In this document: piece after piece, positions 1-64,000 of the stretch
Layout of the letters: each line of letters opens with the position of its first letter
How positions within the stretch are numbered: the first letter of the stretch is position 1
Assembly (NCBI RefSeq): GCF_027532945.1
Contig: NZ_JAPZTZ010000003.1
Span: forward strand, 124,001 to 188,000
Reading direction: 5' to 3'
Length of the DNA stretch: 64,000 bases
Source of the DNA: Phreatobacter sp.
GTDB taxonomy: Bacteria > Pseudomonadota > Alphaproteobacteria > Rhizobiales > Phreatobacteraceae
Translations under genes and position numbers: made by a program
Notes under the pieces: generated by a model
What the model saw: only the letters and a program-made list of their open reading frames with translations
What the model was told of the DNA's origin: nothing
Database searches by the model: none

Positions 1-1
1 T

Positions 2-718
2 TCCACGGTGAAGCGTGTCGGCCTCGAGCTCGGCGGCAACGCGCCCTTCATCGTCTTCGACGATGCCGATATCGACGCGGCGGTCGAGGGCGCCATGGTC
101 TCGAAGTACCGGAACATGGGCCAGACCTGCGTCTGCGCCAACCGCATCTTCGTGCAGGAGGCCGTCCACGACGCCTTCGTCGCGAAATTCACCGCGCGGG
201 TGAAAGCGCTGAAGGTCGGCAATGGCCTCGAGCCCGGCATCGACCAGGGCCCGCTGATCAAGCCGGCCGCCGTCGACAAGGTCGAAGCCCATGTGAAGGA
301 CGCGCTCTCCAAGGGCGCGAAGGTGGAGACCGGCGGCAAGCGCTCGGATCTCGGCCATACCTTCTTCGAGCCGACCGTCCTCTCGGGCGTCACGACGGAC
401 ATGCTGGTGACGCGCGAGGAGACCTTCGGGCCGCTGGCGCCGATCTACCGGTTCAAGACCGAGGACGAGGCTGTCGCCCTCGCCAACGCCACCCAGTTCG
501 GCCTCGCCAGCTATTTCTACGGCCGTGACATCGGCCGCATCTTCCGCGTCGCCGAGGCGCTGGAATACGGGATGGTCGGCATCAATACCGGCCTCGTCGG
601 GACCGATGTCGCGCCCTTCGGCGGGGTGAAGGAATCCGGCCTCGGCCGCGAGGGCTCGCATTACGGCCTCGACGAGTTCATCGAGATCAAGCTGATGATG
701 CTCGGCGGCATCCAGTGA
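2..718 (+). CDS. gabD: NAD(P)-dependent succinate-semialdehyde dehydrogenase, C-terminal part
   Basis: This is the C-terminal half of an aldehyde dehydrogenase; the gene begins before the window, so the start is not visible. It opens just before the catalytic-glutamate motif LELGG and then carries the catalytic-cysteine motif GQTCVCANR. Downstream [25 protein letters not shown] and [16 protein letters not shown] follow the E. coli GabD sequence nearly word for word, which separates it from generic betaine- or fatty-aldehyde dehydrogenases. GabD oxidises succinic semialdehyde to succinate in the cytoplasm, closing the GABA shunt. A GC-rich hairpin follows the stop codon. Its upstream partners, for example gabT, cannot be seen. 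Confidence 0.9.
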
Positions 719-740
719 GCTGAGGGCTCAGGGCTTCTCG

Positions 741-768
741 AAGGGCGGCGTCGCAAGGCGCCGCCCTT
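741..768. terminator. Hairpin between convergent gabD and GT39 genes
   Basis: A perfect 10-bp stem (left arm 741-750, right arm 759-768) with an 8-nt loop lies between two convergent genes. Only a short T-containing run follows on the plus strand, so termination would be modest; the AA/TT ends suit use in both directions. Confidence 0.5.
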
Positions 769-792
769 GTCATTTGAGCCGGGGGGCCAGGT

Positions 793-2328
793 TCAGCGTG
801 CCGCCACGCTCACCGGCGCGAGCGACCTCAGGCCCCGCGCCGGGACGATGACGAGATCGATCTCCCCGCGCCCGCCCCGGCCGATCGCCAGCCGCTCGGG
901 CTCGCCGAGCACGGCGAACTGGCGCTCCAGCGTGGCGCGCTGGCGGGCGAAGGTCGCCGCCTGCGCGACGATGAGGACATCCGCGCCCTGGTAGGCGCGC
1001 GCGACCTGCCGGAACATGAACCCGCGGGGATCGGGACCGATGACCATGACGTCCGCGGCATCGCCCACGGCAAGGTCAACCTTGCCGCCCTCGTTCCAGG
1101 TGAGCGCCACCACCACCGGTCCCGAGCGGGGTCCGACCCCCTTGGCCGCCAGGACAGGCCGCAGTGCCTTCCAGTCGAAGGCATCGAGCGTCGGATCGGC
1201 CTGGGGCGGCACGCCGAGCCGGGTCAGAAGGCCCGTCGCGCCCATCGCACCGATGCCGAGCGAAAGCACCACGGCGAGGCCGGCACACCATTTCGCCCAG
1301 GCGCGCGGCGAGGGACTGGCATCGGGGTTCGCCACCATCCAGGCGCCGAGCAGCGGGAAGATGAAGAACCAGCCGGGCATGGGCCAGTGCGGCAGGGCCC
1401 AGCCCGACCACAGCGACTGGACCGTGAAATAGAGGATGGTGGGCGCGGCCAGCGCGAGCAGGAACAGCCGGCGGGGATCGAACCAGCGCCTCGCCTCCTG
1501 CACCGCGATGGTGGCGAGCGGCACGGCGATCCAGGGGGCAAGCCAGACGAACTGACCGGCCAGCATCTGCGCGAAGGCGGCGAGCGTCAGCCCCTTGCCG
1601 CCGCCGCGGCCCGCCTGGAAGCGCAGCGACGCCCAGTCATTCGCCATGTTCCAGACGATGATCGGCGAGACGACGACCGCCGCGACAAGCGCGCCGGCAT
1701 AGGGCGCGGGATGCAGAAGCCAGCGCCGGTGCGGCGTCGCCAGCATGAAGGCCGCGAGGCCCAGCACGACGAAGAGCGCCGAGTATTTCGACAATCCTGC
1801 GAGCCCGAAACAGAGGCCGGCCAGAGTCCAAGCCCGCCAGGCTGAGGGCGTCTCGCTGCGCTTGGGAAAGAAAAGCTGCGCCAGAGAGAGCATGCCCGCG
1901 GCAAGGAACAGAAGAAGCGGCCCATCGGGGACGATCCAGGTGCCGGGGGATGCCAGGAAGAACAGCGAGCAGTTCAGCGCCAGCACCGCCCAGACGCCCG
2001 GCCATCCCCCGAAGAGCCGCTCGGTAAGGCGGAACATCAGCCAGGACGTGCCGGCGAACATGAGGATGAAGGGCAGGCGCACCGCCCATGTCGTGCCGAA
2101 GACCAGCATCGAAGCATGGGCGAGCCAGAGATGCAGCGGCGGATGGTCGAAATAGGAGAGCGCCAGCCGTCGCGCCTGCCCCAGCGTGTAGCTCTCGTCG
2201 ACGCCGAAGCCGAGCAGCATGGCGAAGAGGATGCGCATGGCTGTGAAGGCGAGGATGAGCATCGCCGCCGCGCGGGCGGGATCATCGGGGAGGAAGGCGA
2301 AGGGCTTTGAGGTCGGCGCGGCCGTCAT
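793..2328 (-). CDS. Glycosyltransferase family 39 (ArnT/PMT-like) integral membrane protein
   Basis: The 511-residue protein has roughly ten hydrophobic segments and the arrangement of lipid-linked-sugar-dependent glycosyltransferases of the GT-C fold. An acidic GVDESY motif sits in the first periplasmic loop and FDHPPL follows about 20 residues later; this Asp-Glu plus DHPP signature is typical of GT39/ArnT-like enzymes that use polyprenyl-phosphate sugars. The C-terminal ~110 residues are soluble. Substrate and acceptor cannot be deduced. It starts 18 nt after the stop of the LysE-family gene on the same strand, so the two are probably cotranscribed. Confidence 0.8.
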   Translation of the reverse strand: MTAAPTSKPFAFLPDDPARAAAMLILAFTAMRILFAMLLGFGVDESYTLGQARRLALSYFDHPPLHLWLAHASMLVFGTTWAVRLPFILMFAGTSWLMFRLTERLFGGWPGVWAVLALNCSLFFLASPGTWIVPDGPLLLFLAAGMLSLAQLFFPKRSETPSAWRAWTLAGLCFGLAGLSKYSALFVVLGLAAFMLATPHRRWLLHPAPYAGALVAAVVVSPIIVWNMANDWASLRFQAGRGGGKGLTLAAFAQMLAGQFVWLAPWIAVPLATIAVQEARRWFDPRRLFLLALAAPTILYFTVQSLWSGWALPHWPMPGWFFIFPLLGAWMVANPDASPSPRAWAKWCAGLAVVLSLGIGAMGATGLLTRLGVPPQADPTLDAFDWKALRPVLAAKGVGPRSGPVVVALTWNEGGKVDLAVGDAADVMVIGPDPRGFMFRQVARAYQGADVLIVAQAATFARQRATLERQFAVLGEPERLAIGRGGRGEIDLVIVPARGLRSLAPVSVAAR

Positions 2329-2346
2329 GGCCGCCGGATTAGCCGA

Positions 2347-2979
2347 TCAGGCGCGGGCGCGATAGCTCTGCACGGCATCGGCGATGGACTTGGCGCCGAA
2401 CAGCACGAAGGTCAGGCCGACGAGGCGGGTGACGATCAGCCCGTGGGTGAGGAAGAAGCGGCGCACGGGCGACAGCCCTGCGACCGCGACGAGGATCATG
2501 TCGGCGAGGACGAAGCCGAGGAAGGCGACGCCCATGACGAGCGGCGCCATGTCCCAGGTCAGCAGCCCCGCATAATGGCCGACCAGCACGGTGAACATGG
2601 CGACCGAGACCGGATAGGCCTTGGGGTTGGTGACGCCGAACAGGAGGCCGGCAACCAGCGGATGGCGGCCGCCGATGACGGCGGTGCCGGAGGCCTCCTT
2701 GGCAAGGAGCGCCTTGACGCCGAGAAGAATGAGATAGCCACCGCAGACGAGGCCCAGAGCCTCGAAGAGCAGCGGGCCGAGCTGGTTGACGCCGACGATG
2801 GCCGCGAGTGCCAGAGTGCCCCAGAGCACGTCGCCAACGAGGTGGCCGGCGACGAACCAGGTGCCGGAGACCCGGCCGTCCTTTGCCGCCAGCGCGAAGA
2901 GGGCGAGAAAGGCCGGCCCGGGCGTGAGGACGTAGATCATCGCGGCGGCAAGGGTCGCGAAGAACAGGCCGATGGTCAT
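2347..2979 (-). CDS. LysE/RhtB family amino-acid exporter
   Basis: A 210-residue, highly hydrophobic protein with about six membrane segments. The N-terminal TPGPAFLALFALAAKDGR segment is the LysE/RhtB hallmark, and FGVTNPKAYPVS in the middle matches the conserved NPK region. These transporters export amino acids or homoserine lactone-like compounds by proton exchange; the substrate is not predictable here. I chose the ATG at 2979, which begins directly before the first helix, over an in-frame ATG 99 nt upstream that adds a polar, Cys/Arg-rich stretch foreign to the family. It precedes the GT39 gene with an 18-nt gap. Confidence 0.88.
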   Translation of the reverse strand: MTIGLFFATLAAAMIYVLTPGPAFLALFALAAKDGRVSGTWFVAGHLVGDVLWGTLALAAIVGVNQLGPLLFEALGLVCGGYLILLGVKALLAKEASGTAVIGGRHPLVAGLLFGVTNPKAYPVSVAMFTVLVGHYAGLLTWDMAPLVMGVAFLGFVLADMILVAVAGLSPVRRFFLTHGLIVTRLVGLTFVLFGAKSIADAVQSYRARA

Positions 2980-3207
2980 GGCGGTGCGACTCGCGCTGAC
3001 GATGCTGACGTCACCGGAGCACGGGCGGCGACAAGGCTCAAGCAGTGCAGCGCATACCGGGCGCGGTTTTGGCGCCATCCAGGCCGATGCGTTGCTTCTG
3101 CCAACGCGTCCCGCTCATCGTCGAAGGTCCGTCTGCCAGCGCGCGGACAGTGTGGCCAGATCCGAAGCGACGAGGCAGCTTCGTCGCTCAGAACGCAGCG
3201 CGATGTG

Positions 3208-3236
3208 GTGACAGGCCTAGCATCATGTCTTATGAA
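3208..3236 (+). promoter_or_regulatory. Predicted sigma-70 promoter of the ABM-domain gene
   Basis: GTGACA (3208-3213) and TATGAA (3231-3236) are separated by exactly 17 nt in a locally AT-rich patch. A start near 3243 would give a leader of about 17 nt, with AGGAGA at 3248-3253 as ribosome binding site before the ATG at 3260. The rest of the 280-nt gap back to the LysE start shows no gene. Confidence 0.5.
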
Positions 3237-3259
3237 AAATACAAAATAGGAGAAGCGAG

Positions 3260-3610
3260 ATGATCGCGGTGATCTTCGAGGTGATGCCGGCGGAGGGGCG
3301 GATGCCGGGCTATCTCGACCATGCGGCGCGGATGTGGCCGCATCTCGAGACCATCGACGGGTTCATCTCGGTCGAGCGGTTCCAGAGCCTCACGACCCCC
3401 GGCAAGCTCTTGTCCCTGTCGTTCTGGCGCGACGAGGACGCCGTCAAGGCCTGGCGCACGCACGGGATGCACAGGGCCACGCAGGCCGCCGGGCGAGACG
3501 GCATGTTCGCGGGCTACAGGCTGCGCGTCGCGCATGTGCTGCGCGACTACGACATGGACGGCCATCGCGACGAGGCACCGGCCGACAGCCGGGGGCACCA
3601 CCGCGCCTGA
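3260..3610 (+). CDS. Antibiotic biosynthesis monooxygenase (ABM) domain protein
   Basis: A 116-residue protein with the dimeric alpha/beta-barrel ABM fold: a first strand MIAVIFEVMP, a helix with YLDHAARMWPHLE, the strand/loop GFISVERFQS, and SLSFWRDEDAVKAWR. That last segment is the conserved FWxDEEAxxAWR core of the family. ABM proteins include small monooxygenases and heme-degrading enzymes, but many in proteobacteria have no assigned substrate, so no reaction is claimed. It has a clear ribosome binding site (AGGAGA) and its own predicted promoter, and is probably monocistronic, since the next gene is convergent. Confidence 0.82.
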   Translation: MIAVIFEVMPAEGRMPGYLDHAARMWPHLETIDGFISVERFQSLTTPGKLLSLSFWRDEDAVKAWRTHGMHRATQAAGRDGMFAGYRLRVAHVLRDYDMDGHRDEAPADSRGHHRA

Positions 3611-3631
3611 GCGCGGTGGCGCCGGCATGCG

Positions 3632-4624
3632 TCAGTTCTGCAGCTTGATGTCGCCCTTCTCGATGATCGTCTTGAACTGGGCGATCTCCGAGACGGCCTT
3701 CTGGCGCATCTGCGCGCCCGTGGAGGGAATGGCGGCAGCGCCCATCTCCTCGAAACGCTTGACGACGGCGGGATCCCTCAGGAGCTCCATCTGCGTCTTT
3801 TCGAGGCGATCGACGATCTCCTTCGGCGTGCCCTTCGGCGCGATGAACCCGTTCCAGGACGTAATGTCGAAGCCAGGCAGCGTGTCGTTCAGCGGCGGGA
3901 TCTCCGGCGCGATGGCCGCACGGGTTGCGGAGGTGACACCGATGCCGCGGATGGACCCGGCCTTGTAGTGCGGGAAAGGCGAGGTGAAATTGTCGAAGGA
4001 GAGCTTCACCTCGCCGGTGATCAGCGCCTGGACGAGCGCCGCCGAGGAACGGAAGGGCACGTGGCCCATGCGCGTGCCGGTGAGCTGCATGAAGAGTTCG
4101 GCCGACAGGTGGATCGAGGTGCCGATACCAGAAGAGCCGAAATTCTCCTTGCCCGGATTGGCCCGCAGGTAGGCGATGAGCTCCTGGAGGTTGGTCGCAG
4201 GGATCGAGGGGTGGATGCAGAGGAAGTTCGGCTGAGACGACGACAGGCCGATGAACTCGAAATCGTCCATTGGCTTGAAAGGCAGGCGGTCGCCAAAGAG
4301 GTTCGGATTGATCCCGTGGGTCGAGATCGTCGTCATGCCGATCGTGTAGCCATCGGCGGGAGCGCGGGCGAGTGCAGCGACACCGACATTGCCGCCGGCA
4401 CCGGCGCGGTTCTCGATGACGAAGCTCTGACCGAGGCGCTGGCTCAGCTGCTCGCAGACGATGCGGCCGATGACGTCCGTCGAACCGCCCGCGCCGAAGG
4501 GCACGATGCAGGTGACGGGGCGGGCTGGATAAGCCTGGGCGAAGCCGGACGTGGCGACGAAGGGCGCGCTCAGGGCGCCGGCGGTGAGGCCGAGCGCAGT
4601 GCGCCGGTCGATGGCCTTGGACAT
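3632..4624 (-). CDS. Tripartite tricarboxylate transporter substrate-binding protein (Bug/TctC family)
   Basis: A 330-residue periplasmic binding protein. The N-terminus carries RR and a hydrophobic stretch ending near GFAQA, a Tat- or Sec-type signal. The mature part starts with YPARPVTCIVPFGAGGSTDVIGR, the signature Bug first strand and anion-binding loop, followed by ENRAGAGGNVG. Bug proteins capture carboxylates and related small molecules. No tctA or tctB permease lies nearby, the usual orphan state of Bug genes in alpha- and betaproteobacteria. The ATG at 4624 is preceded by AGGAGGA; an in-frame ATG 99 nt upstream would put the signal peptide internally. Confidence 0.88.
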   Translation of the reverse strand: MSKAIDRRTALGLTAGALSAPFVATSGFAQAYPARPVTCIVPFGAGGSTDVIGRIVCEQLSQRLGQSFVIENRAGAGGNVGVAALARAPADGYTIGMTTISTHGINPNLFGDRLPFKPMDDFEFIGLSSSQPNFLCIHPSIPATNLQELIAYLRANPGKENFGSSGIGTSIHLSAELFMQLTGTRMGHVPFRSSAALVQALITGEVKLSFDNFTSPFPHYKAGSIRGIGVTSATRAAIAPEIPPLNDTLPGFDITSWNGFIAPKGTPKEIVDRLEKTQMELLRDPAVVKRFEEMGAAAIPSTGAQMRQKAVSEIAQFKTIIEKGDIKLQN

Positions 4625-4754
4625 GGTTCCTCCTGATGGCGTGCGGGGGCGGTTGCGATCGCCCTTCTTGCCGGGGAGGCTAGCATGACCTGACCCACGT
4701 GCAACCGCCGGAATGCGCGGCACGTTGACCGCGCGTTTGAGCGGTTACCAGCCC

Positions 4755-5801
4755 TCAGGGCAGCGGCTTGAGCTGCCGCGGCAGCGAGGCGAGATCGGCC
4801 TCCAGTTCGCCGATCCGCGCCCGCAGCGCCGATTCCGCCTCGGTACGGTTGGCAAATTCCTGAGTGTCGACGACGAACTTCTCGCCGCGCAGGAAGCCCG
4901 ACTTCTTCACCTTGGCGCCGTTGGTCCTCAGATCGTCCAGCAGCGCCTGGGCCGCGGTGATCTTGGCGTTGACGGCGTTGTTGTGCTCGATCGCAGCGGC
5001 GCGGTCGACCTCGCGGCGTGCATCGGTGATGCGGGCGTTACGCGCATCGATACGGGCGCGGTAGTCGGCGGCCTCAAGCCATTCGGTGCGCTGGCAGACG
5101 ACGAGCAGCGACGAGGTGGTTCCGGCCGCCCAGCCAAGACCGAAGGCGCCGAGCACCGCCTCGGCCTCGCGGCGATTGCCCTGGCGCACCACCTTCTGGT
5201 GCTCGTGGTAGGTGAGGCTCTTGTCGAGCGGCACCACCATCTTGATCTCCCACTGGTCCTCGTTGAGCGAGGCGATCAGCTTGTCGAGGCGCGCGGTGAT
5301 GTCCGAGACATCGACCGTAACGGCGCCGAGGCTCCACTCCTTGTCGCCCTCCGTCTTCGTCCAGTTGGGGAAGAGGTCGACGGTGAACTGTTTGGTTTCG
5401 ATCCAGGGGACCATGGCGGTGGAGCTCGTCGGCAGGGAAGAAGCGGGAGCGGGTGCGGGGGCACGCGGCGGGGGCGGGGAAAGCGGCTCGGCGGCAACCG
5501 GCGGAGGCTCGGCGAGGGGCGGCAGCACCGTGGGCGCGGCCATCGCCGCAGGTGCCGGCGGGACGAAAGGCTCGGCCGGCGCGGCGATGGAGACCGGCGG
5601 AGCGACCGAAGGCGCGTCGGCCGTCAGCGCCGGCTCGGGACGCTCGAGGCTGAAGCCGTCCAGGGCGGCCGCGAGTTCGTCGAGCCGCTCACGATCGGCA
5701 GGCGCCAGCTCAACGGCCGGGGCGCTGCCGGGTGCCGCCGGCGGCCGCGAGGCCGTCGAGATAGCGTCTCCAGATCGCGTCGTGGTCTCGTCCGAGCTCA
5801 T
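4755..5801 (-). CDS. Hypothetical protein with Pro/Ala-rich linker
   Basis: I do not recognise this 348-residue protein. Residues 1-40 are polar and disordered, residues 40-170 are very rich in Pro and Ala, and residues 190-348 form an ordered part with WIETKQFTVDLFPNW, a DITARLDKLIASL helix and a long charged Ala/Glu/Arg segment (ADYRARIDARNARITDARREVDRAA) that should be coiled-coil. A short hydrophobic patch (AFGLGWAAGTTSSLLVVC) may be buried. The chosen start overlaps the end of the DUF971 gene by 92 bp in another frame; no good start exists nearer its stop, so the first ~30 residues are uncertain. Confidence 0.6.
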   Translation of the reverse strand: MSSDETTTRSGDAISTASRPPAAPGSAPAVELAPADRERLDELAAALDGFSLERPEPALTADAPSVAPPVSIAAPAEPFVPPAPAAMAAPTVLPPLAEPPPVAAEPLSPPPPRAPAPAPASSLPTSSTAMVPWIETKQFTVDLFPNWTKTEGDKEWSLGAVTVDVSDITARLDKLIASLNEDQWEIKMVVPLDKSLTYHEHQKVVRQGNRREAEAVLGAFGLGWAAGTTSSLLVVCQRTEWLEAADYRARIDARNARITDARREVDRAAAIEHNNAVNAKITAAQALLDDLRTNGAKVKKSGFLRGEKFVVDTQEFANRTEAESALRARIGELEADLASLPRQLKPLP

Positions 5802-6114
5802 ACAGGTAGTCCCATGAGTAGATGCCGGAGGAATGCATGTCGTAGAAGGTGAGGCGGACCGCGTAGTGACCGACCCGGTCGATGCCGATGAGCTGGACGT
5901 CCTGCTTGCCGCCGACGAACTTGCGTTCGGAAGGTGAATGCCCCTGCACCTCGGCGGAGGGGCTCTCGACACGCAGATATTCGGCGTCGAGGGCGAAAAT
6001 GTGCCCGTCATCGTAAGAAATGGTCAGACGGCGGCGATCGGCCGACAGCCGGAGCTCGGTCGGCCAGGCATGGCCGCGGCCGGTGGCGCTTTCGACGGCG
6101 CTGATCTCGGCCAT
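5710..6114 (-). CDS. DUF971 (gamma-butyrobetaine hydroxylase N-terminal-like) domain protein
   Basis: A 134-residue protein consisting of one DUF971 domain: WPTELRLSADRRRLTISYDDG, then DAEYLRVESPSAEVQGHSP, and a C-terminal SSGIYSWDYLYELG. DUF971 proteins are the stand-alone counterpart of the small domain that precedes gamma-butyrobetaine/trimethyllysine dioxygenases; some family members are linked to Fe-S protein maturation, so a cofactor-related role is possible but not shown. A GGGGAGAG ribosome binding site stands before the ATG. It diverges from moaA across 161 nt, so the two may share a control region. Confidence 0.8.
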   Translation of the reverse strand: MAEISAVESATGRGHAWPTELRLSADRRRLTISYDDGHIFALDAEYLRVESPSAEVQGHSPSERKFVGGKQDVQLIGIDRVGHYAVRLTFYDMHSSGIYSWDYLYELGRDHDAIWRRYLDGLAAAGGTRQRPGR

Positions 6115-6275
6115 TGGGCGACTCTCCCCCTCGCGAACATTGGTCCCGGCAGGAGCCGACAGGTAGACTGTTCCGTGCGGTTCTTCAACGCGCCCCCGTG
6201 ACTTAGCGCGCCACTGGCCCTAAATAAGCCGACCAAGGGCCGCGTAATTCCGCGACGTGCCTCGGGAGAGACGGG

Positions 6276-7301
6276 ATGTTCGACGCCGCAGCGTCCGTGA
6301 AGCCGGTGCCGATGATCGACCCGTTTGGGCGATCGATCGACTACCTGCGCGTCTCGGTGACGGACCGCTGCGACTTCCGCTGCGTCTATTGCATGGCCGA
6401 AAACATGTCCTTCCTGCCCAAGAAGGACCTGCTCACGCTGGAGGAGCTCGATCGCCTCTGCTCGGCCTTTGTCGCCAAGGGGGTGCGCAAGCTGCGCCTG
6501 ACCGGCGGCGAGCCGCTGGTGCGCAAGGACGTGATGACCCTTGTGCGCTCGCTGTCGCGCCATCTGGACAGCGGTGCGCTCGACGAACTCACGCTGACCA
6601 CCAACGGCTCGCAGCTCGTGCGTCACGCGGCCGACCTCGCGGCCTGCGGCGTGAAGCGAATCAACGTCTCGCTCGACACGCTGGACGCCGACCGCTTCCG
6701 CGCCATCACCCGCTGGGGCGATCTCGATGCGGTGCTGAAGGGCATTGACGCGGCGCTCGCGGCCGGCATCGCCGTGAAGATCAACGCCGTGGCGCTGAAA
6801 GGCGTCAACGAGGCGGAGATCGAGGGCCTCGTCGCCTGGGCCCATGGCAAGGGCATGGACATCTCCTTCATCGAGGTCATGCCGCTCGGCGACATCGAGC
6901 CGTCGCGGCTCGACCAATACCTGCCGCTTTCGCTCGTCCGGGCGAGGCTCGCGGAGCGCTGGACGCTCGCCGAGAGCCAACATCGCACCGGCGGCCCCGC
7001 CCGCTATGTCGAGGTGGCGGAGACCGGCGGCCGTATCGGCTTCATCACGCCGATGACCCACAATTTCTGCGAAAGCTGCAACCGTGTGCGCATCACCTGC
7101 ACGGGCACCCTCTACATGTGCCTCGGCCAGGACGATGCGGCCGACCTGCGGGCGCCGTTGCGCGCTTCCGAGGCCAACGACCTGCTCCATTCTGCGATCG
7201 ATTCGGCGATCGCCCGTAAGCCGAAAGGCCACGACTTCGTCATCGACCGGCGCACACGGCGGCCTTCGGTCTCGCGCCATATGAGCATGACCGGCGGTTG
7301 A
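6276..7301 (+). CDS. moaA: GTP 3',8-cyclase MoaA (molybdenum cofactor biosynthesis)
   Basis: A radical-SAM enzyme that converts GTP to 3',8-cyclo-7,8-dihydro-GTP, the first step of molybdopterin synthesis, in the cytoplasm. The N-terminal cluster is C32-x3-C36-x2-C39 in [12 protein letters not shown], followed by [13 protein letters not shown]. The second, GTP-binding cluster is C265-x2-C268-x13-C282 with the NRVRIT motif. The protein ends in a C-terminal Gly-Gly (MTGG), which is needed for catalysis in MoaA. The 341-residue length is normal. No other moa or mob gene is in the window. Confidence 0.96.
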
Positions 7302-7527
7302 ACGATCCTTTCGTGCCGGAGTTCCGTTGGGGAACTTTGTGGCGAATGCAGGTTGCATGGCTGAATCGCGGTTCCCGTGACGGCAGAAGCCACCTTTTCG
7401 CCACAATTCAGCGACCATAAGCCGCGCCTTCATGAAGGTCGTATCGCGTGGCGGAACGCAGGCGGCCGGAGCATCCAACCGGACTTGTCGACCAGCCCTC
7501 GGGCGTCGACCCATGAGGCGACCTGCG

Positions 7528-8220
7528 ATGACCAGTTCATCACTGCCGCCGGCCGATCCCGTTATCGTGCGGGACGCGCTGCGGCAGATCACCCGTTCCT
7601 CCTTCGTGCCCGAAGGATCGTTGCTGGCGACCATGCTGACCTATGTCGTGGAGACGACGCTGGACGGCAATGCGCGCACCATCAAGGCCTATACCATCGC
7701 CGTCGAGGCGCTCGGCCGCGGGGCCGATTTCGACCCCGACCGTGACTCGACCGTGCGGGTCGCGGCCATGCGGCTCCGCCAGGCGCTCGACCTCTACTAT
7801 GCCGGGCCCGGGGCGATGGACACTCTGCGCATCCGCCTGACCCCCGGGAGCTATCGCCCGCAGTTCGAGACGGTCGACCACGCCGTCGCCGAGGCGATGC
7901 CCTTGGCAGAGGCCCCCTCCCCGGTCGCAGGCGCTATGCCGGCTGACGTCGTACAGACGCCCCCCGCGCCGAAGCGGCGCTTCCGCATTCCCGCCCAGGC
8001 CACCTGGCTTGCGGCAGTGACGCTGGTCCTCGCGGTCGATGTCGCGATGACTGTCTCGCTGATGGCGGTGCAGAACCGCGGCGATACCGCCCTGATCGAG
8101 ACCGAGGCCCGCCTCAATGCGGAGGACATCCGCGCCGCGGAGAAGCGGACGGTCGACCAGATCGTCTACGACATCATCCGCGAGGACATCCAGCGCAGTT
8201 TCCAGCAGCGGGTGGAGTGA
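7528..8220 (+). CDS. Single-helix membrane protein with the N-terminal domain found on alphaproteobacterial cyclase/TPR proteins
   Basis: A 230-residue protein. Residues 10-115 contain YVVETTLDGNARTIKAYTIA, GRGADFDPDRDSTVRVAAMRLR and LYYAGPGAMDTLRIRLTPGSY. This small domain usually precedes TPR repeats or cyclase domains in alphaproteobacteria (recalled family knowledge). Here a Pro/Ala linker, one membrane helix (about residues 159-180) and a charged, probably helical tail follow, with no output domain. Function is unknown; signalling or protein-protein contact is inference. The start at 7528 has GAGG about 10 nt upstream; 7513 and 7432 are in-frame alternatives. The 226 nt after moaA show no gene. 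Confidence 0.65.
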   Translation: MTSSSLPPADPVIVRDALRQITRSSFVPEGSLLATMLTYVVETTLDGNARTIKAYTIAVEALGRGADFDPDRDSTVRVAAMRLRQALDLYYAGPGAMDTLRIRLTPGSYRPQFETVDHAVAEAMPLAEAPSPVAGAMPADVVQTPPAPKRRFRIPAQATWLAAVTLVLAVDVAMTVSLMAVQNRGDTALIETEARLNAEDIRAAEKRTVDQIVYDIIREDIQRSFQQRVE

Positions 8221-8313
8221 CCGCGCGGGTCTGCTGCGACGCCCGGGCGCTCGACGGCGAGGCGCCGCGGCGCTAGCTGATGGGCCAGGGAAGAAACACC
8301 GGAGCGCGACAGC

Positions 8314-9447
8314 GTGGCCCACTACGACGTGATCGTCGCCGGCATCGGCGCGATGGGCTCTGCCGCGGCCCTTGAACTGGCGCGGCGCGGTCAGCGCGTC
8401 CTCGGGCTTGAGCGCTTCGACATCCCCCATGCCATGGGCTCGTCCCACGGCATCAACCGCATCATCCGCCTCGCCTACTTCGAGCATCCGCTCTACGTGC
8501 CGCTGCTGCGCCGCGCTTACGAGCTGTGGCGCGAGACGGAAACCGCCTTCGGCGAACAGCTCCTCCACATCACCGGCGGCCTTGATGCCGGCGCGCCCGA
8601 CGGGCGGGTGGTGACCGGTTCGCTCGCCGCCTGCCGCGAGCACGACCTGCCGCATGAGCTCATGGACGCAGCCGAGACGCGCCGGCGCTTCCCCGGCTAT
8701 CGCCTCGCCGAGGGGCAGGTCGCGAACTACCAGGCCGATGCGGGCTTCGTGATGAGCGAACGGGCGATCATCGCCCATGTGACCATGGCGATGGCGAGGG
8801 GCGCGGAGATTCGCGCGCGCGAGCCGATCCTCGGCTGGGAGCCAACGGCGGGCGGCGGCGTGCGCGTGACCACGGCGCGCGGCACCTATGAGGCCGACCG
8901 GCTGATCCTGTCCACCGGTGCCTGGATCGGCGACCACGTGCCGGCGCTGGCCCGCCTCGCCGTGCCGGAGCGGCAGGTGCTCGGCTGGTTCCAGCCCAAG
9001 GCGCCGGAGGCCTTCGCGCTCGGGGCCTTCCCCGTCTCCATCGTCGAAACGCGCCACGGGTCCTGCTACCAGTTCCCGGTCTTCGGCGTGCCCGGCTTCA
9101 AGATCGGCCTCTACAACCACATGCGCCAGCACGGCCATGCCGACAGCCTGTCGCGCGAGCCCACCGAGGCCGACGAGCAGGCGCTGCGGCGCGTCCTCGC
9201 CGAGGTCTTCCCCGACGCCGATGGTCCGACGCTGGCGCTGCGCTGCTGCCTCTTCACCAACACGCCGGACGAACATTTCGTGGTGGACACCCTGCCCGGC
9301 CTGCCGCAGGTGACGATTGCCTCCCCCTGCTCGGGCCACGGTTTCAAGTTCGCCAGCGTCATGGGCGAGATCCTCGCCGACCTTGCCACGCGCGGAGCCA
9401 GCCGCCACGACCTCTCCCTGTTCCGCCTCGACCGCCTCGCGGCCTGA
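8314..9447 (+). CDS. solA: N-methyl-L-tryptophan oxidase / monomeric sarcosine oxidase family FAD enzyme
   Basis: A 377-residue FAD amine oxidase. The Rossmann motif GIGAMGSAAALELARRG is at residues 9-25, followed by GLERFDIPHAMGSSHGINRIIR; SSHG-x-RIIR is the monomeric sarcosine oxidase/SolA signature. A C-terminal SPCSGHGFKF carries the cysteine position to which FAD is covalently bound in this family, shifted as in SolA-like sequences. These enzymes oxidatively demethylate N-methyl amino acids, giving formaldehyde and H2O2; the exact substrate is uncertain. It starts with GTG behind GGAGCG, and the EamA transporter gene begins 7 nt after its stop, so the two form an operon. Confidence 0.85.
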   Translation: MAHYDVIVAGIGAMGSAAALELARRGQRVLGLERFDIPHAMGSSHGINRIIRLAYFEHPLYVPLLRRAYELWRETETAFGEQLLHITGGLDAGAPDGRVVTGSLAACREHDLPHELMDAAETRRRFPGYRLAEGQVANYQADAGFVMSERAIIAHVTMAMARGAEIRAREPILGWEPTAGGGVRVTTARGTYEADRLILSTGAWIGDHVPALARLAVPERQVLGWFQPKAPEAFALGAFPVSIVETRHGSCYQFPVFGVPGFKIGLYNHMRQHGHADSLSREPTEADEQALRRVLAEVFPDADGPTLALRCCLFTNTPDEHFVVDTLPGLPQVTIASPCSGHGFKFASVMGEILADLATRGASRHDLSLFRLDRLAA

Positions 9448-9454
9448 TATCGCC

Positions 9455-10384
9455 ATGCTCACCGCCCCTCCCGTCGAAGCCAATGCCAATCGTCGCGGCA
9501 TCATCGCGATGTGCACGGCCATGGCCTGCTTCCTCACCAACGACACGCTGGTGAAGATCGTCGCGCGCGACTTGCCCTCCGGGGAGATCATCGCCATCCG
9601 CGGCGCCTTCGCCGCGGTCATGGTCTTCGGCTGGCTGATCGCAGCCGGGCATCTGCGGGACATCGGCCGCGTCGCCTCGCCCCTGGTGGCCACGCGCGCC
9701 AGCCTCGAGGCGCTCGTCGCCTTCCTGTTCATCTCCGCCATCGGCGCCATGCCGATCGCCGACATCACCGCCATCTTCCTCATCACGCCGCTGCTCATCA
9801 CCGCCCTGTCGGGGCCGCTCCTCGGAGAGGTCGTCGGCTGGCGCCGCTGGTCGGCGGTAGCGGCGGGCTTCATCGGCATGCTTCTGGTGGTGAAGCCGGG
9901 CGGCGCCGGGTTTCTGGCGGGGTCGGCGACGGCGATGGCGCTGCTGAGCGTCGCCTTCTGCGCCATCCGAGACATGGTCACGCGCTTCATCGATCCGCGC
10001 ATTCCCACCATCGTCATCACGCTCACGACCTGCGTTGCCGTGGGCCTCTTCGGCGCGGCGATGATCCCGTTCCAGGGTTGGGTCACGCCGAGCCTCACTC
10101 ATGTCGGCCTGCTCTTCGCCGCGGCGACCGTCGTCGTCGCCGGCAACCACGCCATGATCCTCGCCTTCCGCGGTGTCGAGGTGTCGCTGGTCTCGCCGTT
10201 CCGCTACACGGTGATGGTCTGGGCCATCGTTTCGGGGATCACCGTGTTCGGCGAATGGCCCGATGCCGCAAGCTGGGTCGGCATCGGCCTCATCGTCGGG
10301 GCGGGACTCTACACGCTGCATCGCGAGAGGGTCCGGCTGAAGATCCGCCGCGCCGAGGTGGAGGCTGCGGCGACGCCTCCGTAA
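9455..10384 (+). CDS. EamA/DMT family transporter
   Basis: A 309-residue membrane protein with ten predicted helices arranged as two EamA repeats. The first repeat has FLTNDTLVKIVARDLPSGEI and the second AIRDMVTRFIDPRIPT; the end of each repeat has the usual small-residue helix (for example GVEVSLVSPFRYTVMVWA and GIGLIVGAG). DMT transporters of this type export metabolites such as amino acids. Its 7-nt distance from the SolA-like oxidase suggests it moves a substrate or product of that enzyme, an inference from position. The ATG at 9455 directly precedes the first helix. Confidence 0.85.
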   Translation: MLTAPPVEANANRRGIIAMCTAMACFLTNDTLVKIVARDLPSGEIIAIRGAFAAVMVFGWLIAAGHLRDIGRVASPLVATRASLEALVAFLFISAIGAMPIADITAIFLITPLLITALSGPLLGEVVGWRRWSAVAAGFIGMLLVVKPGGAGFLAGSATAMALLSVAFCAIRDMVTRFIDPRIPTIVITLTTCVAVGLFGAAMIPFQGWVTPSLTHVGLLFAAATVVVAGNHAMILAFRGVEVSLVSPFRYTVMVWAIVSGITVFGEWPDAASWVGIGLIVGAGLYTLHRERVRLKIRRAEVEAAATPP

Positions 10385-10722
10385 CGATACGAATGTACGC
10401 GTTTCCCCCATGAAATGCGCAAATTCTTGCGCGGTGCATCGCCCTTTCGGCCAATTCCTTACCGAATCCCTATTGTGCGTGACAGAGCCGTGTCATAGAG
10501 AGGCCACGGCGCTTCTGGCGCCGGACCGGTCATCGCACAAGAACCGCGGGACCGGGAGCGGGACAGGGTCAGGCTGTTGATCATCCGCCCCCTTCGCAAC
10601 GCGAAGGCGAGGGCAGTGTTGTACACAGGCGTCCTGGGGCGACTTCTGGTCGCCTGCGTCGGTGCGGGGCCCTGCCCCTCCCTGCGGCCTGCTGAGCGTT
10701 GGCCTCCAGGGAGTTGCCCGGC
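10385..10722 (+). other. Non-coding leader upstream of the TRAP permease genes
   Basis: This 338-nt interval holds no convincing gene. It contains a 6-bp inverted repeat GCGCAA-N4-TTGCGC (10417-10432), a run of four GGG tracts spaced by exactly 3 nt (10548-10568), and three consecutive GC-rich hairpins (10591-10607, 10638-10654, 10666-10678) before the dctQ ribosome binding site AGGGAG (10708-10713). A leader RNA with structural elements is likely; its ligand or purpose is unknown. Confidence 0.45.
10548..10568 (+). promoter_or_regulatory. Candidate G-quadruplex (G3N3)3G3 in the TRAP leader
   Basis: Four GGG tracts at 10548-10550, 10554-10556, 10560-10562 and 10566-10568 are separated by three loops of exactly 3 nt (ACC, AGC, ACA). 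This satisfies the canonical G-quadruplex rule on the sense strand. Confidence 0.4.
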
Positions 10723-11262
10723 ATGCAGGGTCTGCTTTCCATCAGCCGCGTCATTGACGCGATCAACGGTGTCTTCGGTCGCGTCGCCGATTGGTGCGTT
10801 CTGCTCGCCTGCCTGATCAGCGCCGGCAATGCCTTCTCGCGCTACCTCCTGAACCTGTCGTCAAACTCCATGCTGGAGATCCAGTGGTATCTGTTCGGCG
10901 TCATGGTCCTGCTCGGGGCCTCCTACACGCTGAAGGCCAACGAGCATGTTCGCGTTGACCTCGTCTACGGCTCGGTCAGCGACCGCGCGCGTCTTTGGAT
11001 CGATGCCGTCGGCATCACCATCTTCCTGCTGCCCGTCACCATCTACATGACCTATCTGAGCTGGCCGTTCTTCACGACGTCGCTTCGCCAGTGGGAGCAG
11101 TCGCAGAATGCCGGCGGCCTGCTGGTCTGGCCGATCAAGTTGGTCCTGCCTCTTGGCTTCGCTCTGCTGACGATCCAGGGCATTTCCGAACTGATCAAGC
11201 GCATCGCCGCGCTTCGCGGCGAACTTCAGTTCGACTCGAAATACGAAAAGCCGCTGCAGTAA
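10723..11262 (+). CDS. dctQ: TRAP transporter small permease subunit (DctQ-type)
   Basis: A 179-residue protein with four membrane helices. It has the DctQ core: SISRVIDAINGVFGRVADWCVLLACLISAGNAFSRY in helix 1, then SSNSMLEIQWYLFG between helices 1 and 2, and ANEHVRVDLVYG before helix 3. The small subunit clamps the large permease and docks the periplasmic binding protein of TRAP symporters. The ATG at 10723 has AGGGAG at good spacing; an in-frame TTG 24 nt upstream is less likely. DctM follows 29 nt downstream. The likely binding protein is the TakP-like gene 3.8 kb away on the other strand. Confidence 0.88.
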   Translation: MQGLLSISRVIDAINGVFGRVADWCVLLACLISAGNAFSRYLLNLSSNSMLEIQWYLFGVMVLLGASYTLKANEHVRVDLVYGSVSDRARLWIDAVGITIFLLPVTIYMTYLSWPFFTTSLRQWEQSQNAGGLLVWPIKLVLPLGFALLTIQGISELIKRIAALRGELQFDSKYEKPLQ

Positions 11263-11291
11263 TGCCATCGAGCGTCTGAGGGAGTTTAGCG

Positions 11292-12785
11292 ATGTTCTCG
11301 CATGGCATCATGCCGCCGCTTATGTTCTTCGGGATGATCTGCTTCATGCTGATCGGCTTCCCGGTTGCGTTCTCGCTGGCTGCGGTCGGCCTCATGTTCG
11401 GCGCCCTCGGCGTCATGACCGGCCATTTCGACTGGGTCTTCCTGCAAGCCTTGCCGCTGCGTTTCCACGGCATCATTTCGAACGACCTGCTGCTGGCGAT
11501 CCCCTTCTTCACCTTCATGGGCGCGATCCTCGAGCGCTGCGGCCTCGCAGAGGACCTGCTGGAGGGCACCGGCAAGCTGTTCGGCGGCATTCCCGGCGGC
11601 CTCGCCTATGCCGTCATCGTGGTCGGCGCCATTCTCGGCGCCATCACGGGCACGGTGGCCGCGTCGGTTATCGCCATGGGTGTCATCTCGCTGCCGATCA
11701 TGCAGCGGTACGGCTACGACATGAGGCTGGCCACCGGTGTCATCGCCGCCTCCGGCACCATTACGCAGCTCATCCCGCCCTCTCTGGTCCTCGTCGTGCT
11801 CGCCGACCAGCTCGGCCGGTCGGTCGGCGACATGTATCTCGGCGCCATCGGCCCGTCGCTGATGCAGGTGGGCATCTTCATCCTTTACATCGTGTTCCTG
11901 TCGATCATGAAGCCGCAGGCGATGCCCCCGCTTCCGCCCGAGGCGCGCGGCGAGATCGGCTGGCCGCTGATCCGTCAGGTCCTGTGGGGCATGGTGCCTT
12001 CCATCGTCCTCATCTTCCTGGTGCTCGGCACGATCTTCATGGGTCTCGCCACGCCGACGGAAGCCGGCGCCATGGGCGCGGTGGGTGCGCTGGTGCTCGC
12101 CGCCCTGCATCGCCGCCTCACCTGGCCGCTGGTCGACCAGGGCATGCGCTCGACCATGCGCATCACCTCGATGGTGGTCTTCATCCTCATCGGCTCGACC
12201 GTCTTCAGCCTGGTCTTCCAGGGCATGGACGGCTCGCGCTGGATCGAGCACATGCTGATCGGCCTGCCCGGCGGCCAGACAGGCTTCCTGATCTTCGTCA
12301 ACATCTTCGTCTTCTTCCTGGCGTTCTTCCTGGACTTCTTCGAAATCGCCTTCATCGTCGTGCCGCTCTTGGCGCCCGTGGCGACGAAGCTGGACATCGA
12401 CCTGATCTGGTTCGGCGTGCTGCTCTGCGTGAACATGCAAACGAGCTTCATGCATCCGCCCTTCGGCTTCGCCCTCTTCTACCTGCGTGGCATCGCACCC
12501 CCGTCGGTGAAGTCGAGCGACATCTACATAGGCGCGATCCCGTGGGTGTTCATGCAGCTCATCCTCGTGGCCATCGTCATCTTCTGGCCGGCATCCGTGA
12601 CCTACTGGCTCGACAAGGGGCCCAAGATGGATCCGTCCAAGGTCGAGATCCGCATCGAGATGCCTGGTCTCGGCGGCGGATTGCCTGGGCTCGACGGCCC
12701 AGGCGGACTGCCGGGCCTCAGCCCGCCGCCCGGCCTCGGCGGCCCCCCGCCCGGCCTCGAGCCGCCGGCCGCGCCGCGCAACTAG
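11292..12785 (+). CDS. dctM: TRAP transporter large permease subunit (DctM-type)
   Basis: A 497-residue protein with about 12 membrane segments of the ion-transporter superfamily. NDLLLAIPFFTFMGAILE, the GAILGAITGTVAASVIAMGVI loop and GTITQLIPPSLVLVVLADQ are the conserved DctM scoop-loop regions. It imports carboxylates with Na+ or H+ using a binding protein. After the last helix, residues ~450-497 form an unusual Pro/Gly/Leu-rich tail (repeated GLPG, PPPGL, GGPPPGL) absent from ordinary DctM. The length up to that tail is normal. A GC hairpin follows the stop codon. Confidence 0.92.
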   Translation: MFSHGIMPPLMFFGMICFMLIGFPVAFSLAAVGLMFGALGVMTGHFDWVFLQALPLRFHGIISNDLLLAIPFFTFMGAILERCGLAEDLLEGTGKLFGGIPGGLAYAVIVVGAILGAITGTVAASVIAMGVISLPIMQRYGYDMRLATGVIAASGTITQLIPPSLVLVVLADQLGRSVGDMYLGAIGPSLMQVGIFILYIVFLSIMKPQAMPPLPPEARGEIGWPLIRQVLWGMVPSIVLIFLVLGTIFMGLATPTEAGAMGAVGALVLAALHRRLTWPLVDQGMRSTMRITSMVVFILIGSTVFSLVFQGMDGSRWIEHMLIGLPGGQTGFLIFVNIFVFFLAFFLDFFEIAFIVVPLLAPVATKLDIDLIWFGVLLCVNMQTSFMHPPFGFALFYLRGIAPPSVKSSDIYIGAIPWVFMQLILVAIVIFWPASVTYWLDKGPKMDPSKVEIRIEMPGLGGGLPGLDGPGGLPGLSPPPGLGGPPPGLEPPAAPRN

Positions 12786-12796
12786 GGATCGTTAAC

Positions 12797-12822
12797 CGGG
12801 CCGCGGCTCCCCCCGCGGCCCG
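12797..12822 (+). terminator. Hairpin downstream of dctM
   Basis: A 10-bp perfect GC stem (12797-12806 with 12813-12822) and 6-nt loop directly after the dctM stop. There is no U-tract, so it may act as an mRNA 3' stabiliser or with Rho. Confidence 0.4.
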
Positions 12823-12883
12823 AACCTTGTGCGGCCTAGACGCCGCCACACCAGGGGGTTAACGGTGTGCCTCGGAGTGGCTC

Positions 12884-14059
12884 ATGCGCTTGACGATCCC
12901 CCGCGTCCTGACGGCCGCACTTCTTGCCGCGACTCTCGCCCTCACCGGCTGCGCCTACCAGCCGCGCCTTGAGGCTGTGCCGCGCGACGTCGCGCGGGAG
13001 GCGCTCTTCCTCGGCATTTCCGACGCCCGCTTCGCCCTCAACGGCGACCCCACGCCACTGGCGGCCATGTTCGTCGCGGCGGAACGGCGGCGGCTGATGG
13101 CCGGTGGCGGCAATGTCGAGCACATGCTGGCGATTTCCGGTGGCGGCGAGAATGGCGCCTTTGGCGCGGGCCTGCTCTATGGCTGGACAGAGCGCGGCAC
13201 CCGCCCCTCGTTCCGCCTCGTGACGGGTGTCTCGACCGGCGCGCTGACCGCGCCCTTCGCCTTCCTTGGCAGCCGCTACGACGAGCAGTTGAAGGCCGTC
13301 TACACCACGATCCAGCGCGACAACATCGCCCAGATCCTGCCGATCCTGACCATTATCGGCTCGGATTCGGTCGCCGACAGCCGGCCGCTCGCCACCCTCA
13401 TCGCCACCTATGTGACGCCTGAGATGGTGGAGGAGATCGCCGGCGAGTACCGCAAGGGGCGGATCCTGCTGATCGGCACCACCAATCTCGACCAGGGTCA
13501 GCCGATCGCCTGGAACATCGGCGCCATCGCCTCGAGCGGCCATCCCTCCCGGGTGCAGGCCATCCGCGACATCCTGCTGGCCTCCGCCTCCATCCCGGGG
13601 GCCTTCCCACCAGTGATGATGGACGTCACCGTTGACGGTAGGCTGCGGCAGGAAATGCATGTCGATGGCGGCGCGACGACCCAGGTCTTCCTCTATCCGA
13701 GCAACGCGCCGCTGCGCGAGGCGCCGGCCTTCGCGCGTCGCGTCCAGCGCACCGCATGGATTATCCGCAACGGCCGCACCCAGGAGCTCTCCGAGGACGT
13801 GAAGCGCGGTCTCCTGCCCATCGCAGCGCGATCGATCTCGACGATGATCACCTCCAATGCCATCGGCGACATCTACCGGATGTACCTGATGACGCGGCGC
13901 GACAATGTCGACTTCAACCTCGCCTATATCTCCAGCCGCTTCACGGTGCCCTATGAGAAACCGTTCGATCCGGTCTACATGAACGCGCTGTTCGAGTTCG
14001 GCCGCAGCGAGATCAAGCAGCAGCCCTGGCTGAAGCAGCCGCCTGGCTACCGCCCCTGA
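12884..14059 (+). CDS. Patatin-like phospholipase, predicted lipoprotein
   Basis: A 391-residue protein whose signal peptide ends in a lipobox (LTGC, Cys at about residue 23), so it should be lipid-anchored. The patatin oxyanion motif is AISGGGENGAFGAG (~residue 80), the nucleophile elbow GVSTG (~residue 108) holds the catalytic Ser, and the catalytic Asp is in VDGGAT (~residue 258), so the Ser-Asp dyad is intact. Patatin-like enzymes hydrolyse lipid acyl esters; the substrate is not known. It stands alone between the TRAP permease genes and a convergent hydrolase gene. Confidence 0.87.
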   Translation: MRLTIPRVLTAALLAATLALTGCAYQPRLEAVPRDVAREALFLGISDARFALNGDPTPLAAMFVAAERRRLMAGGGNVEHMLAISGGGENGAFGAGLLYGWTERGTRPSFRLVTGVSTGALTAPFAFLGSRYDEQLKAVYTTIQRDNIAQILPILTIIGSDSVADSRPLATLIATYVTPEMVEEIAGEYRKGRILLIGTTNLDQGQPIAWNIGAIASSGHPSRVQAIRDILLASASIPGAFPPVMMDVTVDGRLRQEMHVDGGATTQVFLYPSNAPLREAPAFARRVQRTAWIIRNGRTQELSEDVKRGLLPIAARSISTMITSNAIGDIYRMYLMTRRDNVDFNLAYISSRFTVPYEKPFDPVYMNALFEFGRSEIKQQPWLKQPPGYRP

Positions 14060-14065
14060 GGCCCC

Positions 14066-14908
14066 TCACCGCGCGAGAAGCGCCGCCACGCGGCTGATGG
14101 CGTCGGCGCGCGCCGCCGGGTCGGTTCCGACCATGGCGCGGCCCGACCCATCGGCCGTGAAGGCGAGCCCGCGGCGTTCGCGGATCGGCGAGGATGGCGC
14201 GTCGAAGCCGTGATAGGCGCCGGGATAGGTGACGATATCGGCGATGGCGCCGGAAGCGCGCGCCATGGCGACGTAGTCGCGGCACGGGCCGGGCGGCGTC
14301 CAGTTATCGGCATCGCCGATGAGGATGGTCAGCGGCAGGCGCGGGGTGATGTCGCGCGCGAGCACGTTGCGGCAGCCGGGATAGAAGGCGATGGCGCCAC
14401 GGAAGTCGGGGCGGCCATCAGCCGGCCGCTTGCGGGCACTGATGGCGTAGAGCGCTGTGCCGGCACCGTTCGACCAGCCGACCAGAGTCAGGGCATCGCC
14501 CCGGATGTCGGAGCGCGCCTGCAGGAAAGCACGTGCGGCCATGGTGTCGTCGACCCGCTCGACGCTCTGGCGAACTGTCCGGTCCGCTACGCTGCACTGG
14601 GGCCCAAGGCCGCGCGAGCCGAAGCTGTCCGGCAGGAGCACGGCATGGCCAGCCGCAACCCAGCGTTCGGCCCAGTCCCGGTCGCGCGCGACGAGCGCGC
14701 CGCTCCTGTCGTTGCTGCCGCCGCAGCCATGGAGAGCAATTACCGCCGGAAAGGGCCCGGTACCCGCCGGCAGCAGCAGGCGCGCGGTGATGACGACGCC
14801 TGAAGCGTTGGGAAAGGTGACCCGGTTCTCCGACCCGCTTGCCTCGACCACCGCTCCTCCAACCACCGTGATCATCGCTAGCCCCGCCGCCATTGCGCGC
14901 AGTCGCAT
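14066..14908 (-). CDS. Dienelactone hydrolase-family secreted alpha/beta hydrolase
   Basis: A 280-residue protein with an N-terminal signal peptide (hydrophobic residues 5-23). The alpha/beta-hydrolase features are ALHGCGGSNDRSG (oxyanion region), VGWSNGAGTAL (nucleophile Ser) and PGAYHGFD near the C-terminus (catalytic His), with IGDADNWTPPG supplying the acid region. This pattern matches dienelactone hydrolase-like proteins. Many such periplasmic proteins have no known substrate. It lies convergent to the patatin gene (6 nt between stops) and downstream of the TakP-like gene, from which it is separated by a strong terminator, so it is probably transcribed separately. Confidence 0.82.
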   Translation of the reverse strand: MRLRAMAAGLAMITVVGGAVVEASGSENRVTFPNASGVVITARLLLPAGTGPFPAVIALHGCGGSNDRSGALVARDRDWAERWVAAGHAVLLPDSFGSRGLGPQCSVADRTVRQSVERVDDTMAARAFLQARSDIRGDALTLVGWSNGAGTALYAISARKRPADGRPDFRGAIAFYPGCRNVLARDITPRLPLTILIGDADNWTPPGPCRDYVAMARASGAIADIVTYPGAYHGFDAPSSPIRERRGLAFTADGSGRAMVGTDPAARADAISRVAALLAR

Positions 14909-14978
14909 CCCTCACCCTCCGGAATGGCGAATGGTGTGCAGGCACCGGATGAACGACCGATGAAGGGCGAGCGCGCAT

Positions 14979-15011
14979 GAAAAAGCCCCGGCGGATCACT
15001 CCGCCGGGGCT
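14979..15011 (-). terminator. Rho-independent terminator of the TakP-like gene
   Basis: On the minus strand a 12-bp perfect GC-rich stem (15000-15011 with 14984-14995) and a 4-nt loop is followed by TTTTTCA. It ends transcription just after the TRAP binding-protein gene. Confidence 0.85.
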
Positions 15012-15032
15012 CGTTCAGGCCGTTGCTCCGCG

Positions 15033-16139
<1,107 letters not shown>

Positions 16140-16255
16140 TTAATCCCGCAACTGGTCGAACAGCGGTCCGTTGGCCGGACTCGTGGGCGGCGACAAAATC
16201 ATAATTCACAGATGCTTGCCAGCATTGCTGATTGCGCGGGGCAGGAATTTCGCAA

Positions 16256-16277
16256 TGATATGTATTTGTACATATCA
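16256..16277. promoter_or_regulatory. 22-bp perfect palindrome (candidate operator)
   Basis: TGATATGTA (16256-16264), a TTTG spacer and TACATATCA (16269-16277) form a perfect 9-bp inverted repeat in an AT-rich island between the divergent TakP-like and dehydrogenase genes. The shape suits a dimeric GntR-, TetR- or LacI-type repressor. It is the only notable element in this 259-nt gap. Confidence 0.55.
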
Positions 16278-16380
16278 GTGGTACCGCCGCACTCCCCCGC
16301 GTCGGGGAGGCTTGACCTAGCGTCCGCCGCGGGGATGGTAGGCGTCCCTCAAATTGGCGGCATCAGCGGAGTTTCACGCC

Positions 16381-17253
16381 ATGGCGAAAGTCGCGTTCCT
16401 CGGTCTCGGCGTCATGGGCTACCCCATGGCCGGCCATCTCAAGGCCAAGGGCGGCCACGAGGTGACCGTCTACAACCGCACCTTCGGCAAGGCCGAGGCC
16501 TGGGTGGCCCAGCACGGTGGAACCGCCGCCCGCACGCCAAAGGAGGCCGCGGCGGGGCAGGACTTCGTCTTCGCCTGCGTCGGCAATGACGACGACCTGC
16601 GGGCCGTCACTATCGGTCCAGACGGGGCCTTCCAGGCCATGACCAAGGGCGCGATCTTCGTCGACAACACCACCGCGTCGGCCGATGTGGCGCGCGAGCT
16701 TCAGGCGAAGGCCAAGGCGCTCGGCCTCGGCTTCGTCGACGCGCCGGTCTCCGGCGGCCAGGCTGGCGCCGAGAACGGCGTGCTCACGGTCATGTGCGGC
16801 GGCGAGGAGGGTGATTTCGCCCGCGCCGAGCCGGTGATCATGGCCTTTGCGCGTGCCTGCCGCCGTCTCGGCGGTCCCGGCGCCGGCCAACTCGCCAAGA
16901 TGGTCAACCAGATCTGCATCGCCGGTCTCGTGCAGGGCCTGTCCGAGGGCCTTCACTTCGCCCGCAAGGCCGGCCTCGACATCGAGCAACTGGTGGACGT
17001 CATCTCCAAGGGTGCTGCCGGCTCCTGGCAGATGGAGAACCGCTACAAGACCATCAACCAGGACAAGTTCGACTTCGGCTTCGCCGTCGACTGGATGCGC
17101 AAGGACCTGTCGATCTGCCTCGCCGAAGCCCGTCGCAATGGTGCCAAGCTGCCGGTCACTGCGCTCGTCGACCAGTTCTACGCCGAGGTCCAGACCATGG
17201 GCGGCGGCCGCTGGGACACCTCCAGCCTCTTCGCCCGCCTCGAGCGCAAGTGA
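16381..17253 (+). CDS. NAD(P)-dependent beta-hydroxyacid dehydrogenase (3-hydroxyisobutyrate dehydrogenase / GarR family)
   Basis: A 290-residue enzyme. Residues 5-15 hold the dinucleotide motif FLGLGVMGYPM, NRT at about 32 binds the NADP ribose phosphate, APVSGGQAGAENG (121-133) is the substrate loop, and Lys173 in GQLAKMVNQI is the catalytic lysine. The family oxidises 3-hydroxyisobutyrate or reduces tartronate semialdehyde; the DNDDDLRAV region fits either. It diverges from a TakP-like 2-oxo-acid binding protein over a palindrome, so linked control with carboxylate uptake is plausible. The ATG at 16381 puts the GxGxxG motif at the usual distance; an upstream in-frame start adds nine residues. 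Confidence 0.88.
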   Translation: MAKVAFLGLGVMGYPMAGHLKAKGGHEVTVYNRTFGKAEAWVAQHGGTAARTPKEAAAGQDFVFACVGNDDDLRAVTIGPDGAFQAMTKGAIFVDNTTASADVARELQAKAKALGLGFVDAPVSGGQAGAENGVLTVMCGGEEGDFARAEPVIMAFARACRRLGGPGAGQLAKMVNQICIAGLVQGLSEGLHFARKAGLDIEQLVDVISKGAAGSWQMENRYKTINQDKFDFGFAVDWMRKDLSICLAEARRNGAKLPVTALVDQFYAEVQTMGGGRWDTSSLFARLERK

Positions 17254-17311
17254 GAGCGGCGGAAGCGGCGGCACCGTCAGCGCGCCCGCTCCAGCGACCC
17301 CCCTCAATGCG

Positions 17312-17338
17312 AAGGGCCGGTGCGATGCACCGGCCCTT
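17312..17338. terminator. Bidirectional hairpin between convergent genes
   Basis: A 12-bp perfect stem (17312-17323 with 17327-17338) with a 3-nt loop lies between the dehydrogenase and the pseudo-caspase gene. The AA/TT ends suit termination in both directions, although the T-runs are short. Confidence 0.6.
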
Positions 17339-17362
17339 GTCGTTCTGGATGACGAAATCCCG

Positions 17363-19567
17363 TCAGCGCCGGTCACCCGGCCGGCGCGGCGCCGGACGGG
17401 CACCACCGCCTGCATTGGGACGGGCACCACCGCCGCCGCCCATGTTCGGACGCGGACCGCCGCCACCGCCCATGTTCGGACGCGGGCCGCCGCCACCACC
17501 GACGTTCGGGCGCGGAACACCGCCGCCGCCACCGAAGTTCGGGCGCGGACCACCGCCACCGCCACCGAAGTTCGGGCGCGGACCACCGCCGCCACCACCG
17601 AAATTCGGACGCGGGCCACCGCCGCCACCTCCGACGTTCGGACGGGGACGACCGGCACCGCCGCCAAAGTCAGGACGCGGACGACCGCCGCCACCACCGA
17701 AATCGGGGCGGGGACGACCGACGCCGCCACCAAAGTCAGGACGCGGACGACCGCCGGGACCGACCCCCGGACGGCCACCTGGGCGACCGACGACCGGGCG
17801 ACCGCCGGGCCCGCCCGTACCAAGGCCGGGACCCTGATTGCCGGGGCGGTTCGGGAAGGGCCGCACGCCGGGACCAGGCCCCCCGACACCAGGCCCGCCG
17901 ACACCAGGCCGCCCTATGCCAGGCCGGCCGATGCCGGGGCCACCCTGACCAGGCCCGAAGCCGGGACGCTGACCAGGTCCTCCCAGGCCGGGATTGATGC
18001 CGGGCCGCACGTTCGGCGGCAGGCCTACACCGCCCTGCGAGCCCGGGAGCGGCCGCCCACCCGGCACGACGCCGGGACGCAGACCAGAACCGGGACCGGT
18101 GAAGCCGGGACCGGGGCCGGGGCGACCGCCGGGAAGGCCGACAGGGCGTCCGACGAAATTCGGCGGCGGCAGCACGACGGGCGGGCGCGGCGGCCGGACG
18201 AAGCGGTGGATGATGATGGGCGCGGCGACGAGGGCGGCGACGCCGACCACCGGCAGCACGCCCCAGATCGGCGGCGGCGGTGGCGGCAGCACGTAGACGG
18301 GCGCCACGGGCGGACCGAGCCAGACCTCGCGGCCGATCACCACCTCGTCATAGAAGGCGGGCGGCGCCGGCTCCCAGTAGTCGTCGACATAGATGACCTC
18401 GACCTCCGGCAGCGGAGGCGGGATGTCGTCATAGACCACGGCGTCGAAGGCAGGCGGCGGCGCCGGCGGCGCGGAGAGCCGGGACAGGCGCAGGCGCGCT
18501 TCCTCGGCGTGCGGACCGCGCGGATAGCTCCGCAGATAGGTCCAGTAGGCCTGGGGCGAGTTGGTCCTGATCGTGCGGCGCCAGACCAGCGCCTCGCGCT
18601 TGGCGGCGAGCAGGCGCTGGACGCGGCGAGCGAGCGGATCGGTCGGATAGGCGCGCAGGAAGGCCTGATAGCCCTCAATCGAGTCGCGCTCGACCGCCAG
18701 CGCATAGGCCTCCTGGGCCGAGAGTCCGTCCATCGGCCGATCCGCAGCCGGGGGCGGCGGGGGCGGCGTCGAGCCGGTGGCCTCCGCGCCGGCATTGAGC
18801 ACCGGGGTCGGCGGCGTCAGCGTCGACAGCTCCCAGGGCGTGTCGCGACCATTGGTGAGCTGGTGAACGCGCAGGCGGGCCCGCGCGACGGCCTGGTCGA
18901 CCGGCAGGCCGGGCGAGGCCAGCTGTTCCACGAGGGCAGAGGCGAAATGGCCGTAGGCCGCCTCGTTGGGGGCGGAGACGGCGCCGGCGGCGGCGGCCGA
19001 CGCGATGACCATGGACGGTCCGGCATCGAGGATGCCAAGGCCCGCACGCACCGGCGGGCCGACATCGGCGAAGGGATGCTGGCGGGACACATCGAGCAGG
19101 ATGACCTTGGCGCGCGAGGGGATGGCGCCGAGAGCCCGCGTCAGGTCGTTGAGGCGGATGCCGGCGAGAGGCACGTCGCTCTCGCGCTGGATCACCGCGT
19201 CGGTCGGCAGGAGATAGCTGTCGCTGTCGTGCTGGAGGCCGACGCCGGCGACATAGACCACCGCGACTGCATCCGGCCCGGCGTCGCGCACCTGCTGGAC
19301 AAACGATGCGATGGCCTGGCGGAGTTCGGCCTGCGGCAGGTCGGCGCCCTCGGTCGTGGAGAAGCCGAGGTCGCGCAGGGTGCGGGCGACGAGACCGGCA
19401 TCGTTGAGCGCCGCCGGAACGGGATTGGTCTGGTAGGCACCAATGCCGAGCACCAGGGCAAGGCGTGTCTCGCTGGCAGCCGGTGCCTGAGCACGCACAA
19501 CCTCACCACCGGTCGTGACGGTCAAGGCGAGGACCAGAAGGCCCATCCATCGCTTGAACATGCTCAT
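17363..19567 (-). CDS. Caspase-fold (C14) protein lacking both catalytic residues, with Gly-rich tail
   Basis: A 734-residue protein with a signal peptide (cleavage near AQA, residues 26-28). Residues 33-250 follow bacterial caspase-family proteins (ALVLGIGAYQ, PAALNDAGLVARTLRDLGF, SYLLPTDA, RLNDLTRALG). The catalytic positions are changed: the family AGHG reads AGVG (Val109 for His), and DACR reads DVSR (Ser161 for Cys). Two helical repeats ending in YP (about 285-365) come next, then a Pro-rich stretch, a probable membrane helix (434-453), and a Gly/Arg/Pro/Asn-rich region from 470 to the end with about ten ~11-residue repeats. It should be proteolytically dead; a scaffold role is inference. 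Confidence 0.82.
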   Translation of the reverse strand: MSMFKRWMGLLVLALTVTTGGEVVRAQAPAASETRLALVLGIGAYQTNPVPAALNDAGLVARTLRDLGFSTTEGADLPQAELRQAIASFVQQVRDAGPDAVAVVYVAGVGLQHDSDSYLLPTDAVIQRESDVPLAGIRLNDLTRALGAIPSRAKVILLDVSRQHPFADVGPPVRAGLGILDAGPSMVIASAAAAGAVSAPNEAAYGHFASALVEQLASPGLPVDQAVARARLRVHQLTNGRDTPWELSTLTPPTPVLNAGAEATGSTPPPPPPAADRPMDGLSAQEAYALAVERDSIEGYQAFLRAYPTDPLARRVQRLLAAKREALVWRRTIRTNSPQAYWTYLRSYPRGPHAEEARLRLSRLSAPPAPPPAFDAVVYDDIPPPLPEVEVIYVDDYWEPAPPAFYDEVVIGREVWLGPPVAPVYVLPPPPPPIWGVLPVVGVAALVAAPIIIHRFVRPPRPPVVLPPPNFVGRPVGLPGGRPGPGPGFTGPGSGLRPGVVPGGRPLPGSQGGVGLPPNVRPGINPGLGGPGQRPGFGPGQGGPGIGRPGIGRPGVGGPGVGGPGPGVRPFPNRPGNQGPGLGTGGPGGRPVVGRPGGRPGVGPGGRPRPDFGGGVGRPRPDFGGGGGRPRPDFGGGAGRPRPNVGGGGGGPRPNFGGGGGGPRPNFGGGGGGPRPNFGGGGGVPRPNVGGGGGPRPNMGGGGGPRPNMGGGGGARPNAGGGARPAPRRPGDRR
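17415..17755. repeat. Tandem ~33-bp Gly-rich coding repeat
   Basis: About ten imperfect head-to-tail units of 30-36 bp encode the end of the pseudo-caspase, each giving GGGGG(G/R)PRPN(F/V/M) on the minus strand. A coarser repeat of GGPGVGGPG and GRPGIGRPG type lies just upstream in the protein (about 17880-17945). Confidence 0.8.
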
Positions 19568-19677
19568 CTGTGCTTCCCGTGTGATGCGTCGCCCGACCCG
19601 AGGCTATCAGTCTGCCCGCGAAACAAGACGAAATACAGGCCCTGACCGGAGGGCAGTCACGTTGCTGCGGTATGGCT

Positions 19678-20316
19678 TCAGCGAAGCCGTTCGATTTCCT
19701 CCCGCAGCACGGGGAGGAGCTCAGCGGTGAACCAGGGATTGCGATTGAGCCAGCCGGAATTGCGCCAGGACGGATGCGGCAGGACGAGGATGCGCGGCGC
19801 CGCGGAGGCCTCGAAAATCGTCCGCCAGCTGCGCACCGTCTCGCCGAGTGTCGGCCGGAGATGCGCCCGGAGACCGAGGCGTTCGAGGTGATAGGCCTGA
19901 GCCGTCGCGCCGATGGCGAGGACGAGATCGATCACCGGCATGGCGGCCATCAGCCGGTCGTGCCAGGCGTGCCGGCATTCGCGCCGCGGCGGCAGGTCGC
20001 CGCCCTTGGCGTCATGGCCGGGAAAGCAGAAGCCCATCGGCACGATGGCGACGCGCGCGCGATCATAGAAGACCTCCTCGTCGAGCCCCATCCAGGCCCG
20101 CAACCGGTCGCCCGACGGGTCTGTGAAAGGCTTGCCTGAGGCATGGACGCGGATGCCGGGCGCCTGGCCCGCGACGAGAATGCGCGCCGTCGCCGTGGGC
20201 CAGGCGACGGGCCGCGGCTCGTGGGGGAGCGGCGCGCCGCGCGGCGTGTCGCGGCAGATGCGGCAGGCAGCGATGGCGGAGCTGAGGTCCGCCAGCGTCT
20301 CGCCCTGCCCCGTCAT
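19678..20316 (-). CDS. Uracil-DNA glycosylase family protein
   Basis: A 212-residue protein. Motif 1 is VAGQAPGIRVHASGKPFTDPSGDRL, motif 2 is VLPHPSWRNSGWL, and C18-x2-C21 near the N-terminus together with cysteines in GFCFPG and RECRHAW could supply the [4Fe-4S] ligands of this branch. Members excise uracil or other deaminated bases from DNA to start base-excision repair. Many alphaproteobacteria carry such a UDG-superfamily protein besides or instead of Ung; the exact base preference is not readable. It ends 110 nt from the pseudo-caspase start and follows the GST gene by 8 nt on the same strand. Confidence 0.85.
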   Translation of the reverse strand: MTGQGETLADLSSAIAACRICRDTPRGAPLPHEPRPVAWPTATARILVAGQAPGIRVHASGKPFTDPSGDRLRAWMGLDEEVFYDRARVAIVPMGFCFPGHDAKGGDLPPRRECRHAWHDRLMAAMPVIDLVLAIGATAQAYHLERLGLRAHLRPTLGETVRSWRTIFEASAAPRILVLPHPSWRNSGWLNRNPWFTAELLPVLREEIERLR

Positions 20317-20324
20317 CGTCGGCC

Positions 20325-20936
20325 TCAGGCCTTGGCGCTCGGCCGGGCCGCCATGGCCGCGTGCCAGCGCTTCAGCTCCACCATCTCATCGGGCACCGCC
20401 ACCTTGGCGGGCTTGAGAAAATCGATGCCGATCATGGCGGTGATGTCCGCATTGGTGAAACGATCGCAGCAGAGATAGTCGCGGCCTTTGAGATGGCCGT
20501 CGAGGAAAGCGAGTTCACCGATGATGCGGGACTTGTTCAGCTCGCCCCATTCCCTGACCTGCGGCATTTCCATGATGGCCATGGCCGGATGGAGGTGGCG
20601 GAAGGCCGACGCGATGGTGGCGAGGAGGTTCAGCTCCATGCGGCGCGACCACATCTCGATCTCGCCGATTTCCCTCGGGGTGCGGCCGAACAGGTTGGGC
20701 TCGGGGTGCAGCGCCTCGATGTAGCGGCAGATGGCGATGGATTCGCAGAGGATCGAGCCGTCGTCGAGTTCGAGAGCGGGGGTCTTCTGGCGCGGGTTGA
20801 TGGCCGCATAGGTCTCGCTCTTCTGCTCCAGCTTGGCGAGGTCAATCGTCACCTTGGGGATGTCGATCCCCTTCTCGGCGAGGAAGACGCGGACGCGGCG
20901 CGGATTGGGCGCGAGCGGCGTGTCGTAGAGCTTCAT
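20325..20936 (-). CDS. Glutathione S-transferase
   Basis: A 203-residue cytosolic GST. The thioredoxin-like N-terminal domain has LYDTPLAPNPRRVRVFLAEKGI, with the usual cis-Pro region QKTPALELDDGSILCESIAICRYIEALHP: the ESxAIxRY element binds the glutathione gamma-glutamyl group. The helical C-terminal domain runs from about residue 85 and includes DRFTNADITAMIGIDF, the N-capping box of GSTs. These enzymes conjugate glutathione to electrophiles or reduce peroxides. The downstream UDG gene starts 8 nt after its stop, so they are likely an operon. Confidence 0.9.
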   Translation of the reverse strand: MKLYDTPLAPNPRRVRVFLAEKGIDIPKVTIDLAKLEQKSETYAAINPRQKTPALELDDGSILCESIAICRYIEALHPEPNLFGRTPREIGEIEMWSRRMELNLLATIASAFRHLHPAMAIMEMPQVREWGELNKSRIIGELAFLDGHLKGRDYLCCDRFTNADITAMIGIDFLKPAKVAVPDEMVELKRWHAAMAARPSAKA

Positions 20937-21034
20937 GGCGTTGTCCTCCTGCGCGCCGGCTGTCGGGCGCCGGCTTCGGCCGGGAGGATGGCCATGGCGG
21001 GGCGGCCGGGGTCAACCGACCAGACGGGGGAGGA

Positions 21035-22651
21035 TCAGCGCCTCGGGCCGAACAACGCGCGGCGCAGGGCCGTGACGGTGGGCGCGTCGGGAACCGCCGC
21101 CGGCTCCATGACGATCGGCAGAGGCATGCCGGAGGGGCTTGTCGCCGGACTGGCGATGGCCGGCAGGGCCTCCATGACGCGCTCCGACGGGAAGGTCACG
21201 GTGACCTCCGTGCCGATCCGCACCGTCGATTTCAGCGTGAAGGTGCCGCCATGCATGGTGACCAGGCCCTGCACGATGGGCAGGCCGAGGCCGGTGCCCT
21301 GCTCGGCATTCTTGATGGCGTTGGAGCCCTGGCCGAAATTCGACAGGACGATGGGGATTTCGTCCTCGGGAATGCCGGCGCCGGTGTCCTTCACCGAGAG
21401 ATATTGCCCGCCGGACGCGGTCCAGCCGACCTTCAGCGTGATCTCACCGCCACCCGGCGTGAATTTGATGGCGTTGGACATGAGATTGAGGACGATCTGG
21501 CGGACGGCGCGCTCGTCGGCCCAGATCTTCGGCAGGTCCGGCTCGAACCGCTCGACGATGGCGACGCCCTTGTTCTTGGCGCGCACCTTGAGGAGGTGAT
21601 GGCAGTCCTCGACCACGTAGGACAGCGTGATCGCCTCCTCGTTGAGGTCGTAACGGCCTGCCTCGATGCGCGACAGGTCCAGGATCTCGTTGATCAGCGA
21701 CAGGAGATGCTGGCCCGAGGAATGGATGTCGTTGGCATATTCGGCATATTGCGGCGCCGAATGGGGGCCGAACATCTCGCCCTTCATCACCTCGGAAAAG
21801 CCGAGAATGGCGTTGAGCGGCGTGCGCAATTCGTGGCTCATCTGGGCGAGGAACTGCGACTTGGCGATGTTGGCCATCTCGGCATTGCGCCGCGCCTCGT
21901 CGGAGTTGGTCTTGGCGGTCTCGAGCTCGCCGATCAGCGCATCCTTCTCGGCGCGGGCCTCGATGGTGGCGAGGTTGGTCTGGTAGAGCCGCGCAGAGAT
22001 GATGGCGAAGAACATCAGTGTGCCAAGCGCGATGGCCCCAAGCACCACACCCTGCATGCCGTGCAGCAGCAGGAAATAGGCAACGACGAGGCTCGCGACC
22101 GGCAGCGAAGAGGCGAAGGTCGCCACGGGGACGGTCGAGCCGATCATCGCGGACACGGCGACGACGATGAGCATGCCGACCAGCAGGAAGGTGCTGGCCT
22201 CCGGCACCTCGGTGCGCATCACCACGAGGAAAGCCAGGACCCAGGAAAGGCCCAGCATCGTCTCGGCGATGACGAAACGCAGACGCCAGGAGCGCAGGTC
22301 CGCCCGGTCAGCCGGCACCTTGAGGAAGGAGCGGGAGACGAGGACGCAGAAACCGTGGGCGATGAGGACGATGAGGCCGGCGCCGGCTCCCATGACGGGA
22401 TTGGTCACCCAGCCGGCGACCCAGCCGGTGGCGGCGGCGATGAGGGCAATGGCGAGGGCGGCGGAGAGCTTGTTCTGCGCGAAGGCGCGCATCAGCTCGT
22501 AATCGAAGGAGCGCTTGTTGCCGGTCGTGGAGGTGAGGCGGTCACGGGCGTCGCGCACATGGCGAAGCGTCCGCTTGCGGTTCTGCGCGTGCTGGCGGGC
22601 GCGCTCGGCCTGCCGCTCGTCCGGCTGCCCCTCTGCCCCCTCCATGCCCAT
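21035..22651 (-). CDS. Membrane sensor histidine kinase (PleC/DivJ-like core)
   Basis: A 538-residue kinase. After a charged, Arg/Gln-rich N-terminus, five or six membrane segments span about residues 60-220 without a large periplasmic domain, then a coiled segment leads into the HisKA domain with phosphoacceptor His273 in MSHELRTPLN. The ATPase domain has N393 in LMSNAIKFTPGGG, DTGAGIPEDEI and GTGLGLPIV, so all boxes are intact. The core resembles alphaproteobacterial PleC/DivJ kinases, whose usual partner is DivK/PleD; no response regulator is adjacent. I chose the ATG at 22651, which has AGAGGG upstream; a further in-frame ATG at 22732 lacks one. Confidence 0.85.
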   Translation of the reverse strand: MGMEGAEGQPDERQAERARQHAQNRKRTLRHVRDARDRLTSTTGNKRSFDYELMRAFAQNKLSAALAIALIAAATGWVAGWVTNPVMGAGAGLIVLIAHGFCVLVSRSFLKVPADRADLRSWRLRFVIAETMLGLSWVLAFLVVMRTEVPEASTFLLVGMLIVVAVSAMIGSTVPVATFASSLPVASLVVAYFLLLHGMQGVVLGAIALGTLMFFAIISARLYQTNLATIEARAEKDALIGELETAKTNSDEARRNAEMANIAKSQFLAQMSHELRTPLNAILGFSEVMKGEMFGPHSAPQYAEYANDIHSSGQHLLSLINEILDLSRIEAGRYDLNEEAITLSYVVEDCHHLLKVRAKNKGVAIVERFEPDLPKIWADERAVRQIVLNLMSNAIKFTPGGGEITLKVGWTASGGQYLSVKDTGAGIPEDEIPIVLSNFGQGSNAIKNAEQGTGLGLPIVQGLVTMHGGTFTLKSTVRIGTEVTVTFPSERVMEALPAIASPATSPSGMPLPIVMEPAAVPDAPTVTALRRALFGPRR

Positions 22652-22820
22652 CCGCGGGCCCTCTCCACGCAACGCAACGCCAACCGAGGTTGAAATGTGG
22701 CAGAGCTTGATTAACGGCGGGTCGACATCCATGGTAAACGAAACATGAACAGACCGTACCGCCGATTCCGTCCGCTTCGCCGGACCGCCCGATCGGCCCG
22801 CCCCGCCCATCGACAGCGCC

Positions 22821-23378
22821 ATGACCGTGCCCGCCCTCCTGCGCTTCTCGCGCTTTCGCAGCCTGCGGCCCCAGACCGGCTTTCTCTGGTTGCTGGCGTT
22901 GGTTGCCGGCATCACCGCGCTCGCCGTGCAGCATGCCTGGCGCAAGGCGGGCTCGCCGCGGACCGTTTCCGGCCATGCGCGGATCATTGATGGCGACAGC
23001 CTCGTCGTCGCCGGGGTCGAGGTCAGGCTGTGGGGCATCGATGCGCCAGAACTGTCGCAGCGCTGCCAGCGCGAGGGCCGGGAGGTGCGCTGCGGGCGGG
23101 AGGCCTATCGCTCCCTGATCGCGCTTGCGGCCGGTCAGCCTGTGACCTGCGAGAGCCGGGACATCGACCGCTACGGCCGCACCGTCGCGATCTGCCGCGT
23201 CGACGTGGTGGATCTCGGGCGGGCTCAGGTCATGGCGGGCCAGGCCGTGGCCTTCGGGGCCTATTACCAGGACGAGGCCGCGGCGCGGGATGCGCGGCGC
23301 GGCCTGTGGGCGGGCGAATTTGTCCGCCCCCGCGACTGGCGCGCCCAGCATCGCACCATCGTGCCCACGGAGCACTGA
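22821..23378 (+). CDS. Membrane-anchored thermonuclease-family (SNase-like) protein
   Basis: A 185-residue protein. A single hydrophobic segment (about residues 20-37) should anchor it or act as a signal, and the remainder is an OB-fold nuclease-like domain: RIIDGDSLVVAGVEVRLWGIDAPEL contains the Ca2+-binding Asp and the catalytic Arg of the SNase family, REAYRSLIALAAG follows, and DRYGRTVAIC supplies the second conserved Arg. The domain ends with GLWAGEFVRPRDWR. Hydrolysis of extracellular or periplasmic nucleic acid is expected. It is divergent from the histidine kinase across 169 nt. Confidence 0.85.
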   Translation: MTVPALLRFSRFRSLRPQTGFLWLLALVAGITALAVQHAWRKAGSPRTVSGHARIIDGDSLVVAGVEVRLWGIDAPELSQRCQREGREVRCGREAYRSLIALAAGQPVTCESRDIDRYGRTVAICRVDVVDLGRAQVMAGQAVAFGAYYQDEAAARDARRGLWAGEFVRPRDWRAQHRTIVPTEH

Positions 23379-23422
23379 CGCCGCCAATTAAGCGGTTCTG
23401 ATCGCGATGTTTTCGCCCGATG

Positions 23423-23439
23423 GTAACCTTGCGTTAACC
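23423..23439 (+). promoter_or_regulatory. CtrA-like box upstream of the Amt-kinase fusion
   Basis: GTAA-N7-TTAACC (23423-23439) differs at one position from the full CtrA site TTAA-N7-TTAAC known from Caulobacter and relatives. It lies 53 nt before the ATG of the Amt-kinase gene. Confidence 0.3.
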
Positions 23440-23492
23440 ACACCACCCCAGAGTGAAACCGCGGGCGCCGTGCCTCGCTCCCGGTCTCGTTT

Positions 23493-25661
23493 ATGGCAGC
23501 TTCGCCGCCCGATCTCCTCCTGCCGCTTCTCGTCATTGCCTGCGTGAGCCTCGTCGTCGCGGGCCATGTGACGCTGGAGAGCGGCCTCGTGCGCGCCAAG
23601 CACAGCGTCAACGCTGCCGCCAAGGCGTTGGTCCAGATCGCCATCGCGGTGCTGGCGACCTGGGCGGTGGGCTTCGGCATCATGAATGCGGGCGGTGCCT
23701 TCGCCGGCGGCGGTCCCTTCCTGCCGGGCGACGGGGGCATGGACCTCGTCCTCGCCACGACGCTCGTTGCCGCTGCGGCGACCGTCCTGTCGGGGCCCCT
23801 CGCCGAACGGGCGACGCTGCGAGGCTATGCAGCCCTCCTCGCGGTCTTCGCCATCGCGGTCGTGCCCTTCACCGTCCACTGGGCCTTCGCGCAGGGCCCG
23901 GCACCCGGATGGCTCAAGGCCGCCGGCTATGTCGATCTCGCGGGGGCCGGCGCCATCCACGCCGCCGCGGGCGCCGCCGCCCTCGCCGCGGCCTGGGTGG
24001 TCGGTCCGCGCACCGGCCGGTTCTCGGGTTCGCGCCGCACCCTCATCGTCCAGAGCCAGAGCTTTCCCTTCGCCGCGCTCGGCGTGATGCTGCTGTGGCT
24101 CGGCTGGTTCGGGGTGGCGGTGACCCAGGCCATTGCCGGTGGCCACGCCGTCGCGCCCACCGTCATGAACCTCGCCCTGGCCGGCGCCTCCGCCATCATG
24201 GCCGCCTTCATCGCCAACCAGATCCGCCCCGCCCGGGTCACGGTGGTGCATATCATCCAGGCGGCGCTCGCCGGCGTCGTGGCGGCCTCCGCCGCCGCCC
24301 ATCTCATGCACCCGGCCGGAGCTGTCCTCGCCGGCGTCGTGGGCGCGGCGGCAGCGCTCGGCGGCAGCCGCCTCCTGGAGAGCGTCCGGATCGACGACGC
24401 TCTTGGCATGGCCTCCGCCCATCTGTTCGGCGGCGCGGTGGGCGTCTGCGCCGTGGCCTTCTGCATGCCCGACGACCTGCCGATGATGCTGGCGATCCAG
24501 CTCGCAGGCCTCCTCGCCATCACCGGCTGGGCGGTGGCCGTCATGGCGGGTGGCGGCTTCGCGCTGCGGCTGGTCCTCGCCCTTCGGGTCACGCCCGAGG
24601 AGGAGCGTATCGGCCTCAACGTCACCGAGCACGCCATGACCACGGATGTGGCGATGCTGGTCAGTCAACTTGGCGCGCTGCAGCTCAACAGCAGTTCCTT
24701 CCTCTATCTCGAGGCGGATTCAGACGGCGAGCTCGGCCAGATCGCCCGCGAATACAACCGGGCCATCGACATCTTCCACGCCCAGATCCGCGGCGTGAAG
24801 GAGAAGCTGAGCCTCGCCGAGGCCGCCGCCGACCAGGCGAACGACCTCAATGCCCGCCTCTCCTCAGAGATGCAGGAGAAGGACGAGAAGCTTGAAGCGG
24901 TGAACCGCGAGGTCGCCTTCCTCACCGACCAGGTCGCGCGCGCCCTCGTCGCGGTGGAAAACCTCAAGGGCGTGCGCGCGGGCATCCTGCGGCTCCTCGG
25001 CCGCACCTTCCGCCAGCCCATCGAGCGGCTGCACCTGATGGCGCGACGCGCCGCCTCCAGCCGCGACCAGAACGACATCGACGCCCTGATCGAGGCGGCC
25101 CGAGAGGAATCGGCCCGTCTCGCCCGTCGTCTCGCCGATGTCCTCGACTATGCCCAGGCCTCCGCCATCGAGGGGCCGCCCTCCGGTGACCTCGCGCCGA
25201 TGGAGAAACTCATCGGCGAGATGAACCTGCTGCATCGGCCGCGGGCGGAATCGAAGGCCATCCGCTTCCGCGTGGTCTGGACACCCGAGGTCGCGGGGAT
25301 GGGGGCGAACGCCGTTGCCATGCGCAAGATCATGGGGGAACTCGTTGCCCATGCCATCGACGCCACGCCGCGGGGCGGCATGGTCAATTTCTCGGCCAAG
25401 CAAGGCCCCGGCGGTGAACTGGTGATCGATGTCGTGGATTCCGGCGGCGGCGTCTCGCCCGGCCAGCTCGCCGAAGCCCTCGACCCGCTGGCGGAGCGCG
25501 AGACCGATGGCAGCGAGACCGGGCTCGGCCTTGCCCTTGTGAAAAAGCTCGTCGACCTCCACGGCGGCGCGCTGACCATCCGATCCAAGCCCGGCGCAGG
25601 CACGCAGGTGCGCGTCACCCTGCCGGCCCAGCACCTCACCCGGGCGCTCACCGCCAGCTGA
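23493..25661 (+). CDS. Ammonium transporter fused to a degenerate histidine kinase
   Basis: A 722-residue fusion. Residues 8-365 are an Amt/Rh-type channel: GLVRAKHS in helix 1, GPLAERATLRGY, then Asp148 and the twin-His residues His156 (GAIHAAAG) and His310 (SAHLFGG), so the conduction path looks intact. Residues 370-490 hold the GLNVTEH...REYNRAIDIF linker seen in other Amt fusions and a coiled coil. Residues 495-712 are kinase-like: the phosphoacceptor position is Arg504 (RTFRQPI against HELRTPL) and the N-box Asn is His620 (LVAHAIDAT), while the D-box DSGGG (649-653) and G-box GLGL remain. It probably senses ammonium, but autophosphorylation looks impossible. Confidence 0.85.
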   Translation: MAASPPDLLLPLLVIACVSLVVAGHVTLESGLVRAKHSVNAAAKALVQIAIAVLATWAVGFGIMNAGGAFAGGGPFLPGDGGMDLVLATTLVAAAATVLSGPLAERATLRGYAALLAVFAIAVVPFTVHWAFAQGPAPGWLKAAGYVDLAGAGAIHAAAGAAALAAAWVVGPRTGRFSGSRRTLIVQSQSFPFAALGVMLLWLGWFGVAVTQAIAGGHAVAPTVMNLALAGASAIMAAFIANQIRPARVTVVHIIQAALAGVVAASAAAHLMHPAGAVLAGVVGAAAALGGSRLLESVRIDDALGMASAHLFGGAVGVCAVAFCMPDDLPMMLAIQLAGLLAITGWAVAVMAGGGFALRLVLALRVTPEEERIGLNVTEHAMTTDVAMLVSQLGALQLNSSSFLYLEADSDGELGQIAREYNRAIDIFHAQIRGVKEKLSLAEAAADQANDLNARLSSEMQEKDEKLEAVNREVAFLTDQVARALVAVENLKGVRAGILRLLGRTFRQPIERLHLMARRAASSRDQNDIDALIEAAREESARLARRLADVLDYAQASAIEGPPSGDLAPMEKLIGEMNLLHRPRAESKAIRFRVVWTPEVAGMGANAVAMRKIMGELVAHAIDATPRGGMVNFSAKQGPGGELVIDVVDSGGGVSPGQLAEALDPLAERETDGSETGLGLALVKKLVDLHGGALTIRSKPGAGTQVRVTLPAQHLTRALTAS

Positions 25662-25744
25662 CGGCCCCCTCGACCTGAGGAGCGGGATGCGGCATGGTCC
25701 GCCCTCCCCTGACCGTGCCCGACAGCCGAGACTTGCGTTCCATC

Positions 25745-27262
25745 ATGGCCAACCATCTCTACGACCTCGTCCGCCTCTACGCGACCGACCCTGGCAAGAC
25801 CTTCATCGAGACGGACAACGGCACGGTCTTCACCTATGACGACCTCTTCGCGGCGACGGGACGCTTCGCCAACGCCCTGGTGGCGAGCGGCGTGAAGCCG
25901 GGGGACCGGGTTGCGGTGCAGGTCGAGAAGTCGCCTGGCGCGATCTTCCTCTATCTCGCCTGCGTGCGGGCCGGCGCCGTCTTCCTGCCGCTCAACACCG
26001 GCTACACCCTGGCGGAGATCGAGTATTTCCTCTCCGACGCCGAACCGGCCCTCGTGGTCTGCGACCCGGCCAAGCGGGACGGTATCGCCGACGTTGCGGC
26101 GAAGACCGGCGTGCCAGCGGTCGAGACGCTCGGGCGCGCCAAGGACGGCTCGCTCTGGCAGAAGGCATCCGGTCTGCCGGCCGTCTTCGACACGGTGTCC
26201 CGGGGCGCCGACGACCTCGCGGCCATCCTCTACACCTCCGGCACGACGGGGCGCTCGAAGGGCGCCATGCTGACGCATGACAACCTCGCATCGAACGCTC
26301 TGACCCTGAAGGACTACTGGCGCTTCACCCGGGACGACGTGCTGCTGCACGCGCTGCCGATCTTCCACACCCACGGCCTCTTCGTCGCCACCAACACGGT
26401 CCTGATGGCCGGCGCCTCCATGCTGTTCCTGCCGAAGTTCGACGCCGACACGGTGTTCGAGCTGCTGCCGCGGGCCACCACGATGATGGGAGTGCCGACC
26501 TTCTATGTCCGCCTCGTCCAGGACGCCCGGCTGACGCCCGGCGCGACGCGCCATATGCGCCTGTTCATCTCAGGGTCCGCCCCGCTGCTCGCCGAGACGC
26601 ACCGCGCCTTCCGCGAGAAGACCGGCCAGTCGATCCTCGAGCGCTACGGCATGACCGAGACCAATATGAACACCTCGAACCCCTATGACGGCGAGCGCAT
26701 CGCCGGCACGGTGGGCTTCCCGCTGCCGGGCGTGTCGCTGCGCGTCACCGAGCCCGAGACCGGCGCCGAGCTGCCGCAGGGCGAGATCGGCATGATCGAG
26801 GTGAAGGGTCCCAATGTCTTCGAGGGCTATTGGCGCATGCCGGAGAAGACCGCGGCGGAGTTCCGCGCCGACGGCTTCTTCATCACCGGCGACCTCGGCA
26901 AGATCGACGCCCAGGGCTACGTCCACATTGTCGGGCGCGGCAAGGACCTCGTGATCTCCGGCGGCTACAACGTCTATCCGAAAGAGGTCGAGACCGAGAT
27001 CGACGGCATGACCGGCGTCTTCGAGAGCGCCGTCATCGGCGTGCCGCATCCCGATTTCGGCGAGGGCGTCACGGCGGTGGTCGTGGCGGTGCCGGGGGCA
27101 AAGCTCGATGCAGGTGCCATCCTCCAGGCGCTGGAGGCGCGGCTCGCCAAGTTCAAGCTGCCGAAGAAGGTCATCATCGTCGATGACCTGCCTCGCAACA
27201 CCATGGGCAAGGTGCAGAAGAACGTCCTGCGCGACACCTACAAGGGGATCTACGGGGGCTGA
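25745..27262 (+). CDS. matB: Malonyl-CoA synthetase
   Basis: A 505-residue acyl-adenylating enzyme that makes malonyl-CoA from malonate, ATP and CoA. The P-loop is YTSGTTGRSKGA, the adenylate loop ERYGMTETNMNTSNPYDG is the diagnostic MatB form, and ITGDLGK, GRGKDLVISGGYNVYPKE and the catalytic-lysine loop PRNTMGKVQKN complete the set. The start at 25745 (MANHLYD) matches the family N-terminus; an in-frame ATG at 25694 has the better ribosome binding site (GAGGAG) and would add 17 residues. It lies 32 nt or more after the Amt-kinase gene and convergent to pcaB. Confidence 0.92.
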   Translation: MANHLYDLVRLYATDPGKTFIETDNGTVFTYDDLFAATGRFANALVASGVKPGDRVAVQVEKSPGAIFLYLACVRAGAVFLPLNTGYTLAEIEYFLSDAEPALVVCDPAKRDGIADVAAKTGVPAVETLGRAKDGSLWQKASGLPAVFDTVSRGADDLAAILYTSGTTGRSKGAMLTHDNLASNALTLKDYWRFTRDDVLLHALPIFHTHGLFVATNTVLMAGASMLFLPKFDADTVFELLPRATTMMGVPTFYVRLVQDARLTPGATRHMRLFISGSAPLLAETHRAFREKTGQSILERYGMTETNMNTSNPYDGERIAGTVGFPLPGVSLRVTEPETGAELPQGEIGMIEVKGPNVFEGYWRMPEKTAAEFRADGFFITGDLGKIDAQGYVHIVGRGKDLVISGGYNVYPKEVETEIDGMTGVFESAVIGVPHPDFGEGVTAVVVAVPGAKLDAGAILQALEARLAKFKLPKKVIIVDDLPRNTMGKVQKNVLRDTYKGIYGG

Positions 27263-27265
27263 GTT

Positions 27266-28609
27266 TCAGCCGCCCTCGTACCGCGCCAGAACCTGATCGA
27301 CGAAGGTCCCGGCCGCGCCTAGATAGCGGGCGGGGTCGAGCAGGGCGGCGATGCGGGCAGCATCGGCGTGGCGGGTGATCTCCGGATCTTCCCCCAGGAC
27401 CTCGGCGAGTTCGCGGCCCTCCGCCACGGCCGTGCGGCAGGCGGCCTCGATGCGGTCATGGGCGACGAGCCGGCCAAGCTCGGGGGCGAGCGCCATCTGC
27501 ACCGCCTCGGCCATGAGCAGGCCGCGGGTGGCGTCGAGATTGGCGGCCATGCGCCCGGGCTTCACCTCCAGCCCCGCCAAAAGCTCCGCGAGCCTTGAGA
27601 GGACGCCGCCGGTCAGGCGCGCGAGTTCAGGCAGCGCCAGCCATTCGGATTGCCAGCCGCCGGCGAAGCGCTCGTGCTCGCCCGACCCGCCCGCGGCGAT
27701 CGTGGCGAGGAGCTGCGGCGCCAGGCCCGCCGCGCCGAGGATGGTCGCGGAGAGGGCCGGGTTGCGCTTGTGCGGCATGGTTGAGGAGCCGCCCCGGCCG
27801 GGTGCGGCCGGTTCCAGCACCTCGCCGACCTCCGTCTGCATCATCAGCGCCACGTCGCGGGCGACTTTGGCACCCGTAGCGACAAGACCCGCCATGAGGC
27901 TCGCGGCTTCGAGGATGCGGTCGCGCTGGCCGTGCCACGGCGTGTCGGGCAGCGTGAGGTTGAGGCGGGCGGCCAGCAGGCGGGCGACCTCCGGCCCCTT
28001 GTCACGGAGGGAGGCGAGCGTGCCGGCGGCGCCGCCGAACTGAAGGGTGAGGATGCGCGGCCGCGCCTCCGCAAGCCGGTCGCGATGGCGCATCAGCGCG
28101 TCGAGCGTGCCGGCCATCTTGAGGCCGAAGGTGATGGGCAGCGCCTGCTGCAGCCAGGTGCGGCCGGCCATGGGCGTGTCGCGATGGGCCTTTGCGAGCG
28201 CCGCGGCGGCGGCCATGGCGCGGGCGAGATCCGCCTCGATGATCTTGAAGGCCTCGCGCAGTTGCAGCACCAGGCCGGTGTCCATCACGTCCTGGCTGGT
28301 GGCGCCGTAATGCACCCACTTGGCGGCTTGCGGGTCAGCCGCAGCGACATCGGCGGTTAGCATCTTCGCCAAGGGAATCGCGGTATTGCCGGCGATGCCC
28401 GCGGCGCGGGCAAGCGCCGCTCCGTCGATGCGGACGGCATCAAGCTTGGCGATCGCGGCCGCAGCGGAGAGCGGCACGATTCCGGTCTCGGCCTCGGCCG
28501 CAGCAAGCGCCACCTCGAAGGCGATCATGGCCGCCAAAGTCGCATCATCCGACCAGACCGCCTCCATGGCAGGCGAACCGAAAAGGGGCGCGAGAAGCTG
28601 CGAGGGCAT
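27266..28609 (-). CDS. pcaB: 3-carboxy-cis,cis-muconate cycloisomerase
   Basis: A 447-residue member of the fumarase/aspartase superfamily that lactonises 3-carboxy-cis,cis-muconate in the protocatechuate branch of the beta-ketoadipate pathway. The signature GSSTMPHKRNP (about residue 280) and the HYGATSQDVMDTGL motif (~100) are intact, and GRTWLQQALPITFGLKMAG is the characteristic PcaB helix. The C-terminal part is of normal length. The rest of the pca operon is not in the window, so it may be an isolated copy. The stop lies 4 nt from the matB stop. Confidence 0.9.
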   Translation of the reverse strand: MPSQLLAPLFGSPAMEAVWSDDATLAAMIAFEVALAAAEAETGIVPLSAAAAIAKLDAVRIDGAALARAAGIAGNTAIPLAKMLTADVAAADPQAAKWVHYGATSQDVMDTGLVLQLREAFKIIEADLARAMAAAAALAKAHRDTPMAGRTWLQQALPITFGLKMAGTLDALMRHRDRLAEARPRILTLQFGGAAGTLASLRDKGPEVARLLAARLNLTLPDTPWHGQRDRILEAASLMAGLVATGAKVARDVALMMQTEVGEVLEPAAPGRGGSSTMPHKRNPALSATILGAAGLAPQLLATIAAGGSGEHERFAGGWQSEWLALPELARLTGGVLSRLAELLAGLEVKPGRMAANLDATRGLLMAEAVQMALAPELGRLVAHDRIEAACRTAVAEGRELAEVLGEDPEITRHADAARIAALLDPARYLGAAGTFVDQVLARYEGG

Positions 28610-28721
28610 CGGGACCTCATGGATGGGCCCCGAGGCTTAGCAGAGCCGTGGCGGCACTCAAAGGTCGCGGAACCTGCGCCGTGCCCAAGGGTTCCTCTCG
28701 CTGACGACAGAGGAGGGATGA

Positions 28722-28982
28722 ATGCCCGACCAATCCGACATCGACACCACCCACCCGGCCACCGATGCGGCGGCGCTGCAGCGCGAGGGCACGCGCCAGT
28801 TCGACGAGGCCATTGCCGGCAAGGGTCCGGCCATGCCGAAGATGAGCGATGCCGCCACCCATCGCGCCGATGAGGCCCTCCTCGACAAGGCGCTGAAGGA
28901 TTCCTTCCCTGCGAGCGACCCGCCGGCTCCGGCCTCGCCGAACGCGAGCCCTGGCGCGCCGAAGGGCCGCGAGTCAGCCTGA
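28722..28982 (+). CDS. Small acidic conserved protein with an SFPASDPPA motif
   Basis: An 86-residue polar protein with no membrane segment. The C-terminal half contains LDKALKDSFPASDPPAPASP; the motif SFPASDPPA after an acidic or charged helix is common in short alphaproteobacterial proteins of unknown role. A strong GAGGAGGG site precedes the ATG. It sits directly upstream of the RNase P RNA gene, and I cannot infer a function. Confidence 0.75.
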   Translation: MPDQSDIDTTHPATDAAALQREGTRQFDEAIAGKGPAMPKMSDAATHRADEALLDKALKDSFPASDPPAPASPNASPGAPKGRESA

Positions 28983-28998
28983 CGCCAACCGGCGCGGC

Positions 28999-29028
28999 TT
29001 GACACGACCGGCGGCCAAGCCCCATGGA
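28999..29028 (+). promoter_or_regulatory. Predicted promoter of the RNase P RNA gene
   Basis: A consensus TTGACA (28999-29004) is followed after 18 nt by CATGGA (29023-29028), a weak -10. A start 6-7 nt downstream would fall at the 5' end of the RNase P P1 helix. Confidence 0.5.
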
Positions 29029-29033
29029 CGGCC

Positions 29034-29418
29034 CGTCAGCCGGCTGGACGGCCGCCGCCGCAATGCTCGAAAGGGCGCGGGGGAGGAAAGTCCGGGCTCC
29101 ACGGAAACACGGTGCCGGATAACGTCCGGCGGGGGCGACCCCAGGGACAGTGCCACAGAGACGAAACCGCCGGGGCTTGCCCCGGCAAGGGTGAAAAGGT
29201 GGGGTAAGAGCCCACCGCGCGACCGGCAACGGAAGCGGCTTGGTAAACCCCACCGGGAGCAAAACCGAATAGGGACGACAGGGGGCGACCCCGGGCGTGG
29301 ATCCGCGCCGTCGTCCGGGTAGGTTGCCAGAGCGTCCGAGCAATCGGCCGCCTAGAGGAATGGCCGTCGCGCGGGAGCGATCCCGCCCCACAGAACCCGG
29401 CTTACAGGCCGACTGACA
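29034..29418 (+). ncRNA. rnpB: RNase P RNA, bacterial class A
   Basis: The catalytic RNA of RNase P, which trims the 5' ends of tRNA precursors. The conserved core GAGGAAAGTCCGGGCTCC (P4 5' strand region) lies at about 29090, ACAGAGACGAAACCGCC and GGGTAAGAGCCCACCGCG follow, and AGAACCCGGCTTACAGGCC closes P4 near 29395-29410. P1 is formed by GTCAGCCGGC (29035-29044) with GCCGACTGAC (29408-29417) with one mismatch. The ends are assigned from P1 and are good to a few bases. Confidence 0.95.
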
Positions 29419-29424
29419 TGTTGA

Positions 29425-29455
29425 GAGGCCCCGGCGCGACAGCGTCCGGGGCCTC
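29425..29455 (+). terminator. Terminator-like hairpin after rnpB
   Basis: A perfect 10-bp GC stem (29425-29434 with 29446-29455) with an 11-nt loop begins 7 nt after the RNase P RNA. There is no U-tract. Confidence 0.55.
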
Positions 29456-29575
29456 GCCATGTGGGGCCAGCCACCGCGCCGATCACGAAGACGTCAGGAG
29501 GTAACGAACGCCGATACTCCAGCGAAATGGCGGTACGGCGTCGAAGGATGAAGGCGCCACACCCTGGAGGACACT

Positions 29576-29965
29576 GTGATCGACCGCCGTTCCCTGATGC
29601 TCGCCGCCGGCGCCGCCGCCATCGTTGCCGCCCGGCCCGCCTCTGCCACGGGCCAGCGCTTCACCCAGGCCGCCTTTGACGCGGCCCAGGCCGCGGGCAA
29701 GCCGATCCTCGTCGAGGTCACGGCGCCGTGGTGCCCGACCTGCCGGGCCCAGCAGCCGATCCTGCAGAAGCTGACGGCCGAGCCGCGTTTCCGCGATCTC
29801 ATCTTCCTCTCCGTCGATTTCGACAGCCAGAAGGACGTCGTCCGCGCCCTGAACGTGCGCAGCCAGTCCACCCTGGTGGTTTTCAAGGGGCGCGCTGAGG
29901 TCGGCCGGTCCGCCGGTGACACCAACGCCGAGAGCATCGCCGCCCTCGTGGCGAAGAGCATCTGA
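29576..29965 (+). CDS. Periplasmic thioredoxin-family protein
   Basis: A 129-residue protein with an N-terminal DRR plus hydrophobic signal peptide (cleaved near ASA) and a thioredoxin fold: TAPWCPTCRAQ is the redox-active CPTC motif, FLSVDFD the following strand, and RSQSTLVVFKG holds the loop where the cis-Pro normally is (here Ser-Thr). It begins with GTG behind CTGGAGG. The CcdA-type gene 32 nt downstream is its probable electron donor across the membrane. The pair would pass electrons to periplasmic targets, perhaps for cytochrome c maturation. Confidence 0.85.
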   Translation: MIDRRSLMLAAGAAAIVAARPASATGQRFTQAAFDAAQAAGKPILVEVTAPWCPTCRAQQPILQKLTAEPRFRDLIFLSVDFDSQKDVVRALNVRSQSTLVVFKGRAEVGRSAGDTNAESIAALVAKSI

Positions 29966-29997
29966 CGGCAGCGCAGCGCGCGACGGGAGACGACACC

Positions 29998-30717
29998 GTG
30001 CTGGCCACCATCGGCTTTGCCTTCGCAGCCGGGATCGTCTCGATCCTGTCGCCCTGCGTCCTGCCCATCCTGCCCATTGTGCTCGGGGGCGCCGCCTCCG
30101 AGCATCGGCGCGGTCCGCTGGCGCTTGCCGCCGGTCTCGCGCTGTCCTTTACGGTGATCGGCCTCTTCGTCGCCACCATCGGCTTTTCTATCGGCCTCGA
30201 TCTCACAGCCTTCCGAACAGTCGCCGGGCTGATCCTGCTGGCGCTCGGCCTCGCCATGATCGTGCCTGCGGCGGGCGCCCGCCTGGCGACAGCCGCGGGG
30301 CCTCTGTCGGACTGGACTCAAAGCCGCTTCGGCGGCTTCGACCGCGGCGGCCTCTCCGGCCAGTTCGGGGTCGGCCTGCTTCTCGGCGCGGTCTGGAGCC
30401 CCTGCGTCGGTCCGACGCTGGGGGCTGCCTCGCTCATGGCGGCACGGGGCGAGAATCTCGGCGAGGTCGGGCTCACCATGCTCGCCTTCGGGCTGGGCGC
30501 CGGACTGCCGCTCGCGGCCCTCGGCGCCCTGTCGCGCGAAAGGCTCCTCGGCCTGCGCGAGCGGATGATGGCGACGGGCCAGGGAGCCAAGACGGCCCTG
30601 GGCCTTGTCGTGGTGGCGGTGGCGCTGCTGGTCCTCACCGGCCTCGACAAGACCATCGAGGCGGCCTTGGTCAGCCTCTCGCCGGAATGGCTGACCGCGC
30701 TGACGACGCGGTTCTGA
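29998..30717 (+). CDS. ccdA: CcdA/DsbD-type transmembrane thiol-disulfide reductase
   Basis: A 239-residue membrane protein with six helices. The two redox cysteines lie in pseudo-symmetric loops LSPCVLPILP (near the N-terminus) and WSPCVGPTLG (~residue 140), the CcdA/DsbD-beta signature. It carries electrons from cytoplasmic thioredoxin to periplasmic partners such as the thioredoxin-like protein encoded just upstream. The start is GTG with GGGAGA upstream. Its length is typical of CcdA. Confidence 0.88.
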   Translation: MLATIGFAFAAGIVSILSPCVLPILPIVLGGAASEHRRGPLALAAGLALSFTVIGLFVATIGFSIGLDLTAFRTVAGLILLALGLAMIVPAAGARLATAAGPLSDWTQSRFGGFDRGGLSGQFGVGLLLGAVWSPCVGPTLGAASLMAARGENLGEVGLTMLAFGLGAGLPLAALGALSRERLLGLRERMMATGQGAKTALGLVVVAVALLVLTGLDKTIEAALVSLSPEWLTALTTRF

Positions 30718-30802
30718 CCGAAGGGGCGCTGATGTCGACATTGACCTGAAACACCGGACTGCGAGACCCTGCCCCCGAACCGTCGCTCCACAGGAGACAT
30801 CC

Positions 30803-31360
30803 ATGGGCTGGGCCATCCTCGGCATCGTCGTCGTCGCGGCGATCTACGTGATCTTCGTCTACAATGGGCTCGTCGGCCTCCGGCAGCGGGTCAACCAGGC
30901 CTTCGCCGACATCGACGTGCAGCTGAAGCAGCGCCACGACCTCATCCCGAACCTCGTCGAGACGGTGAAGGGCTATGCGGCCCACGAGAAATCGACCCTC
31001 GACGCGGTGATCGCCGCCCGCAACGCCGCGCAGGGCGCCCACGGTCCTACCGCCCAGGCCGCCGCCGAGCAGCAGCTCTCCGGCGCCGTCGGCCGGCTGC
31101 TCGCCCTCGGCGAGGCCTATCCGGACCTGAAAGCCAGCGCCAATTTCCAGCAGCTGCAGGTCGATCTCGGCAATGTCGAGGACAAGCTCGCTGCCGCCCG
31201 CCGCTTCTTCAACAATGCGGTGAGCGAGTTCAACGCCTCCATCCAGGCCTTCCCCGCCGTGCTCTTCGCCCCCGCCATGGGCTTCACCTCGCGCGAGTTC
31301 TTCGATGTGGGCCCGGAGGCGCGGGCGCAGATCGAACAGGCGCCGACGGTCAAGTTCTGA
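30803..31360 (+). CDS. lemA: LemA family protein
   Basis: A 185-residue protein with one N-terminal membrane helix (GWAILGIVVVAAIYVIFVYNG) and a long helical bundle. Hallmarks are FADIDVQLKQRHDLIPNLVETVKGYAAHE, AYPDLKASANFQQLQ and AARRFFNNAVSEFNASIQAFP, all diagnostic. LemA function is poorly known; it is commonly encoded beside an M48/HtpX-like peptidase, as here (15 nt apart), and the two are thought to act in membrane quality control. Confidence 0.93.
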   Translation: MGWAILGIVVVAAIYVIFVYNGLVGLRQRVNQAFADIDVQLKQRHDLIPNLVETVKGYAAHEKSTLDAVIAARNAAQGAHGPTAQAAAEQQLSGAVGRLLALGEAYPDLKASANFQQLQVDLGNVEDKLAAARRFFNNAVSEFNASIQAFPAVLFAPAMGFTSREFFDVGPEARAQIEQAPTVKF

Positions 31361-31375
31361 GCCAAGGCGAGCGCC

Positions 31376-32431
31376 ATGCTCGGCGAGGCCTACGGGCTCT
31401 ACGGCCATATCCGCAACAACCGCATCCGGTCGGTCTTCCTGCTGGCCGGACTGTTCCTGCTCGCCTATCTCCTCACCTTCGGCGTCATCCTGATCGGCTA
31501 CGGGATGTCGTCGCACCACCTCACCGCCGAGGTCTGGCGCGAGACCTTCCGGGTCTTCCTCATCGCCCTGCCCTTCGTCACGGCTGTCACTGCGGTGTGG
31601 GTGTTCATCGGCTACCGGTTCAATGTCGGGCTCATCGGCTCGATGACCGGCGCGGCGCCTGCAACGGCCGCCGACCAGCCGAAGCTGCACCGGATGCTGG
31701 AAAACCTCTGCATCTCCCGTGGCATGGCGACGCCCAGGCTGATGGTGCTGGAGAGCGACGCGCTCAACGCCTTCGCCTCCGGCGTCAACGAGAAGCAGTT
31801 CACCATCACCGTCACCACCGGCCTCATCAAGACGCTGGATGACCGGGAGATCGAGGCGGTCCTCGCCCATGAACTGACCCATATCCGCAATGGCGACGTG
31901 AAGCTGATGATCATCGCCGTGGTCATTTCCGGCGTCATCTCGCTGGTCGGCGAACTCGTCTTCCGGATGTTCCTGCGCGGTGGCATCCGCTCATCGTCGG
32001 ATGACCGCAAGGGCGGCGGCGCCATCGTCGTCATCCTCATCGGCGTGGCGCTGGTGGTCGTTTCCTGGGTGCTCGCCGTGGTCGTCAGGCTGTCGTTGTC
32101 GCGCTCGCGCGAATACCTGGCCGATGCGGGGGCGGTGGAGCTCACCAAGAACCCCGACGCCATGATCTCCGCCCTCCTCAAGATTTCGGGCCGCGCCGAC
32201 ATCGAGGGCGTGCCCTCCGGCGTCATGGACATGTGCTTCGAGAACGATCCGGACGATTTCGCCGACCTGTTCTCGACCCATCCCTCCATCACCAAGCGGG
32301 TGCAGGCCCTCGTCGAGAAGGCGGGCGGCCGGATGCCGGAACTGCCGCCGCACGCACCCGCCATGGCGCAGCGACCGGACCTTCCGAGCATGGTCCAGGC
32401 GAGCGCGTCATGGGGCCGGTCGCGGGATTGA
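31376..32431 (+). CDS. M48-family (HtpX-like) membrane zinc metallopeptidase
   Basis: A 351-residue protein with two N-terminal membrane helices, the zinc motif VLAHELTHIRNGD (HExxH), a further helix pair about residues 180-240, and a downstream Glu ligand in SREYLADAGAVELT. HtpX-like enzymes degrade abnormal membrane proteins. Its position after lemA repeats a widely conserved pair. It ends in a polar ~40-residue tail. The stop lies about 120 nt before the operator-rich promoter of the Acg-type gene. Confidence 0.9.
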   Translation: MLGEAYGLYGHIRNNRIRSVFLLAGLFLLAYLLTFGVILIGYGMSSHHLTAEVWRETFRVFLIALPFVTAVTAVWVFIGYRFNVGLIGSMTGAAPATAADQPKLHRMLENLCISRGMATPRLMVLESDALNAFASGVNEKQFTITVTTGLIKTLDDREIEAVLAHELTHIRNGDVKLMIIAVVISGVISLVGELVFRMFLRGGIRSSSDDRKGGGAIVVILIGVALVVVSWVLAVVVRLSLSRSREYLADAGAVELTKNPDAMISALLKISGRADIEGVPSGVMDMCFENDPDDFADLFSTHPSITKRVQALVEKAGGRMPELPPHAPAMAQRPDLPSMVQASASWGRSRD

Positions 32432-32468
32432 TCCGGTCCGTTGCCAAGGCGGGTCAGTGACGTCGATC

Positions 32469-32538
32469 GATTAGATATCAAATCACCTTGACGACCGCCT
32501 CCTGGTTCGATATCAAACCAATAGTTAGACATCGAACC
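32469..32538. promoter_or_regulatory. Three tandem 16-bp palindromes (MarR-type operator array)
   Basis: Sites at 32469-32484 (GATTAGATATCAAATC), 32504-32519 (GGTTCGATATCAAACC) and 32523-32538 (AGTTAGACATCGAACC) share the shape GNTTNGAYATCNAANC. The first two are palindromes with one mismatched pair; the third is weaker. Sites 1 and 2 are 35 bp apart, sites 2 and 3 are 19 bp apart. Site 2 covers the -10 element and site 3 the probable start point. Confidence 0.7.
32488..32516 (+). promoter_or_regulatory. Sigma-70 promoter of the Acg/MarR operon
   Basis: TTGACG (32488-32493) and TATCAA (32511-32516) are 17 nt apart. Transcription should start near 32523, inside the third palindrome, leaving a leader of roughly 30 nt before the ATG at 32552. 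Confidence 0.6.
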
Positions 32539-32551
32539 AATGAGGCTTCTC

Positions 32552-33700
32552 ATGAACCGCCGTCACTTCCTCGTCTCCGTCGGTGCAGGCGGCCTCGTCG
32601 CCGCAACCGGCGTCACGGCCTTCGCGCTGACCCGCACGCCAACAGCAGCGCTCGCCCCCTGGGCGGAGGCGGCGAGCGGTCATCCGGATCCTCGCCGTTT
32701 CGTCCTGAACCACGCGGTGCTCGCCCCCAATCCGCATAATCGCCAGCCCTGGATCGTCGAGCTGACCGGCCCCCTGACCATGACGCTCTGGTGCAACCTC
32801 GACCGCCGCCTGCCCCAGACCGACCCGTTCGACCGGCAGATCCTGATCGGTCTCGCCTGCTTCGCCGAGCTCGCCGCCATCGCCGCCACCGCGATCGGCT
32901 ACCGGCTGGAGGTCGAGACCTTTCCCGCCGGCGAACCCTGGCCGCGCCTCGACCAGAGGCCGATCGCCCATCTGCGCCTCGTCCGCGACGGGGGCCTTTC
33001 CGCCGATCCGCTGTTCGCGCAGATCCCGCACCGACGGTCGACCAAGCGGCCCTTCGACATGGCGCGCCCGGTGCCGGCGGCGGGCATCGCGGCGCTGGAG
33101 AGGCTCTCAACCGATGCCGCGCGCATCACGGCGGTGACGGATCCCGCCATTCTCGGCACGCTGCGCGACCTCACCTGGGATGCCTGGCAGATCGAGGCCG
33201 CCACCAAGCGCACGCACATGGAGAGCGTCGATCTCATGCGGATCGGCCGGCGGGAGATCGAGGCCAATCCCGACGGGATATCGCTCGGCGGGCCCTTCCT
33301 CGAAGGCTTGTCCCTCATCGGCCAGCTGTCGCGCGAACAGCTCGCTGACCCTGCGTCCTCAGCGTCCCGGCAGGGCGCGGACATGTACCGCACCATGCTG
33401 GCGGCGGCGCCGGCCTACCTGACGGTGGTGGCGCCGGACCCGAGCCGCGCTGCGACCTTCGCGGCGGGGCGCGCCTATCTGCGGGCGAACCTCACCGTCG
33501 CAGCGCTGGGCCTCTCCCTGCATCCGGTCAGCCAGGCGCTGCAGGAATTTGCGGAAATGGACGGGCCGCGCGCCCGCCTCGATAGGCTGCTCGATACAGG
33601 CGCGCCGCGGCGGCTGCACATGCTGGCTCGGTTGGGCTACGGTCCGGCAGTGCCGCAGACGCCCCGCTGGGCAGCCTCCACCCGAATCCGGACCGCATGA
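32552..33700 (+). CDS. Acg/nitroreductase-family flavoprotein, Tat-type signal
   Basis: A 382-residue protein with a twin-arginine signal (NRRHFLVSVGAGG) and the nitroreductase-like fold of Acg-family FMN-binding proteins: APNPHNRQPWIV near residue 50 is the FMN-contact loop (NxxPW form), PHRRSTKRPFD starts the second half, and LGLSLHPVSQALQEF the C-terminal subdomain. Family members bind FMN, sometimes without turnover; the physiological substrate is unknown. The gene overlaps marR by ATGA and is preceded by three palindromes. The ATG at 32552 follows a GAGG and starts the signal cleanly. Confidence 0.8.
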   Translation: MNRRHFLVSVGAGGLVAATGVTAFALTRTPTAALAPWAEAASGHPDPRRFVLNHAVLAPNPHNRQPWIVELTGPLTMTLWCNLDRRLPQTDPFDRQILIGLACFAELAAIAATAIGYRLEVETFPAGEPWPRLDQRPIAHLRLVRDGGLSADPLFAQIPHRRSTKRPFDMARPVPAAGIAALERLSTDAARITAVTDPAILGTLRDLTWDAWQIEAATKRTHMESVDLMRIGRREIEANPDGISLGGPFLEGLSLIGQLSREQLADPASSASRQGADMYRTMLAAAPAYLTVVAPDPSRAATFAAGRAYLRANLTVAALGLSLHPVSQALQEFAEMDGPRARLDRLLDTGAPRRLHMLARLGYGPAVPQTPRWAASTRIRTA

Positions 33701-34155
33701 CAGCCGATTCCACCACAGCGCCGACCGAGCTCGTGTTCCGCGTCTTCAACGAGATCGGCATCATCGCCCAGCTCTCCGGCAACGCCTTCGAGCGGGTCAT
33801 GCCTGACGGCATGACCCTCGCGCAGTTCACCGTGCTCAATCATTTCGTCCGGCTCGGTGGTTCCAAGCGGCCCTCGGACCTTGCCCGCGCCTTCCAGGTC
33901 ACCAAGGCGACCATGACCTCGACGCTCCAGCGCATGGAGCCGAAGGGCCTGGTCGCCATCGTCCCGGACGACACGGACGGCCGCGGCCGCAAGGTGACGA
34001 TCACCGATGCCGGACGTGCCATGCGTGCCGATTGCATCGCCCGCCTCGCGCCTGTCCTGGCGGCTGTGCTTTCGGCTACGGGCGAGGCCGCTTTCGCCGA
34101 ATCGCTGGCGCCGCTGGCCCGCATCCGGGAGACGCTCGACCGGATGCGCGACTGA
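33697..34155 (+). CDS. MarR-family transcriptional regulator
   Basis: A 152-residue winged-helix repressor. The N-terminal dimer helix carries VFNEIGIIAQLSGNAFERVMPDGMT, the recognition helix lies in LARAFQVTKATMTSTLQRMEPKGLV, and the wing is DTDGRGRKVTITDAG; the DxRxxxVxLT wing form is characteristic. Its ATG overlaps the stop of the flavoprotein gene (ATGA), so translation is coupled. It is the obvious candidate to bind the three palindromes upstream of the operon and thus control itself. Confidence 0.88.
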   Translation: MTADSTTAPTELVFRVFNEIGIIAQLSGNAFERVMPDGMTLAQFTVLNHFVRLGGSKRPSDLARAFQVTKATMTSTLQRMEPKGLVAIVPDDTDGRGRKVTITDAGRAMRADCIARLAPVLAAVLSATGEAAFAESLAPLARIRETLDRMRD

Positions 34156-34208
34156 CCGTCAGCGAAGGCGGGTGGCATGGAGGCGCCGCCTTGTTCTAGA
34201 CTGCGCCC

Positions 34209-35351
34209 ATGCACCGTGGACTTCGGCCGATCCCCTTGTCCGTCCTTTTGGTCGCGCTGGCGGCACCCATCGCCACGGCCCAGCTCGACCTGACGCCGCC
34301 CGGCGTCCAGCAGCCGCCGGCGGCGCGGCCGGCTCGCCCCGCAGCGCCAGTGGTCCGCGCGCCGCGAGTCGCGCCGGTGCCGGAGCCCCGTCCGGACGAG
34401 GCGGAAGCCGGGGACACGCCGGCGCCTGAACTCGCCACCACGCCACCGACTCCGGTTCCGGCCCCTTCTGTCGCAAGCCCTCCCATGGCGACTCCTCCGG
34501 CCGTACCGTCGGCTGCGGCGCCGGCCACTGCGTCCCGCTTCGACGACGTCTTCCGCGAGACCGAGGCTGCGCGGAGCCGCGCGCCTGCCCTGCCCGAGAG
34601 CCACCCGGCCATCATCAACGCGCCGCTGCCGCCCAGCCGTGCGACGGCTCCGGCCGCGCCCGCCGCCGCGCCGCCCGCTGCTGTAGAGGCGGAGGCCTCC
34701 ATCGCCGCCGCCAACCCGCCGCAGCTCGAAGCGCCCTTCGCCGAGGCGCCGCACCGGCGCTTCGAGGGCCGCGCCTATTCCGACAAGCGCTATCCGGTCG
34801 GCCGCGCCGCCCATTTCGACCTGGTGCGGCGCCTCGCCACGGAATTGCGCGTGCCGATCGACCTCGCCGACGCCGTCGTGACGGTGGAGAGCGCCTACGA
34901 CCCGCATGCGGTCGGGCTCGTCGACGAGATCGGCCTGATGCAGGTGCGTCCCACCGTCGCCCGCCAATTCGGCTTCACCGGGACGATGCAGGACCTGTTC
35001 GAGCCGGAGACCAATGTCCGCCTCGGCATGACCTATCTCGCGGGCGCCTGGGAACGGTCCGGCGGCCAGCTCTGCCAGGCGCTGATGAAATACCGTGCCG
35101 GATGGGACGAAACGCAGACGAGCCCGTTGTCGCAGGAATATTGCCGCCGCGCCGTCGTCCATCTCACCGCCATCGGTTCGCCGCTGGCGCGCGGCGTGAC
35201 GGTCGCGCCGGGCCCCGCCGCGCCGCCGCCGGGGCAGCGCTCCACCAGCCAGTTCAACTGGCGCGATCATGAGGAGCGCATCAAGCAGATCGAGCAGCGC
35301 TTCGGCGGCCAGAACTTCGGCATCATAGCTCGTGAGCCGCAACGGCCGTAG
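34209..35351 (+). CDS. Secreted lytic transglycosylase (SLT domain)
   Basis: A 380-residue protein with a signal peptide (cleaved after ATA at about residue 25). Residues 26-165 are a disordered Pro/Ala-rich linker. The SLT domain at about 200-330 has catalytic Glu in VVTVESAYDPHAVG, then IGLMQVRPTVARQFGF and NVRLGMTYLAGAW, the GLMQ, NI and A-x-YN-like motifs with YRAGW at the end. It cleaves peptidoglycan to 1,6-anhydro-muropeptides in the periplasm. No close partner gene. Confidence 0.87.
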   Translation: MHRGLRPIPLSVLLVALAAPIATAQLDLTPPGVQQPPAARPARPAAPVVRAPRVAPVPEPRPDEAEAGDTPAPELATTPPTPVPAPSVASPPMATPPAVPSAAAPATASRFDDVFRETEAARSRAPALPESHPAIINAPLPPSRATAPAAPAAAPPAAVEAEASIAAANPPQLEAPFAEAPHRRFEGRAYSDKRYPVGRAAHFDLVRRLATELRVPIDLADAVVTVESAYDPHAVGLVDEIGLMQVRPTVARQFGFTGTMQDLFEPETNVRLGMTYLAGAWERSGGQLCQALMKYRAGWDETQTSPLSQEYCRRAVVHLTAIGSPLARGVTVAPGPAAPPPGQRSTSQFNWRDHEERIKQIEQRFGGQNFGIIAREPQRP

Positions 35352-35406
35352 ACGAGACGCACCTGCCTGTTAGCCTGCCGGGTATCCGATCCCGTAGGAG
35401 CCAGGC

Positions 35407-36537
35407 ATGCCCGTCACACCCGACGTCGACCAGGTCGTATCCGACATCATCCGCTGGGCCTCGATCGAAAGCCCGACCTATGACGCAGCGGCCGTCAACC
35501 TGATGATGGACGAGGGCGCGCGCGACCTCGGCATCCTCGGTTTCGACATCGAGCGCATTCCCGGCAAGCAGGGCTTCGGCGACGTCGTCATCGGCCGGCT
35601 GGCCGGCGCCGAACCGGGACCGGGCCTGCTCATCCTCGCCCATGTCGACACGGTCCATGCGGTCGGCACTCTGGCAGGTCCCCTGCCCATCCGCCGCGAG
35701 GGGGACCGGCTCTACGGGCCGGGCGTCACCGACATGAAGGGCGGGACGGTGCTCGCCCTCCACATGCTGGGCAAGCTGATCCGCCAGAACGGCGGCCGCC
35801 TGCGGCGCACCGTGACCGTCGTGCTCATTCCCGACGAGGAGGTCGGCTCGCCCTCCTCGCGTCCGGTCATCGAGGCGGAGGCGGCCAAGCACGCCCATGT
35901 GCTGGTGCCCGAGCCCGGGCGAGACCATTTCGTCACCTCGGGCCGCCATGCGGTGGTGCGCTACATGATCCATGTCCATGGCAAGCCCTCCCATGCGGGC
36001 GCCGCCATCAGCCGCGGTGTCAGTTCCATCCGCGCCATGGCGCGGATCATCGAGACGGTGGAGGACTGGTCGGATTACGAGCGGGGGCAGACCTTCGCCG
36101 TCGGCCGGGTCAATGCGGGGACCTGGGTCAATGTCGTGCCGGTGCTCTGCTCGGCGGAGGTGCTCTGCGTCGCTGCAACCCCGGAGGACGTCGCCGACAT
36201 CGACGTGCGGCTGCGGACGCTGCGGCCGCCCTTCCCCAACACGAAGATCACCATCGAGGCGGGCCCGGTCCGCCCGCTCTTCACGGCAGGGCCGGGCACG
36301 ATGGCGCTCTATGCCAAGGCCAAGGCCATCGCCGACCGGCACGGCTATCCGATCGATCACATGCAGTCGGGCGGTGGCTCGGACGGCAATTTCACCGGGG
36401 CCATGGGCGTGCCGACCCTCGACGGCCTGGGCGTGTGGGGAGGTGGCATCCACACCAAGGAGGAATTCTGCGATGTCCGCTCGATCCTGCCGCGGGGCAC
36501 GATTCTCGGCGGTCTGATCGAAGAGATCGCGGCGTGA
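35407..36537 (+). CDS. M20-family metallopeptidase (glutamate carboxypeptidase-like)
   Basis: A 376-residue, two-zinc peptidase. Metal-ligand motifs: HVDTVH, GVTDMKGG (bridging Asp), PDEEVGS (catalytic Glu and ligand), VPEPGRD and GGIHTKEEF. The insertion at about 175-290 is the dimerisation domain (HVHGKPSHAG). The arrangement best matches carboxypeptidase G2-like/ArgE-DapE members that remove C-terminal glutamate or deacylate amino acids; the substrate is uncertain. An AhpD-like gene starts 10 nt downstream, so the two form an operon. Confidence 0.88.
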   Translation: MPVTPDVDQVVSDIIRWASIESPTYDAAAVNLMMDEGARDLGILGFDIERIPGKQGFGDVVIGRLAGAEPGPGLLILAHVDTVHAVGTLAGPLPIRREGDRLYGPGVTDMKGGTVLALHMLGKLIRQNGGRLRRTVTVVLIPDEEVGSPSSRPVIEAEAAKHAHVLVPEPGRDHFVTSGRHAVVRYMIHVHGKPSHAGAAISRGVSSIRAMARIIETVEDWSDYERGQTFAVGRVNAGTWVNVVPVLCSAEVLCVAATPEDVADIDVRLRTLRPPFPNTKITIEAGPVRPLFTAGPGTMALYAKAKAIADRHGYPIDHMQSGGGSDGNFTGAMGVPTLDGLGVWGGGIHTKEEFCDVRSILPRGTILGGLIEEIAA

Positions 36538-36547
36538 GGAGGCCCTG

Positions 36548-36946
36548 ATGTCGACCGTCCCACTGCTGACCGATGCCGAGCTGTCACCGGAGGCGGCGGC
36601 GGTCTTTGCCGAGATCCGGGCGGTGAGCAAGACCGAGTTCATCAACAATTTCTGGCGGGCGCTGGCGAACGATCCGCCGGCGCTCAAGCGCACCTGGGAC
36701 AGCCTTAAGCAGGTGATGGGGCCGGGCACGCTCGATCCGCTCACCAAGGAGCTGATCTATGTGGCCGTCTCCATGGCCAATTCCTGCGAATACTGCATCC
36801 GCTCGCACAGCGCAGCGGCTAGGTCCAAGGGCATGAGCGAGGCGCAGTTCATGGAACTCGTGTCGGTGGTTGCCATGGCCAGCGAGACCAACCGCATGGC
36901 TATCGCCCTGCAGGTACCGGTGGATGAGGCCTTCAAACCGATGTGA
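36548..36946 (+). CDS. Carboxymuconolactone decarboxylase/AhpD-like protein
   Basis: A 132-residue all-alpha protein of the CMD family. ANSCEYCIRSHSAAARSKGMS holds the CxxC-x3-H redox motif of AhpD-type alkylhydroperoxidases, which suggests a peroxidase or disulfide role rather than lactone decarboxylation. FINNFWRALANDPPALKRTW is the usual entry helix. It is the second gene of an operon with the M20 peptidase. Confidence 0.85.
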   Translation: MSTVPLLTDAELSPEAAAVFAEIRAVSKTEFINNFWRALANDPPALKRTWDSLKQVMGPGTLDPLTKELIYVAVSMANSCEYCIRSHSAAARSKGMSEAQFMELVSVVAMASETNRMAIALQVPVDEAFKPM

Positions 36947-37089
36947 TGAGGGCCACGCGGCGCGCCATGCGGACTTTCCGCGGTCGCCATGTCGCCCCAT
37001 TTCATGGTTCACTGGTGTCGACGCAACGCCGCCGAAACAGGCTTGCCCCAGACGAGGGGCTCGCCCCACGGCCTGACAGGGAGCCCGCC

Positions 37090-38700
37090 ATGCCCGACGA
37101 ACGCCCTGATCGCCCGGCGGCACCGCCCTCCCCTTCCCTTTCCCGTCGCAGGACCTCCCCGATGATCTCCCGCCTCGGCAGCGGCCTCGCCGCCGCCAGC
37201 CTCGCCCTGTCCCTCGGCGCCGGATTCGCGCTGTCGCCGCCCGCCACCTCGCCCGCCGCCGCACGCCAGGCCGTCGACCTCTCGGACCTCGCCGAACGGG
37301 TGATGGACGCGGTGGTGAACATCTCCACCTCCTCGCGGGTGGACACCGCCCCCGGGCAGCGCCCCGGCCAGCCGCCGCAGGGCCGCCGTCCCGGCCAGCC
37401 GCAGCCGCCCGGCCCCGGCGCGCCCTTCGACGAGCTCTTCGAGGAATTCTTCCGCCGCCGCGGCGAGAACCCGCCGGGCGGCCCGAACGGCCAGCAGCAG
37501 CAACCGCAGCGCCGCCAGTCCTCGCTCGGTTCGGGGTTCGTGGTCGATGCCTCGGGCATCGTCATCACCAACAACCACGTCATCGACAATGCCGACGAGA
37601 TCACCGTCATCTTCAACGACGGCACACGGTTGAAGGCGGAGCTGGTCGGCCGTGATCGCGAGACCGACATCGCCGTGCTGCGCGTCCAGCCGACCCGTCC
37701 GCTCAAGGCGGTGAACTTCGCCGATTCGGACCGCATTCGTGTCGGTGAGCCGGTCATGGCCATCGGCAACCCGCTCGGCCTCGGCGGCACGGTGACGGCC
37801 GGTATCGTTTCGGCCAAGAACCGCGACATCCAGTCCGGTCCCTTCGACAACTACATCCAGACCGACGCTGCCATCAATCGCGGCAATTCCGGCGGCCCGC
37901 TGTTCAACATGGCCGGTGACGTCATCGGCATCAACACGGCGATCTTCTCGCAGTCCGGCGGCAATATCGGCATCGCCTTCGCCGTGCCGGCCAACACCGC
38001 CCGCCCGGTGGTGGCGCAGCTGCGCGAGTTCGGCGAGACCCGCCGCGGCTGGCTCGGTGTGCGCATCCAGGAGGTCACCGACGAGATCGCCGAGAGCCTG
38101 AGCCTCGGCGGGCGCCGCGGGGCGCTCATCGCCGGTGTCGAGCCGACCGGCCCCGCCGGTCCGGCCGGCATCAAGACCGGCGACGTCATCGTCCGCTTCG
38201 ACGGCCGCGAGGTGCGCAACTCGCGCGAACTGCCGCGCATCGTCTCGGAAACCGCCGTCGGCAAGGCCGTGCCGGTCACCGTGGTGCGCGCCGGCAAGGA
38301 GGAGCAGCTCACCGTCACGCTCGGCCGCCGCGAGGGCAATATCCAGCAGGCCTCGACCGGCGAGCAGCCCCGCGGCCAGCCGCCCCGCCCGCAGAATCCG
38401 ACCGTCTCGGCTCTCGGCCTTCAGCTCTCGGGCCTGACGCAGGAGCTGCGCCAGCGCTTCAGCCTGCGCGAGGACGTGCGCGGCGTGGTGGTGACGCAGG
38501 TCGATCCGAACTCGCGCGCCGCCGAGCGGTCGATCGAGGCGGGCAATGTCATCCTCGAGGTGCAGAACGAGCCGGTCGTGTCGCCGGCCGACGTGACCCG
38601 CCGGATCGAGGACCTGCGCCGTGAGGGCCGCAGCTCCGCTTTGTTCCTGGTGGCGAACGCCCAGGGCGACCGGCGCTTTGTGGCTCTGACGCTGCGCTGA
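37090..38700 (+). CDS. degP: Do-family (DegP/DegQ-like) periplasmic serine protease
   Basis: A 536-residue protease/chaperone. A hydrophobic signal stretch (about residues 28-50) ends near AAA, followed by a long Pro/Gln/Gly-rich linker (about residues 85-142). The trypsin-like triad is His163 (NNHVI), Asp193 (ETDIAVL) and Ser267 (GNSGGP). Two PDZ domains follow (GWLGVRIQEV onward, and about 440-536). The ATG at 37090 has AGGGAG upstream; an in-frame ATG 147 nt earlier would place the signal internally. A UUCG-loop terminator follows the stop. Confidence 0.92.
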   Translation: MPDERPDRPAAPPSPSLSRRRTSPMISRLGSGLAAASLALSLGAGFALSPPATSPAAARQAVDLSDLAERVMDAVVNISTSSRVDTAPGQRPGQPPQGRRPGQPQPPGPGAPFDELFEEFFRRRGENPPGGPNGQQQQPQRRQSSLGSGFVVDASGIVITNNHVIDNADEITVIFNDGTRLKAELVGRDRETDIAVLRVQPTRPLKAVNFADSDRIRVGEPVMAIGNPLGLGGTVTAGIVSAKNRDIQSGPFDNYIQTDAAINRGNSGGPLFNMAGDVIGINTAIFSQSGGNIGIAFAVPANTARPVVAQLREFGETRRGWLGVRIQEVTDEIAESLSLGGRRGALIAGVEPTGPAGPAGIKTGDVIVRFDGREVRNSRELPRIVSETAVGKAVPVTVVRAGKEEQLTVTLGRREGNIQQASTGEQPRGQPPRPQNPTVSALGLQLSGLTQELRQRFSLREDVRGVVVTQVDPNSRAAERSIEAGNVILEVQNEPVVSPADVTRRIEDLRREGRSSALFLVANAQGDRRFVALTLR

Positions 38701-38706
38701 GGCGAC

Positions 38707-38729
38707 GGCGGGCCTTCGGGCCCGCCTTT
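38707..38729 (+). terminator. Terminator of the Do-protease gene (UUCG hairpin)
   Basis: A perfect 8-bp GC stem closed by a TTCG tetraloop (left arm 38707-38714, right arm 38719-38726), followed by TTT, between the convergent degP and serB genes. Confidence 0.65.
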
Positions 38730-38732
38730 CGC

Positions 38733-39629
38733 TCAGACGGCGAAGTCGGCGCGACGATAGCCCTGCATGTAGAGCAGCGCGGTGAGGTCGCCGTGGTCGA
38801 CGCGGAAAGCGGCCGCCTCGGCCACCTTGGGCTTGGCATGGAAGGCGACGCCGGCACCAGCTTCGCCAAGCATGGCAAGGTCATTGGCGCCATCGCCGAC
38901 CGCCATCGTGTCTTCGGCCGAGAGCCCGAAGCGCGAGCGCAGTTCCATCAGGGTCTCGCGCTTGGCCTCGCGGCCAAGGATCGGTTCGCGCACCGTTCCG
39001 GCGAAACGGCCCTCCTCCACCTCAAGGATATTGGCGCGATTCTCGTCGAAGCCGATCATCGCACCGATCCGGGCCGTGAACAGCGTGAAGCCGCCGGAGA
39101 CGAGGGCAGCATAGCCCCCTGCCGCCTTCATCGTCGCGACGAGTTCGCGGCCGCCGGAGGTCAGGGTGATGCGGTCTCGGATGACGGCGTCCACCACGTC
39201 GGCGCCAAGGCCCTTCAGCAGGGCGACGCGCTCGCGCAGCGCCGGCTCGAAGGCGATCTCGCCGCGCATGGCCCGCTCGGTGATGGCCGAGACATGCTCC
39301 TTGAGGCCGACGAGGTCGGCGAGTTCGTCGATGCATTCCTGGCCGATCATGGTGGAATCCATGTCGGCGAGGAACAGCTTCTTGCGGCGCCCCGCCACCG
39401 GCTGGACGGCGACGTCGAGGGCCATGCCAGCGAGCGCGGTGCGCAGGTCGTCGGCGATCGCCCGGTTGTCGGCGCCCGCGGCGGGTGCGAAAGGAATGTC
39501 GGCGGCGATGCTGGCATCGAGCGTCACCGGCGCTCCCGCCCCCGGCAGGCGGGCTGATGCGGCGGCAATGGCCTCCCGGGTCAGGGAGGGCCGCTGCGGA
39601 TGGGCGATGAGGGTCGCGACGTGGGTCAA
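38733..39629 (-). CDS. serB: Phosphoserine phosphatase
   Basis: A 298-residue HAD phosphatase that makes serine from phosphoserine. The N-terminal ~80 residues form the ACT-like regulatory part of alphaproteobacterial SerB. The HAD motifs are [10 protein letters not shown] (nucleophile Asp), TLTSGG with VSGGFT (motif II) and GDGANDLAM (motif III). No ATG lies near the natural start, and TTG at 39629 matches the family N-terminus ([14 protein letters not shown]). The start region overlaps the start region of the divergent miaA gene. Confidence 0.88.
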
Positions 39630-40562
39630 GTCAGGAGTTCCGCTGGACTGGCAAGGCCGAGGGCCGTCCTCATCGCAGGTCCGACGGCGAGCGGCAAGTC
39701 GGCCCTGGCGCTGGATCTGGCAAGGCGCTTCGGCGGCGTGGTGATCAACGCCGATTCCATGCAGGTCTATCGCGACCTCTCGATCATCACGGCGCGGCCA
39801 AGCCCCGAGGAGATGGCGCTCGCCCCGCACCGGCTCTACGGCACTGTGGATGCGGCGGAGAACTTCTCGGTCGGGCGCTGGGTGGCGGCGGCGACGGCGG
39901 AGATCGCGTCGGCCGAGGCGGCCGGGGCGCTGCCGATCCTGGTCGGTGGCACGGGCCTCTATTTCAAGGCCCTGCGCGAGGGGCTTTCCGCCATTCCAGC
40001 CGTGGCGACGGAGGTCCGCGAGCGAGTGCGCGCCGAGGCCGAGGGCGTATCCCCCGCCGACCTCCATGCCCGCCTTGCCGCCATCGACCCGCGCACCGCC
40101 GCGAAGCTGCGCCCGTCGGATCCGCAGCGGATCATCCGGGCGCTGGAGGTCATGGCCGCCACCGGTCGGCCGCTCGCGGCCTGGCAGGAGGATGGCCGTG
40201 AGGCCGGTTTCCTCGCCGGGATGGAGGTGGCGGCGGTGTTCCTGAGCGTCGAGCGCAGCGCCCTCCGCCAGCGCATCGACGCGCGCTTTCTGGCGATGAT
40301 GGAGCATGGTGCACTGGACGAGGTGAAGCGTCTCGCGGCGCGCGGCCTCGATCCCGCCCTCCCGGCGATGCGCGCCCATGGCGTGCCCGGGCTCATCGCC
40401 CACCTGAAGGGCGAGGCGAGCCTCGACGAGGCCATCGCCCGCGGCCAAAAGGACACGCGCGCCTATGCCAAGCGCCAGGAGACCTGGTTCCGCCACCAGA
40501 TGCCGGATTTCGCAGCCATGGAGCCGCCGGAGGCGGCGAAGGCGCTAGCTGCCCGCCTTTGA
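39621..40562 (+). CDS. miaA: tRNA dimethylallyltransferase
   Basis: A 313-residue enzyme (from this start) that prenylates A37 of tRNAs reading UNN codons. The Walker-A loop [29 protein letters not shown], and [19 protein letters not shown] are the MiaA hallmarks. The start is unclear: ATG 39600, GTG 39621 and CTG 39648 are in frame. Family members start about eight residues before GPTASGKS, and an AGGAG at 39633-39637 favours CTG 39648. I list GTG 39621 as a compromise. The 3' end overlaps the convergent diguanylate cyclase gene by 18 bp. Confidence 0.88.
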
Positions 40563-42125
40563 CCGTCGGCTGCGCGGGGCCGTGCCCTGGCGTGTCGAGG
40601 GCATGAAAGGCTCGGACAAGGGTTGCAGCGGCGCCTCCGGCGGGGCCACGGCCACGGCAATCTCGCCGGCTCCCTCATCGACGGCGACGGCGTTGCGGCC
40701 GGCGGCCTTGGCCCGGTAGAGCGCGGTATCGGCTCGGCTGAGGAGGCGGTCCATCGTCTCGCGCCCGTCCCAGGAGGCGACGCCGAAGGAGCCGCTGAAG
40801 ACGATCGGCTGGCCGTCGTGCAGGATGCCGGTGTCGGCCATCACCGCGCGCATCCGCGAGGCGACGGCGACCGCGTCCATGAGCCCGACATGCGGGAGCA
40901 CGATGACGAATTCCTCGCCGCCCAGGCGGCCGACGAGATCGACGTCTTCACGAAGGCCATGGGTGAGCAGATCGGTGACATGACGGAGCACGGCATCGCC
41001 GCCGGCATGGCCGTGTTCGTCGTTGATCCGCTTGAAATGGTCGAGGTCCATCGCCACCACCGAGATGGGGTGGCCGTAGCGTTCGGCCGTGGCCATGGCG
41101 CGTTGCAGCCCCTCGGTCACGGCGCGCCGGTTCAGGGCACCGGTGAGGCTGTCGCGGGTGGCGAGACGGCTGAGCTCCCGCTCGAGATCCTGGCGGCGGT
41201 GGATCTCGTCCTTCAGCGCCTCGTTGGCGCGGGCAAGTTCCCCCTGCGCCTCGCGCTCGCGGTCCAGCGCCTTCTGCTTCTCGGTCACGTCGGTGACGGT
41301 CAGGGTGAAGCCGTCGCCGAAGGGCACGCAGGCGACCTCCATCCAGCATTGGCGGCCAAGGATGGTCCAGGGCGTCAGCAATTGCAGCGGCGCGCGCATC
41401 TCCGCCGCCTGGACATAAGCATCCCAGAGGCCGGCCTGCTTGAGGTCCGGGCGCAGCTTGAGGATCGTCGTCTGCAGCATGGCCTCGACGCTGAGGCCCG
41501 ACCATTCGGCGGCCAGGCGGTTTGCCGTCAGGAACTCGCCGTCGGTGACGCGGCCCTGATCGTCGCGGATCAGCCGGACCGCCACGATGGCATCAAGGGA
41601 GGCGTCTAGAAGGGAGGCGAGAAGGTCCTCACGGAACAGCCGCGGCTTGGCAACGACGACGAGGAGCGTCTCCCCGGTCTCGTCCTGGCAGGGCAGGACC
41701 AGGCGCTCCCAGAGATGGACGGGGCCGGCGCTCTTGCCGCGGTGGAGGGTGAAAAGCGGCCGGCCGGTCGCCGCCGCCTGCGCATTGCAGTCGCGGAAGA
41801 AGGCGCCGATCGGCTCCTTGAGGTGCGAATGCGGCAGGCCGGTCATGTCGACGCCGTTTCGCTCGATGAGCGCACGGCCGTAATGGGCGAAGACCATGTC
41901 GCCATCGGGCAGAGGGCGGAAGACGATCATGTCGTCGGCTGCGGGGCCCATCGTCTGCGGCGCGAAATAGGAGAAGGGCACCGCCGGGCCCTCGGCCCGC
42001 AGCGCCTGCCATCTGGCATAGAGGCGGCGGATGACGGGGGCTTGCGCCCTCTCGTCGATCCCGGTGTCGAAGATCTCGCAGTACATGAAGCCCCGTCCGG
42101 TAGCGTCAGACTGCCGCATGGTCAT
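40545..42125 (-). CDS. PAS-GGDEF diguanylate cyclase
   Basis: A 526-residue soluble sensor enzyme. Residues 30-160 form a PAS-like domain ([27 protein letters not shown]), residues 168-282 a second PAS-like domain ([15 protein letters not shown] to [14 protein letters not shown]), and residues 330-495 the GGDEF domain. [12 protein letters not shown] is the active-site loop, and [18 protein letters not shown] the Mg-binding region, so it should make cyclic-di-GMP. No EAL domain is present. The C-terminus overlaps miaA by 18 bp in convergent orientation. ATG 42086 is an alternative start. Confidence 0.88.
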
Positions 42126-42163
42126 TTAAGGCGGGGTAAAGGACAGCGCACAACCTGTGGTAT

Positions 42164-42712
42164 TTATCCCGCAGGTGACGCTTTCGCCTCGCGGTAGCTC
42201 GGCACGTCGAGCGGCCGGCCGTCCCGGTCGGCGATCGCCACCATGTCGCGCGCGAGCACCTCGCCCAGCGTTCCGACGTCGCGGATCACCATTTCCCGGC
42301 CGCGATCGGTGACGAACAGCGCGAAGCCGGCCCCGACCTGCATCTTGAGGAAGTCGACCAGCAGCACCGACGTCTTCCAGTAGAGCGGCCGGGCCGGATC
42401 GACGAAGAGGAAGATCACCTTCTCGACGGGGTCGCGGTGGAAATAGGCGCCGCAATCCAGCGGGTGGGGGATGCGGTTGCGCTCGGGCGCCTCGGTCATC
42501 CGTGCGGTGAGATAGGCGCAGGCATAGGCGAGGCAGGCGGCGGGGCGCTCCGGCTGGCCGAAGATGGCGCAACCGCCGCCGGCGATATGGGTGCAGGGCC
42601 GGTAGGCCGGCTTGTCGAGGGCATCGATGCGCGGCAGCGAGCAGCAATAGGTGCAGGTCCGGCAGTGGGAGATCCGGTCGCCGGCTTCCCTGCGCCGCTT
42701 GGCCTGCCCCAT
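42164..42712 (-). CDS. YkgJ-type cysteine-cluster protein
   Basis: A 182-residue cytoplasmic protein with the zinc- or Fe-S-type cysteine cluster of the YkgJ family: CRTCTYCC, PCTHIAGGGCAIF, RPAACLAYACAY, and HPLDCGAYF. The pattern CxxCxxCC then Cx(n)C, RPxxC is the family signature. Such proteins are thought to act in metal handling, but function is not established. The start is 1 nt after the suhB stop (TGA-G-ATG), so translation is coupled. Confidence 0.8.
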   Translation of the reverse strand: MGQAKRRREAGDRISHCRTCTYCCSLPRIDALDKPAYRPCTHIAGGGCAIFGQPERPAACLAYACAYLTARMTEAPERNRIPHPLDCGAYFHRDPVEKVIFLFVDPARPLYWKTSVLLVDFLKMQVGAGFALFVTDRGREMVIRDVGTLGEVLARDMVAIADRDGRPLDVPSYREAKASPAG

Positions 42713-42713
42713 C

Positions 42714-43511
42714 TCAGCCCCGCTGGCCTTCCTTCACCGCTGCGAGCAGCGCCTGGTGGATCGGTTCGTTGCCGCAGCACACCGTGCCGGTGAGCAGCAT
42801 GTTGTCGTGGCCGTCGCAGTCGCTGACGAAGCCACCGGCCTCGCGGATCAGCACGATGCCCGCCGCCATGTCCCAGGCGCTGACTCCGCGCTCCCAGAAG
42901 CCGTCGAAGCGGCCGGCGGCGACATAGGCGAGGTCGAGGGCGCAGGCGCCCATACGGCGCACGCCGCCGAAGCGCGACTGCACGACCTTCAGCTCGTTGC
43001 GGAACTGGACATGGTCGCCGCGGGCGATGTGCGGAATGCCACAGCCCACGACGCTGTCCTCCGGCTTGCGGCGCGCCGAGACGCGCAGGCGGCGGTCGTT
43101 GAGGAAGGCACCGGTGCCGCGCTCGGCGACGTAGAGCTCATCGTTGGCCGGGTTGTAGATGACGCCGGCGACCGGAACGTCGTTGCGGACGAGGCCTATC
43201 GACACGGCGAAATGCGGGATGCCGTGCAGGAAATTGGTGGTGCCGTCGAGCGGGTCGACGATCCAGGTATGGGTGCTGTCGGAGCCCTTCTCCTCGCCCC
43301 CCTCCTCGCCGATGAAACCATAGCCCGGACGGGCCTTCATCAGTTCGGTCTTGACGATCTGCTCGGCCTTGCGGTCGGCGGCGGAAACGAAATCGGCCGG
43401 CCCCTTGAGCGAGACCTGGAGGTTCTCGACCTCGCCAAAATCGCGCTTGAGGCTGCGTCCCGCCTTGAGGGCGGCGCCGACCATGACGTTGAGGAGTGCG
43501 GAGCGGAGCAT
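42714..43511 (-). CDS. suhB: Inositol-1-monophosphatase family protein
   Basis: A 265-residue phosphatase of the IMPase/SuhB family. Metal motifs are GEEGG, WIVDPLDGTTNFLHGIPHFAVSIGL (DPxDGTTN) and AWDMAAGIVLIREAGG. SuhB hydrolyses inositol-1-phosphate and also interacts with the rRNA antitermination complex in E. coli; here either role is possible. The start codon is ATG at 43511. It is followed without a gap by the YkgJ gene and preceded by the Sel1 gene (74 nt). Confidence 0.9.
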   Translation of the reverse strand: MLRSALLNVMVGAALKAGRSLKRDFGEVENLQVSLKGPADFVSAADRKAEQIVKTELMKARPGYGFIGEEGGEEKGSDSTHTWIVDPLDGTTNFLHGIPHFAVSIGLVRNDVPVAGVIYNPANDELYVAERGTGAFLNDRRLRVSARRKPEDSVVGCGIPHIARGDHVQFRNELKVVQSRFGGVRRMGACALDLAYVAAGRFDGFWERGVSAWDMAAGIVLIREAGGFVSDCDGHDNMLLTGTVCCGNEPIHQALLAAVKEGQRG

Positions 43512-43585
43512 ATCGGTCTTTCGGATGGTTCGCGGCGGTCATGCCCGCGAAAGGGACCGGGGGTCAAGTCCGGCAGGGTCCGGCG

Positions 43586-44539
43586 TCAGCGCAGCCAGTC
43601 GCGGGCGCCCTGCTCGGCCGCCTCGCGCAGGACTGGGTCCATGTTGCGGACAAAGTCCTGCAGCCAGGCGTCGGGAGCACCGAGCATATGGGCGGTCATG
43701 TGCCACTGGGCGGCCATCTTCGGGTCCGGGCGGGTGCCACGGCCGGCGGCGAGCAAGCGGGCGTAGCGGTTCATGGCGAGCGGATTGCCACGCAGCGCCG
43801 CCTTGCGGAATAAGCTTGCGGCGCGGGCCTCGTCCTTCGGCAGGCCCTGGCCGTTGAAAAGCATGACGGCGAAGTCGATCTGCGCCTCCAGCAGGTCCTG
43901 CAGGGCGGCGCGCTGCATGTAGCTGGCAGCGCGCGGCAGGTCGGCGGGCATGCCATTGCCGTCCTTCAGCATGACGGCAAAGGCATACTGCGCATCGGCA
44001 TTGCCAAGGTCGGCCGCCCGCTGGAACCATCGCGCCGCGGCGGCGGGATTGACCTCGCCGCCCTGGCCGGCGAGCGCCAGCAGGCCGAGATTATAGGCGG
44101 CGGCGACATGGCCGAGGGCCGCTGCGCGTTCGAAAAAGGGCCGGGCGAGCGCGGGATCGCGGGTCTGGCCGGCACGGCCCTCGATGTGAAACATGCCGAG
44201 GGAGAAGATGGCATTGCGCTCGTTGCGCTCGGCGGCGAGGCGATACCAGCCGAGGGCCCGCTCCTCGTTCTGGGGAATGCCGATGCCGGCCGCGTGGAGT
44301 TCGCCGAGCATGGTCATCGACACCGGATCAGCGAGGGCCTCGACGCGCTCGGTCGCCTCGCGGAAGGCGGTCAGGTAGCGGCCGCGCTGCCAGGCGGCAT
44401 AGGCCGATTCGACGCTCGGCGGCTCGGGACGGGCGGCTGGCGCCGGTGCCGCGGGACGCGCCGGCGGACGCGTCTGCGCCATGGCGCCCGACACGGCGAG
44501 CCCCAGCCCAAGGGCCGCGAGGAGCGCGGTGCGCCTCAT
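43586..44539 (-). CDS. Secreted Sel1-like repeat (SLR/TPR) protein
   Basis: A 317-residue protein with a signal peptide (residues 1-21, AMA) and a short Pro/Ala linker. From about residue 70 there are six Sel1-like repeats of about 36 residues, recognisable by ALGWYRLAAERN, ARPFFERAAALGHV, AARWFQRAADLGNADAQYAFA, AASYMQRAALQDLLEAQ and AASLFRKAALRGNPLAM. Such proteins act as periplasmic scaffolds for protein-protein contacts. The ATG overlaps the stop of the thiE-like gene (4 nt), which couples the two. Confidence 0.85.
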   Translation of the reverse strand: MRRTALLAALGLGLAVSGAMAQTRPPARPAAPAPAARPEPPSVESAYAAWQRGRYLTAFREATERVEALADPVSMTMLGELHAAGIGIPQNEERALGWYRLAAERNERNAIFSLGMFHIEGRAGQTRDPALARPFFERAAALGHVAAAYNLGLLALAGQGGEVNPAAAARWFQRAADLGNADAQYAFAVMLKDGNGMPADLPRAASYMQRAALQDLLEAQIDFAVMLFNGQGLPKDEARAASLFRKAALRGNPLAMNRYARLLAAGRGTRPDPKMAAQWHMTAHMLGAPDAWLQDFVRNMDPVLREAAEQGARDWLR

Positions 44540-45207
44540 GCCGGCGTCTCCGCCGCGATGAGGGAAAGCGCAGCGGCAACCGCGGCGGCGGGCCCGTCGG
44601 GATGGCTCCAGACGGGCTCGCCGAGAGCGGCGAAATCGGCGCGCACCCGCGCCAGCGCCGCGACGCCGTCGACATCCTGGGCAAGGCCCACCACCGGCAC
44701 CTCGAAAAGCTCGGCCCACCAGCCAACCCGCTCGACGACCGCGGCGAAGGGCGGCAACTGGCCGTTCTTCTCGGCATGGCGCGAGACGATGGGCTCGCCG
44801 AACATGACGTAGTCGGCTCCCGCCTCGCCGGCGGCCATGGCATCGTCGCGCGAACGCAGACCACCGACGCCGACCATGCGCTGGGGCGCAAGGCGCGACA
44901 CCGCGTCGGTAACCGCATCGGCCGCGTAGGTGAGATGGATGCCGTCGGCGCCGGCCCGGGCTGCGACCTCGACGGGAGCCTCCACCATCAGCGCGGCGCC
45001 ACGGCCCTGCACGAGGGGGGCAAGCGCCTTGACGCGATTGACCAGCGTCCGGTCGTCGCAGGGCTCGAAACGGGCGATGACGGCTGCGACAGCACCGCCG
45101 CTGAGCGCTGCCTCCAGCGTGCCCGCGAAGGACGCGGGATCGCCGAGGGTCGGGGTCACCAGCACCAGCTGGGTCGGTGCGGCGTTGGTGGAGCGGTCGG
45201 CGGGCAT
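44536..45207 (-). CDS. ThiE-like (thiamine phosphate synthase family) protein
   Basis: A 223-residue TIM-barrel of the ThiE/TenI superfamily: LVTPTLGDPASFAG, GAALMVEAPVEVAARAGADGIHL, GVGGLRSRDDAMAAGEAGADYVMFG. Canonical ThiE joins HMP-pyrophosphate and THZ-phosphate to make thiamine phosphate. Here the GVHLGQED-type element reads GIHLTYAAD and the usual pyrophosphate/Mg motif is not obvious, so catalytic activity is uncertain; a TenI-like or accessory role is possible. No thiC or thiD gene is in the window. It precedes the Sel1 gene by a 4-nt overlap. The ATG at 45207 begins at the expected place. Confidence 0.7.
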   Translation of the reverse strand: MPADRSTNAAPTQLVLVTPTLGDPASFAGTLEAALSGGAVAAVIARFEPCDDRTLVNRVKALAPLVQGRGAALMVEAPVEVAARAGADGIHLTYAADAVTDAVSRLAPQRMVGVGGLRSRDDAMAAGEAGADYVMFGEPIVSRHAEKNGQLPPFAAVVERVGWWAELFEVPVVGLAQDVDGVAALARVRADFAALGEPVWSHPDGPAAAVAAALSLIAAETPA

Positions 45208-45393
45208 GGCGCGGCACCCTAGCGGTGAAAGCGGCGAAAAAGCGGTCGCCCAGGCGATCCGGCCGAAACCGACATCGTTCTGAAACATCTCCGCAGGAGC
45301 TTCGTTTCCATGCGGCCATCGCCGCGGGAAATCAACAGAGCCCGTGCTAAGGTGGCGGCCGTCCAGGTCCATCCAGACATCAGGATCCAACCG

Positions 45394-47304
45394 ATGATGC
45401 GATCACCCCGTTCGTTGCGACTCTCCGCCTTTGTCTTCTTCGCCCTCAGCTCGTCGGCGCTGGCCGGCCCCGCGGAGGACCTGTCGCGGGCCGCCATGGC
45501 CGCCCTGCCCGGCCTGCAGATCGGCGCTGGCACCGTCGGCGAGAGCCGCGACGAGGGCGGCGCCGCCGTGCTCGCCAACATCACCTACTCGTCCACCGGC
45601 GAGCGGCCGGTCGGCGTGAAGATCGCGACGGTCACCGTCACCGGCGGAATCGGCGCCACGGACGCCCTGGCCAATTCGCGGGTCGTGCTGCAGGGCCTCG
45701 AGGGCACCAGCGCCGATGGCCAGTCCTACAAGATCGACCGCGTCGAGATCGCCAGCGCGCAAGGTTCGCTCGGCGCGCTGCTGGGCAGTCTTGCGACGCG
45801 CGAGCCGTTCTTCCAGGGCGCCAACGAGGCGACCGTCACTGGCTATTCGGCGCAAAGCATCACCGTCCCGAGCCTCACGCTGCAGCGCCGTCGCGACGGC
45901 AAGATGGAGCAGGCGGTCTATCGCGACATCAGGCTGACCAACTACCAGCGCGGCCGCGTCGGCGAACTTGTGATCGGCGGCATCGTGACAAGCCCGACCG
46001 AGGGCCAGACCGGCTCGCGGGTCGAGGTCGGCACCAGCCGCTTCGTCGGGCTGGACACGGCGACCGGCGTCAGGACGACCGGCGGCGCCGCCGTGGCGCT
46101 GGAGAGCGGCAGCCTCGGCACGATCCGTGGCACGGGCACCAACGGCACTCCCTTCACGATCGAGGCCATCACCTTCGGCAGGATTTCCACCCGTCCCGGT
46201 GAGCGGTCGCTGGTGGCCTTGAGCCAGGCCATGCAGGAGATCGATCCGGCCTCCACCAATGAGGACACCCGCCGCCGCAGCATGGGCCTCCTCGCCGAGC
46301 TTCTCGCCCGCCTCGACATCGAGCGCGTCGAGATGACCGGTTTCCGCGGCCAGACCGAGGCGCGCCAGCCCGTGGTGATGAACCGCTTCGCCCTCGCCGG
46401 TGTGTCGCAGGGCAAGATCGCCTCCTTCGAATTTGCTGGGATGCAGGTCTCGGCCAACAACCAGGACACCAGCATCGGCCGCATCACGGTCGAGGGCATC
46501 GATGCCACCGGCCTCCTCGCCCTCGCAAAGGAGTTCGCGGAAGGCCGCTTCTCGGCCGGCCAGCCTGTGCCGCCCACCGCCTATCCCGACATCCGCCGCG
46601 TCGTCGCCGAGGATATCGACGTGAAGCAGGGCGCGACGCGCCTCGCCAAGGTCGGCCGCTTCGAGGTGGAGAGCGGCCAGCGCATCGGCCTCGTGCCGTC
46701 GCGCCTGCGCGCCAAGCTGACCGGCTTCGAGGCGCCGATCACCGGTGCCCAGCGGGCGCAGGTGGCTCCGATCGGGCTCACCAACATGGTGAAGCTCGCT
46801 GCCGAGATCGACCTGGAATATGTCGACACCGCCCGTGAGCTGCGCGCCCGGAACATCACCGTCGAGGTGGATGATGTCGGCTCGCTGAAGCTCGTGACCG
46901 CCATCGGCGGCCTGGAGCGGGCGCAGCTGGAAGGCCTGCCGGGATCGGCAGCCGTGCTTGGCCTGTCGGCCAAGGCCGGGGCGACCACCCTGACCTTCAC
47001 CGAGGATGGCGGCATCGCTGCGCTCATCGCCCATTCCGCCCAGCAGGCCGGCGTCAGCGAGGACGACTTCAAGGAGCAGATCAAGGAGCAGGTGACCGCC
47101 CTCGTCGGCCAGTTCATCCAGGACCGGGCGCTGGCCGAGAGCATCAGCGAGGCGGTCGGCGAGTTCATCGACGATCCGAGCTCGCTCGCCATCTCGCTGA
47201 AGCCGAAGGGCGACATTCCGCTGGCGGCGCTGGCGGTGAGCATGCGCGGCTCGCCCTTCGCCGTGCTGCCGATGTTCACCATCGAGGTGAAGGCCAACGA
47301 GTGA
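45394..47304 (+). CDS. Large secreted protein of unknown function
   Basis: A 636-residue protein with a signal peptide (LRLSAFVFFALSSSALAG). The mature part has no membrane segment, is rich in Thr, Val and Ile, and reads like long beta-structure with repeated forms of RVEIASAQG, IERVEMTGFRG, TVEGIDATGL and ITVEVDDVGSLKLV. I cannot assign a family. It lies between the thiE-like gene (divergent) and fba (convergent), with a hairpin after the stop. Location is probably periplasmic. Confidence 0.75.
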   Translation: MMRSPRSLRLSAFVFFALSSSALAGPAEDLSRAAMAALPGLQIGAGTVGESRDEGGAAVLANITYSSTGERPVGVKIATVTVTGGIGATDALANSRVVLQGLEGTSADGQSYKIDRVEIASAQGSLGALLGSLATREPFFQGANEATVTGYSAQSITVPSLTLQRRRDGKMEQAVYRDIRLTNYQRGRVGELVIGGIVTSPTEGQTGSRVEVGTSRFVGLDTATGVRTTGGAAVALESGSLGTIRGTGTNGTPFTIEAITFGRISTRPGERSLVALSQAMQEIDPASTNEDTRRRSMGLLAELLARLDIERVEMTGFRGQTEARQPVVMNRFALAGVSQGKIASFEFAGMQVSANNQDTSIGRITVEGIDATGLLALAKEFAEGRFSAGQPVPPTAYPDIRRVVAEDIDVKQGATRLAKVGRFEVESGQRIGLVPSRLRAKLTGFEAPITGAQRAQVAPIGLTNMVKLAAEIDLEYVDTARELRARNITVEVDDVGSLKLVTAIGGLERAQLEGLPGSAAVLGLSAKAGATTLTFTEDGGIAALIAHSAQQAGVSEDDFKEQIKEQVTALVGQFIQDRALAESISEAVGEFIDDPSSLAISLKPKGDIPLAALAVSMRGSPFAVLPMFTIEVKANE

Positions 47305-47354
47305 GCTGGCGGGGGCCGCTGGCCCCTCTCTTCTCAGCCTATCCTGCAAACGAC

Positions 47355-47380
47355 AACGGGGAGGCATTCGCCTCCCCGTT
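47355..47380. terminator. Bidirectional hairpin between convergent genes
   Basis: An 11-bp perfect stem (47355-47365 with 47370-47380) with a 4-nt loop between the 636-residue gene and fba; no U-tract of note on either side. Confidence 0.6.
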
Positions 47381-47406
47381 CGCATTCCCGACGTCGCGAA
47401 AAGCGA

Positions 47407-48474
47407 TCAGGCGATCTTCGGGTTGAGGTCGCCCTTGGCGTAGCGCTTGGCCATGTCGGCGAGCGGCAGGACGCGCTTGATCTTCGAGGCCTGGCCGGCG
47501 GTGTTGAACTCCTGCAGGCGCTGCTTGCAGAGGGCGGTCATCGCCTCCATGGCCGGCTTCAGGTACTTGCGCGGGTCGAACTCGCTCGGGTTCTCCGACA
47601 GGACCTTGCGGATCTGGCCGGTCATGGCCATGCGGTTGTCGGTGTCGATGTTGATCTTGCGGACGCCGTGCTTGATGCCGCGCTGGATCTCCTCGACCGG
47701 CACGCCCCAGGTCGGCTTCATCTGGCCGCCATAGGCGTTGATGATGTCCTGCAGCTCCTGCGGCACCGAGGACGAGCCGTGCATGACGAGATGGGTGTTC
47801 GGCAGCTTGCGGTGGATCTCCTCGATCACATGCATGGCCAGCACCTTGCCGTCCGGCTTGCGGGTGAACTTGTAGGCGCCGTGCGAGGTGCCCATGGCGA
47901 TGGCGAGCGCGTCGACCTTGGTCTCCTGGACGAACTTCACGGCCTCGTCGGGATTGGTCAGGAGCTGGTCGTGGGAGAGCTTGCCCTCGGCGCCATGGCC
48001 GTCCTCGGCCTCGCCCATGCCGCTCTCAAGCGAGCCGAGCACGCCGAGCTCGCCCTCGACCGAGATGCCGCCGAGATGGGCCATCTCGGTGACCTTCTTC
48101 GTCACTGCGACATTGTAGTCCCAGTCGCCGGGGGTCTTGCCGTCGGCCTTCAGCGAGCCGTCCATCATGACGGAGGTGAAGCCGGCCTGGATCGCGGTCA
48201 TGCAGGTCGCCGGCTCGTTGCCGTGGTCGAGATGCACGCAGACCGGGATGTGCGGATAGATCTCGGTGACGGCGTCCATCATGTGCTTGAGCATGATGTC
48301 GTTGGCATAGGAGCGCGCGCCGCGCGAGGCCTGGATGATGACCGGCGCATCCACCGCGTCGGCGGCCGTCATGATCGCCAGCGCCTGCTCCATGTTGTTG
48401 ATGTTGAAGGCGGGCACGCCGTAATCGTTCTCGGCGGCGTGGTCGAGCAGCTGGCGGAGGGTGATGCGGGCCAT
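47407..48474 (-). CDS. fba: Class II fructose-bisphosphate aldolase
   Basis: A 355-residue zinc-dependent aldolase. The N-terminal [30 protein letters not shown] (zinc His), [24 protein letters not shown] and [11 protein letters not shown] are of the class IIB (Calvin-cycle CbbA-like) form. It makes or cleaves fructose-1,6-bisphosphate. It is the last of the minus-strand tkt-gap-pgk-hydrolase-fba cluster of glycolysis and gluconeogenesis; a bidirectional hairpin lies downstream. Confidence 0.95.
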
Positions 48475-48574
48475 GGGTGGTTTCCGTCCTGTCGTTCTGG
48501 AACGCGCGGTGGCGACCCTCTAGCGCAAGGTGGCGGCCAAAAAAAGCCGTCCTTTCCGCTGGAGGAGGCCTGCG

Positions 48575-49207
48575 TCACCGTGGTCGCGGCGTCGGAACCG
48601 GCGCGCTGGTCGGTGGCGTGAAGCTGGGCGCCAGTTCGGCCGTCCGCCGCGCCGCCTCGGCGGCCTGGCGCTCGGCGAGCAGCGCAGCGGCCTTCTGCAG
48701 CACGAGCCGCTGCACGGTCTCGTTGGTGGCGAGCATGGCGTGGTTGACCATGAAGGCGCCGGCCTGCCAGGCATCGACATTCTCGGCGCCCTCGACCTTC
48801 GGGAAGCCGGGGCTGAAATAGTTGGTGCAGCGGGCGACCGGACAGGGCGGCGAGCCGAAAGCGGCATCGATGGTGAGGATGACCGGGGCGGGCTTGCCGG
48901 CCGCCACCATCTGCGCCGCATGTTTCAGCGCGCTGGTGCCACCCATGGAATGGCCGATGATGACGGCGGGCTCCTCGGTGCCGGTGCGCGCCATGAGATG
49001 GGTGTCGACCACGACCCGGTAGCCCATCTCCTCCAGCCGCGGCGCCAGCGCGGAGACGCCGACATAGGTCTGGTGGACATAGATGAAGAGGCCATCGAGC
49101 AGGAGGACGGTCGGGCGCGTGTCCTGGGCACGCGCTGCCGATGGGCCGGCGAGGCAGGCAACAGCCAGCAGGATCCCCAGAATGCGGCGCGGCATGCCTC
49201 GCGTCAT
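48575..49207 (-). CDS. Secreted alpha/beta-hydrolase-like protein
   Basis: A 210-residue protein with a signal peptide (cleaved at ARA near residue 27). The alpha/beta-hydrolase elements are VLLLDGLFIYVHQTYVG and the nucleophile elbow VIIGHSMGGTSALKHA. The Ser of GHSMGG is present, but the catalytic His is not obvious, and the C-terminus is an Ala/Pro-rich tail. The function is unknown; it is an extra gene inside an otherwise standard glycolytic cluster, 48 nt after pgk and 100 nt before fba. Confidence 0.7.
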   Translation of the reverse strand: MTRGMPRRILGILLAVACLAGPSAARAQDTRPTVLLLDGLFIYVHQTYVGVSALAPRLEEMGYRVVVDTHLMARTGTEEPAVIIGHSMGGTSALKHAAQMVAAGKPAPVILTIDAAFGSPPCPVARCTNYFSPGFPKVEGAENVDAWQAGAFMVNHAMLATNETVQRLVLQKAAALLAERQAAEAARRTAELAPSFTPPTSAPVPTPRPR

Positions 49208-49255
49208 CGACCTTTCTCGCGGAAGCCCCCCGGCCCCGACGGTGGTCCCGACGCG

Positions 49256-50446
49256 TCAGGCCTTCAGCACGTCCACGCCCGGCAGCGGCTTGCCCTCAAG
49301 CCATTCGAGGAAAGCGCCGCCGGCCGTCGAAACATAGCTGAAGCGCTCGGCCGCGCCAGCCCGGTTGAGGGCGGCGACCGTGTCGCCGCCACCGGCAACG
49401 GAAACGAGCTTGCCGGCCGCGGTGAGCTCGGCCGCAGCCTCGGCAACGGCGACCGTTCCGTTGTCGAAGGGCTCGAGTTCGAAAGCGCCGAAGGGGCCAT
49501 TCCAGACGAGGGTCTTGGCGCGCCCGAGGAGCGAGACGACATGCTCGACGGATCGCGGACCGATGTCGAGGATCATCTCGTCGGCGGCGACCGCATCGAT
49601 GCCGCAGACGCGGTGGGGAGCGTTGGCCTTGAACTCCTTGGCGCAGACCACGTCGACCGGCAGGACGATGCGGCAGCCGTTCCTGGCGGCTTCGGCGACG
49701 ATGGCGCGGGCGGTGTCGAGAAGGTCGTGCTCGCAGAGCGACTTGCCGACCGCCTTGCCCTCGGCGGCGAGGAAGGTGTTCGCCATGCCGCCGCCGATGA
49801 CGAGGATGTCGACCTTGCCTGAGAGGTTGCCGAGGAGGTCGAGCTTGGTCGAGACCTTGGCGCCGCCGACAACGGCGACGACCGGCCGCTCCGGCTTCTC
49901 CAGCGCCTTCGACAGGGCCTCCAGCTCGGCCTGCATGGTGCGCCCGGCATAAGCCGGCAGGACGTGGCCGAGGCCTTCGGTCGAGGCATGGGCGCGGTGG
50001 GCGGCGGAGAAGGCATCTGCCACCCAGATGTCGCCATTGGCGGCCAGCGCCTTGACGAAATCGGGCTCGTTCTTCTCTTCGCCCTTGTGGAAGCGGGTGT
50101 TCTCCAGAACCAGGATCTCGCCCGGCTTGATCGCCGCAACCGCCTTCTCGGCGACCTCGCCGATGCAGTCGGCGGCAAAAGCCACGGGGCGCTTCAGCAC
50201 CTCGGCGAGGGCCGGCACGACGGCCTTCAGGGACTGCGTGGGATCGACACCCTTCGGCCGGCCGAAATGGGCGAGGACGATGACCTTGGCGCCGCCATCG
50301 GCGAGGTCGGTCAGCGTCGGCACGATGCGCTCGAGGCGGGTGAGGTCCGAGACCTTGCCGTCCTCCATGGGCACGTTGAGGTCGACGCGCACCAGCGCGC
50401 GCTTGCCCTTGAGATCGGCGTCATCGAGGGTGCGGAAGGCGGTCAT
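49256..50446 (-). CDS. pgk: Phosphoglycerate kinase
   Basis: A 396-residue enzyme of normal length. Motifs: [18 protein letters not shown] (substrate binding), [45 protein letters not shown], and the C-terminal [11 protein letters not shown] nucleotide loop. It transfers the phosphate of 1,3-bisphosphoglycerate to ADP in glycolysis. gap lies upstream across a terminator hairpin (60 nt), and the hydrolase gene downstream. Confidence 0.97.
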
Positions 50447-50464
50447 TCAGGCAATCCCGATCGG

Positions 50465-50495
50465 AAAAAGGGCCGCCTGTCGGAACAGGCGGCCC
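50465..50495 (-). terminator. Rho-independent terminator between gap and pgk
   Basis: On the minus strand an 11-bp perfect GC stem (50485-50495 with 50470-50480) and 4-nt loop are followed by a TTTTT run. It stands between two genes usually cotranscribed, so it should reduce read-through or act as an attenuator. Confidence 0.8.
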
Positions 50496-50506
50496 GGGGT
50501 CTTGGG

Positions 50507-51517
50507 TCAGATCAGCTTCGCGAGGGCGACTGCGGTGTCGCTCATGCGGTTCGAGAAGCCCCACTCGTTGTCGTACCAGGACAGGACGCGCACCAGCTTC
50601 TCCTCCATGACCTTGGTCTGGTCGAGGGCGAAGATCGACGAATGCGGGTCGTGGTTCATGTCGATGGAGACGTTGGGCTGGTCGGTGAAGCCGAGGATGC
50701 CCTTCAGCGGACCGCGCTTGGCAGCCTTGAGGATGGCCTCGTTGATCTTCTCGACCGAGGTCTTGCGCTTGGCGATGAACTTGAAGTCCACGACCGAGAC
50801 GTTCGGCGTCGGCACGCGGATCGAGGTGCCGTCGAGGCGGCCCTTCAGCTCAGGGATCACGAGGCCGATCGCCTTGGCCGCGCCCGTCGAGGTCGGGATC
50901 ATCGACAGCGCCGCGGCGCGGGCGCGATAGAGATCCTTGTGCATCGTGTCGAGCGTCGGCTGGTCGCCGGTATAGGCGTGGATCGTCGTCATGAAGCCCT
51001 TGTCGATGCCGCAGGTCTTGTGGAGCACGGCGACGACGGGGGCGAGGCAGTTGGTGGTGCAGGAGGCGTTCGAGACGACCAGGTGGTCCTTGGTCAGCTG
51101 GTCGTGGTTGACGCCATAGACGACCGTGAGGTCGGCGCCATCGCAGGGAGCCGAGACGAGGACGCGCTTGGCGCCAGCCTTGAGGTGGGCGGCGGCCTTG
51201 TCGCGGGTGGTGAAGATGCCGGTGCATTCCATCGCCACGTCGACGTTCAGCGCCTTGTGCGGCAGCTCGGCCGGATCCTTGATCGCGGTGACCTTGATGC
51301 GCTTGCCGGCGACAATGATATGGTCGCCGTCCACCGAGACCTCGGCCGGGAAGCGGCCGTGGACCGAATCGAAGCGCAGCAGGTGGGCATTGGTCTCGAC
51401 CGGACCGAGGTCGTTGATGCCGACCACCTCGATGTCCTTGCGCTTGCCCTCGACGATGGCGCGCAGGACGTTGCGGCCGATGCGGCCGAAGCCGTTGATG
51501 AAGACCCGGGTGGTCAT
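50507..51517 (-). CDS. gap: Type I glyceraldehyde-3-phosphate dehydrogenase
   Basis: A 336-residue enzyme. The Rossmann start is [16 protein letters not shown], the catalytic motif is [12 protein letters not shown] (Cys in ASCTTN), and the loop [17 protein letters not shown] is C-terminal. It oxidises glyceraldehyde-3-phosphate to 1,3-bisphosphoglycerate with NAD. The ATG at 51517 has GGAGAGG upstream; an in-frame ATG 18 nt before it is less likely. tkt lies upstream (about 100 nt). Confidence 0.97.
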
Positions 51518-51618
51518 CGCGTTCCTCTCCTTCATGCGGTCCGCCCTTCGGTCACGGACCTTTGTCGCGGGGCGGGCGCCGCGATCTGGCGCCCAATCTG
51601 GTCATTCACAAGGCAGGA

Positions 51619-53613
51619 TCAGCCGATCCGGCCCAAAACAGCCTCGGCAGCGGCTTCCGCCGTGATGCCGAAATGCTTGTAGAGCTCCTTGTAGGGCGCC
51701 GAGGCACCGAAGCCGGTCATGCCGACGAAGATGCCGTCATGGCCGATCAGCGCGTCCCAGCCCTGGCGGACGCCCGCCTCGATGGCGACCTTTACCGGCG
51801 CCGAGCCGATCACGGCGGCGCGCACCTCGGCGGGCTGCTCGAGGAACAGGTCGAGCGAGGGGACCGAGACGACGCGGGCAGCGACGCCCTTGGCGGCGAG
51901 GAGCTTCTGGGCAGCCACCGCGATCTCGACCTCGGAACCCGAGGCGAAGAGCGTCGCCTGGGCCTTGCCCTCGGCCTTGACCAGTTCATAGGCGCCGGCG
52001 GCCGAGCGGTTCACCTTCACGTCGGTGCGCAGCTGCGGCAGGTTCTGGCGGGTGAGCGCCAGGGTCGTCGGGCCGTCGATGCGGTTCAGCGCCAGCTCCC
52101 AGCACTCCGCCACCTCGACGGCGTCGCAGGGGCGGAAGACCCGCATGTTCGGGATGGCGCGCAGCGAGGCGACATGCTCGACCGGCTGGTGGGTCGGGCC
52201 GTCCTCGCCGAGGCCGATCGAATCGTGGGTCATGACATAGACGACGCCGGTGCCCATCAGCGCCGAGAGGCGCATGGCCGGGCGGCAATAGTCGGTGAAG
52301 ACGAGGAAGGTCGCGCCATTGGGGGCGAAGCCGCCATGCAGGGCGATGCCGTTCATGGCCGCGGCCATGCCGTGCTCGCGGATCCCGTAGTGGATGTAGC
52401 GGCCCTTCGGGTTCTTGGCCGAGAAGGCGACCGCCGACTTCGCCTTGGTGTTGTTGGAGCCGGTGAGGTCCGCGGAACCGGCGAGGAATTCCGGCATGGC
52501 CGGCACGATGGCCTCGATGGCGAGCTCGGAGGACTTGCGGGTCGCAATGTGCTGCGGGTTGGCGAGGAGCGCCTTCTTGTGCGCGGCGAGCGCCTTGGCG
52601 AGCTTGGCCGGCCGCTCATGGGCGAGGCGGCGGCGGAACTCGGCCTGCTTCTTCGGCGGCAGGGTGCCGAAGAGCGATTCCCAGGTCTTGCGCGCCGCGG
52701 CACCGCGGGCGCCGATCTTGCGCCAGGCGTCGAGCACGTCGGGGGCGATGGCGAAGGGCTCGGGGGAGATGCCGAGCTTCTCCTTGGCGCCCTTCAGCTC
52801 GTCGGCGCCGAGCGGCTCGCCATGGGCCTTCGAGGTGCCGGCCTTCTTCGGCGCGCCGTAGCCGATGACCGTCTTGCAGGCGATGAGCGAGGGCTTCGAG
52901 GACTTCTTCGCCCGCTCGATGGCGGCAGCGATGGCCTCGGGATCATGGCCGTTGATGCGCTCGGCGCGCCAGCCGGCCGCCTGGAAACGCTTCAGCTGGT
53001 CGACCGAGTCGGCGATCGACAGCGGGCCGTCGATGGAAATGTCGTTGTCGTCGAAGAGCACGATGAGCTTGTTCAGCTTCCAGTGCCCCGCCATGGCGAT
53101 GGCTTCCTGGCTGATGCCCTCCATGAGGTCGCCATCGGAGGCGATCACATAGGTGTGGTGGTCGACGGCCTTCTTGCCGAACTCGGCCGCGAGCATCTTC
53201 TCCGCGAGAGCCATGCCCACGGCGGTGGCGATGCCCTGACCGAGCGGGCCGGTGGTCGTCTCGACGCCCTTGGTGATGAAGTTCTCGGGATGACCCGGGG
53301 TCTTCGAGCCGAGCTGGCGGAAGTTCTTGATCTCGTCGAGCGTCATCTCCGGCGCGCCGGTGAGATAGAGCAGCGCATAGACGAGCATCGAGCCGTGGCC
53401 GGCGGAGAGCACGAAACGGTCGCGGTCCGCCCAGTCGGGCGTCGAGGCATCGAACTTCAGGAACCGCGAGAAAAGGACCGTGGCGATGTCGGCGGTGCCC
53501 ATGGGCATGCCGGGATGGCCGGACTTGGCCTTTTCCACCGCATCCATGGCCAGCGAGCGGATCGCGTTGGCCAGCTTGTCGTGCTCGGCACGCGGGAGGG
53601 TGTCGATGGGCAT
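51619..53613 (-). CDS. tkt: Transketolase
   Basis: A 664-residue thiamine-diphosphate enzyme. Motifs: [39 protein letters not shown], the ThDP/Mg motif [22 protein letters not shown], and the [17 protein letters not shown] loop of the pyrimidine domain. It moves two-carbon units in the pentose phosphate or Calvin pathway. The chosen ATG at 53613 has CAGGAGC at the right distance; ATG 53679 would add 22 unusual residues. Confidence 0.96.
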
Positions 53614-53930
53614 CAGCGCGGCTCCTGGCGGCGCCGGAGGCTCGGTTCCGGCACGCTTCCGATGGAAAAGCCCGGACATCAGGGTTCCGGGTCGTCGGGC
53701 CGGTGTCCTAGCAGCGACGGCCCCCGAGTCAATGGCTCCGAAGGCAGGGAGGGGGAGACATCATGCCCCGCGGGGGCGGAAAATGGTGGACGTGCCGTTT
53801 CGTCATCATGCCGTCGCCAACAATGACCGCGGCCGTTGACGCTGTTCGACCGGCTCGCTTAGTTTCCTCGCAGCCACCGGACGGTCTTCCGCTCGCGACC
53901 CGACCGGGCTCAAACCACACAGGAACGAGC
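53614..53930. other. Non-coding region between tkt and the DUF4164 gene
   Basis: This 317-nt divergent control region shows no gene. It should hold promoters for tkt (minus) and DUF4164-zapA (plus); only the latter has a recognisable sequence (53836-53864). Confidence 0.5.
53836..53864 (+). promoter_or_regulatory. Predicted sigma-70 promoter of the DUF4164-zapA operon
   Basis: TTGACG (53836-53841) and TTAGTT (53859-53864) are 17 nt apart. Start near 53871 would give a leader of about 60 nt before GTG 53931. Confidence 0.45.
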
Positions 53931-54221
53931 GTGGGATCCACCACCGGACCATCGCGCCTCGAGGCGTCGGCCTCCAGGTTGAAATCAGCGCTCGCCGCGC
54001 TGGAAATTGCCGTCGCGCGAAAGGCGGAGGCGGAGCGGCAGCAGGCGGTGGTGCACAAGCAGGTCGATGCGCTGCAGGCCGACCGCGCCCGCCTCGCCGA
54101 GGATCTCGACCGTTCGGCCGATCGCGTCGCGGGACTGGAATCAGTGAATCGCGAGGTGGCCCGCCGCCTCGACCTCACCATGGACGCCATCCGCGGGGTG
54201 CTCTCCCGCTACGAGAGCTAA
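53931..54221 (+). CDS. DUF4164 family coiled-coil protein
   Basis: A 96-residue protein of the short DUF4164 family: SRLEASASRLKSALAALEIAVARK opens the helix and RARLAEDLDRSADRVAGLESVN, REVARRLDLTMDAIRGVLSRY close it; the whole is one long coiled coil. The GTG at 53931 with AGGAACGA upstream fits the usual length of the family; an in-frame ATG further upstream would add about 56 disordered residues. In Hyphomicrobiales this gene routinely precedes zapA (15 nt here), so a division-related role is plausible. Confidence 0.8.
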   Translation: MGSTTGPSRLEASASRLKSALAALEIAVARKAEAERQQAVVHKQVDALQADRARLAEDLDRSADRVAGLESVNREVARRLDLTMDAIRGVLSRYES

Positions 54222-54236
54222 GGGAGCCCGCAGCGC

Positions 54237-54611
54237 ATGGCCCATGTGTCCGTGACCATCAATGGCCGGTCGTTCCGCATGGCCTGCGACGACGGCCAGG
54301 AGGACCATCTCCTGCGCCTAGCTGCGGAGGTGAACGGCAAGGTCGACCAGCTCAAGGGCGCATTCGGAGAAATCGGCGACACCCGGCTCACCGTCATGGC
54401 GGCGATCATGGTGGCTGACGAGCTCGCCGACACGCGCCGTCGTCTCAAGGCGGCCGAGGCTGAATTGCAGGCGCTGCGGGAGGCGCGTGCGGCGGTTGTC
54501 GAGCGCTCGGAAGAGCGCGAGGCGTTGCTCGCCCATACGCTGGACGACGCCGCCGCCTCGATCGAGAGGCTCACCGCCCAGCTTGGCGGCCTCAACCGTC
54601 CGCTGTCCTGA
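54237..54611 (+). CDS. zapA: Cell division protein ZapA
   Basis: A 124-residue protein. The N-terminal beta-hairpin VSVTINGRSFRMACDDGQEDHLLRLAAEVNGKVDQLK is the ZapA fold, and the rest is a long coiled coil that forms the antiparallel dimer/tetramer. ZapA binds FtsZ and bundles protofilaments at mid-cell. The upstream gene is its usual DUF4164 partner. Length and motif are typical for alphaproteobacteria. In gammaproteobacteria the 6S RNA gene follows zapA; I found none in the 120 nt after this gene. Confidence 0.9.
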   Translation: MAHVSVTINGRSFRMACDDGQEDHLLRLAAEVNGKVDQLKGAFGEIGDTRLTVMAAIMVADELADTRRRLKAAEAELQALREARAAVVERSEEREALLAHTLDDAAASIERLTAQLGGLNRPLS

Positions 54612-54741
54612 CGCTTCGGCACAGCAACTGCGTTTGGTTGCGGCGGCCAAATCGCCGCGCCCTAGACGGTTGCGCCGGTCCCTGCGGCTGTCTAAACCCG
54701 TCACCATAGGCTCTTTCATCCCCTTGCCGCCGATGCCCGCG

Positions 54742-55044
54742 ATGTCCGACCCACACAAGCCGGAGCCCCCGCAGCACATTCTCGGCGACATGGGCTTCGA
54801 TTTCGTCGCCGCCCCACCGGAGCAGCCGAGGGTGCGCTGGGGCGACATCATGACCATCCCCGATCGCGGCTCCGGCGCCGAGCCGCGGCTTGAGGCTCGG
54901 GTGCTCATGTACCCCGACAAGTCGCGCTTCTTCGTCCACTATCCCTCGGGCAAGGAAGAGATTCTCTCGGCGGCGCAGTTCGTCGCCTTCGTGCTGGAGC
55001 TTAAGCGCTCGCACCGGTTCAGCTTCGACCGCAAGCGCAGCTGA
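54742..55044 (+). CDS. Small conserved hypothetical protein
   Basis: A 100-residue protein without a recognised motif. The core is MGFDFVAAPPEQPRVRWGDI, EARVLMYPDKSRFFVHYPSGKEEILSAAQFVAFVLELKRSH; the mix of strands and one helix suggests a compact domain. It starts at ATG 54742 (alternative 54733). It lies between zapA and rpsA and has no obvious RBS. Function unknown. Confidence 0.55.
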   Translation: MSDPHKPEPPQHILGDMGFDFVAAPPEQPRVRWGDIMTIPDRGSGAEPRLEARVLMYPDKSRFFVHYPSGKEEILSAAQFVAFVLELKRSHRFSFDRKRS

Positions 55045-55408
55045 GGCATTCCGCGCGCTTGTCGCGGCCTGCTCTTTCCTGTATTGGCGCTCCATTCGGC
55101 AGATCGACCCATGGTCGGACCTGCTGGCAACGCAGAGGTGAAGTTCGCTTCACCCGGGTTCGGCCGAGCGCCCTGCCCGCCTCGCGTCCTCGCCGTGGCC
55201 CCCGACGGGCCGCCGCCTCAGGACGGGGTCCGTCGCCGGCTCCGTCCCGGTCCGCCGCGATATCCAAGCCGCCTTCCGCCTGGGTTGCGCCCGCGAGCCG
55301 TCTTCGGCCGCGTCCGGTCGTGATTCAAAGCCCCTCGTCCGGCCCTCGCGGAGCCGGCGGCCACCATCAACCCCGGCGCAGCAACGGGCCCTCAAGGACG
55401 ACCACTCC
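55045..55408 (+). other. Long leader upstream of rpsA
   Basis: This 364-nt stretch has no supported gene. A promoter is predicted at 55059-55087, leaving a transcribed leader of about 310 nt that is GC-rich with several short inverted repeats. The rpsA start lacks a clear ribosome binding site. Confidence 0.4.
55059..55087 (+). promoter_or_regulatory. Predicted sigma-70 promoter of rpsA
   Basis: TTGTCG (55059-55064) and TATTGG (55082-55087) lie 17 nt apart, and a TG directly before the -10 may strengthen it. Confidence 0.4.
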
Positions 55409-57115
55409 ATGGCGAATGCCGAAAGCATGAATCCCTCCCGCGACGATTTCGCCGCGCTCCTCGCTGAGAGCTTCAGCAAGACCGAGATGAACGAAGGCTC
55501 GGTGGTGAAGGGCACCGTCGTCGGGATCGAGAAGGATCTCGCCATCATCGACGTGGGCCTGAAGACAGAGGGCCGCGTGGCCCTGAAGGAGTTCACCGGT
55601 CCCGGCCGCGAAGGCGACATCAAGATCGGCGATGTGGTCGAGGTCTATCTCGAGCGCGTCGAGAACGCCCTCGGCGAGGCCGTGATCTCGCGCGACAAGG
55701 CGCGCCGCGAGGAAAGCTGGGTCAAGCTCGAGAAGGCGTTCAACGCCGGCGAGAAGGTCACCGGCACGATCTTCAACACCGTCAAGGGTGGCTACACCGT
55801 CGACCTCGACGGCGCCGTGGCCTTCCTGCCGCGCAGCCAGGTCGACATCCGTCCGATCCGCGACGTCGGCCCGCTGATGAACTCGCCGCAGCCGTTCCAG
55901 ATCCTGAAGATGGATCGCCGCCGCGGCAACATCGTGGTGTCGCGCCGCACGGTTCTCGAAGAGACCCGCGCCGAGCAGCGTCACGAGCTCGTCCAGAACC
56001 TCGAAGAGGGTCAGGTCATCGACGGCGTGGTGAAGAACATCACCGATTACGGCGCCTTCGTTGATCTCGGCGGCATCGACGGCCTGCTGCATGTCACCGA
56101 CATCGCCTGGCGCCGCGTCAACCACCCGTCCGAGGTGCTGACGATCGGCCAGACCGTGAAGGTCAAGATCGTCAAGATCAACCACGAGACGCACCGCATC
56201 TCGCTGGGCATGAAGCAGCTGCTGGACGATCCGTGGCAGGGCATCGAGGCCAAGTACCCGATCAATGCCAAGTTCAAGGGCCGCGTCACCAACATCACCG
56301 ACTACGGCGCCTTCGTGGAGCTGGAGCCGGGCATCGAGGGCCTCATCCACGTCTCCGAGATGAGCTGGACCAAGAAGAACGTCCACCCCGGCAAGATCGT
56401 CTCCACCTCCCAGGAGGTCGAGGTCGCCGTGCTCGAGGTCGACTCGTCCAAGCGCCGCATCTCGCTGGGCCTCAAGCAGACCCTGCAGAACCCGTGGGAG
56501 GCCTTCATCGAGCGCCACCCGATCGGCACCGTCGTCGAGGGCGAGGTCAAGAACAAGACCGAGTTCGGCCTGTTCCTCGGTCTCGAGGGCGACGTCGACG
56601 GCATGATCCACCTGTCCGACCTCGACTGGAACCGTCCGGGCGAGCAGGTCATCGACGAGTTCAAGAAGGGTGACATCGTTCGCGCCCAGGTTCTCGACGT
56701 CGACGTGGAGAAGGAGCGCATCTCGCTCGGCCTGAAGCAGGTTGGCTCGGATCCGTTCGCGGATGCCGGCGAGCTGCGCAAGGGCCAGGTCGTCACCTGC
56801 GAGGTGATCGAGGTGAAGGAAGGCGGCATCGACGTGAAGATCGTCGGCACCGACCTCACCGCCTTCATCAAGCGCGCCGAGCTCGCCCGCGACCGCGGCG
56901 ACCAGCGTCCGGAGCGTTTCGCCACCGGCGAGAAGCTCGACGCCCGCGTCACCATGTTCGACCGCAAGGCCCGCAAGGTCCAGGTGTCGATCAAGGCGCT
57001 GGAAGTGGCTGAGGAGAAGGAAGCCATGGCCCAGTTCGGCTCGGCCGACTCGGGCGCCTCGCTCGGCGACATCCTCGGCGCGGCCCTCAAGGCCCGCACC
57101 GGCGACAAGAAGTGA
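55409..57115 (+). CDS. rpsA: 30S ribosomal protein S1
   Basis: A 568-residue protein with six S1 RNA-binding (OB-fold) repeats, the usual number for S1; recognisable are GTVVGIEKDLAIIDVGLKTEG, GTIFNTVKGGYTVDLDGAVAFLP, GVVKNITDYGAFVDLGGIDG, GRVTNITDYGAFVELEPGIEG, GEVKNKTEFGLFLGLEGDVDG and CEVIEVKEGGIDVKIVG. S1 sits on the 30S subunit and unwinds mRNA for initiation. Unlike many relatives, cmk does not immediately precede it. A strong terminator follows. Confidence 0.97.
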   Translation: MANAESMNPSRDDFAALLAESFSKTEMNEGSVVKGTVVGIEKDLAIIDVGLKTEGRVALKEFTGPGREGDIKIGDVVEVYLERVENALGEAVISRDKARREESWVKLEKAFNAGEKVTGTIFNTVKGGYTVDLDGAVAFLPRSQVDIRPIRDVGPLMNSPQPFQILKMDRRRGNIVVSRRTVLEETRAEQRHELVQNLEEGQVIDGVVKNITDYGAFVDLGGIDGLLHVTDIAWRRVNHPSEVLTIGQTVKVKIVKINHETHRISLGMKQLLDDPWQGIEAKYPINAKFKGRVTNITDYGAFVELEPGIEGLIHVSEMSWTKKNVHPGKIVSTSQEVEVAVLEVDSSKRRISLGLKQTLQNPWEAFIERHPIGTVVEGEVKNKTEFGLFLGLEGDVDGMIHLSDLDWNRPGEQVIDEFKKGDIVRAQVLDVDVEKERISLGLKQVGSDPFADAGELRKGQVVTCEVIEVKEGGIDVKIVGTDLTAFIKRAELARDRGDQRPERFATGEKLDARVTMFDRKARKVQVSIKALEVAEEKEAMAQFGSADSGASLGDILGAALKARTGDKK

Positions 57116-57152
57116 TTGCCCGGGGCTGATGCCCCGACGCTTTCTGGTCAAG

Positions 57153-57183
57153 CCCCGCGCGGAGCGATCCGCGCGGGGTTTTT
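57153..57183 (+). terminator. Rho-independent terminator of rpsA
   Basis: A perfect 11-bp GC stem (57153-57163 with 57168-57178) closed by a GCGA tetraloop and followed by TTTTT (57179-57183). Confidence 0.92.
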
Positions 57184-57313
57184 CTTTGGCCCCAATCGCT
57201 TTGCCGCAACCTCGACTGTTGCCGGCGGGCATCATTCGCCCGTTACGGTCATCGTGTACCGCAAAGCAACTTGCCTCCATTGTCCGTGTTGCGGATAAGG
57301 AAGGCGACAGTGC

Positions 57314-58063
57314 ATGCCCTCGCCCCCCTCACCTCAATGGGCCCGGATGCTCCGTTTCAGCTTCCTTTCCGGTGTCGCCCTCTGCGCGCTTCTTGCGCGC
57401 GATGCATCGGCGCAGCCGCTGCCCGCGCCCGCCGCCAACTGGACGGGCGCCTATGTCGGCGGGGTGCTCGGTGTCGGCGTGGCCAGCAATCGCTGGACGG
57501 ATGAGAACCTTGCTTTTACCAGCTTTTCAGCAGAAGGCGGGTCCCGCACCATTTCCGCGACGGGTCCGCTGTTCGGGACATTCGCTGGCCATAACTGGCA
57601 GGTTACGCCTCATTTCGTCGTCGGTGTCGAGGGCGACCTGACCTATACGGCCGGCTCGGGCGGGTCGCGGGCAACCGTTTCGGGAGCCAACATCCTGTTC
57701 GCGACGCGATCCGGTTTCGTTGGATCGCTCCGTATCCGGGCCGGTGTGCCTGTTGATCGCCTGCTGCTTTACGTGACCGGCGGCATAGGCATCGGCCAGG
57801 TAGACACCAGAAGCATCAACACATCGGCTTTGGGGTCCCCGACCATTTGGGCCGAGAACCAAATGCGCGTTGGCTGGACGTTCGGCGGTGGCGTCGAGTA
57901 TCTCGTCTCGCGCCATTGGTCTTTCCGCTTCGAGGCGCTTTACACCGACCTCGGCAGCGCCCGTCTCACCTCGCGGCCCGGTACGACCACCCCCCCCACC
58001 AAGTTCATGCGGGTGAAGTCCAGCCATACCCAGGTGCGCACCGGCTTCGCCTACCGGTTCTGA
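57314..58063 (+). CDS. Outer-membrane beta-barrel protein (Omp25/OmpA-like barrel)
   Basis: A 249-residue protein with a signal peptide (cleaved after ASA, about residue 35) and an eight-stranded-type barrel: NWTGAYVGGVLGVGV opens it, GTFAGHNWQVTPHFVVGVEGDLTYT, RAGVPVDRLLLYVTGGIGIGQV and MRVGWTFGGGVEYLVSRHWSFRFEALYTDLGS follow, and the C-terminus ends in aromatic F (RTGFAYRF), the usual barrel assembly signal. It resembles Omp25-type porin-like proteins of Hyphomicrobiales. AAGGAAGG precedes the ATG. Confidence 0.85.
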   Translation: MPSPPSPQWARMLRFSFLSGVALCALLARDASAQPLPAPAANWTGAYVGGVLGVGVASNRWTDENLAFTSFSAEGGSRTISATGPLFGTFAGHNWQVTPHFVVGVEGDLTYTAGSGGSRATVSGANILFATRSGFVGSLRIRAGVPVDRLLLYVTGGIGIGQVDTRSINTSALGSPTIWAENQMRVGWTFGGGVEYLVSRHWSFRFEALYTDLGSARLTSRPGTTTPPTKFMRVKSSHTQVRTGFAYRF

Positions 58064-58070
58064 CGGCCCT

Positions 58071-59048
58071 TCAGTCGATCCTGAGCCCGATCTCTGCCAC
58101 CAGAGCCTGAACCTCGCGGCTCTGGGCGAGAATGCGATCCTTGAAAGGACCTGCTGGCAGCGGCGCCGCCTCGACGCGGGCGCGGCCGGCTGCGCCGCGG
58201 AACACCGGATCGGCGGCGGCGGCGAGGCAAGCCGCCTCGATCGCCGCCCGCACGGGCTCGGGCACGCCCTTCATCACGTAGATGCCGGCGAAGGAGGCGA
58301 GCGGCGGCGGCTGGCCCATCTCGACGATGGTCGGGATATCCGGCTGTTCAGTGTAGCGGTGGGTGCCGAGGATCACGAGGTGGCGGACGATATCGGGCTC
58401 ATAGGAGCCGGGAGCGAGCACGGCCGCCTCGAGTTCGCCGGTCAACAGATCCTGCACCAGCTGGCCCTGCGAACGATAGGGAATGTCGAGGAAGGTGAGG
58501 CCGTACTGCCGGGCCAGGATGACCATGAGCAAATGGGTCGCCGAACCCGGCCCATAATGGCCGAAGCGGATCCGCCCCGGCTCGGATCGCGCCCGGTCGA
58601 GAAACTCCGCGAAGGTCGTCGCCGGACTGCGGCGGCTCGCCACCACGGCGAAGGGCGTCTCGTAGAGCTGACAGACGGGGGAGAAATCATCCAGGGTGAA
58701 CGCGACGCGACGGCGGATGTGAGGCTGGATGGTGAACTGGCCCGGCCCACTGAAGAGCCAAGTCGTCCCGTCGGCCTCGGCCTGCGCCATCTCCGACAGG
58801 GCGATGAAACCCGCCGCGCCATCGCGGTTGACCACCGGCGGGCGCTGGCCGATCACCGGCTCGAGCGCTGCCGACAGAGCGCGCGCCATCACGTCGAGGG
58901 TGGTACCGGCTGAGAACGGCACGATGATGCGGACAGGCCGCTGCGGCAAGCCGGCCGATCCCGCATGGACCGTCGGCATGCCCCAGCCAATGGCCATCGC
59001 CGTGCCGCAGAGCACCTGTCGCCGGTTGATGACCGGCCCAAGCCCCAT
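58071..59048 (-). CDS. Tripartite tricarboxylate transporter substrate-binding protein (Bug/TctC family)
   Basis: A 325-residue binding protein with a NRRQVLCGTAMAIGWG signal (twin arginine). The mature start PQRPVRIIVPFSAGTTLDVMARALSAAL is the Bug signature; QPHIRRRVAFTLDDF and PGSATHLLM belong to the ligand-binding loops. No permease genes are adjacent. It is divergent from the acyl-CoA synthetase; since Bug proteins often bind carboxylates, uptake and activation of the same acid is possible but unproven. The start at 59048 fits the signal peptide; an earlier in-frame ATG lies within the divergent gene region. Confidence 0.82.
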   Translation of the reverse strand: MGLGPVINRRQVLCGTAMAIGWGMPTVHAGSAGLPQRPVRIIVPFSAGTTLDVMARALSAALEPVIGQRPPVVNRDGAAGFIALSEMAQAEADGTTWLFSGPGQFTIQPHIRRRVAFTLDDFSPVCQLYETPFAVVASRRSPATTFAEFLDRARSEPGRIRFGHYGPGSATHLLMVILARQYGLTFLDIPYRSQGQLVQDLLTGELEAAVLAPGSYEPDIVRHLVILGTHRYTEQPDIPTIVEMGQPPPLASFAGIYVMKGVPEPVRAAIEAACLAAAADPVFRGAAGRARVEAAPLPAGPFKDRILAQSREVQALVAEIGLRID

Positions 59049-59193
59049 GCCCCGACGATCCTGCCCCTGTTCCGCCACGTCACGCGCTCTTGCCGGCCGA
59101 CCGTCTCCGTCTAGCATGGCGCGTGCCGCCGGTCCCACCGGCGGGTACCACCATACGGTGCGACCGATGATCTTCGCCGAAGCCGCCATGTTC

Positions 59194-59196
59194 TAG
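59194..59196 (+). other. In-frame amber codon in the natural N-terminus of the acyl-CoA synthetase
   Basis: Reading from ATG 59167 in the ligase frame gives MIFAEAAMF, then TAG (59194-59196), then GRATPHRPALIWADRVVTYG, which is a normal N-terminal segment of the family. A CAG-to-TAG change would explain it. Confidence 0.7.
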
Positions 59197-59241
59197 GGGC
59201 GCGCCACGCCCCACCGCCCCGCCCTCATCTGGGCCGACCGG

Positions 59242-60594
59242 GTGGTGACCTATGGCATGCTGGCGGACGGCATCGACAGGCTGTCGCGGCGCTTCCATGC
59301 CGAGGGCGTGCGTGACGGCGAGACCGTGGCGATGATGCTGGACAGCCCTGTACGGGACGTCATTGCGACGCTCGCCTTGCTGCAACTCGGTGCCGTGACC
59401 GCCTCGATCCGACCCGACCAGTTGGCCGAACTGCCGCGAATGGGGGCGACGACCCTCGTCACGACCGCCGCTCACCGGCAGGGTGAAGGGCCGCGACGCC
59501 TCGTCCTTGGCGAGGACTGGTTCGCCCCAACGGACCTGCCGGCGCCTCCCACCTCGCCCGATCATGATCATCCCGGGCGCATCTGCCGCATCGCCACCAC
59601 ATCCGGCACGACCGGCATGCCGAAGCTCGCCGCCGCGACGGTCGGCGAAACGCAGGCCCGCATTCGCACCAACATCCTCTGCCACTGGGACCAGGGATCG
59701 GGCCGCAGCCTGCTGCTGGTCGGCACGGTCATGCTCTGGGGCTTCAACGAGGTTCTCCGCCACATCCTCGCCGGCATGACGATCTGCTTCGCCACGTCCG
59801 GTGAAGAGGCGCTCCAGGTCATCGACCTGTTCAAGGTCGAGTCCATTTTCGCCGCCCCGCAGCAGGTCCGCGCCTTGCTTTCTGCCATGGACGAGGTGCC
59901 CGGCACCTGCGAGAGCGTGCGGTTTATCGGCTTTGCCGGCAGTCTCGTGACACCCGTCTTCGTCGACGAGATCCAGCGGCGGATCTGCCGGACGGTGGCG
60001 ATCAGCTATGGCTCCTCGGAAGCCGGCAAGACCGCAGCGGCGCCCTTCGAGCAGCTGCGGGCAACGCCCGGCGCGGTCGGCTACGTGTTGCCGGGACGGC
60101 GCGTCGAGGTGGTGGACGATGACGACCAACCGGTGCCGGCGGGCAGCGAGGGCCGCATCCGCATCATGGCGGTAGCGGGCGGACGGCCCTACACGCCGGG
60201 TTCGCTGCATCCGGATCGATCGGAAGACTGGTTCTATCCCGGCGACATCGGCCGTCTCACGGCAGAGGGGCTCCTCATCATCACCGGGCGGAGCGACGAG
60301 GTCATCAATGCCGGCGGCAACAAGATCGCACCGGACCGCATCGACCAGGTCATGGCCCAGCGACGCGACCTTGTGGATGCGGCGGCCTTCGGCGTCATCG
60401 GACCATCGGGCATCCCGGAGGTATGGATCGCCGTGGTGCCACGCGGACCTCTTGATACGGCGGAGCTGATGGACTGGTGCGAGGCGCGGATGCCCGACAT
60501 CCCCGTGGCGCGGATTGTCGAGGTCCACGGCATCCCGCGCACCGCCATGGGCAAGGCCGAGCGTGCCCGCGTGAAGGCCATGGCGGGCGGCTGA
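59242..60594 (+). CDS. AMP-binding acyl-CoA synthetase, N-terminally shortened
   Basis: A 450-residue protein (from GTG 59242) of the acyl-adenylating family. The P-loop is IATTSGTTGMPKLA, the adenylate motif YGSSEAGKT, then WFYPGDIGRLT, GRSDEVINAGGNKIAPDRI and the catalytic-lysine loop PRTAMGKAERAR, so the ATP-using machinery is intact. Its natural N-terminus, about 25 residues longer, is interrupted by an in-frame TAG (59194-59196); the GTG has no ribosome binding site. The gene may be a recent pseudogene or may still give a shortened protein. Substrate unknown. Confidence 0.75.
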   Translation: MVTYGMLADGIDRLSRRFHAEGVRDGETVAMMLDSPVRDVIATLALLQLGAVTASIRPDQLAELPRMGATTLVTTAAHRQGEGPRRLVLGEDWFAPTDLPAPPTSPDHDHPGRICRIATTSGTTGMPKLAAATVGETQARIRTNILCHWDQGSGRSLLLVGTVMLWGFNEVLRHILAGMTICFATSGEEALQVIDLFKVESIFAAPQQVRALLSAMDEVPGTCESVRFIGFAGSLVTPVFVDEIQRRICRTVAISYGSSEAGKTAAAPFEQLRATPGAVGYVLPGRRVEVVDDDDQPVPAGSEGRIRIMAVAGGRPYTPGSLHPDRSEDWFYPGDIGRLTAEGLLIITGRSDEVINAGGNKIAPDRIDQVMAQRRDLVDAAAFGVIGPSGIPEVWIAVVPRGPLDTAELMDWCEARMPDIPVARIVEVHGIPRTAMGKAERARVKAMAGG

Positions 60595-60597
60595 GGC

Positions 60598-60622
60598 GGC
60601 GCGGCGACAGGGCCGCCGCGCC
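60598..60622. terminator. Hairpin between convergent genes
   Basis: A 9-bp GC stem (60598-60606 with 60614-60622) with a 7-nt loop between the synthetase and the lytic transglycosylase genes; no U-tract. Confidence 0.4.
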
Positions 60623-60630
60623 GGATCGGC

Positions 60631-61218
60631 TCAGAGGCTCGCCATCAGCTGCGTGACGCGGGCCGAATAGGCCGTACGACCACACGAGGCGCCGAGGCCG
60701 CGGTTGTGGAGCGCCGCGGCGCCCGAAGCCGAGCCGCAGCGCTGGTAAGCGACGGCCAGGTGGCGCATGCCCCATTCGAGACCGGCACCGCAGGAGTTCA
60801 GCGCCGAGGCCGGGCCGGTATAGCCGAGGCCGCGGGCGGTGGCAGGCTTGATCTGCATAGGTCCGAGCTCGCCCTGCCGACCGCGGGCCTGGCAGCGCAT
60901 GTTGCTCTCCAGCCGGGCGACTGCGAGGGCGAGGTTGGCAGGAACGCCGTGGCGGGCGGCCACTTCAGTGACGCGGCGGCGGATGGATCCCATCTCGCTG
61001 GGCTCGGCGACGGCGGGAACGCCTGCGGCGGTCGCGGTCCGCGCCGGACGGGCAGCCGGCGCCGGCTGGCCAGCAGCATAGAGCTGCGCCCAGTTGGCGT
61101 CGGCGCGATCGGCCTCGCTGGCCTGCAGGCGATGGGAGGAAAGAAGAAGGCCAGCGGCCCCAGCAACGACAGCAACGGCAATGGCATTTCGCTGCGCAAA
61201 AGCGCGAAGTTTGATCAT
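60631..61218 (-). CDS. Secreted lytic transglycosylase (SLT domain)
   Basis: A 195-residue protein with a short hydrophobic N-terminus (AIAVAVVAGAAGLLL) that is a signal or anchor. The SLT domain from about residue 80 has AVARLESNMRC with the catalytic Glu, GELGPMQIKPATARGLGYTG (the GxMQ motif) and GMRHLAVAYQRCGS. Four cysteines may form disulfides. The domain is compact, smaller than MltE-type. It cleaves peptidoglycan. It diverges from the MBL hydrolase gene. Confidence 0.83.
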   Translation of the reverse strand: MIKLRAFAQRNAIAVAVVAGAAGLLLSSHRLQASEADRADANWAQLYAAGQPAPAARPARTATAAGVPAVAEPSEMGSIRRRVTEVAARHGVPANLALAVARLESNMRCQARGRQGELGPMQIKPATARGLGYTGPASALNSCGAGLEWGMRHLAVAYQRCGSASGAAALHNRGLGASCGRTAYSARVTQLMASL

Positions 61219-61473
61219 GTCTTTTTGTTGTCCTCAGTAAGATCAGCCGCGCCGATCGCATCAGGCAACGACTATCGGAGCTTCACCCGCCTCAATGATC
61301 GAATGCGCTCTGCGACTGTTCGATCGACGGCTCGTGGGTGAGCGGTGACGGAGGGGTTATAGACGTTCCTCGTGGTGCATTGCAATAAAGTTGTCTTGCA
61401 GTTCATGACAGCTGACTTGCGCTTGCCGCGGCGCGCCTCGCGCCTTAAGCCGGACGGGACCAGGAGAAAGCCC

Positions 61474-62112
61474 ATGGCGACGTTGAAGGTTGCGATCGTT
61501 CCGGTGACCCCGTTCGAGCAGAATTGCTCGATCGTCTGGGACGCCGACACCATGCGGGCGGCCATTGTCGACCCTGGCGGCGACCTGCCGCGCATCCAGG
61601 GCGCCATCGCCGATCTCAAGGTGCTGCCGGAGAAGATCCTGCTCACCCACGGCCATATCGACCATGCCGGCGGCGCGGCCGAGCTCGCCGAACTGCTTTC
61701 CATCCCGATCGAGGGATCGCACGAGGACGACGCGCCGCTGCTCGCCAATCTGACGGCCCAGGCGCAGCGCTTCGGCCTGCCCGGCGTGCGGCCGGTGACG
61801 CCGACGCGCTGGCTCAAGGAGGGCGACACCGTCACGGTCGGCGGTCTCACCTTCGACGTGCTGCATGTGCCGGGCCATGCGCCGGGCCATGTAGTCTATG
61901 TCCACGCCCCGTCGGAGTTCGCGCTTGTCGGCGACACGGTGTTCCAGGGCTCTGTCGGCCGCACCGACCTGCCCGGCGGCGACCACGACCTGCTCATCCG
62001 CGGCATCAAGGAGAAGATCCTGCCGCTCGGCGACGACTTCACCGTCCTGCCCGGCCACGGTCCGGCGACGACGTTGGAACGCGAGCGCAAGAGCAATCCG
62101 TTCCTGCAGTGA
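61474..62112 (+). CDS. MBL-fold metallo-hydrolase (glyoxalase II/YcbL-like)
   Basis: A 212-residue enzyme with the metal motif THGHIDHAGG, the third ligand at LHVPGHAPGHVVY, the GDTVFQGSVGRTDLPGG segment and the last His in LPGHGPATT. This set and the short length match YcbL-like glyoxalase II proteins, which hydrolyse glutathione thioesters in the cytoplasm. The ATG at 61474 has AGGAG at 8 nt; ATG 61372 would add 34 foreign residues. The 255-nt divergent region back to the transglycosylase shows no gene. Confidence 0.88.
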   Translation: MATLKVAIVPVTPFEQNCSIVWDADTMRAAIVDPGGDLPRIQGAIADLKVLPEKILLTHGHIDHAGGAAELAELLSIPIEGSHEDDAPLLANLTAQAQRFGLPGVRPVTPTRWLKEGDTVTVGGLTFDVLHVPGHAPGHVVYVHAPSEFALVGDTVFQGSVGRTDLPGGDHDLLIRGIKEKILPLGDDFTVLPGHGPATTLERERKSNPFLQ

Positions 62113-62229
62113 CGCGGCGCGCGTCCGATCACACGACTGTCGCATGACATGGGCCAGTAACCTGGCCCGTGCTACTTGGCCCTTCCCGCGCGATTCCGCA
62201 TCGCGCCGACCGCGAGACCGAGCCGCCCC

Positions 62230-63303
62230 GTGATCAAGACCACGATGGACTTCCTGCGCGACCGCATCGGGCTGAAGCGCATCCTGCTCGTCGTCGCCGT
62301 CGCGATGCTCACCACCGCAGGCTATGTGCTCTTCACCAAGCTCCGGCTGATCGACTGGGCCAAGGTCTGGGATGCGATCGGCCAGATCGGCACGCCGACC
62401 CTGGTGCTGGCCGGCCTTTTCACCGCTGCCGCCTATGCGACCCTGACCGTCTACGACTATTTCGCCACGCGAACGATCGGCCGTGAGGATATCCCTTACC
62501 CCGCCTGCGCCATCGGTTCGTTCAGCAGCTATTCCATCGCCCACAATCTCGGCGCGACGGTCTTCACCGCCGCCGTGGTGCGCTACCTCGTCTATTCCCG
62601 CTACAAGATCACCGGCCCACAGGTGGTGAAGATCTGCTTCATCGCCGGCCTGACCTTCTGGCTCGGCAATGCAACCGTGCTCGGCCTCGGCTTCGTGCTG
62701 GAGCCCTGGGTGGTGACGCCGGTGGTGGCGCCGCTCGGCATAAGCGGCGACATGGTGCGCGTGGTCGGCGTCCTTATCCTCGCCGTCCTTGCCGGCTGGC
62801 TCTTCTTCGTCTCCCGCCCCCGCCAGTTCGGTTCGGGCACGTGGCAGATCAAGCTGCCGACGGCGAAGCTCACCTTCCTCCAGATGGTCATCGGTATCGT
62901 CGATCTCGCCTGTACGGCGATGATCCTCTATGTGCTGCTCATGGCCATGCCGAACGCCCCGCCCGCGCCTTTCGTGGCGGTGGCGGTCATCTTCTGCTCG
63001 GCCATGCTGCTCGGCTTCGCCACCCACGCGCCGGGCGCGGCGGGCGCTTTCGAGGCGACGCTGCTGGTCGCCCTGCCGCCGCTCGGCTTCACGGCGGAGG
63101 CCGTTGTGGCGGCCTTCATCCTGTTCCGCCTGTACTATTTCATCGGGCCCTTCGTGCTGGCGCTGATTGTCGTTGCGATCCGCGAGTTTGCGGGAGGCCG
63201 GGCCTCACTCGACCATCTGAAAGAGAGCATGGCGGTGATCCGCGAGGCGGAGGCGAGCCAGGAGGCCGCCAAGGCGGGGGCGAAGCCCGGCACCCAGGCC
63301 TGA
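62230..63303 (+). CDS. UPF0104 / lysylphosphatidylglycerol-synthase-type membrane protein
   Basis: A 357-residue protein with about eight membrane helices of the UPF0104/MprF-flippase-like family: YFATRTIGREDIPYP, SYSIAHNLGATVFTAAVVRYLVYSRY and LLGFATHAPGAAGAFEATLLVALPPLG are the conserved parts; FRLYYFIGPFVLALIVVAIRE ends the last helix. Homologues move or modify phospholipid head groups, but this one lacks the soluble synthase domain, so only a flippase or unknown role is possible. The start is GTG 62230 or ATG 62245. The stop is 4 nt from the convergent glycosyltransferase stop. Confidence 0.8.
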   Translation: MIKTTMDFLRDRIGLKRILLVVAVAMLTTAGYVLFTKLRLIDWAKVWDAIGQIGTPTLVLAGLFTAAAYATLTVYDYFATRTIGREDIPYPACAIGSFSSYSIAHNLGATVFTAAVVRYLVYSRYKITGPQVVKICFIAGLTFWLGNATVLGLGFVLEPWVVTPVVAPLGISGDMVRVVGVLILAVLAGWLFFVSRPRQFGSGTWQIKLPTAKLTFLQMVIGIVDLACTAMILYVLLMAMPNAPPAPFVAVAVIFCSAMLLGFATHAPGAAGAFEATLLVALPPLGFTAEAVVAAFILFRLYYFIGPFVLALIVVAIREFAGGRASLDHLKESMAVIREAEASQEAAKAGAKPGTQA

Positions 63304-63307
63304 CAGG

Positions 63308-64000
63308 TCAGCGGCCGGATAGAGCCTCCACCCAGGCGATCTGGCGCGGCAGCGCGACCTCGGCCAGGTCGTAATCCCGCACGATCCGCCGCCGCGCCGC
63401 GACGCCGAAGCGCTCCCGCCGCGGTCGATCGGCGACGAGCGCCGCCACCGCCTGGGCCAGCCCCGGCGCATCGAAGAAATCCACCAGCTGCCCGTCCGTG
63501 CCGGAGGTGATCACCTCGCGGACCGGCGCCGTGTCGCTGGCGACGACGGCGCAGCCGCTGCTCATCGCCTCCAGAAGGCTCCAGCTCAGGACGAAGGGAT
63601 AGGTGAGGTAGACGTGGACCGTCGATACCTTCAGGAGCGCCAGGAAGCGGTCATAGGGGACCTGGCCGAGATGGTGGATGCGTGCGGCCTCCGATCCGGA
63701 CAGGGCCGGCCCGATCTCCCTGGCCATGGCCTGTTTCCAGCTCGTCCCGTCCTCGCGCGGCACGCCATAGCTGACGCCCTCCTGCCCGACGATGACCACC
63801 TCGGCATTGGGCCGAGCCTTCAGCAAGGCCGGCAGGGCACGCATGAAGACATGGTAGCCGCGATAGGGCTCCAGGCTGCGCGAGACGAAGGTGATGACCT
63901 CGTCGCGCCGGCTGAGGAGGCGGCCGTCGAGGGCAAAGGTCGCGCCGGGGTCGGGGGCGGCCGCTGCCGTGTCGATGCCGTCGTGGATGACGGCAATGCG
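63308..64000 (-). CDS. GT4-family glycosyltransferase, C-terminal part
   Basis: The gene runs off the right edge, so the N-terminus is missing. The visible 230 residues contain the GT4 C-terminal Rossmann domain: TFVSRSLEPYRGYHVFMRALP, RPNAEVVIVGQEG, IHHLGQVPYDRFLALLKVSTVHVYLTYPFVLSWSLLEAMSSGCAVVASDTAPVREV. The LLEAMSSGCAVV element is the E-x7-E region that contacts the nucleotide-sugar. It transfers sugars to build a glycan; the acceptor is unknown. Confidence 0.85.
   Translation of the reverse strand, partial: RIAVIHDGIDTAAAAPDPGATFALDGRLLSRRDEVITFVSRSLEPYRGYHVFMRALPALLKARPNAEVVIVGQEGVSYGVPREDGTSWKQAMAREIGPALSGSEAARIHHLGQVPYDRFLALLKVSTVHVYLTYPFVLSWSLLEAMSSGCAVVASDTAPVREVITSGTDGQLVDFFDAPGLAQAVAALVADRPRRERFGVAARRRIVRDYDLAEVALPRQIAWVEALSGR

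Follow-up and report, generated by a model that had tools for sequence, protein, structure and literature searches.

A pseudo-orthocaspase of Phreatobacter as a candidate membrane-anchored, non-cutting scaffold

Why a bacterium should keep a gene for a caspase-fold protein whose catalytic dyad has been replaced is the question raised by an open reading frame in a 64,000-nucleotide stretch of Phreatobacter sp. DNA (contig NZ_JAPZTZ010000003.1, positions 124,001 to 188,000; the whole of this stretch is referred to as the window). Judged by its sequence, the 734-residue product is a catalytically dead caspase homologue (a pseudo-orthocaspase) and has been so for a long time. The features that bear on what it might do instead of cutting are collected in Table 1.

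Table 1. Features of the pseudo-orthocaspase gene (window coordinates; residue numbers refer to the 734-residue protein)
Feature	Position	Strand	Basis
Whole gene: pseudo-orthocaspase, 734 aa, 0 cysteine	17363..19567	(-)	open ORF
Signal-peptide-like N-terminus, residues 1-26	19490..19567	(-)	sequence only
Caspase-fold (Peptidase_C14) domain, residues 34-251	18815..19468	(-)	Pfam, AlphaFold2, MALT1 fold match
Val109 at catalytic His position	19241..19243	(-)	
Ser161 at catalytic Cys position	19085..19087	(-)	
Asp159, retained in 46/46 intact and 56/56 pseudo domains	19091..19093	(-)	
Pro200; Asp there in 46/46 intact relatives	18968..18970	(-)	
His164, in 7/7 V-S/L-S domains of the genus (tree set)	19076..19078	(-)	
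His113, in those 7 V-S/L-S domains of the genus	19229..19231	(-)	
Five-helix TPR-like module, about residues 284-363	18479..18718	(-)	AlphaFold2 mean pLDDT 90.5; weak TPR/YfiO/CpoB similarity
Pro-rich linker, about residues 364-433	18269..18478	(-)	sequence; conserved in aligned genus proteins
Hydrophobic helix, residues 434-452, candidate membrane anchor	18212..18268	(-)	hydropathy
Gly/Pro/Arg-rich, Lys-free tail, residues 453-734, partly 33-bp tandem repeats	17366..18211	(-)	

The domain belongs to the caspase fold. The protein matches Peptidase_C14 at E 2.2e-25 (90.2 bits, against a Pfam cut-off of 21.4), and in an AlphaFold2 model made with 42 family sequences the pLDDT, averaged over blocks of ten residues, ranges from 80 to 98 over model residues 11 to 230. 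The best solved fold relatives of the modeled caspase domain are chains of the paracaspase MALT1 (Z 25.4, rmsd 2.7 over 215 residues); Pfam has no separate p10 match, and the fold aligns along MALT1 residues 339-563 (4i1r). MALT1 is proteolytically active and also carries Ig domains. In the Phreatobacter protein, in contrast, the dyad is lost, and Peptidase_C14 is the sole domain that Pfam finds at E 0.1, Ig-like domains being absent.

The first-pass annotation read the AGHG motif of the family as AGVG (Val109) and DACR as DVSR (Ser161), and this reading is confirmed by the open reading frame, by alignment to MALT1, which places the two residues opposite the His of AGHG and the Cys of DMCR, and by all 46 aligned intact relatives, which have His and Cys in these columns. 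The domain thus has the fold of an active peptidase and lacks its His-Cys dyad, and by its dyad it is a pseudo-orthocaspase in the sense of PMC6426788 (a p20 domain in which one or both dyad residues are replaced; that definition also includes the lack of a p10 domain in the paper's own search). The further statement that the flanking motifs are well kept is correct for the flanks that define the fold; it does not extend to Asp200, Ser206 and Gln242, positions that are invariant in the 46 intact relatives and often altered in the dead family. With no Cys anywhere in the protein there is no other His/Cys pair to occupy the active site, and an alternative Cys nucleophile is ruled out for this protein and, equally, for the 56 pseudo domains described below. 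That it is not a protease, as had been proposed, is well supported also by the family, none of whose 58 matches has the catalytic Cys. (The NCBIfam model for the EACC1-associated caspase, NF047832, scores 39.8 bits, under its cut-off of 140, and PADLOC, run on this protein and on a tandem protein considered below, returns the general 'caspase' model alone, at E 1.3e-05 and 3.5e-13, respectively.)

Is the loss local, or is it shared? The sample of the order, 397 genomes, was searched with the region behind the caspase domain only, and again with a profile of pseudo caspase domains (up to six candidates being scored per genome). The best 58 matches to the profile, at 287.8 bits or more, lack Cys without exception and lack His in 54 cases; the next 23 matches listed, from 269.1 bits down, all have an intact H-C dyad, as do two lower-placed ones. 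Fifty-six distinct pseudo domains were entered in trees (G008 and the G011 tandem, both L-S, being left out as close kin; dyads are written with the residue at the His site first). Their Cys site is Ala in 42, Ser in nine and Gly in five; their His site is Tyr in 36, Leu in seven, His in four, Val in three, Gln in three, Glu in two and Ile in one, the commonest combination being Y-A (30 of 56). Each of the 46 intact domains has exactly one Cys, and the pseudo domains have none.

In a tree of 82 domains from which the two catalytic columns had been removed, the 56 pseudo domains fall on one side of a branch with support of 100/99, and on addition of 20 intact domains the clade persists with support of 98 (quick tree, all columns). 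The tree program warned of long branches (L084, for example) and flagged the placement of the genus group beside L038/L039 as a possible artefact. The dyad counts and the one-clade trees imply that the split is old and common to the family rather than a local mutation, and among the 397 genomes no close homologue with intact His and Cys lies inside the family. As sampled here, the dead proteins go back to a single origin, are sharply set off from their intact relatives and are under strong purifying selection (see below), with the restriction that sampling by similarity to the dead family would leave pseudo-orthocaspases of other origin outside. Within the genus, the lineage of the window's gene is represented in two genomes with the V-S dyad and in five with L-S, and the genus has three more proteins of the dead family, with H-G, H-A and L-A. 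Four pseudo domains (L013, L017, L044 and L084) keep the His, while their Cys has given way to Ala or Gly; these are possibly intermediates or reversions. Three remoter C14 matches (G163:C152, G047:C68 and G283:C2:107012) have an in-frame stop inside them.

Pseudo-orthocaspases as such are already established. According to PMC6426788, 561 of 582 alphaproteobacterial representatives are in the Rhizobiales, and in PMC3501461 Ser and Tyr had already emerged as the most frequent replacements; as far as titles and the openings of abstracts disclose, alphaproteobacterial members are treated only in these two papers. The window's protein resembles the Rhizobiales YA/YS type (Klemencic et al. 2019, PMC6426788) in its C14 fold, replaced dyad, taxonomic order and long C-terminus, and its domain shares a single clade of 56 (100/99) with domains from the order that have Y-A and Y-S dyads and presumably are the class of that paper. 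On the other hand, Val at its His site, against Tyr in 36 of the 56 clade members, leaves it outside the YA/YS class as characterized by Tyr. V-S and L-S, compared with that type by description, do not figure in the part of PMC6426788 considered here, either among its most frequent dyads or elsewhere; its main text does not contain 'Val', 'Leu', 'tandem' or 'Phreatobacter'. That paper also found no identifiable domains in the long C-terminus; in the window's protein three parts can be told apart there, namely the TPR-like module, the hydrophobic helix and the Arg-rich tail. Synechocystis SyOC, again likened by description, is also a pseudo-orthocaspase and single in its genome, but is cyanobacterial, of another lineage, and has a Tyr-Gly dyad (PMC6426788); its deletion raises tolerance to H2O2 (PMC7889975).

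The signal peptide, membrane helix and long Gly/Arg tail of the first-pass annotation are all discernible, the first two as candidates from sequence and hydropathy. Between the caspase domain and the linker lies the TPR-like module, whose similarities are weak: TPR_9 matches in six of 44 family members (best E 0.001; the window's member has no match), CpoB is reached at E 0.0042, and the fold search gives a best Foldseek E of 0.45, with BamD chains as best fold matches (Z 7.3). Residues 434-452 are the most hydrophobic segment after the N-terminus (mean hydropathy 2.34). The 282-residue tail that follows contains 109 Gly, 63 Pro and 36 Arg, four Asp, no Glu and no Lys. Lys makes up 25% of Lys plus Arg in the 15 open reading frames of the window taken as genes, so that, were residues drawn independently, 36 Arg with no Lys would be expected with a probability of about 4e-5; the repeats violate that independence. 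(Part of the tail is encoded by a 33-bp unit repeated in tandem about ten times, at window positions 17425-17756.) The nine V-S/L-S proteins of the genus that were examined, seven single and two tandem, have the helix and a basic tail with 27-36 Arg and 0-1 Lys, and their hydropathy makes membrane attachment plausible.

Helix and tail are not common to the whole family. Most rows shown for other genera have a Pro-rich linker without such a helix, a comparable stretch being present in L039, and pseudo-family proteins L013, L014 and L017 of the same genus end in long, charged, repeat-rich C-termini rather than in helix and Gly/Arg tail. Many of the rows from other genera have a conserved NIHN-type motif in the linker, where the genus has helix and tail.

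The dead domain is under purifying selection. Compared with its counterpart in genome G003, the caspase domain has eight non-synonymous and 58 synonymous differences (dN/dS 0.042), and other segments of the gene have dN/dS of 0.036 to 0.105 (one genome pair, Nei-Gojobori by script). The protein is a clear case of a caspase fold retained for a purpose other than cutting.

On balance we consider it probable that this purpose is that of a membrane-anchored scaffold, a dead caspase fold that binds partners instead of cleaving them. The protein would be exported and held in the inner membrane by helix 434-452, with caspase fold and TPR-like module forming a binding unit in the periplasm. The topology of helix and tail is predicted from hydropathy; by the positive-inside rule the Arg-rich, disordered tail should lie on the opposite, cytoplasmic side, where it might serve as a tether for acidic partners, whether nucleic acid, lipid head groups or proteins. 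Its function would then be to hold partners, with no cleavage involved. The dead dyad, lack of a replacement Cys, shared origin, selection, and confidently modeled fold and helical module argue for this reading, as do the helix and basic tail of the nine genus proteins and the gene's standing as the only C14 match in three genomes; its 'scaffold' part is helped by the TPR-like module and purifying selection. Against it stand the restricted occurrence of helix and Gly/Arg tail within the dead family, the weakness of the TPR-like match and the lack of the gene in five of 12 genus genomes.

The first-pass annotation had offered 'scaffold or decoy' as a pair, and of these the scaffold stands, as an interpretation, while a decoy directed at an active caspase in the cell itself is unlikely. 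As a decoy or dimer partner the protein would control an active homologue, in the way that c-FLIP acts on caspase-8 (c-FLIP and TbMC4 are precedents cited in PMC6426788). What speaks for such a role is the existence, in G006 and G011, of proteins of 1127-1129 residues that combine, in one chain, an intact H-C caspase domain and an L-S pseudo domain belonging to the family, natural constructs that bear on whether a live domain is regulated by a dead one. In these tandem proteins (L029:4420-7752 and L009/L010) the two domains are joined by a long, charged, repeat-rich segment, and both genomes also have a single L-S gene. The window's genome (4.13 Mb, 97% complete), in contrast, has no second C14 match at E 0.001, and neither have genus carriers G001 (one contig, 100%) and G003 (99%). 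The dead protein is the lone C14 match in all three, so that the C14 search reveals no active paralogue beside it; a decoy role towards a C14 protease encoded alongside is set aside, and regulation of an active homologue is improbable overall. In these three genomes, where the dead form alone was found, its function could be tested with no active paralogue present. (G009, loci L106 and L150, has a lone C14 match of 81.9 bits, which the caspase profile built for this analysis does not recover.)

About equally improbable is that the dead groove still binds basic peptides, as a substrate trap or peptide reader. The acidic residues Asp159 and Asp56, which we take to correspond to the S1-pocket acids of MALT1, are retained in 56 and 52, respectively, of the 56 pseudo domains, but Asp56 has become Asn in three of the seven V-S/L-S domains of the genus, and Asp200, invariant among the 46 intact domains, is left in no more than four of the 56 pseudo domains. 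Other positions invariant in the intact relatives fare variously (Ser206 is kept in five and Gln242 in 24 of the 56). Conversely, positions that vary in intact domains are conserved in the pseudo domains, among them Gly58, Leu59, Arg83, Pro98, Pro133, Tyr205 and Arg233; the contrast is exaggerated by the closer kinship among the pseudo rows.

Conversion of the caspase fold to a putative serine-type hydrolase, in which Ser161 would be paired with a relocated His (His164 or His113), is very unlikely. Ser161 and His164 do occur together in seven of seven V-S/L-S domains of the genus, and these seven are also the only ones of the 56 pseudo rows to have His113. In the family at large, however, Ala occupies the Cys site in 42 of 56 members, and other positions that are invariant in intact domains have been lost.

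For alphaproteobacterial pseudo-orthocaspases an association with photosynthesis has been proposed in PMC6426788, and a photosynthetic role for the window's protein on this pattern can be given just as little credence. Its genome does encode two reaction-centre proteins (L060 and L061, contig C6). Carriers of the dead family, defined as the 51 genomes with a match to the region behind the caspase domain below E 1e-20, are nevertheless not enriched in reaction-centre genes: ten of 51 have them, against 65 of 346 non-carriers (Fisher p 0.85; 397 genomes). Within the genus they are found in five of 12 genomes, that is in two of seven carriers and three of five non-carriers (p 0.56). These tests ignore relatedness and cover the dead family alone, not every pseudo-orthocaspase, and within that scope they disfavour the role and weaken the published idea. 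(At E 1e-6 there are 67 genomes with a match; in 11 of the 16 genomes with only the weaker match the caspase domain was read, and it is intact in all 11.) On a tree of four neighbouring proteins, presence of the caspase gene needs one change and that of reaction-centre genes three.

That the gene is simply decaying, its dyad lost by drift, is hardly credible: it is missing from five of 12 genus genomes, but the dN/dS of 0.042 in the caspase domain (the one genome pair), the absence of internal stops from matches in carriers and the sharing of dyad loss by the whole sampled family stand against this, and a pseudogene is rejected on that dN/dS.

In all seven genus carriers the gene is flanked by a UDG-family gene on one side and by one for a hydroxyisobutyrate-dehydrogenase-like protein on the other (window 16384-20316), and in the five genomes without it these two neighbours are 30-55 bp apart, measured between match ends. 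So clean an absence implies that the gene is not essential to the genus. A scan for promoters and terminators yielded 0 and 2 sites, about the level of shuffled sequence. Upstream and on the same strand, at window positions 19678-23038, are genes for the UDG-family protein, a GST and a histidine kinase, with which the caspase gene might possibly be co-transcribed; the order of these three genes is identical at the six other single-gene loci of the genus.

Follow-up and report, generated by a model that had tools for sequence, protein, structure and literature searches.

Ks-Amt5 of Candidatus Kuenenia stuttgartiensis is an Amt receptor domain joined through a linker to a DHp-CA half with a phosphorylatable His; it binds two NH4+ ions via Q24, E31, N47, D50, T51, T109, and T112, keeps the Phe gate (F103/F223), the filter (W144/S227) and the His pair (H171/H326), and, complete as these motifs are, is inefficient at translocating ammonium (PMC5764959). 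DivL, a tyrosine pseudokinase of Caulobacter (PDB 4q20), has an acceptor Tyr in place of the His, an LRTPL core and PAS sensors; it has neither kinase nor phosphatase activity, but it binds DivK~P and acts as its sensor (PMC4211667). Sd-Amt1 of Shewanella denitrificans (PDB 8qj3, 8qj4, 8qpf) is another Amt receptor with a linker and an added output. Canonical Amt-kinases are also found in Alphaproteobacteria, for example L013 of strain SO-S41 and L014 of a Euryhalocaulis MAG, and these keep the H-box motif SHE[LF]RTPL, the N-box Asn and the full sensor site. The output domain of Sd-Amt1 we take to be a diguanylate cyclase. Both Amt-kinases and pseudo-histidine-kinases are known, though few cases of either have been studied. 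A search of the open-licence literature gave no report of the two combined in an Amt pseudokinase, and we know of no signalling design described so far in which a pseudokinase receptor carries a transporter-fold sensor.

Such a combination is encoded in the window, a stretch of 64,000 nucleotides from a Phreatobacter genome (contig NZ_JAPZTZ010000003.1, positions 124,001 to 188,000). The listed open reading frame of 722 amino acids (23493..25661, + strand, as are all its parts) has an ortholog in each of the 12 Phreatobacter genomes searched, the window's own included, and full-length relatives at 73–74% identity occur in Phreatobacter MAGs. Its domain order is Amt, receptor-type linker, coiled coil, DHp-like hairpin and HATPase_c. 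The Amt domain (residues 12–383; 23526..24641) matches Pfam PF00909 with E 1.6e-63. The linker (residues 366–435; 24588..24797) matches the linker profile with E 2.2e-27, precedes the output domain as in other Amt receptors, and is common to those with kinase, GGDEF-EAL, and MCP-like outputs; the canonical alphaproteobacterial Amt-kinases have the same architecture and linker. A predicted helical coiled coil (residues 436–497; 24798..24983), the fastest-changing segment, leads to the DHp-like helical hairpin (residues 498–562; 24984..25178), which is recognized by alignment and model and varies less within the genus than any other domain. The HATPase_c (CA) domain (residues 607–713; 25311..25631) matches PF02518 with E 3.4e-21, and HisKA gave no Pfam match in the fusion at E <= 10.

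Structure models relate the two halves to different known proteins. The full-length AF2 model (19 sequences) has a mean pLDDT of 77.6, and the best structural match of its Amt half is Ks-Amt5 (6eu6; Z 53.5, rmsd 2.4, 379 aligned residues), followed by Sd-Amt1 (Z 53.2), whose alignment to the fusion stops soon after the linker. Modelled alone, the cytosolic half has a mean pLDDT of 78.3, and DivL is its top-ranked kinase structure (Z 21.6, rmsd 3.1, 215 aligned residues), with ZraS, CusS, and ETR1 within about one Z unit; the confidence of the DHp part is modest (pLDDT about 65 in the full model, 67–82 in the part model). The acceptor His is replaced in both DivL and the fusion, and for the fusion a binding-only output is likewise proposed, but the fusion has GRTFRQPI and an Amt domain where DivL has its acceptor Tyr, LRTPL core and PAS sensors. 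A separate Tyr-type DivL with SYQLRTPL is encoded in the genome. Descent of the kinase half from DivL as a paralog is unsupported by the motif or by the kinase-half tree, although DivL is its best paralog by sequence, and the resemblance is one of fold and logic, the kinase half not being placed with DivL in the tree.

In HisKA kinases, the acceptor His, the Glu that follows it (H+1) and the phosphatase Thr (H+4) have well-established roles. By alignment, GRTFRQPI (residues 503–510) is the counterpart of SHELRTPL in the fusion, which puts Arg504 (25002..25004) at the acceptor site, Thr505 in place of the H+1 Glu and Gln508 in place of the H+4 Thr. Arg504 and Thr505 are invariant in all 12 genus orthologs; the H+4 position is Gln, Ala or Pro. 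The initial annotation had read this half as a pseudokinase with Arg504 where the H-box His belongs, and both points were borne out; a lone mutation or a sequencing error is ruled out by the presence of Arg504 in 12/12 genomes. It had also placed His620 (25350..25352) at the N-box Asn position, correctly as to the site, but the residue is not a fixed trait, being His in four genus orthologs (G000, G002, G003, G004), Asn in six (G001, G006, G007, G009, G010, G011) and Thr in two (G005, G008). The D- and G-boxes, said to be kept, are so in part: Asp649 (25437..25439; invariant in the genus) and Gly651 of G1 remain and G2 is present as GLGL (677–680) in the window protein, but several orthologs have another residue for the first Gly of G2. 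That annotation did not mention this variation, the changes at H+1 and H+4, the missing F-box Phe or the short ATP lid. The Phreatobacter DHp has only about 13% mean identity to canonical Amt-kinases. Since the N-box varies among His, Asn, and Thr within the genus, its change looks like later drift; judged from these alignments, loss of the acceptor is fixed and of long standing, and variation at the N-box apparently followed it.

The distribution of the acceptor His was followed with the linker profile, by which 385 genomes were searched at the level of the class and 397 at that of the order. Outside Hyphomicrobiales, 26 fusions have SHELRTPL at a distance of 99 residues, in one case 85, from the start of the linker and, with L013 (SHELRTPL) and L014 (SHEFRTPL), 28 alphaproteobacterial fusions retain the acceptor His. 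Within Hyphomicrobiales, it is absent from all the Amt-kinase-type fusions read (27 genes in 26 genomes), namely the 12 of Phreatobacter, L120 in G214, L121 in G104, L233 in G357, L123 in G106, L122 and L128 in G378, and L198–L206 in nine genomes of genus g70. The G357 gene is split by an apparent frameshift (L233, 8315–9652 and 9637–10545). Among the linker hits read in the order, no canonical Amt-kinase was found, the remainder being MCP-like or PAS-GGDEF-EAL fusions; about 20 further hits with the same lengths as these (1,080–1,140 or 831 amino acids), and partial-linker matches, are left aside here. In a seven-protein Pfam scan, HisKA was matched in the canonical L013 (E 5.9e-20) and in none of the six Hyphomicrobiales fusions, which did not include the window protein. 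Homologues with a normal H-box, which the initial annotation held would make the replacement a lone mutation if they were the majority, do occur, but in other orders.

With the most divergent rows removed, an Amt-half tree has all pseudokinase rows on one side of a branch with support 95/83, and a single change is enough to explain the H-box state. The pseudokinase forms also group in a quick Amt-half tree of all rows (SH-aLRT 96), and Phreatobacter, L120, and L121 group in a quick kinase-half tree (SH-aLRT 100), long branches being a caution in both. The Amt-half tree is consistent with a single loss of the acceptor His in Hyphomicrobiales, and by it the canonical Amt-kinase is likely the ancestral type of the fusion. 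Orthology of the G214 and g70 copies, divergent as they are, is supported by the neighbours that they have in common.

The death of the kinase is well supported, and phosphotransfer through the fusion's own DHp very probably does not take place. The reading that we lean towards, somewhat above an even chance, is that an Amt-histidine-kinase ammonium receptor gave rise to the fusion, which now works as a protein-binding pseudokinase receptor of the DivL kind. The Amt domain, presumably trimeric, would serve as a membrane-embedded sensor or anchor with an ammonium response that is changed or reduced in Phreatobacter, and its state would be passed via the coiled coil to the DHp-CA module. This module, transferring no phosphate from its own DHp, would bind and regulate another two-component protein, whether response regulator or active kinase, in the way that DivL, through its DHp domain, binds phosphorylated DivK and regulates CckA; by analogy, such binding as the output is plausible, if a little short of probable. 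Nucleotide binding may persist as a structural switch with catalysis dispensable, which fits the drifting N-box. Against this reading, G1 and part of G2 remain and six orthologs have the N-box Asn, so that ATP binding, or phosphorylation of another protein, is possible.

The genes around the fusion offer a candidate partner. A divergently transcribed PdhS/DivJ-type histidine kinase with a canonical SHELRTPL (21035..22702, − strand; 5' end estimated from orthologs) is separated from it by a nuclease-like gene (22821..23378, +; SNase motifs recognized by eye). Downstream, at a distance of 32 bases, lies a malonyl-CoA synthase gene (25694..27262, +; NCBIfam PRK07514, 880.9 bits, cut-off 558), which is possibly co-transcribed with the fusion. 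The DHp-CA module could pair with an active kinase, most simply the adjacent one, either to inhibit it within a heteromer or to serve in trans as donor or acceptor. The neighbour kinase is canonical and stands beside the fusion across the genus, and a frameshifted ChrS pseudokinase has been proposed to act via its paralogous kinase HrrS (PMC9491836). Synteny in the genus extends, however, over the whole block, and adjacency is thus nothing peculiar to this kinase. Its N-terminal half was found in 52 of 61 genomes of the order, mostly genomes that have no fusion, which makes adjacency weak evidence for partnership and weakens the case for a dedicated partner. Moreover, no kinase or response regulator was seen beside the fusion copies outside the genus in the stretches read. 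Pairing with an active kinase is therefore rather unlikely, although it fares best among the alternatives to a DivL-like receptor. The kinase adjoins the nuclease gene in eight of 18 loci read outside the genus, and the 6-TM-like kinase and the nuclease-like gene (21035–23378 of the window) form a divergent pair that is conserved in many families of Hyphomicrobiales whether or not the Amt fusion is present. The neighbours common to the fusion copies outside the genus suggest no clear function. The G214 and g70 copies (L134, L229–L232) adjoin an APH-like gene, a gene for a small conserved 'LNLAR...HGYEFVAPL' protein and one for a large NDP-forming acyl-CoA synthetase; the G104 copy has an MCP-like gene in its vicinity, and some g70 copies have PAS-containing genes in theirs.

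Phosphotransfer in another form, with ATP used and either His514 or a residue of another protein as the acceptor, is improbable. His514 (25032..25034), ten residues past Arg504, is invariant in the 12 genus orthologs, G1 is kept, and half of the orthologs have the N-box Asn. The initial annotation had named a phosphate-accepting conserved His elsewhere in the DHp helices as grounds for refutation, and His514 is such a conserved His, but the helix carries it ten residues away from the acceptor site, and no His occupies that position in L120 or L121. The N-box is His or Thr in the other six orthologs, the H+1 Glu is gone, and the F-box, the lid and part of G2 are degraded.

Selection on the fusion bears on whether it is a decaying remnant on its way to a pseudogene and has no present function. 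Catalytic and several sensor residues are lost, and the fusion gene evolves faster than its neighbours, genus identity being 58–74% for the fusion vs. 72–85% for the neighbour kinase and 82–91% for malonyl-CoA synthase. Yet the reading frame is intact in 12/12 genus genomes, and dN/dS is well below 1 in every domain: across six close pairs it is 0–0.09 in the DHp, 0.02–0.26 in the CA domain and 0.08–0.25 in the Amt domain, values that are rough, as obtained by the Nei-Gojobori method on short domains. Nine g70 genomes, in addition, retain full-length versions in which both halves are degraded. Decay is on these grounds very improbable. Mean pairwise identity in the genus is 0.83 in the DHp, 0.80 in the linker, 0.73 in the CA domain, 0.67 in the Amt domain and 0.63 in the coiled coil, and by these comparisons the fusion is under purifying selection that appears strongest in the DHp helices. 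That the helices without an acceptor are the most constrained part is the pattern expected of a protein-binding surface. The g70 proteins (L198–L206) are about 725–730 amino acids long; they have lost both the twin His and the acceptor His, along with the N-box and most of the ATP site, yet the full-length reading frame is kept in all nine genomes.

In the sensor half, Asp148, His156, and His310 align with D163, H171, and H326 of Ks-Amt5 and are invariant in the genus, in agreement with the initial annotation. Its statement that ammonium passage or sensing should be possible was too strong a deduction from Asp148 and the twin His, because the gate, the pore Ser and most NH4+-site residues are replaced, and it is now doubtful. 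The conducting-pore motifs (Phe gate, Trp/Ser filter, twin His) are incomplete in the fusion: the twin His is kept, the positions of F103 and S227 (outer Phe and pore Ser) are replaced in Phreatobacter, F223 is mostly replaced (one clade keeps it), and the filter Trp is Phe in two of the 12 genus orthologs. Replacement of Q24, N47, and D50 leaves of the NH4+ site only the Glu, the Thr (Ala in two) and the Ser at 112. All intact sensor Amts in the sample, which have kinase, GGDEF, MCP-like or cyanobacterial outputs, keep Q24, E31, N47, D50, T109, and a Ser at 112, as well as F103, F223, and S227; the T51 position is Phe or Leu in most sensor Amts. The site is intact in both aligned non-kinase fusions, L188 and L184. 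The residues of this Ks-Amt5-type site are missing from the plain, full-length Amt that is encoded elsewhere in the genome and has the Phe gate, Trp, Ser, and twin His.

A working conducting pore in the fusion is not supported by these residues, and it is highly improbable that the fusion mainly carries ammonium, by transport or leak, with the kinase half only a regulatory tail: Asp148 and the twin His are genus-invariant, but the fusion has no outer Phe or pore Ser and mostly no inner Phe, a separate full-motif Amt is available, and Ks-Amt5, with every motif, translocates ammonium inefficiently (PMC5764959). Such genes should be labelled neither ammonium transporters nor histidine kinases in annotation.

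The fusion belongs to a clade that shows the passage from Amt-kinase to pseudokinase with its forms still visible. An intact sensor with a dead kinase is found in G104 (L121) and G357 (L233), where the NH4+ site is intact except for T51 and the Phe gate and filter are present; a part-lost sensor with a dead kinase is found in Phreatobacter and in G106, which keeps part of the NH4+ site; both are lost in g70, where the twin His has gone too, as it has in G378 (L122). Tentatively, and with rather less assurance than for the fusion itself, Hyphomicrobiales may on a single occasion have converted an ammonium receptor kinase of transporter origin into a pseudokinase switch, embedded in the membrane, that controls other two-component proteins by binding; lineages would then have shed parts of the ammonium site, the extreme being forms in which both halves are dead yet strictly conserved. 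Two questions become testable with these proteins: what role is left to a histidine-kinase fold that has lost phosphotransfer, and whether the NH4+ site is still required in a receptor Amt that has ceased to drive a kinase. In other genomes, this Amt receptor with its linker is joined to MCP-like, PAS-GGDEF-EAL, and apparent PP2C/SpoIIE-type phosphatase outputs (L188, L193, L184, L189, L021, L029).
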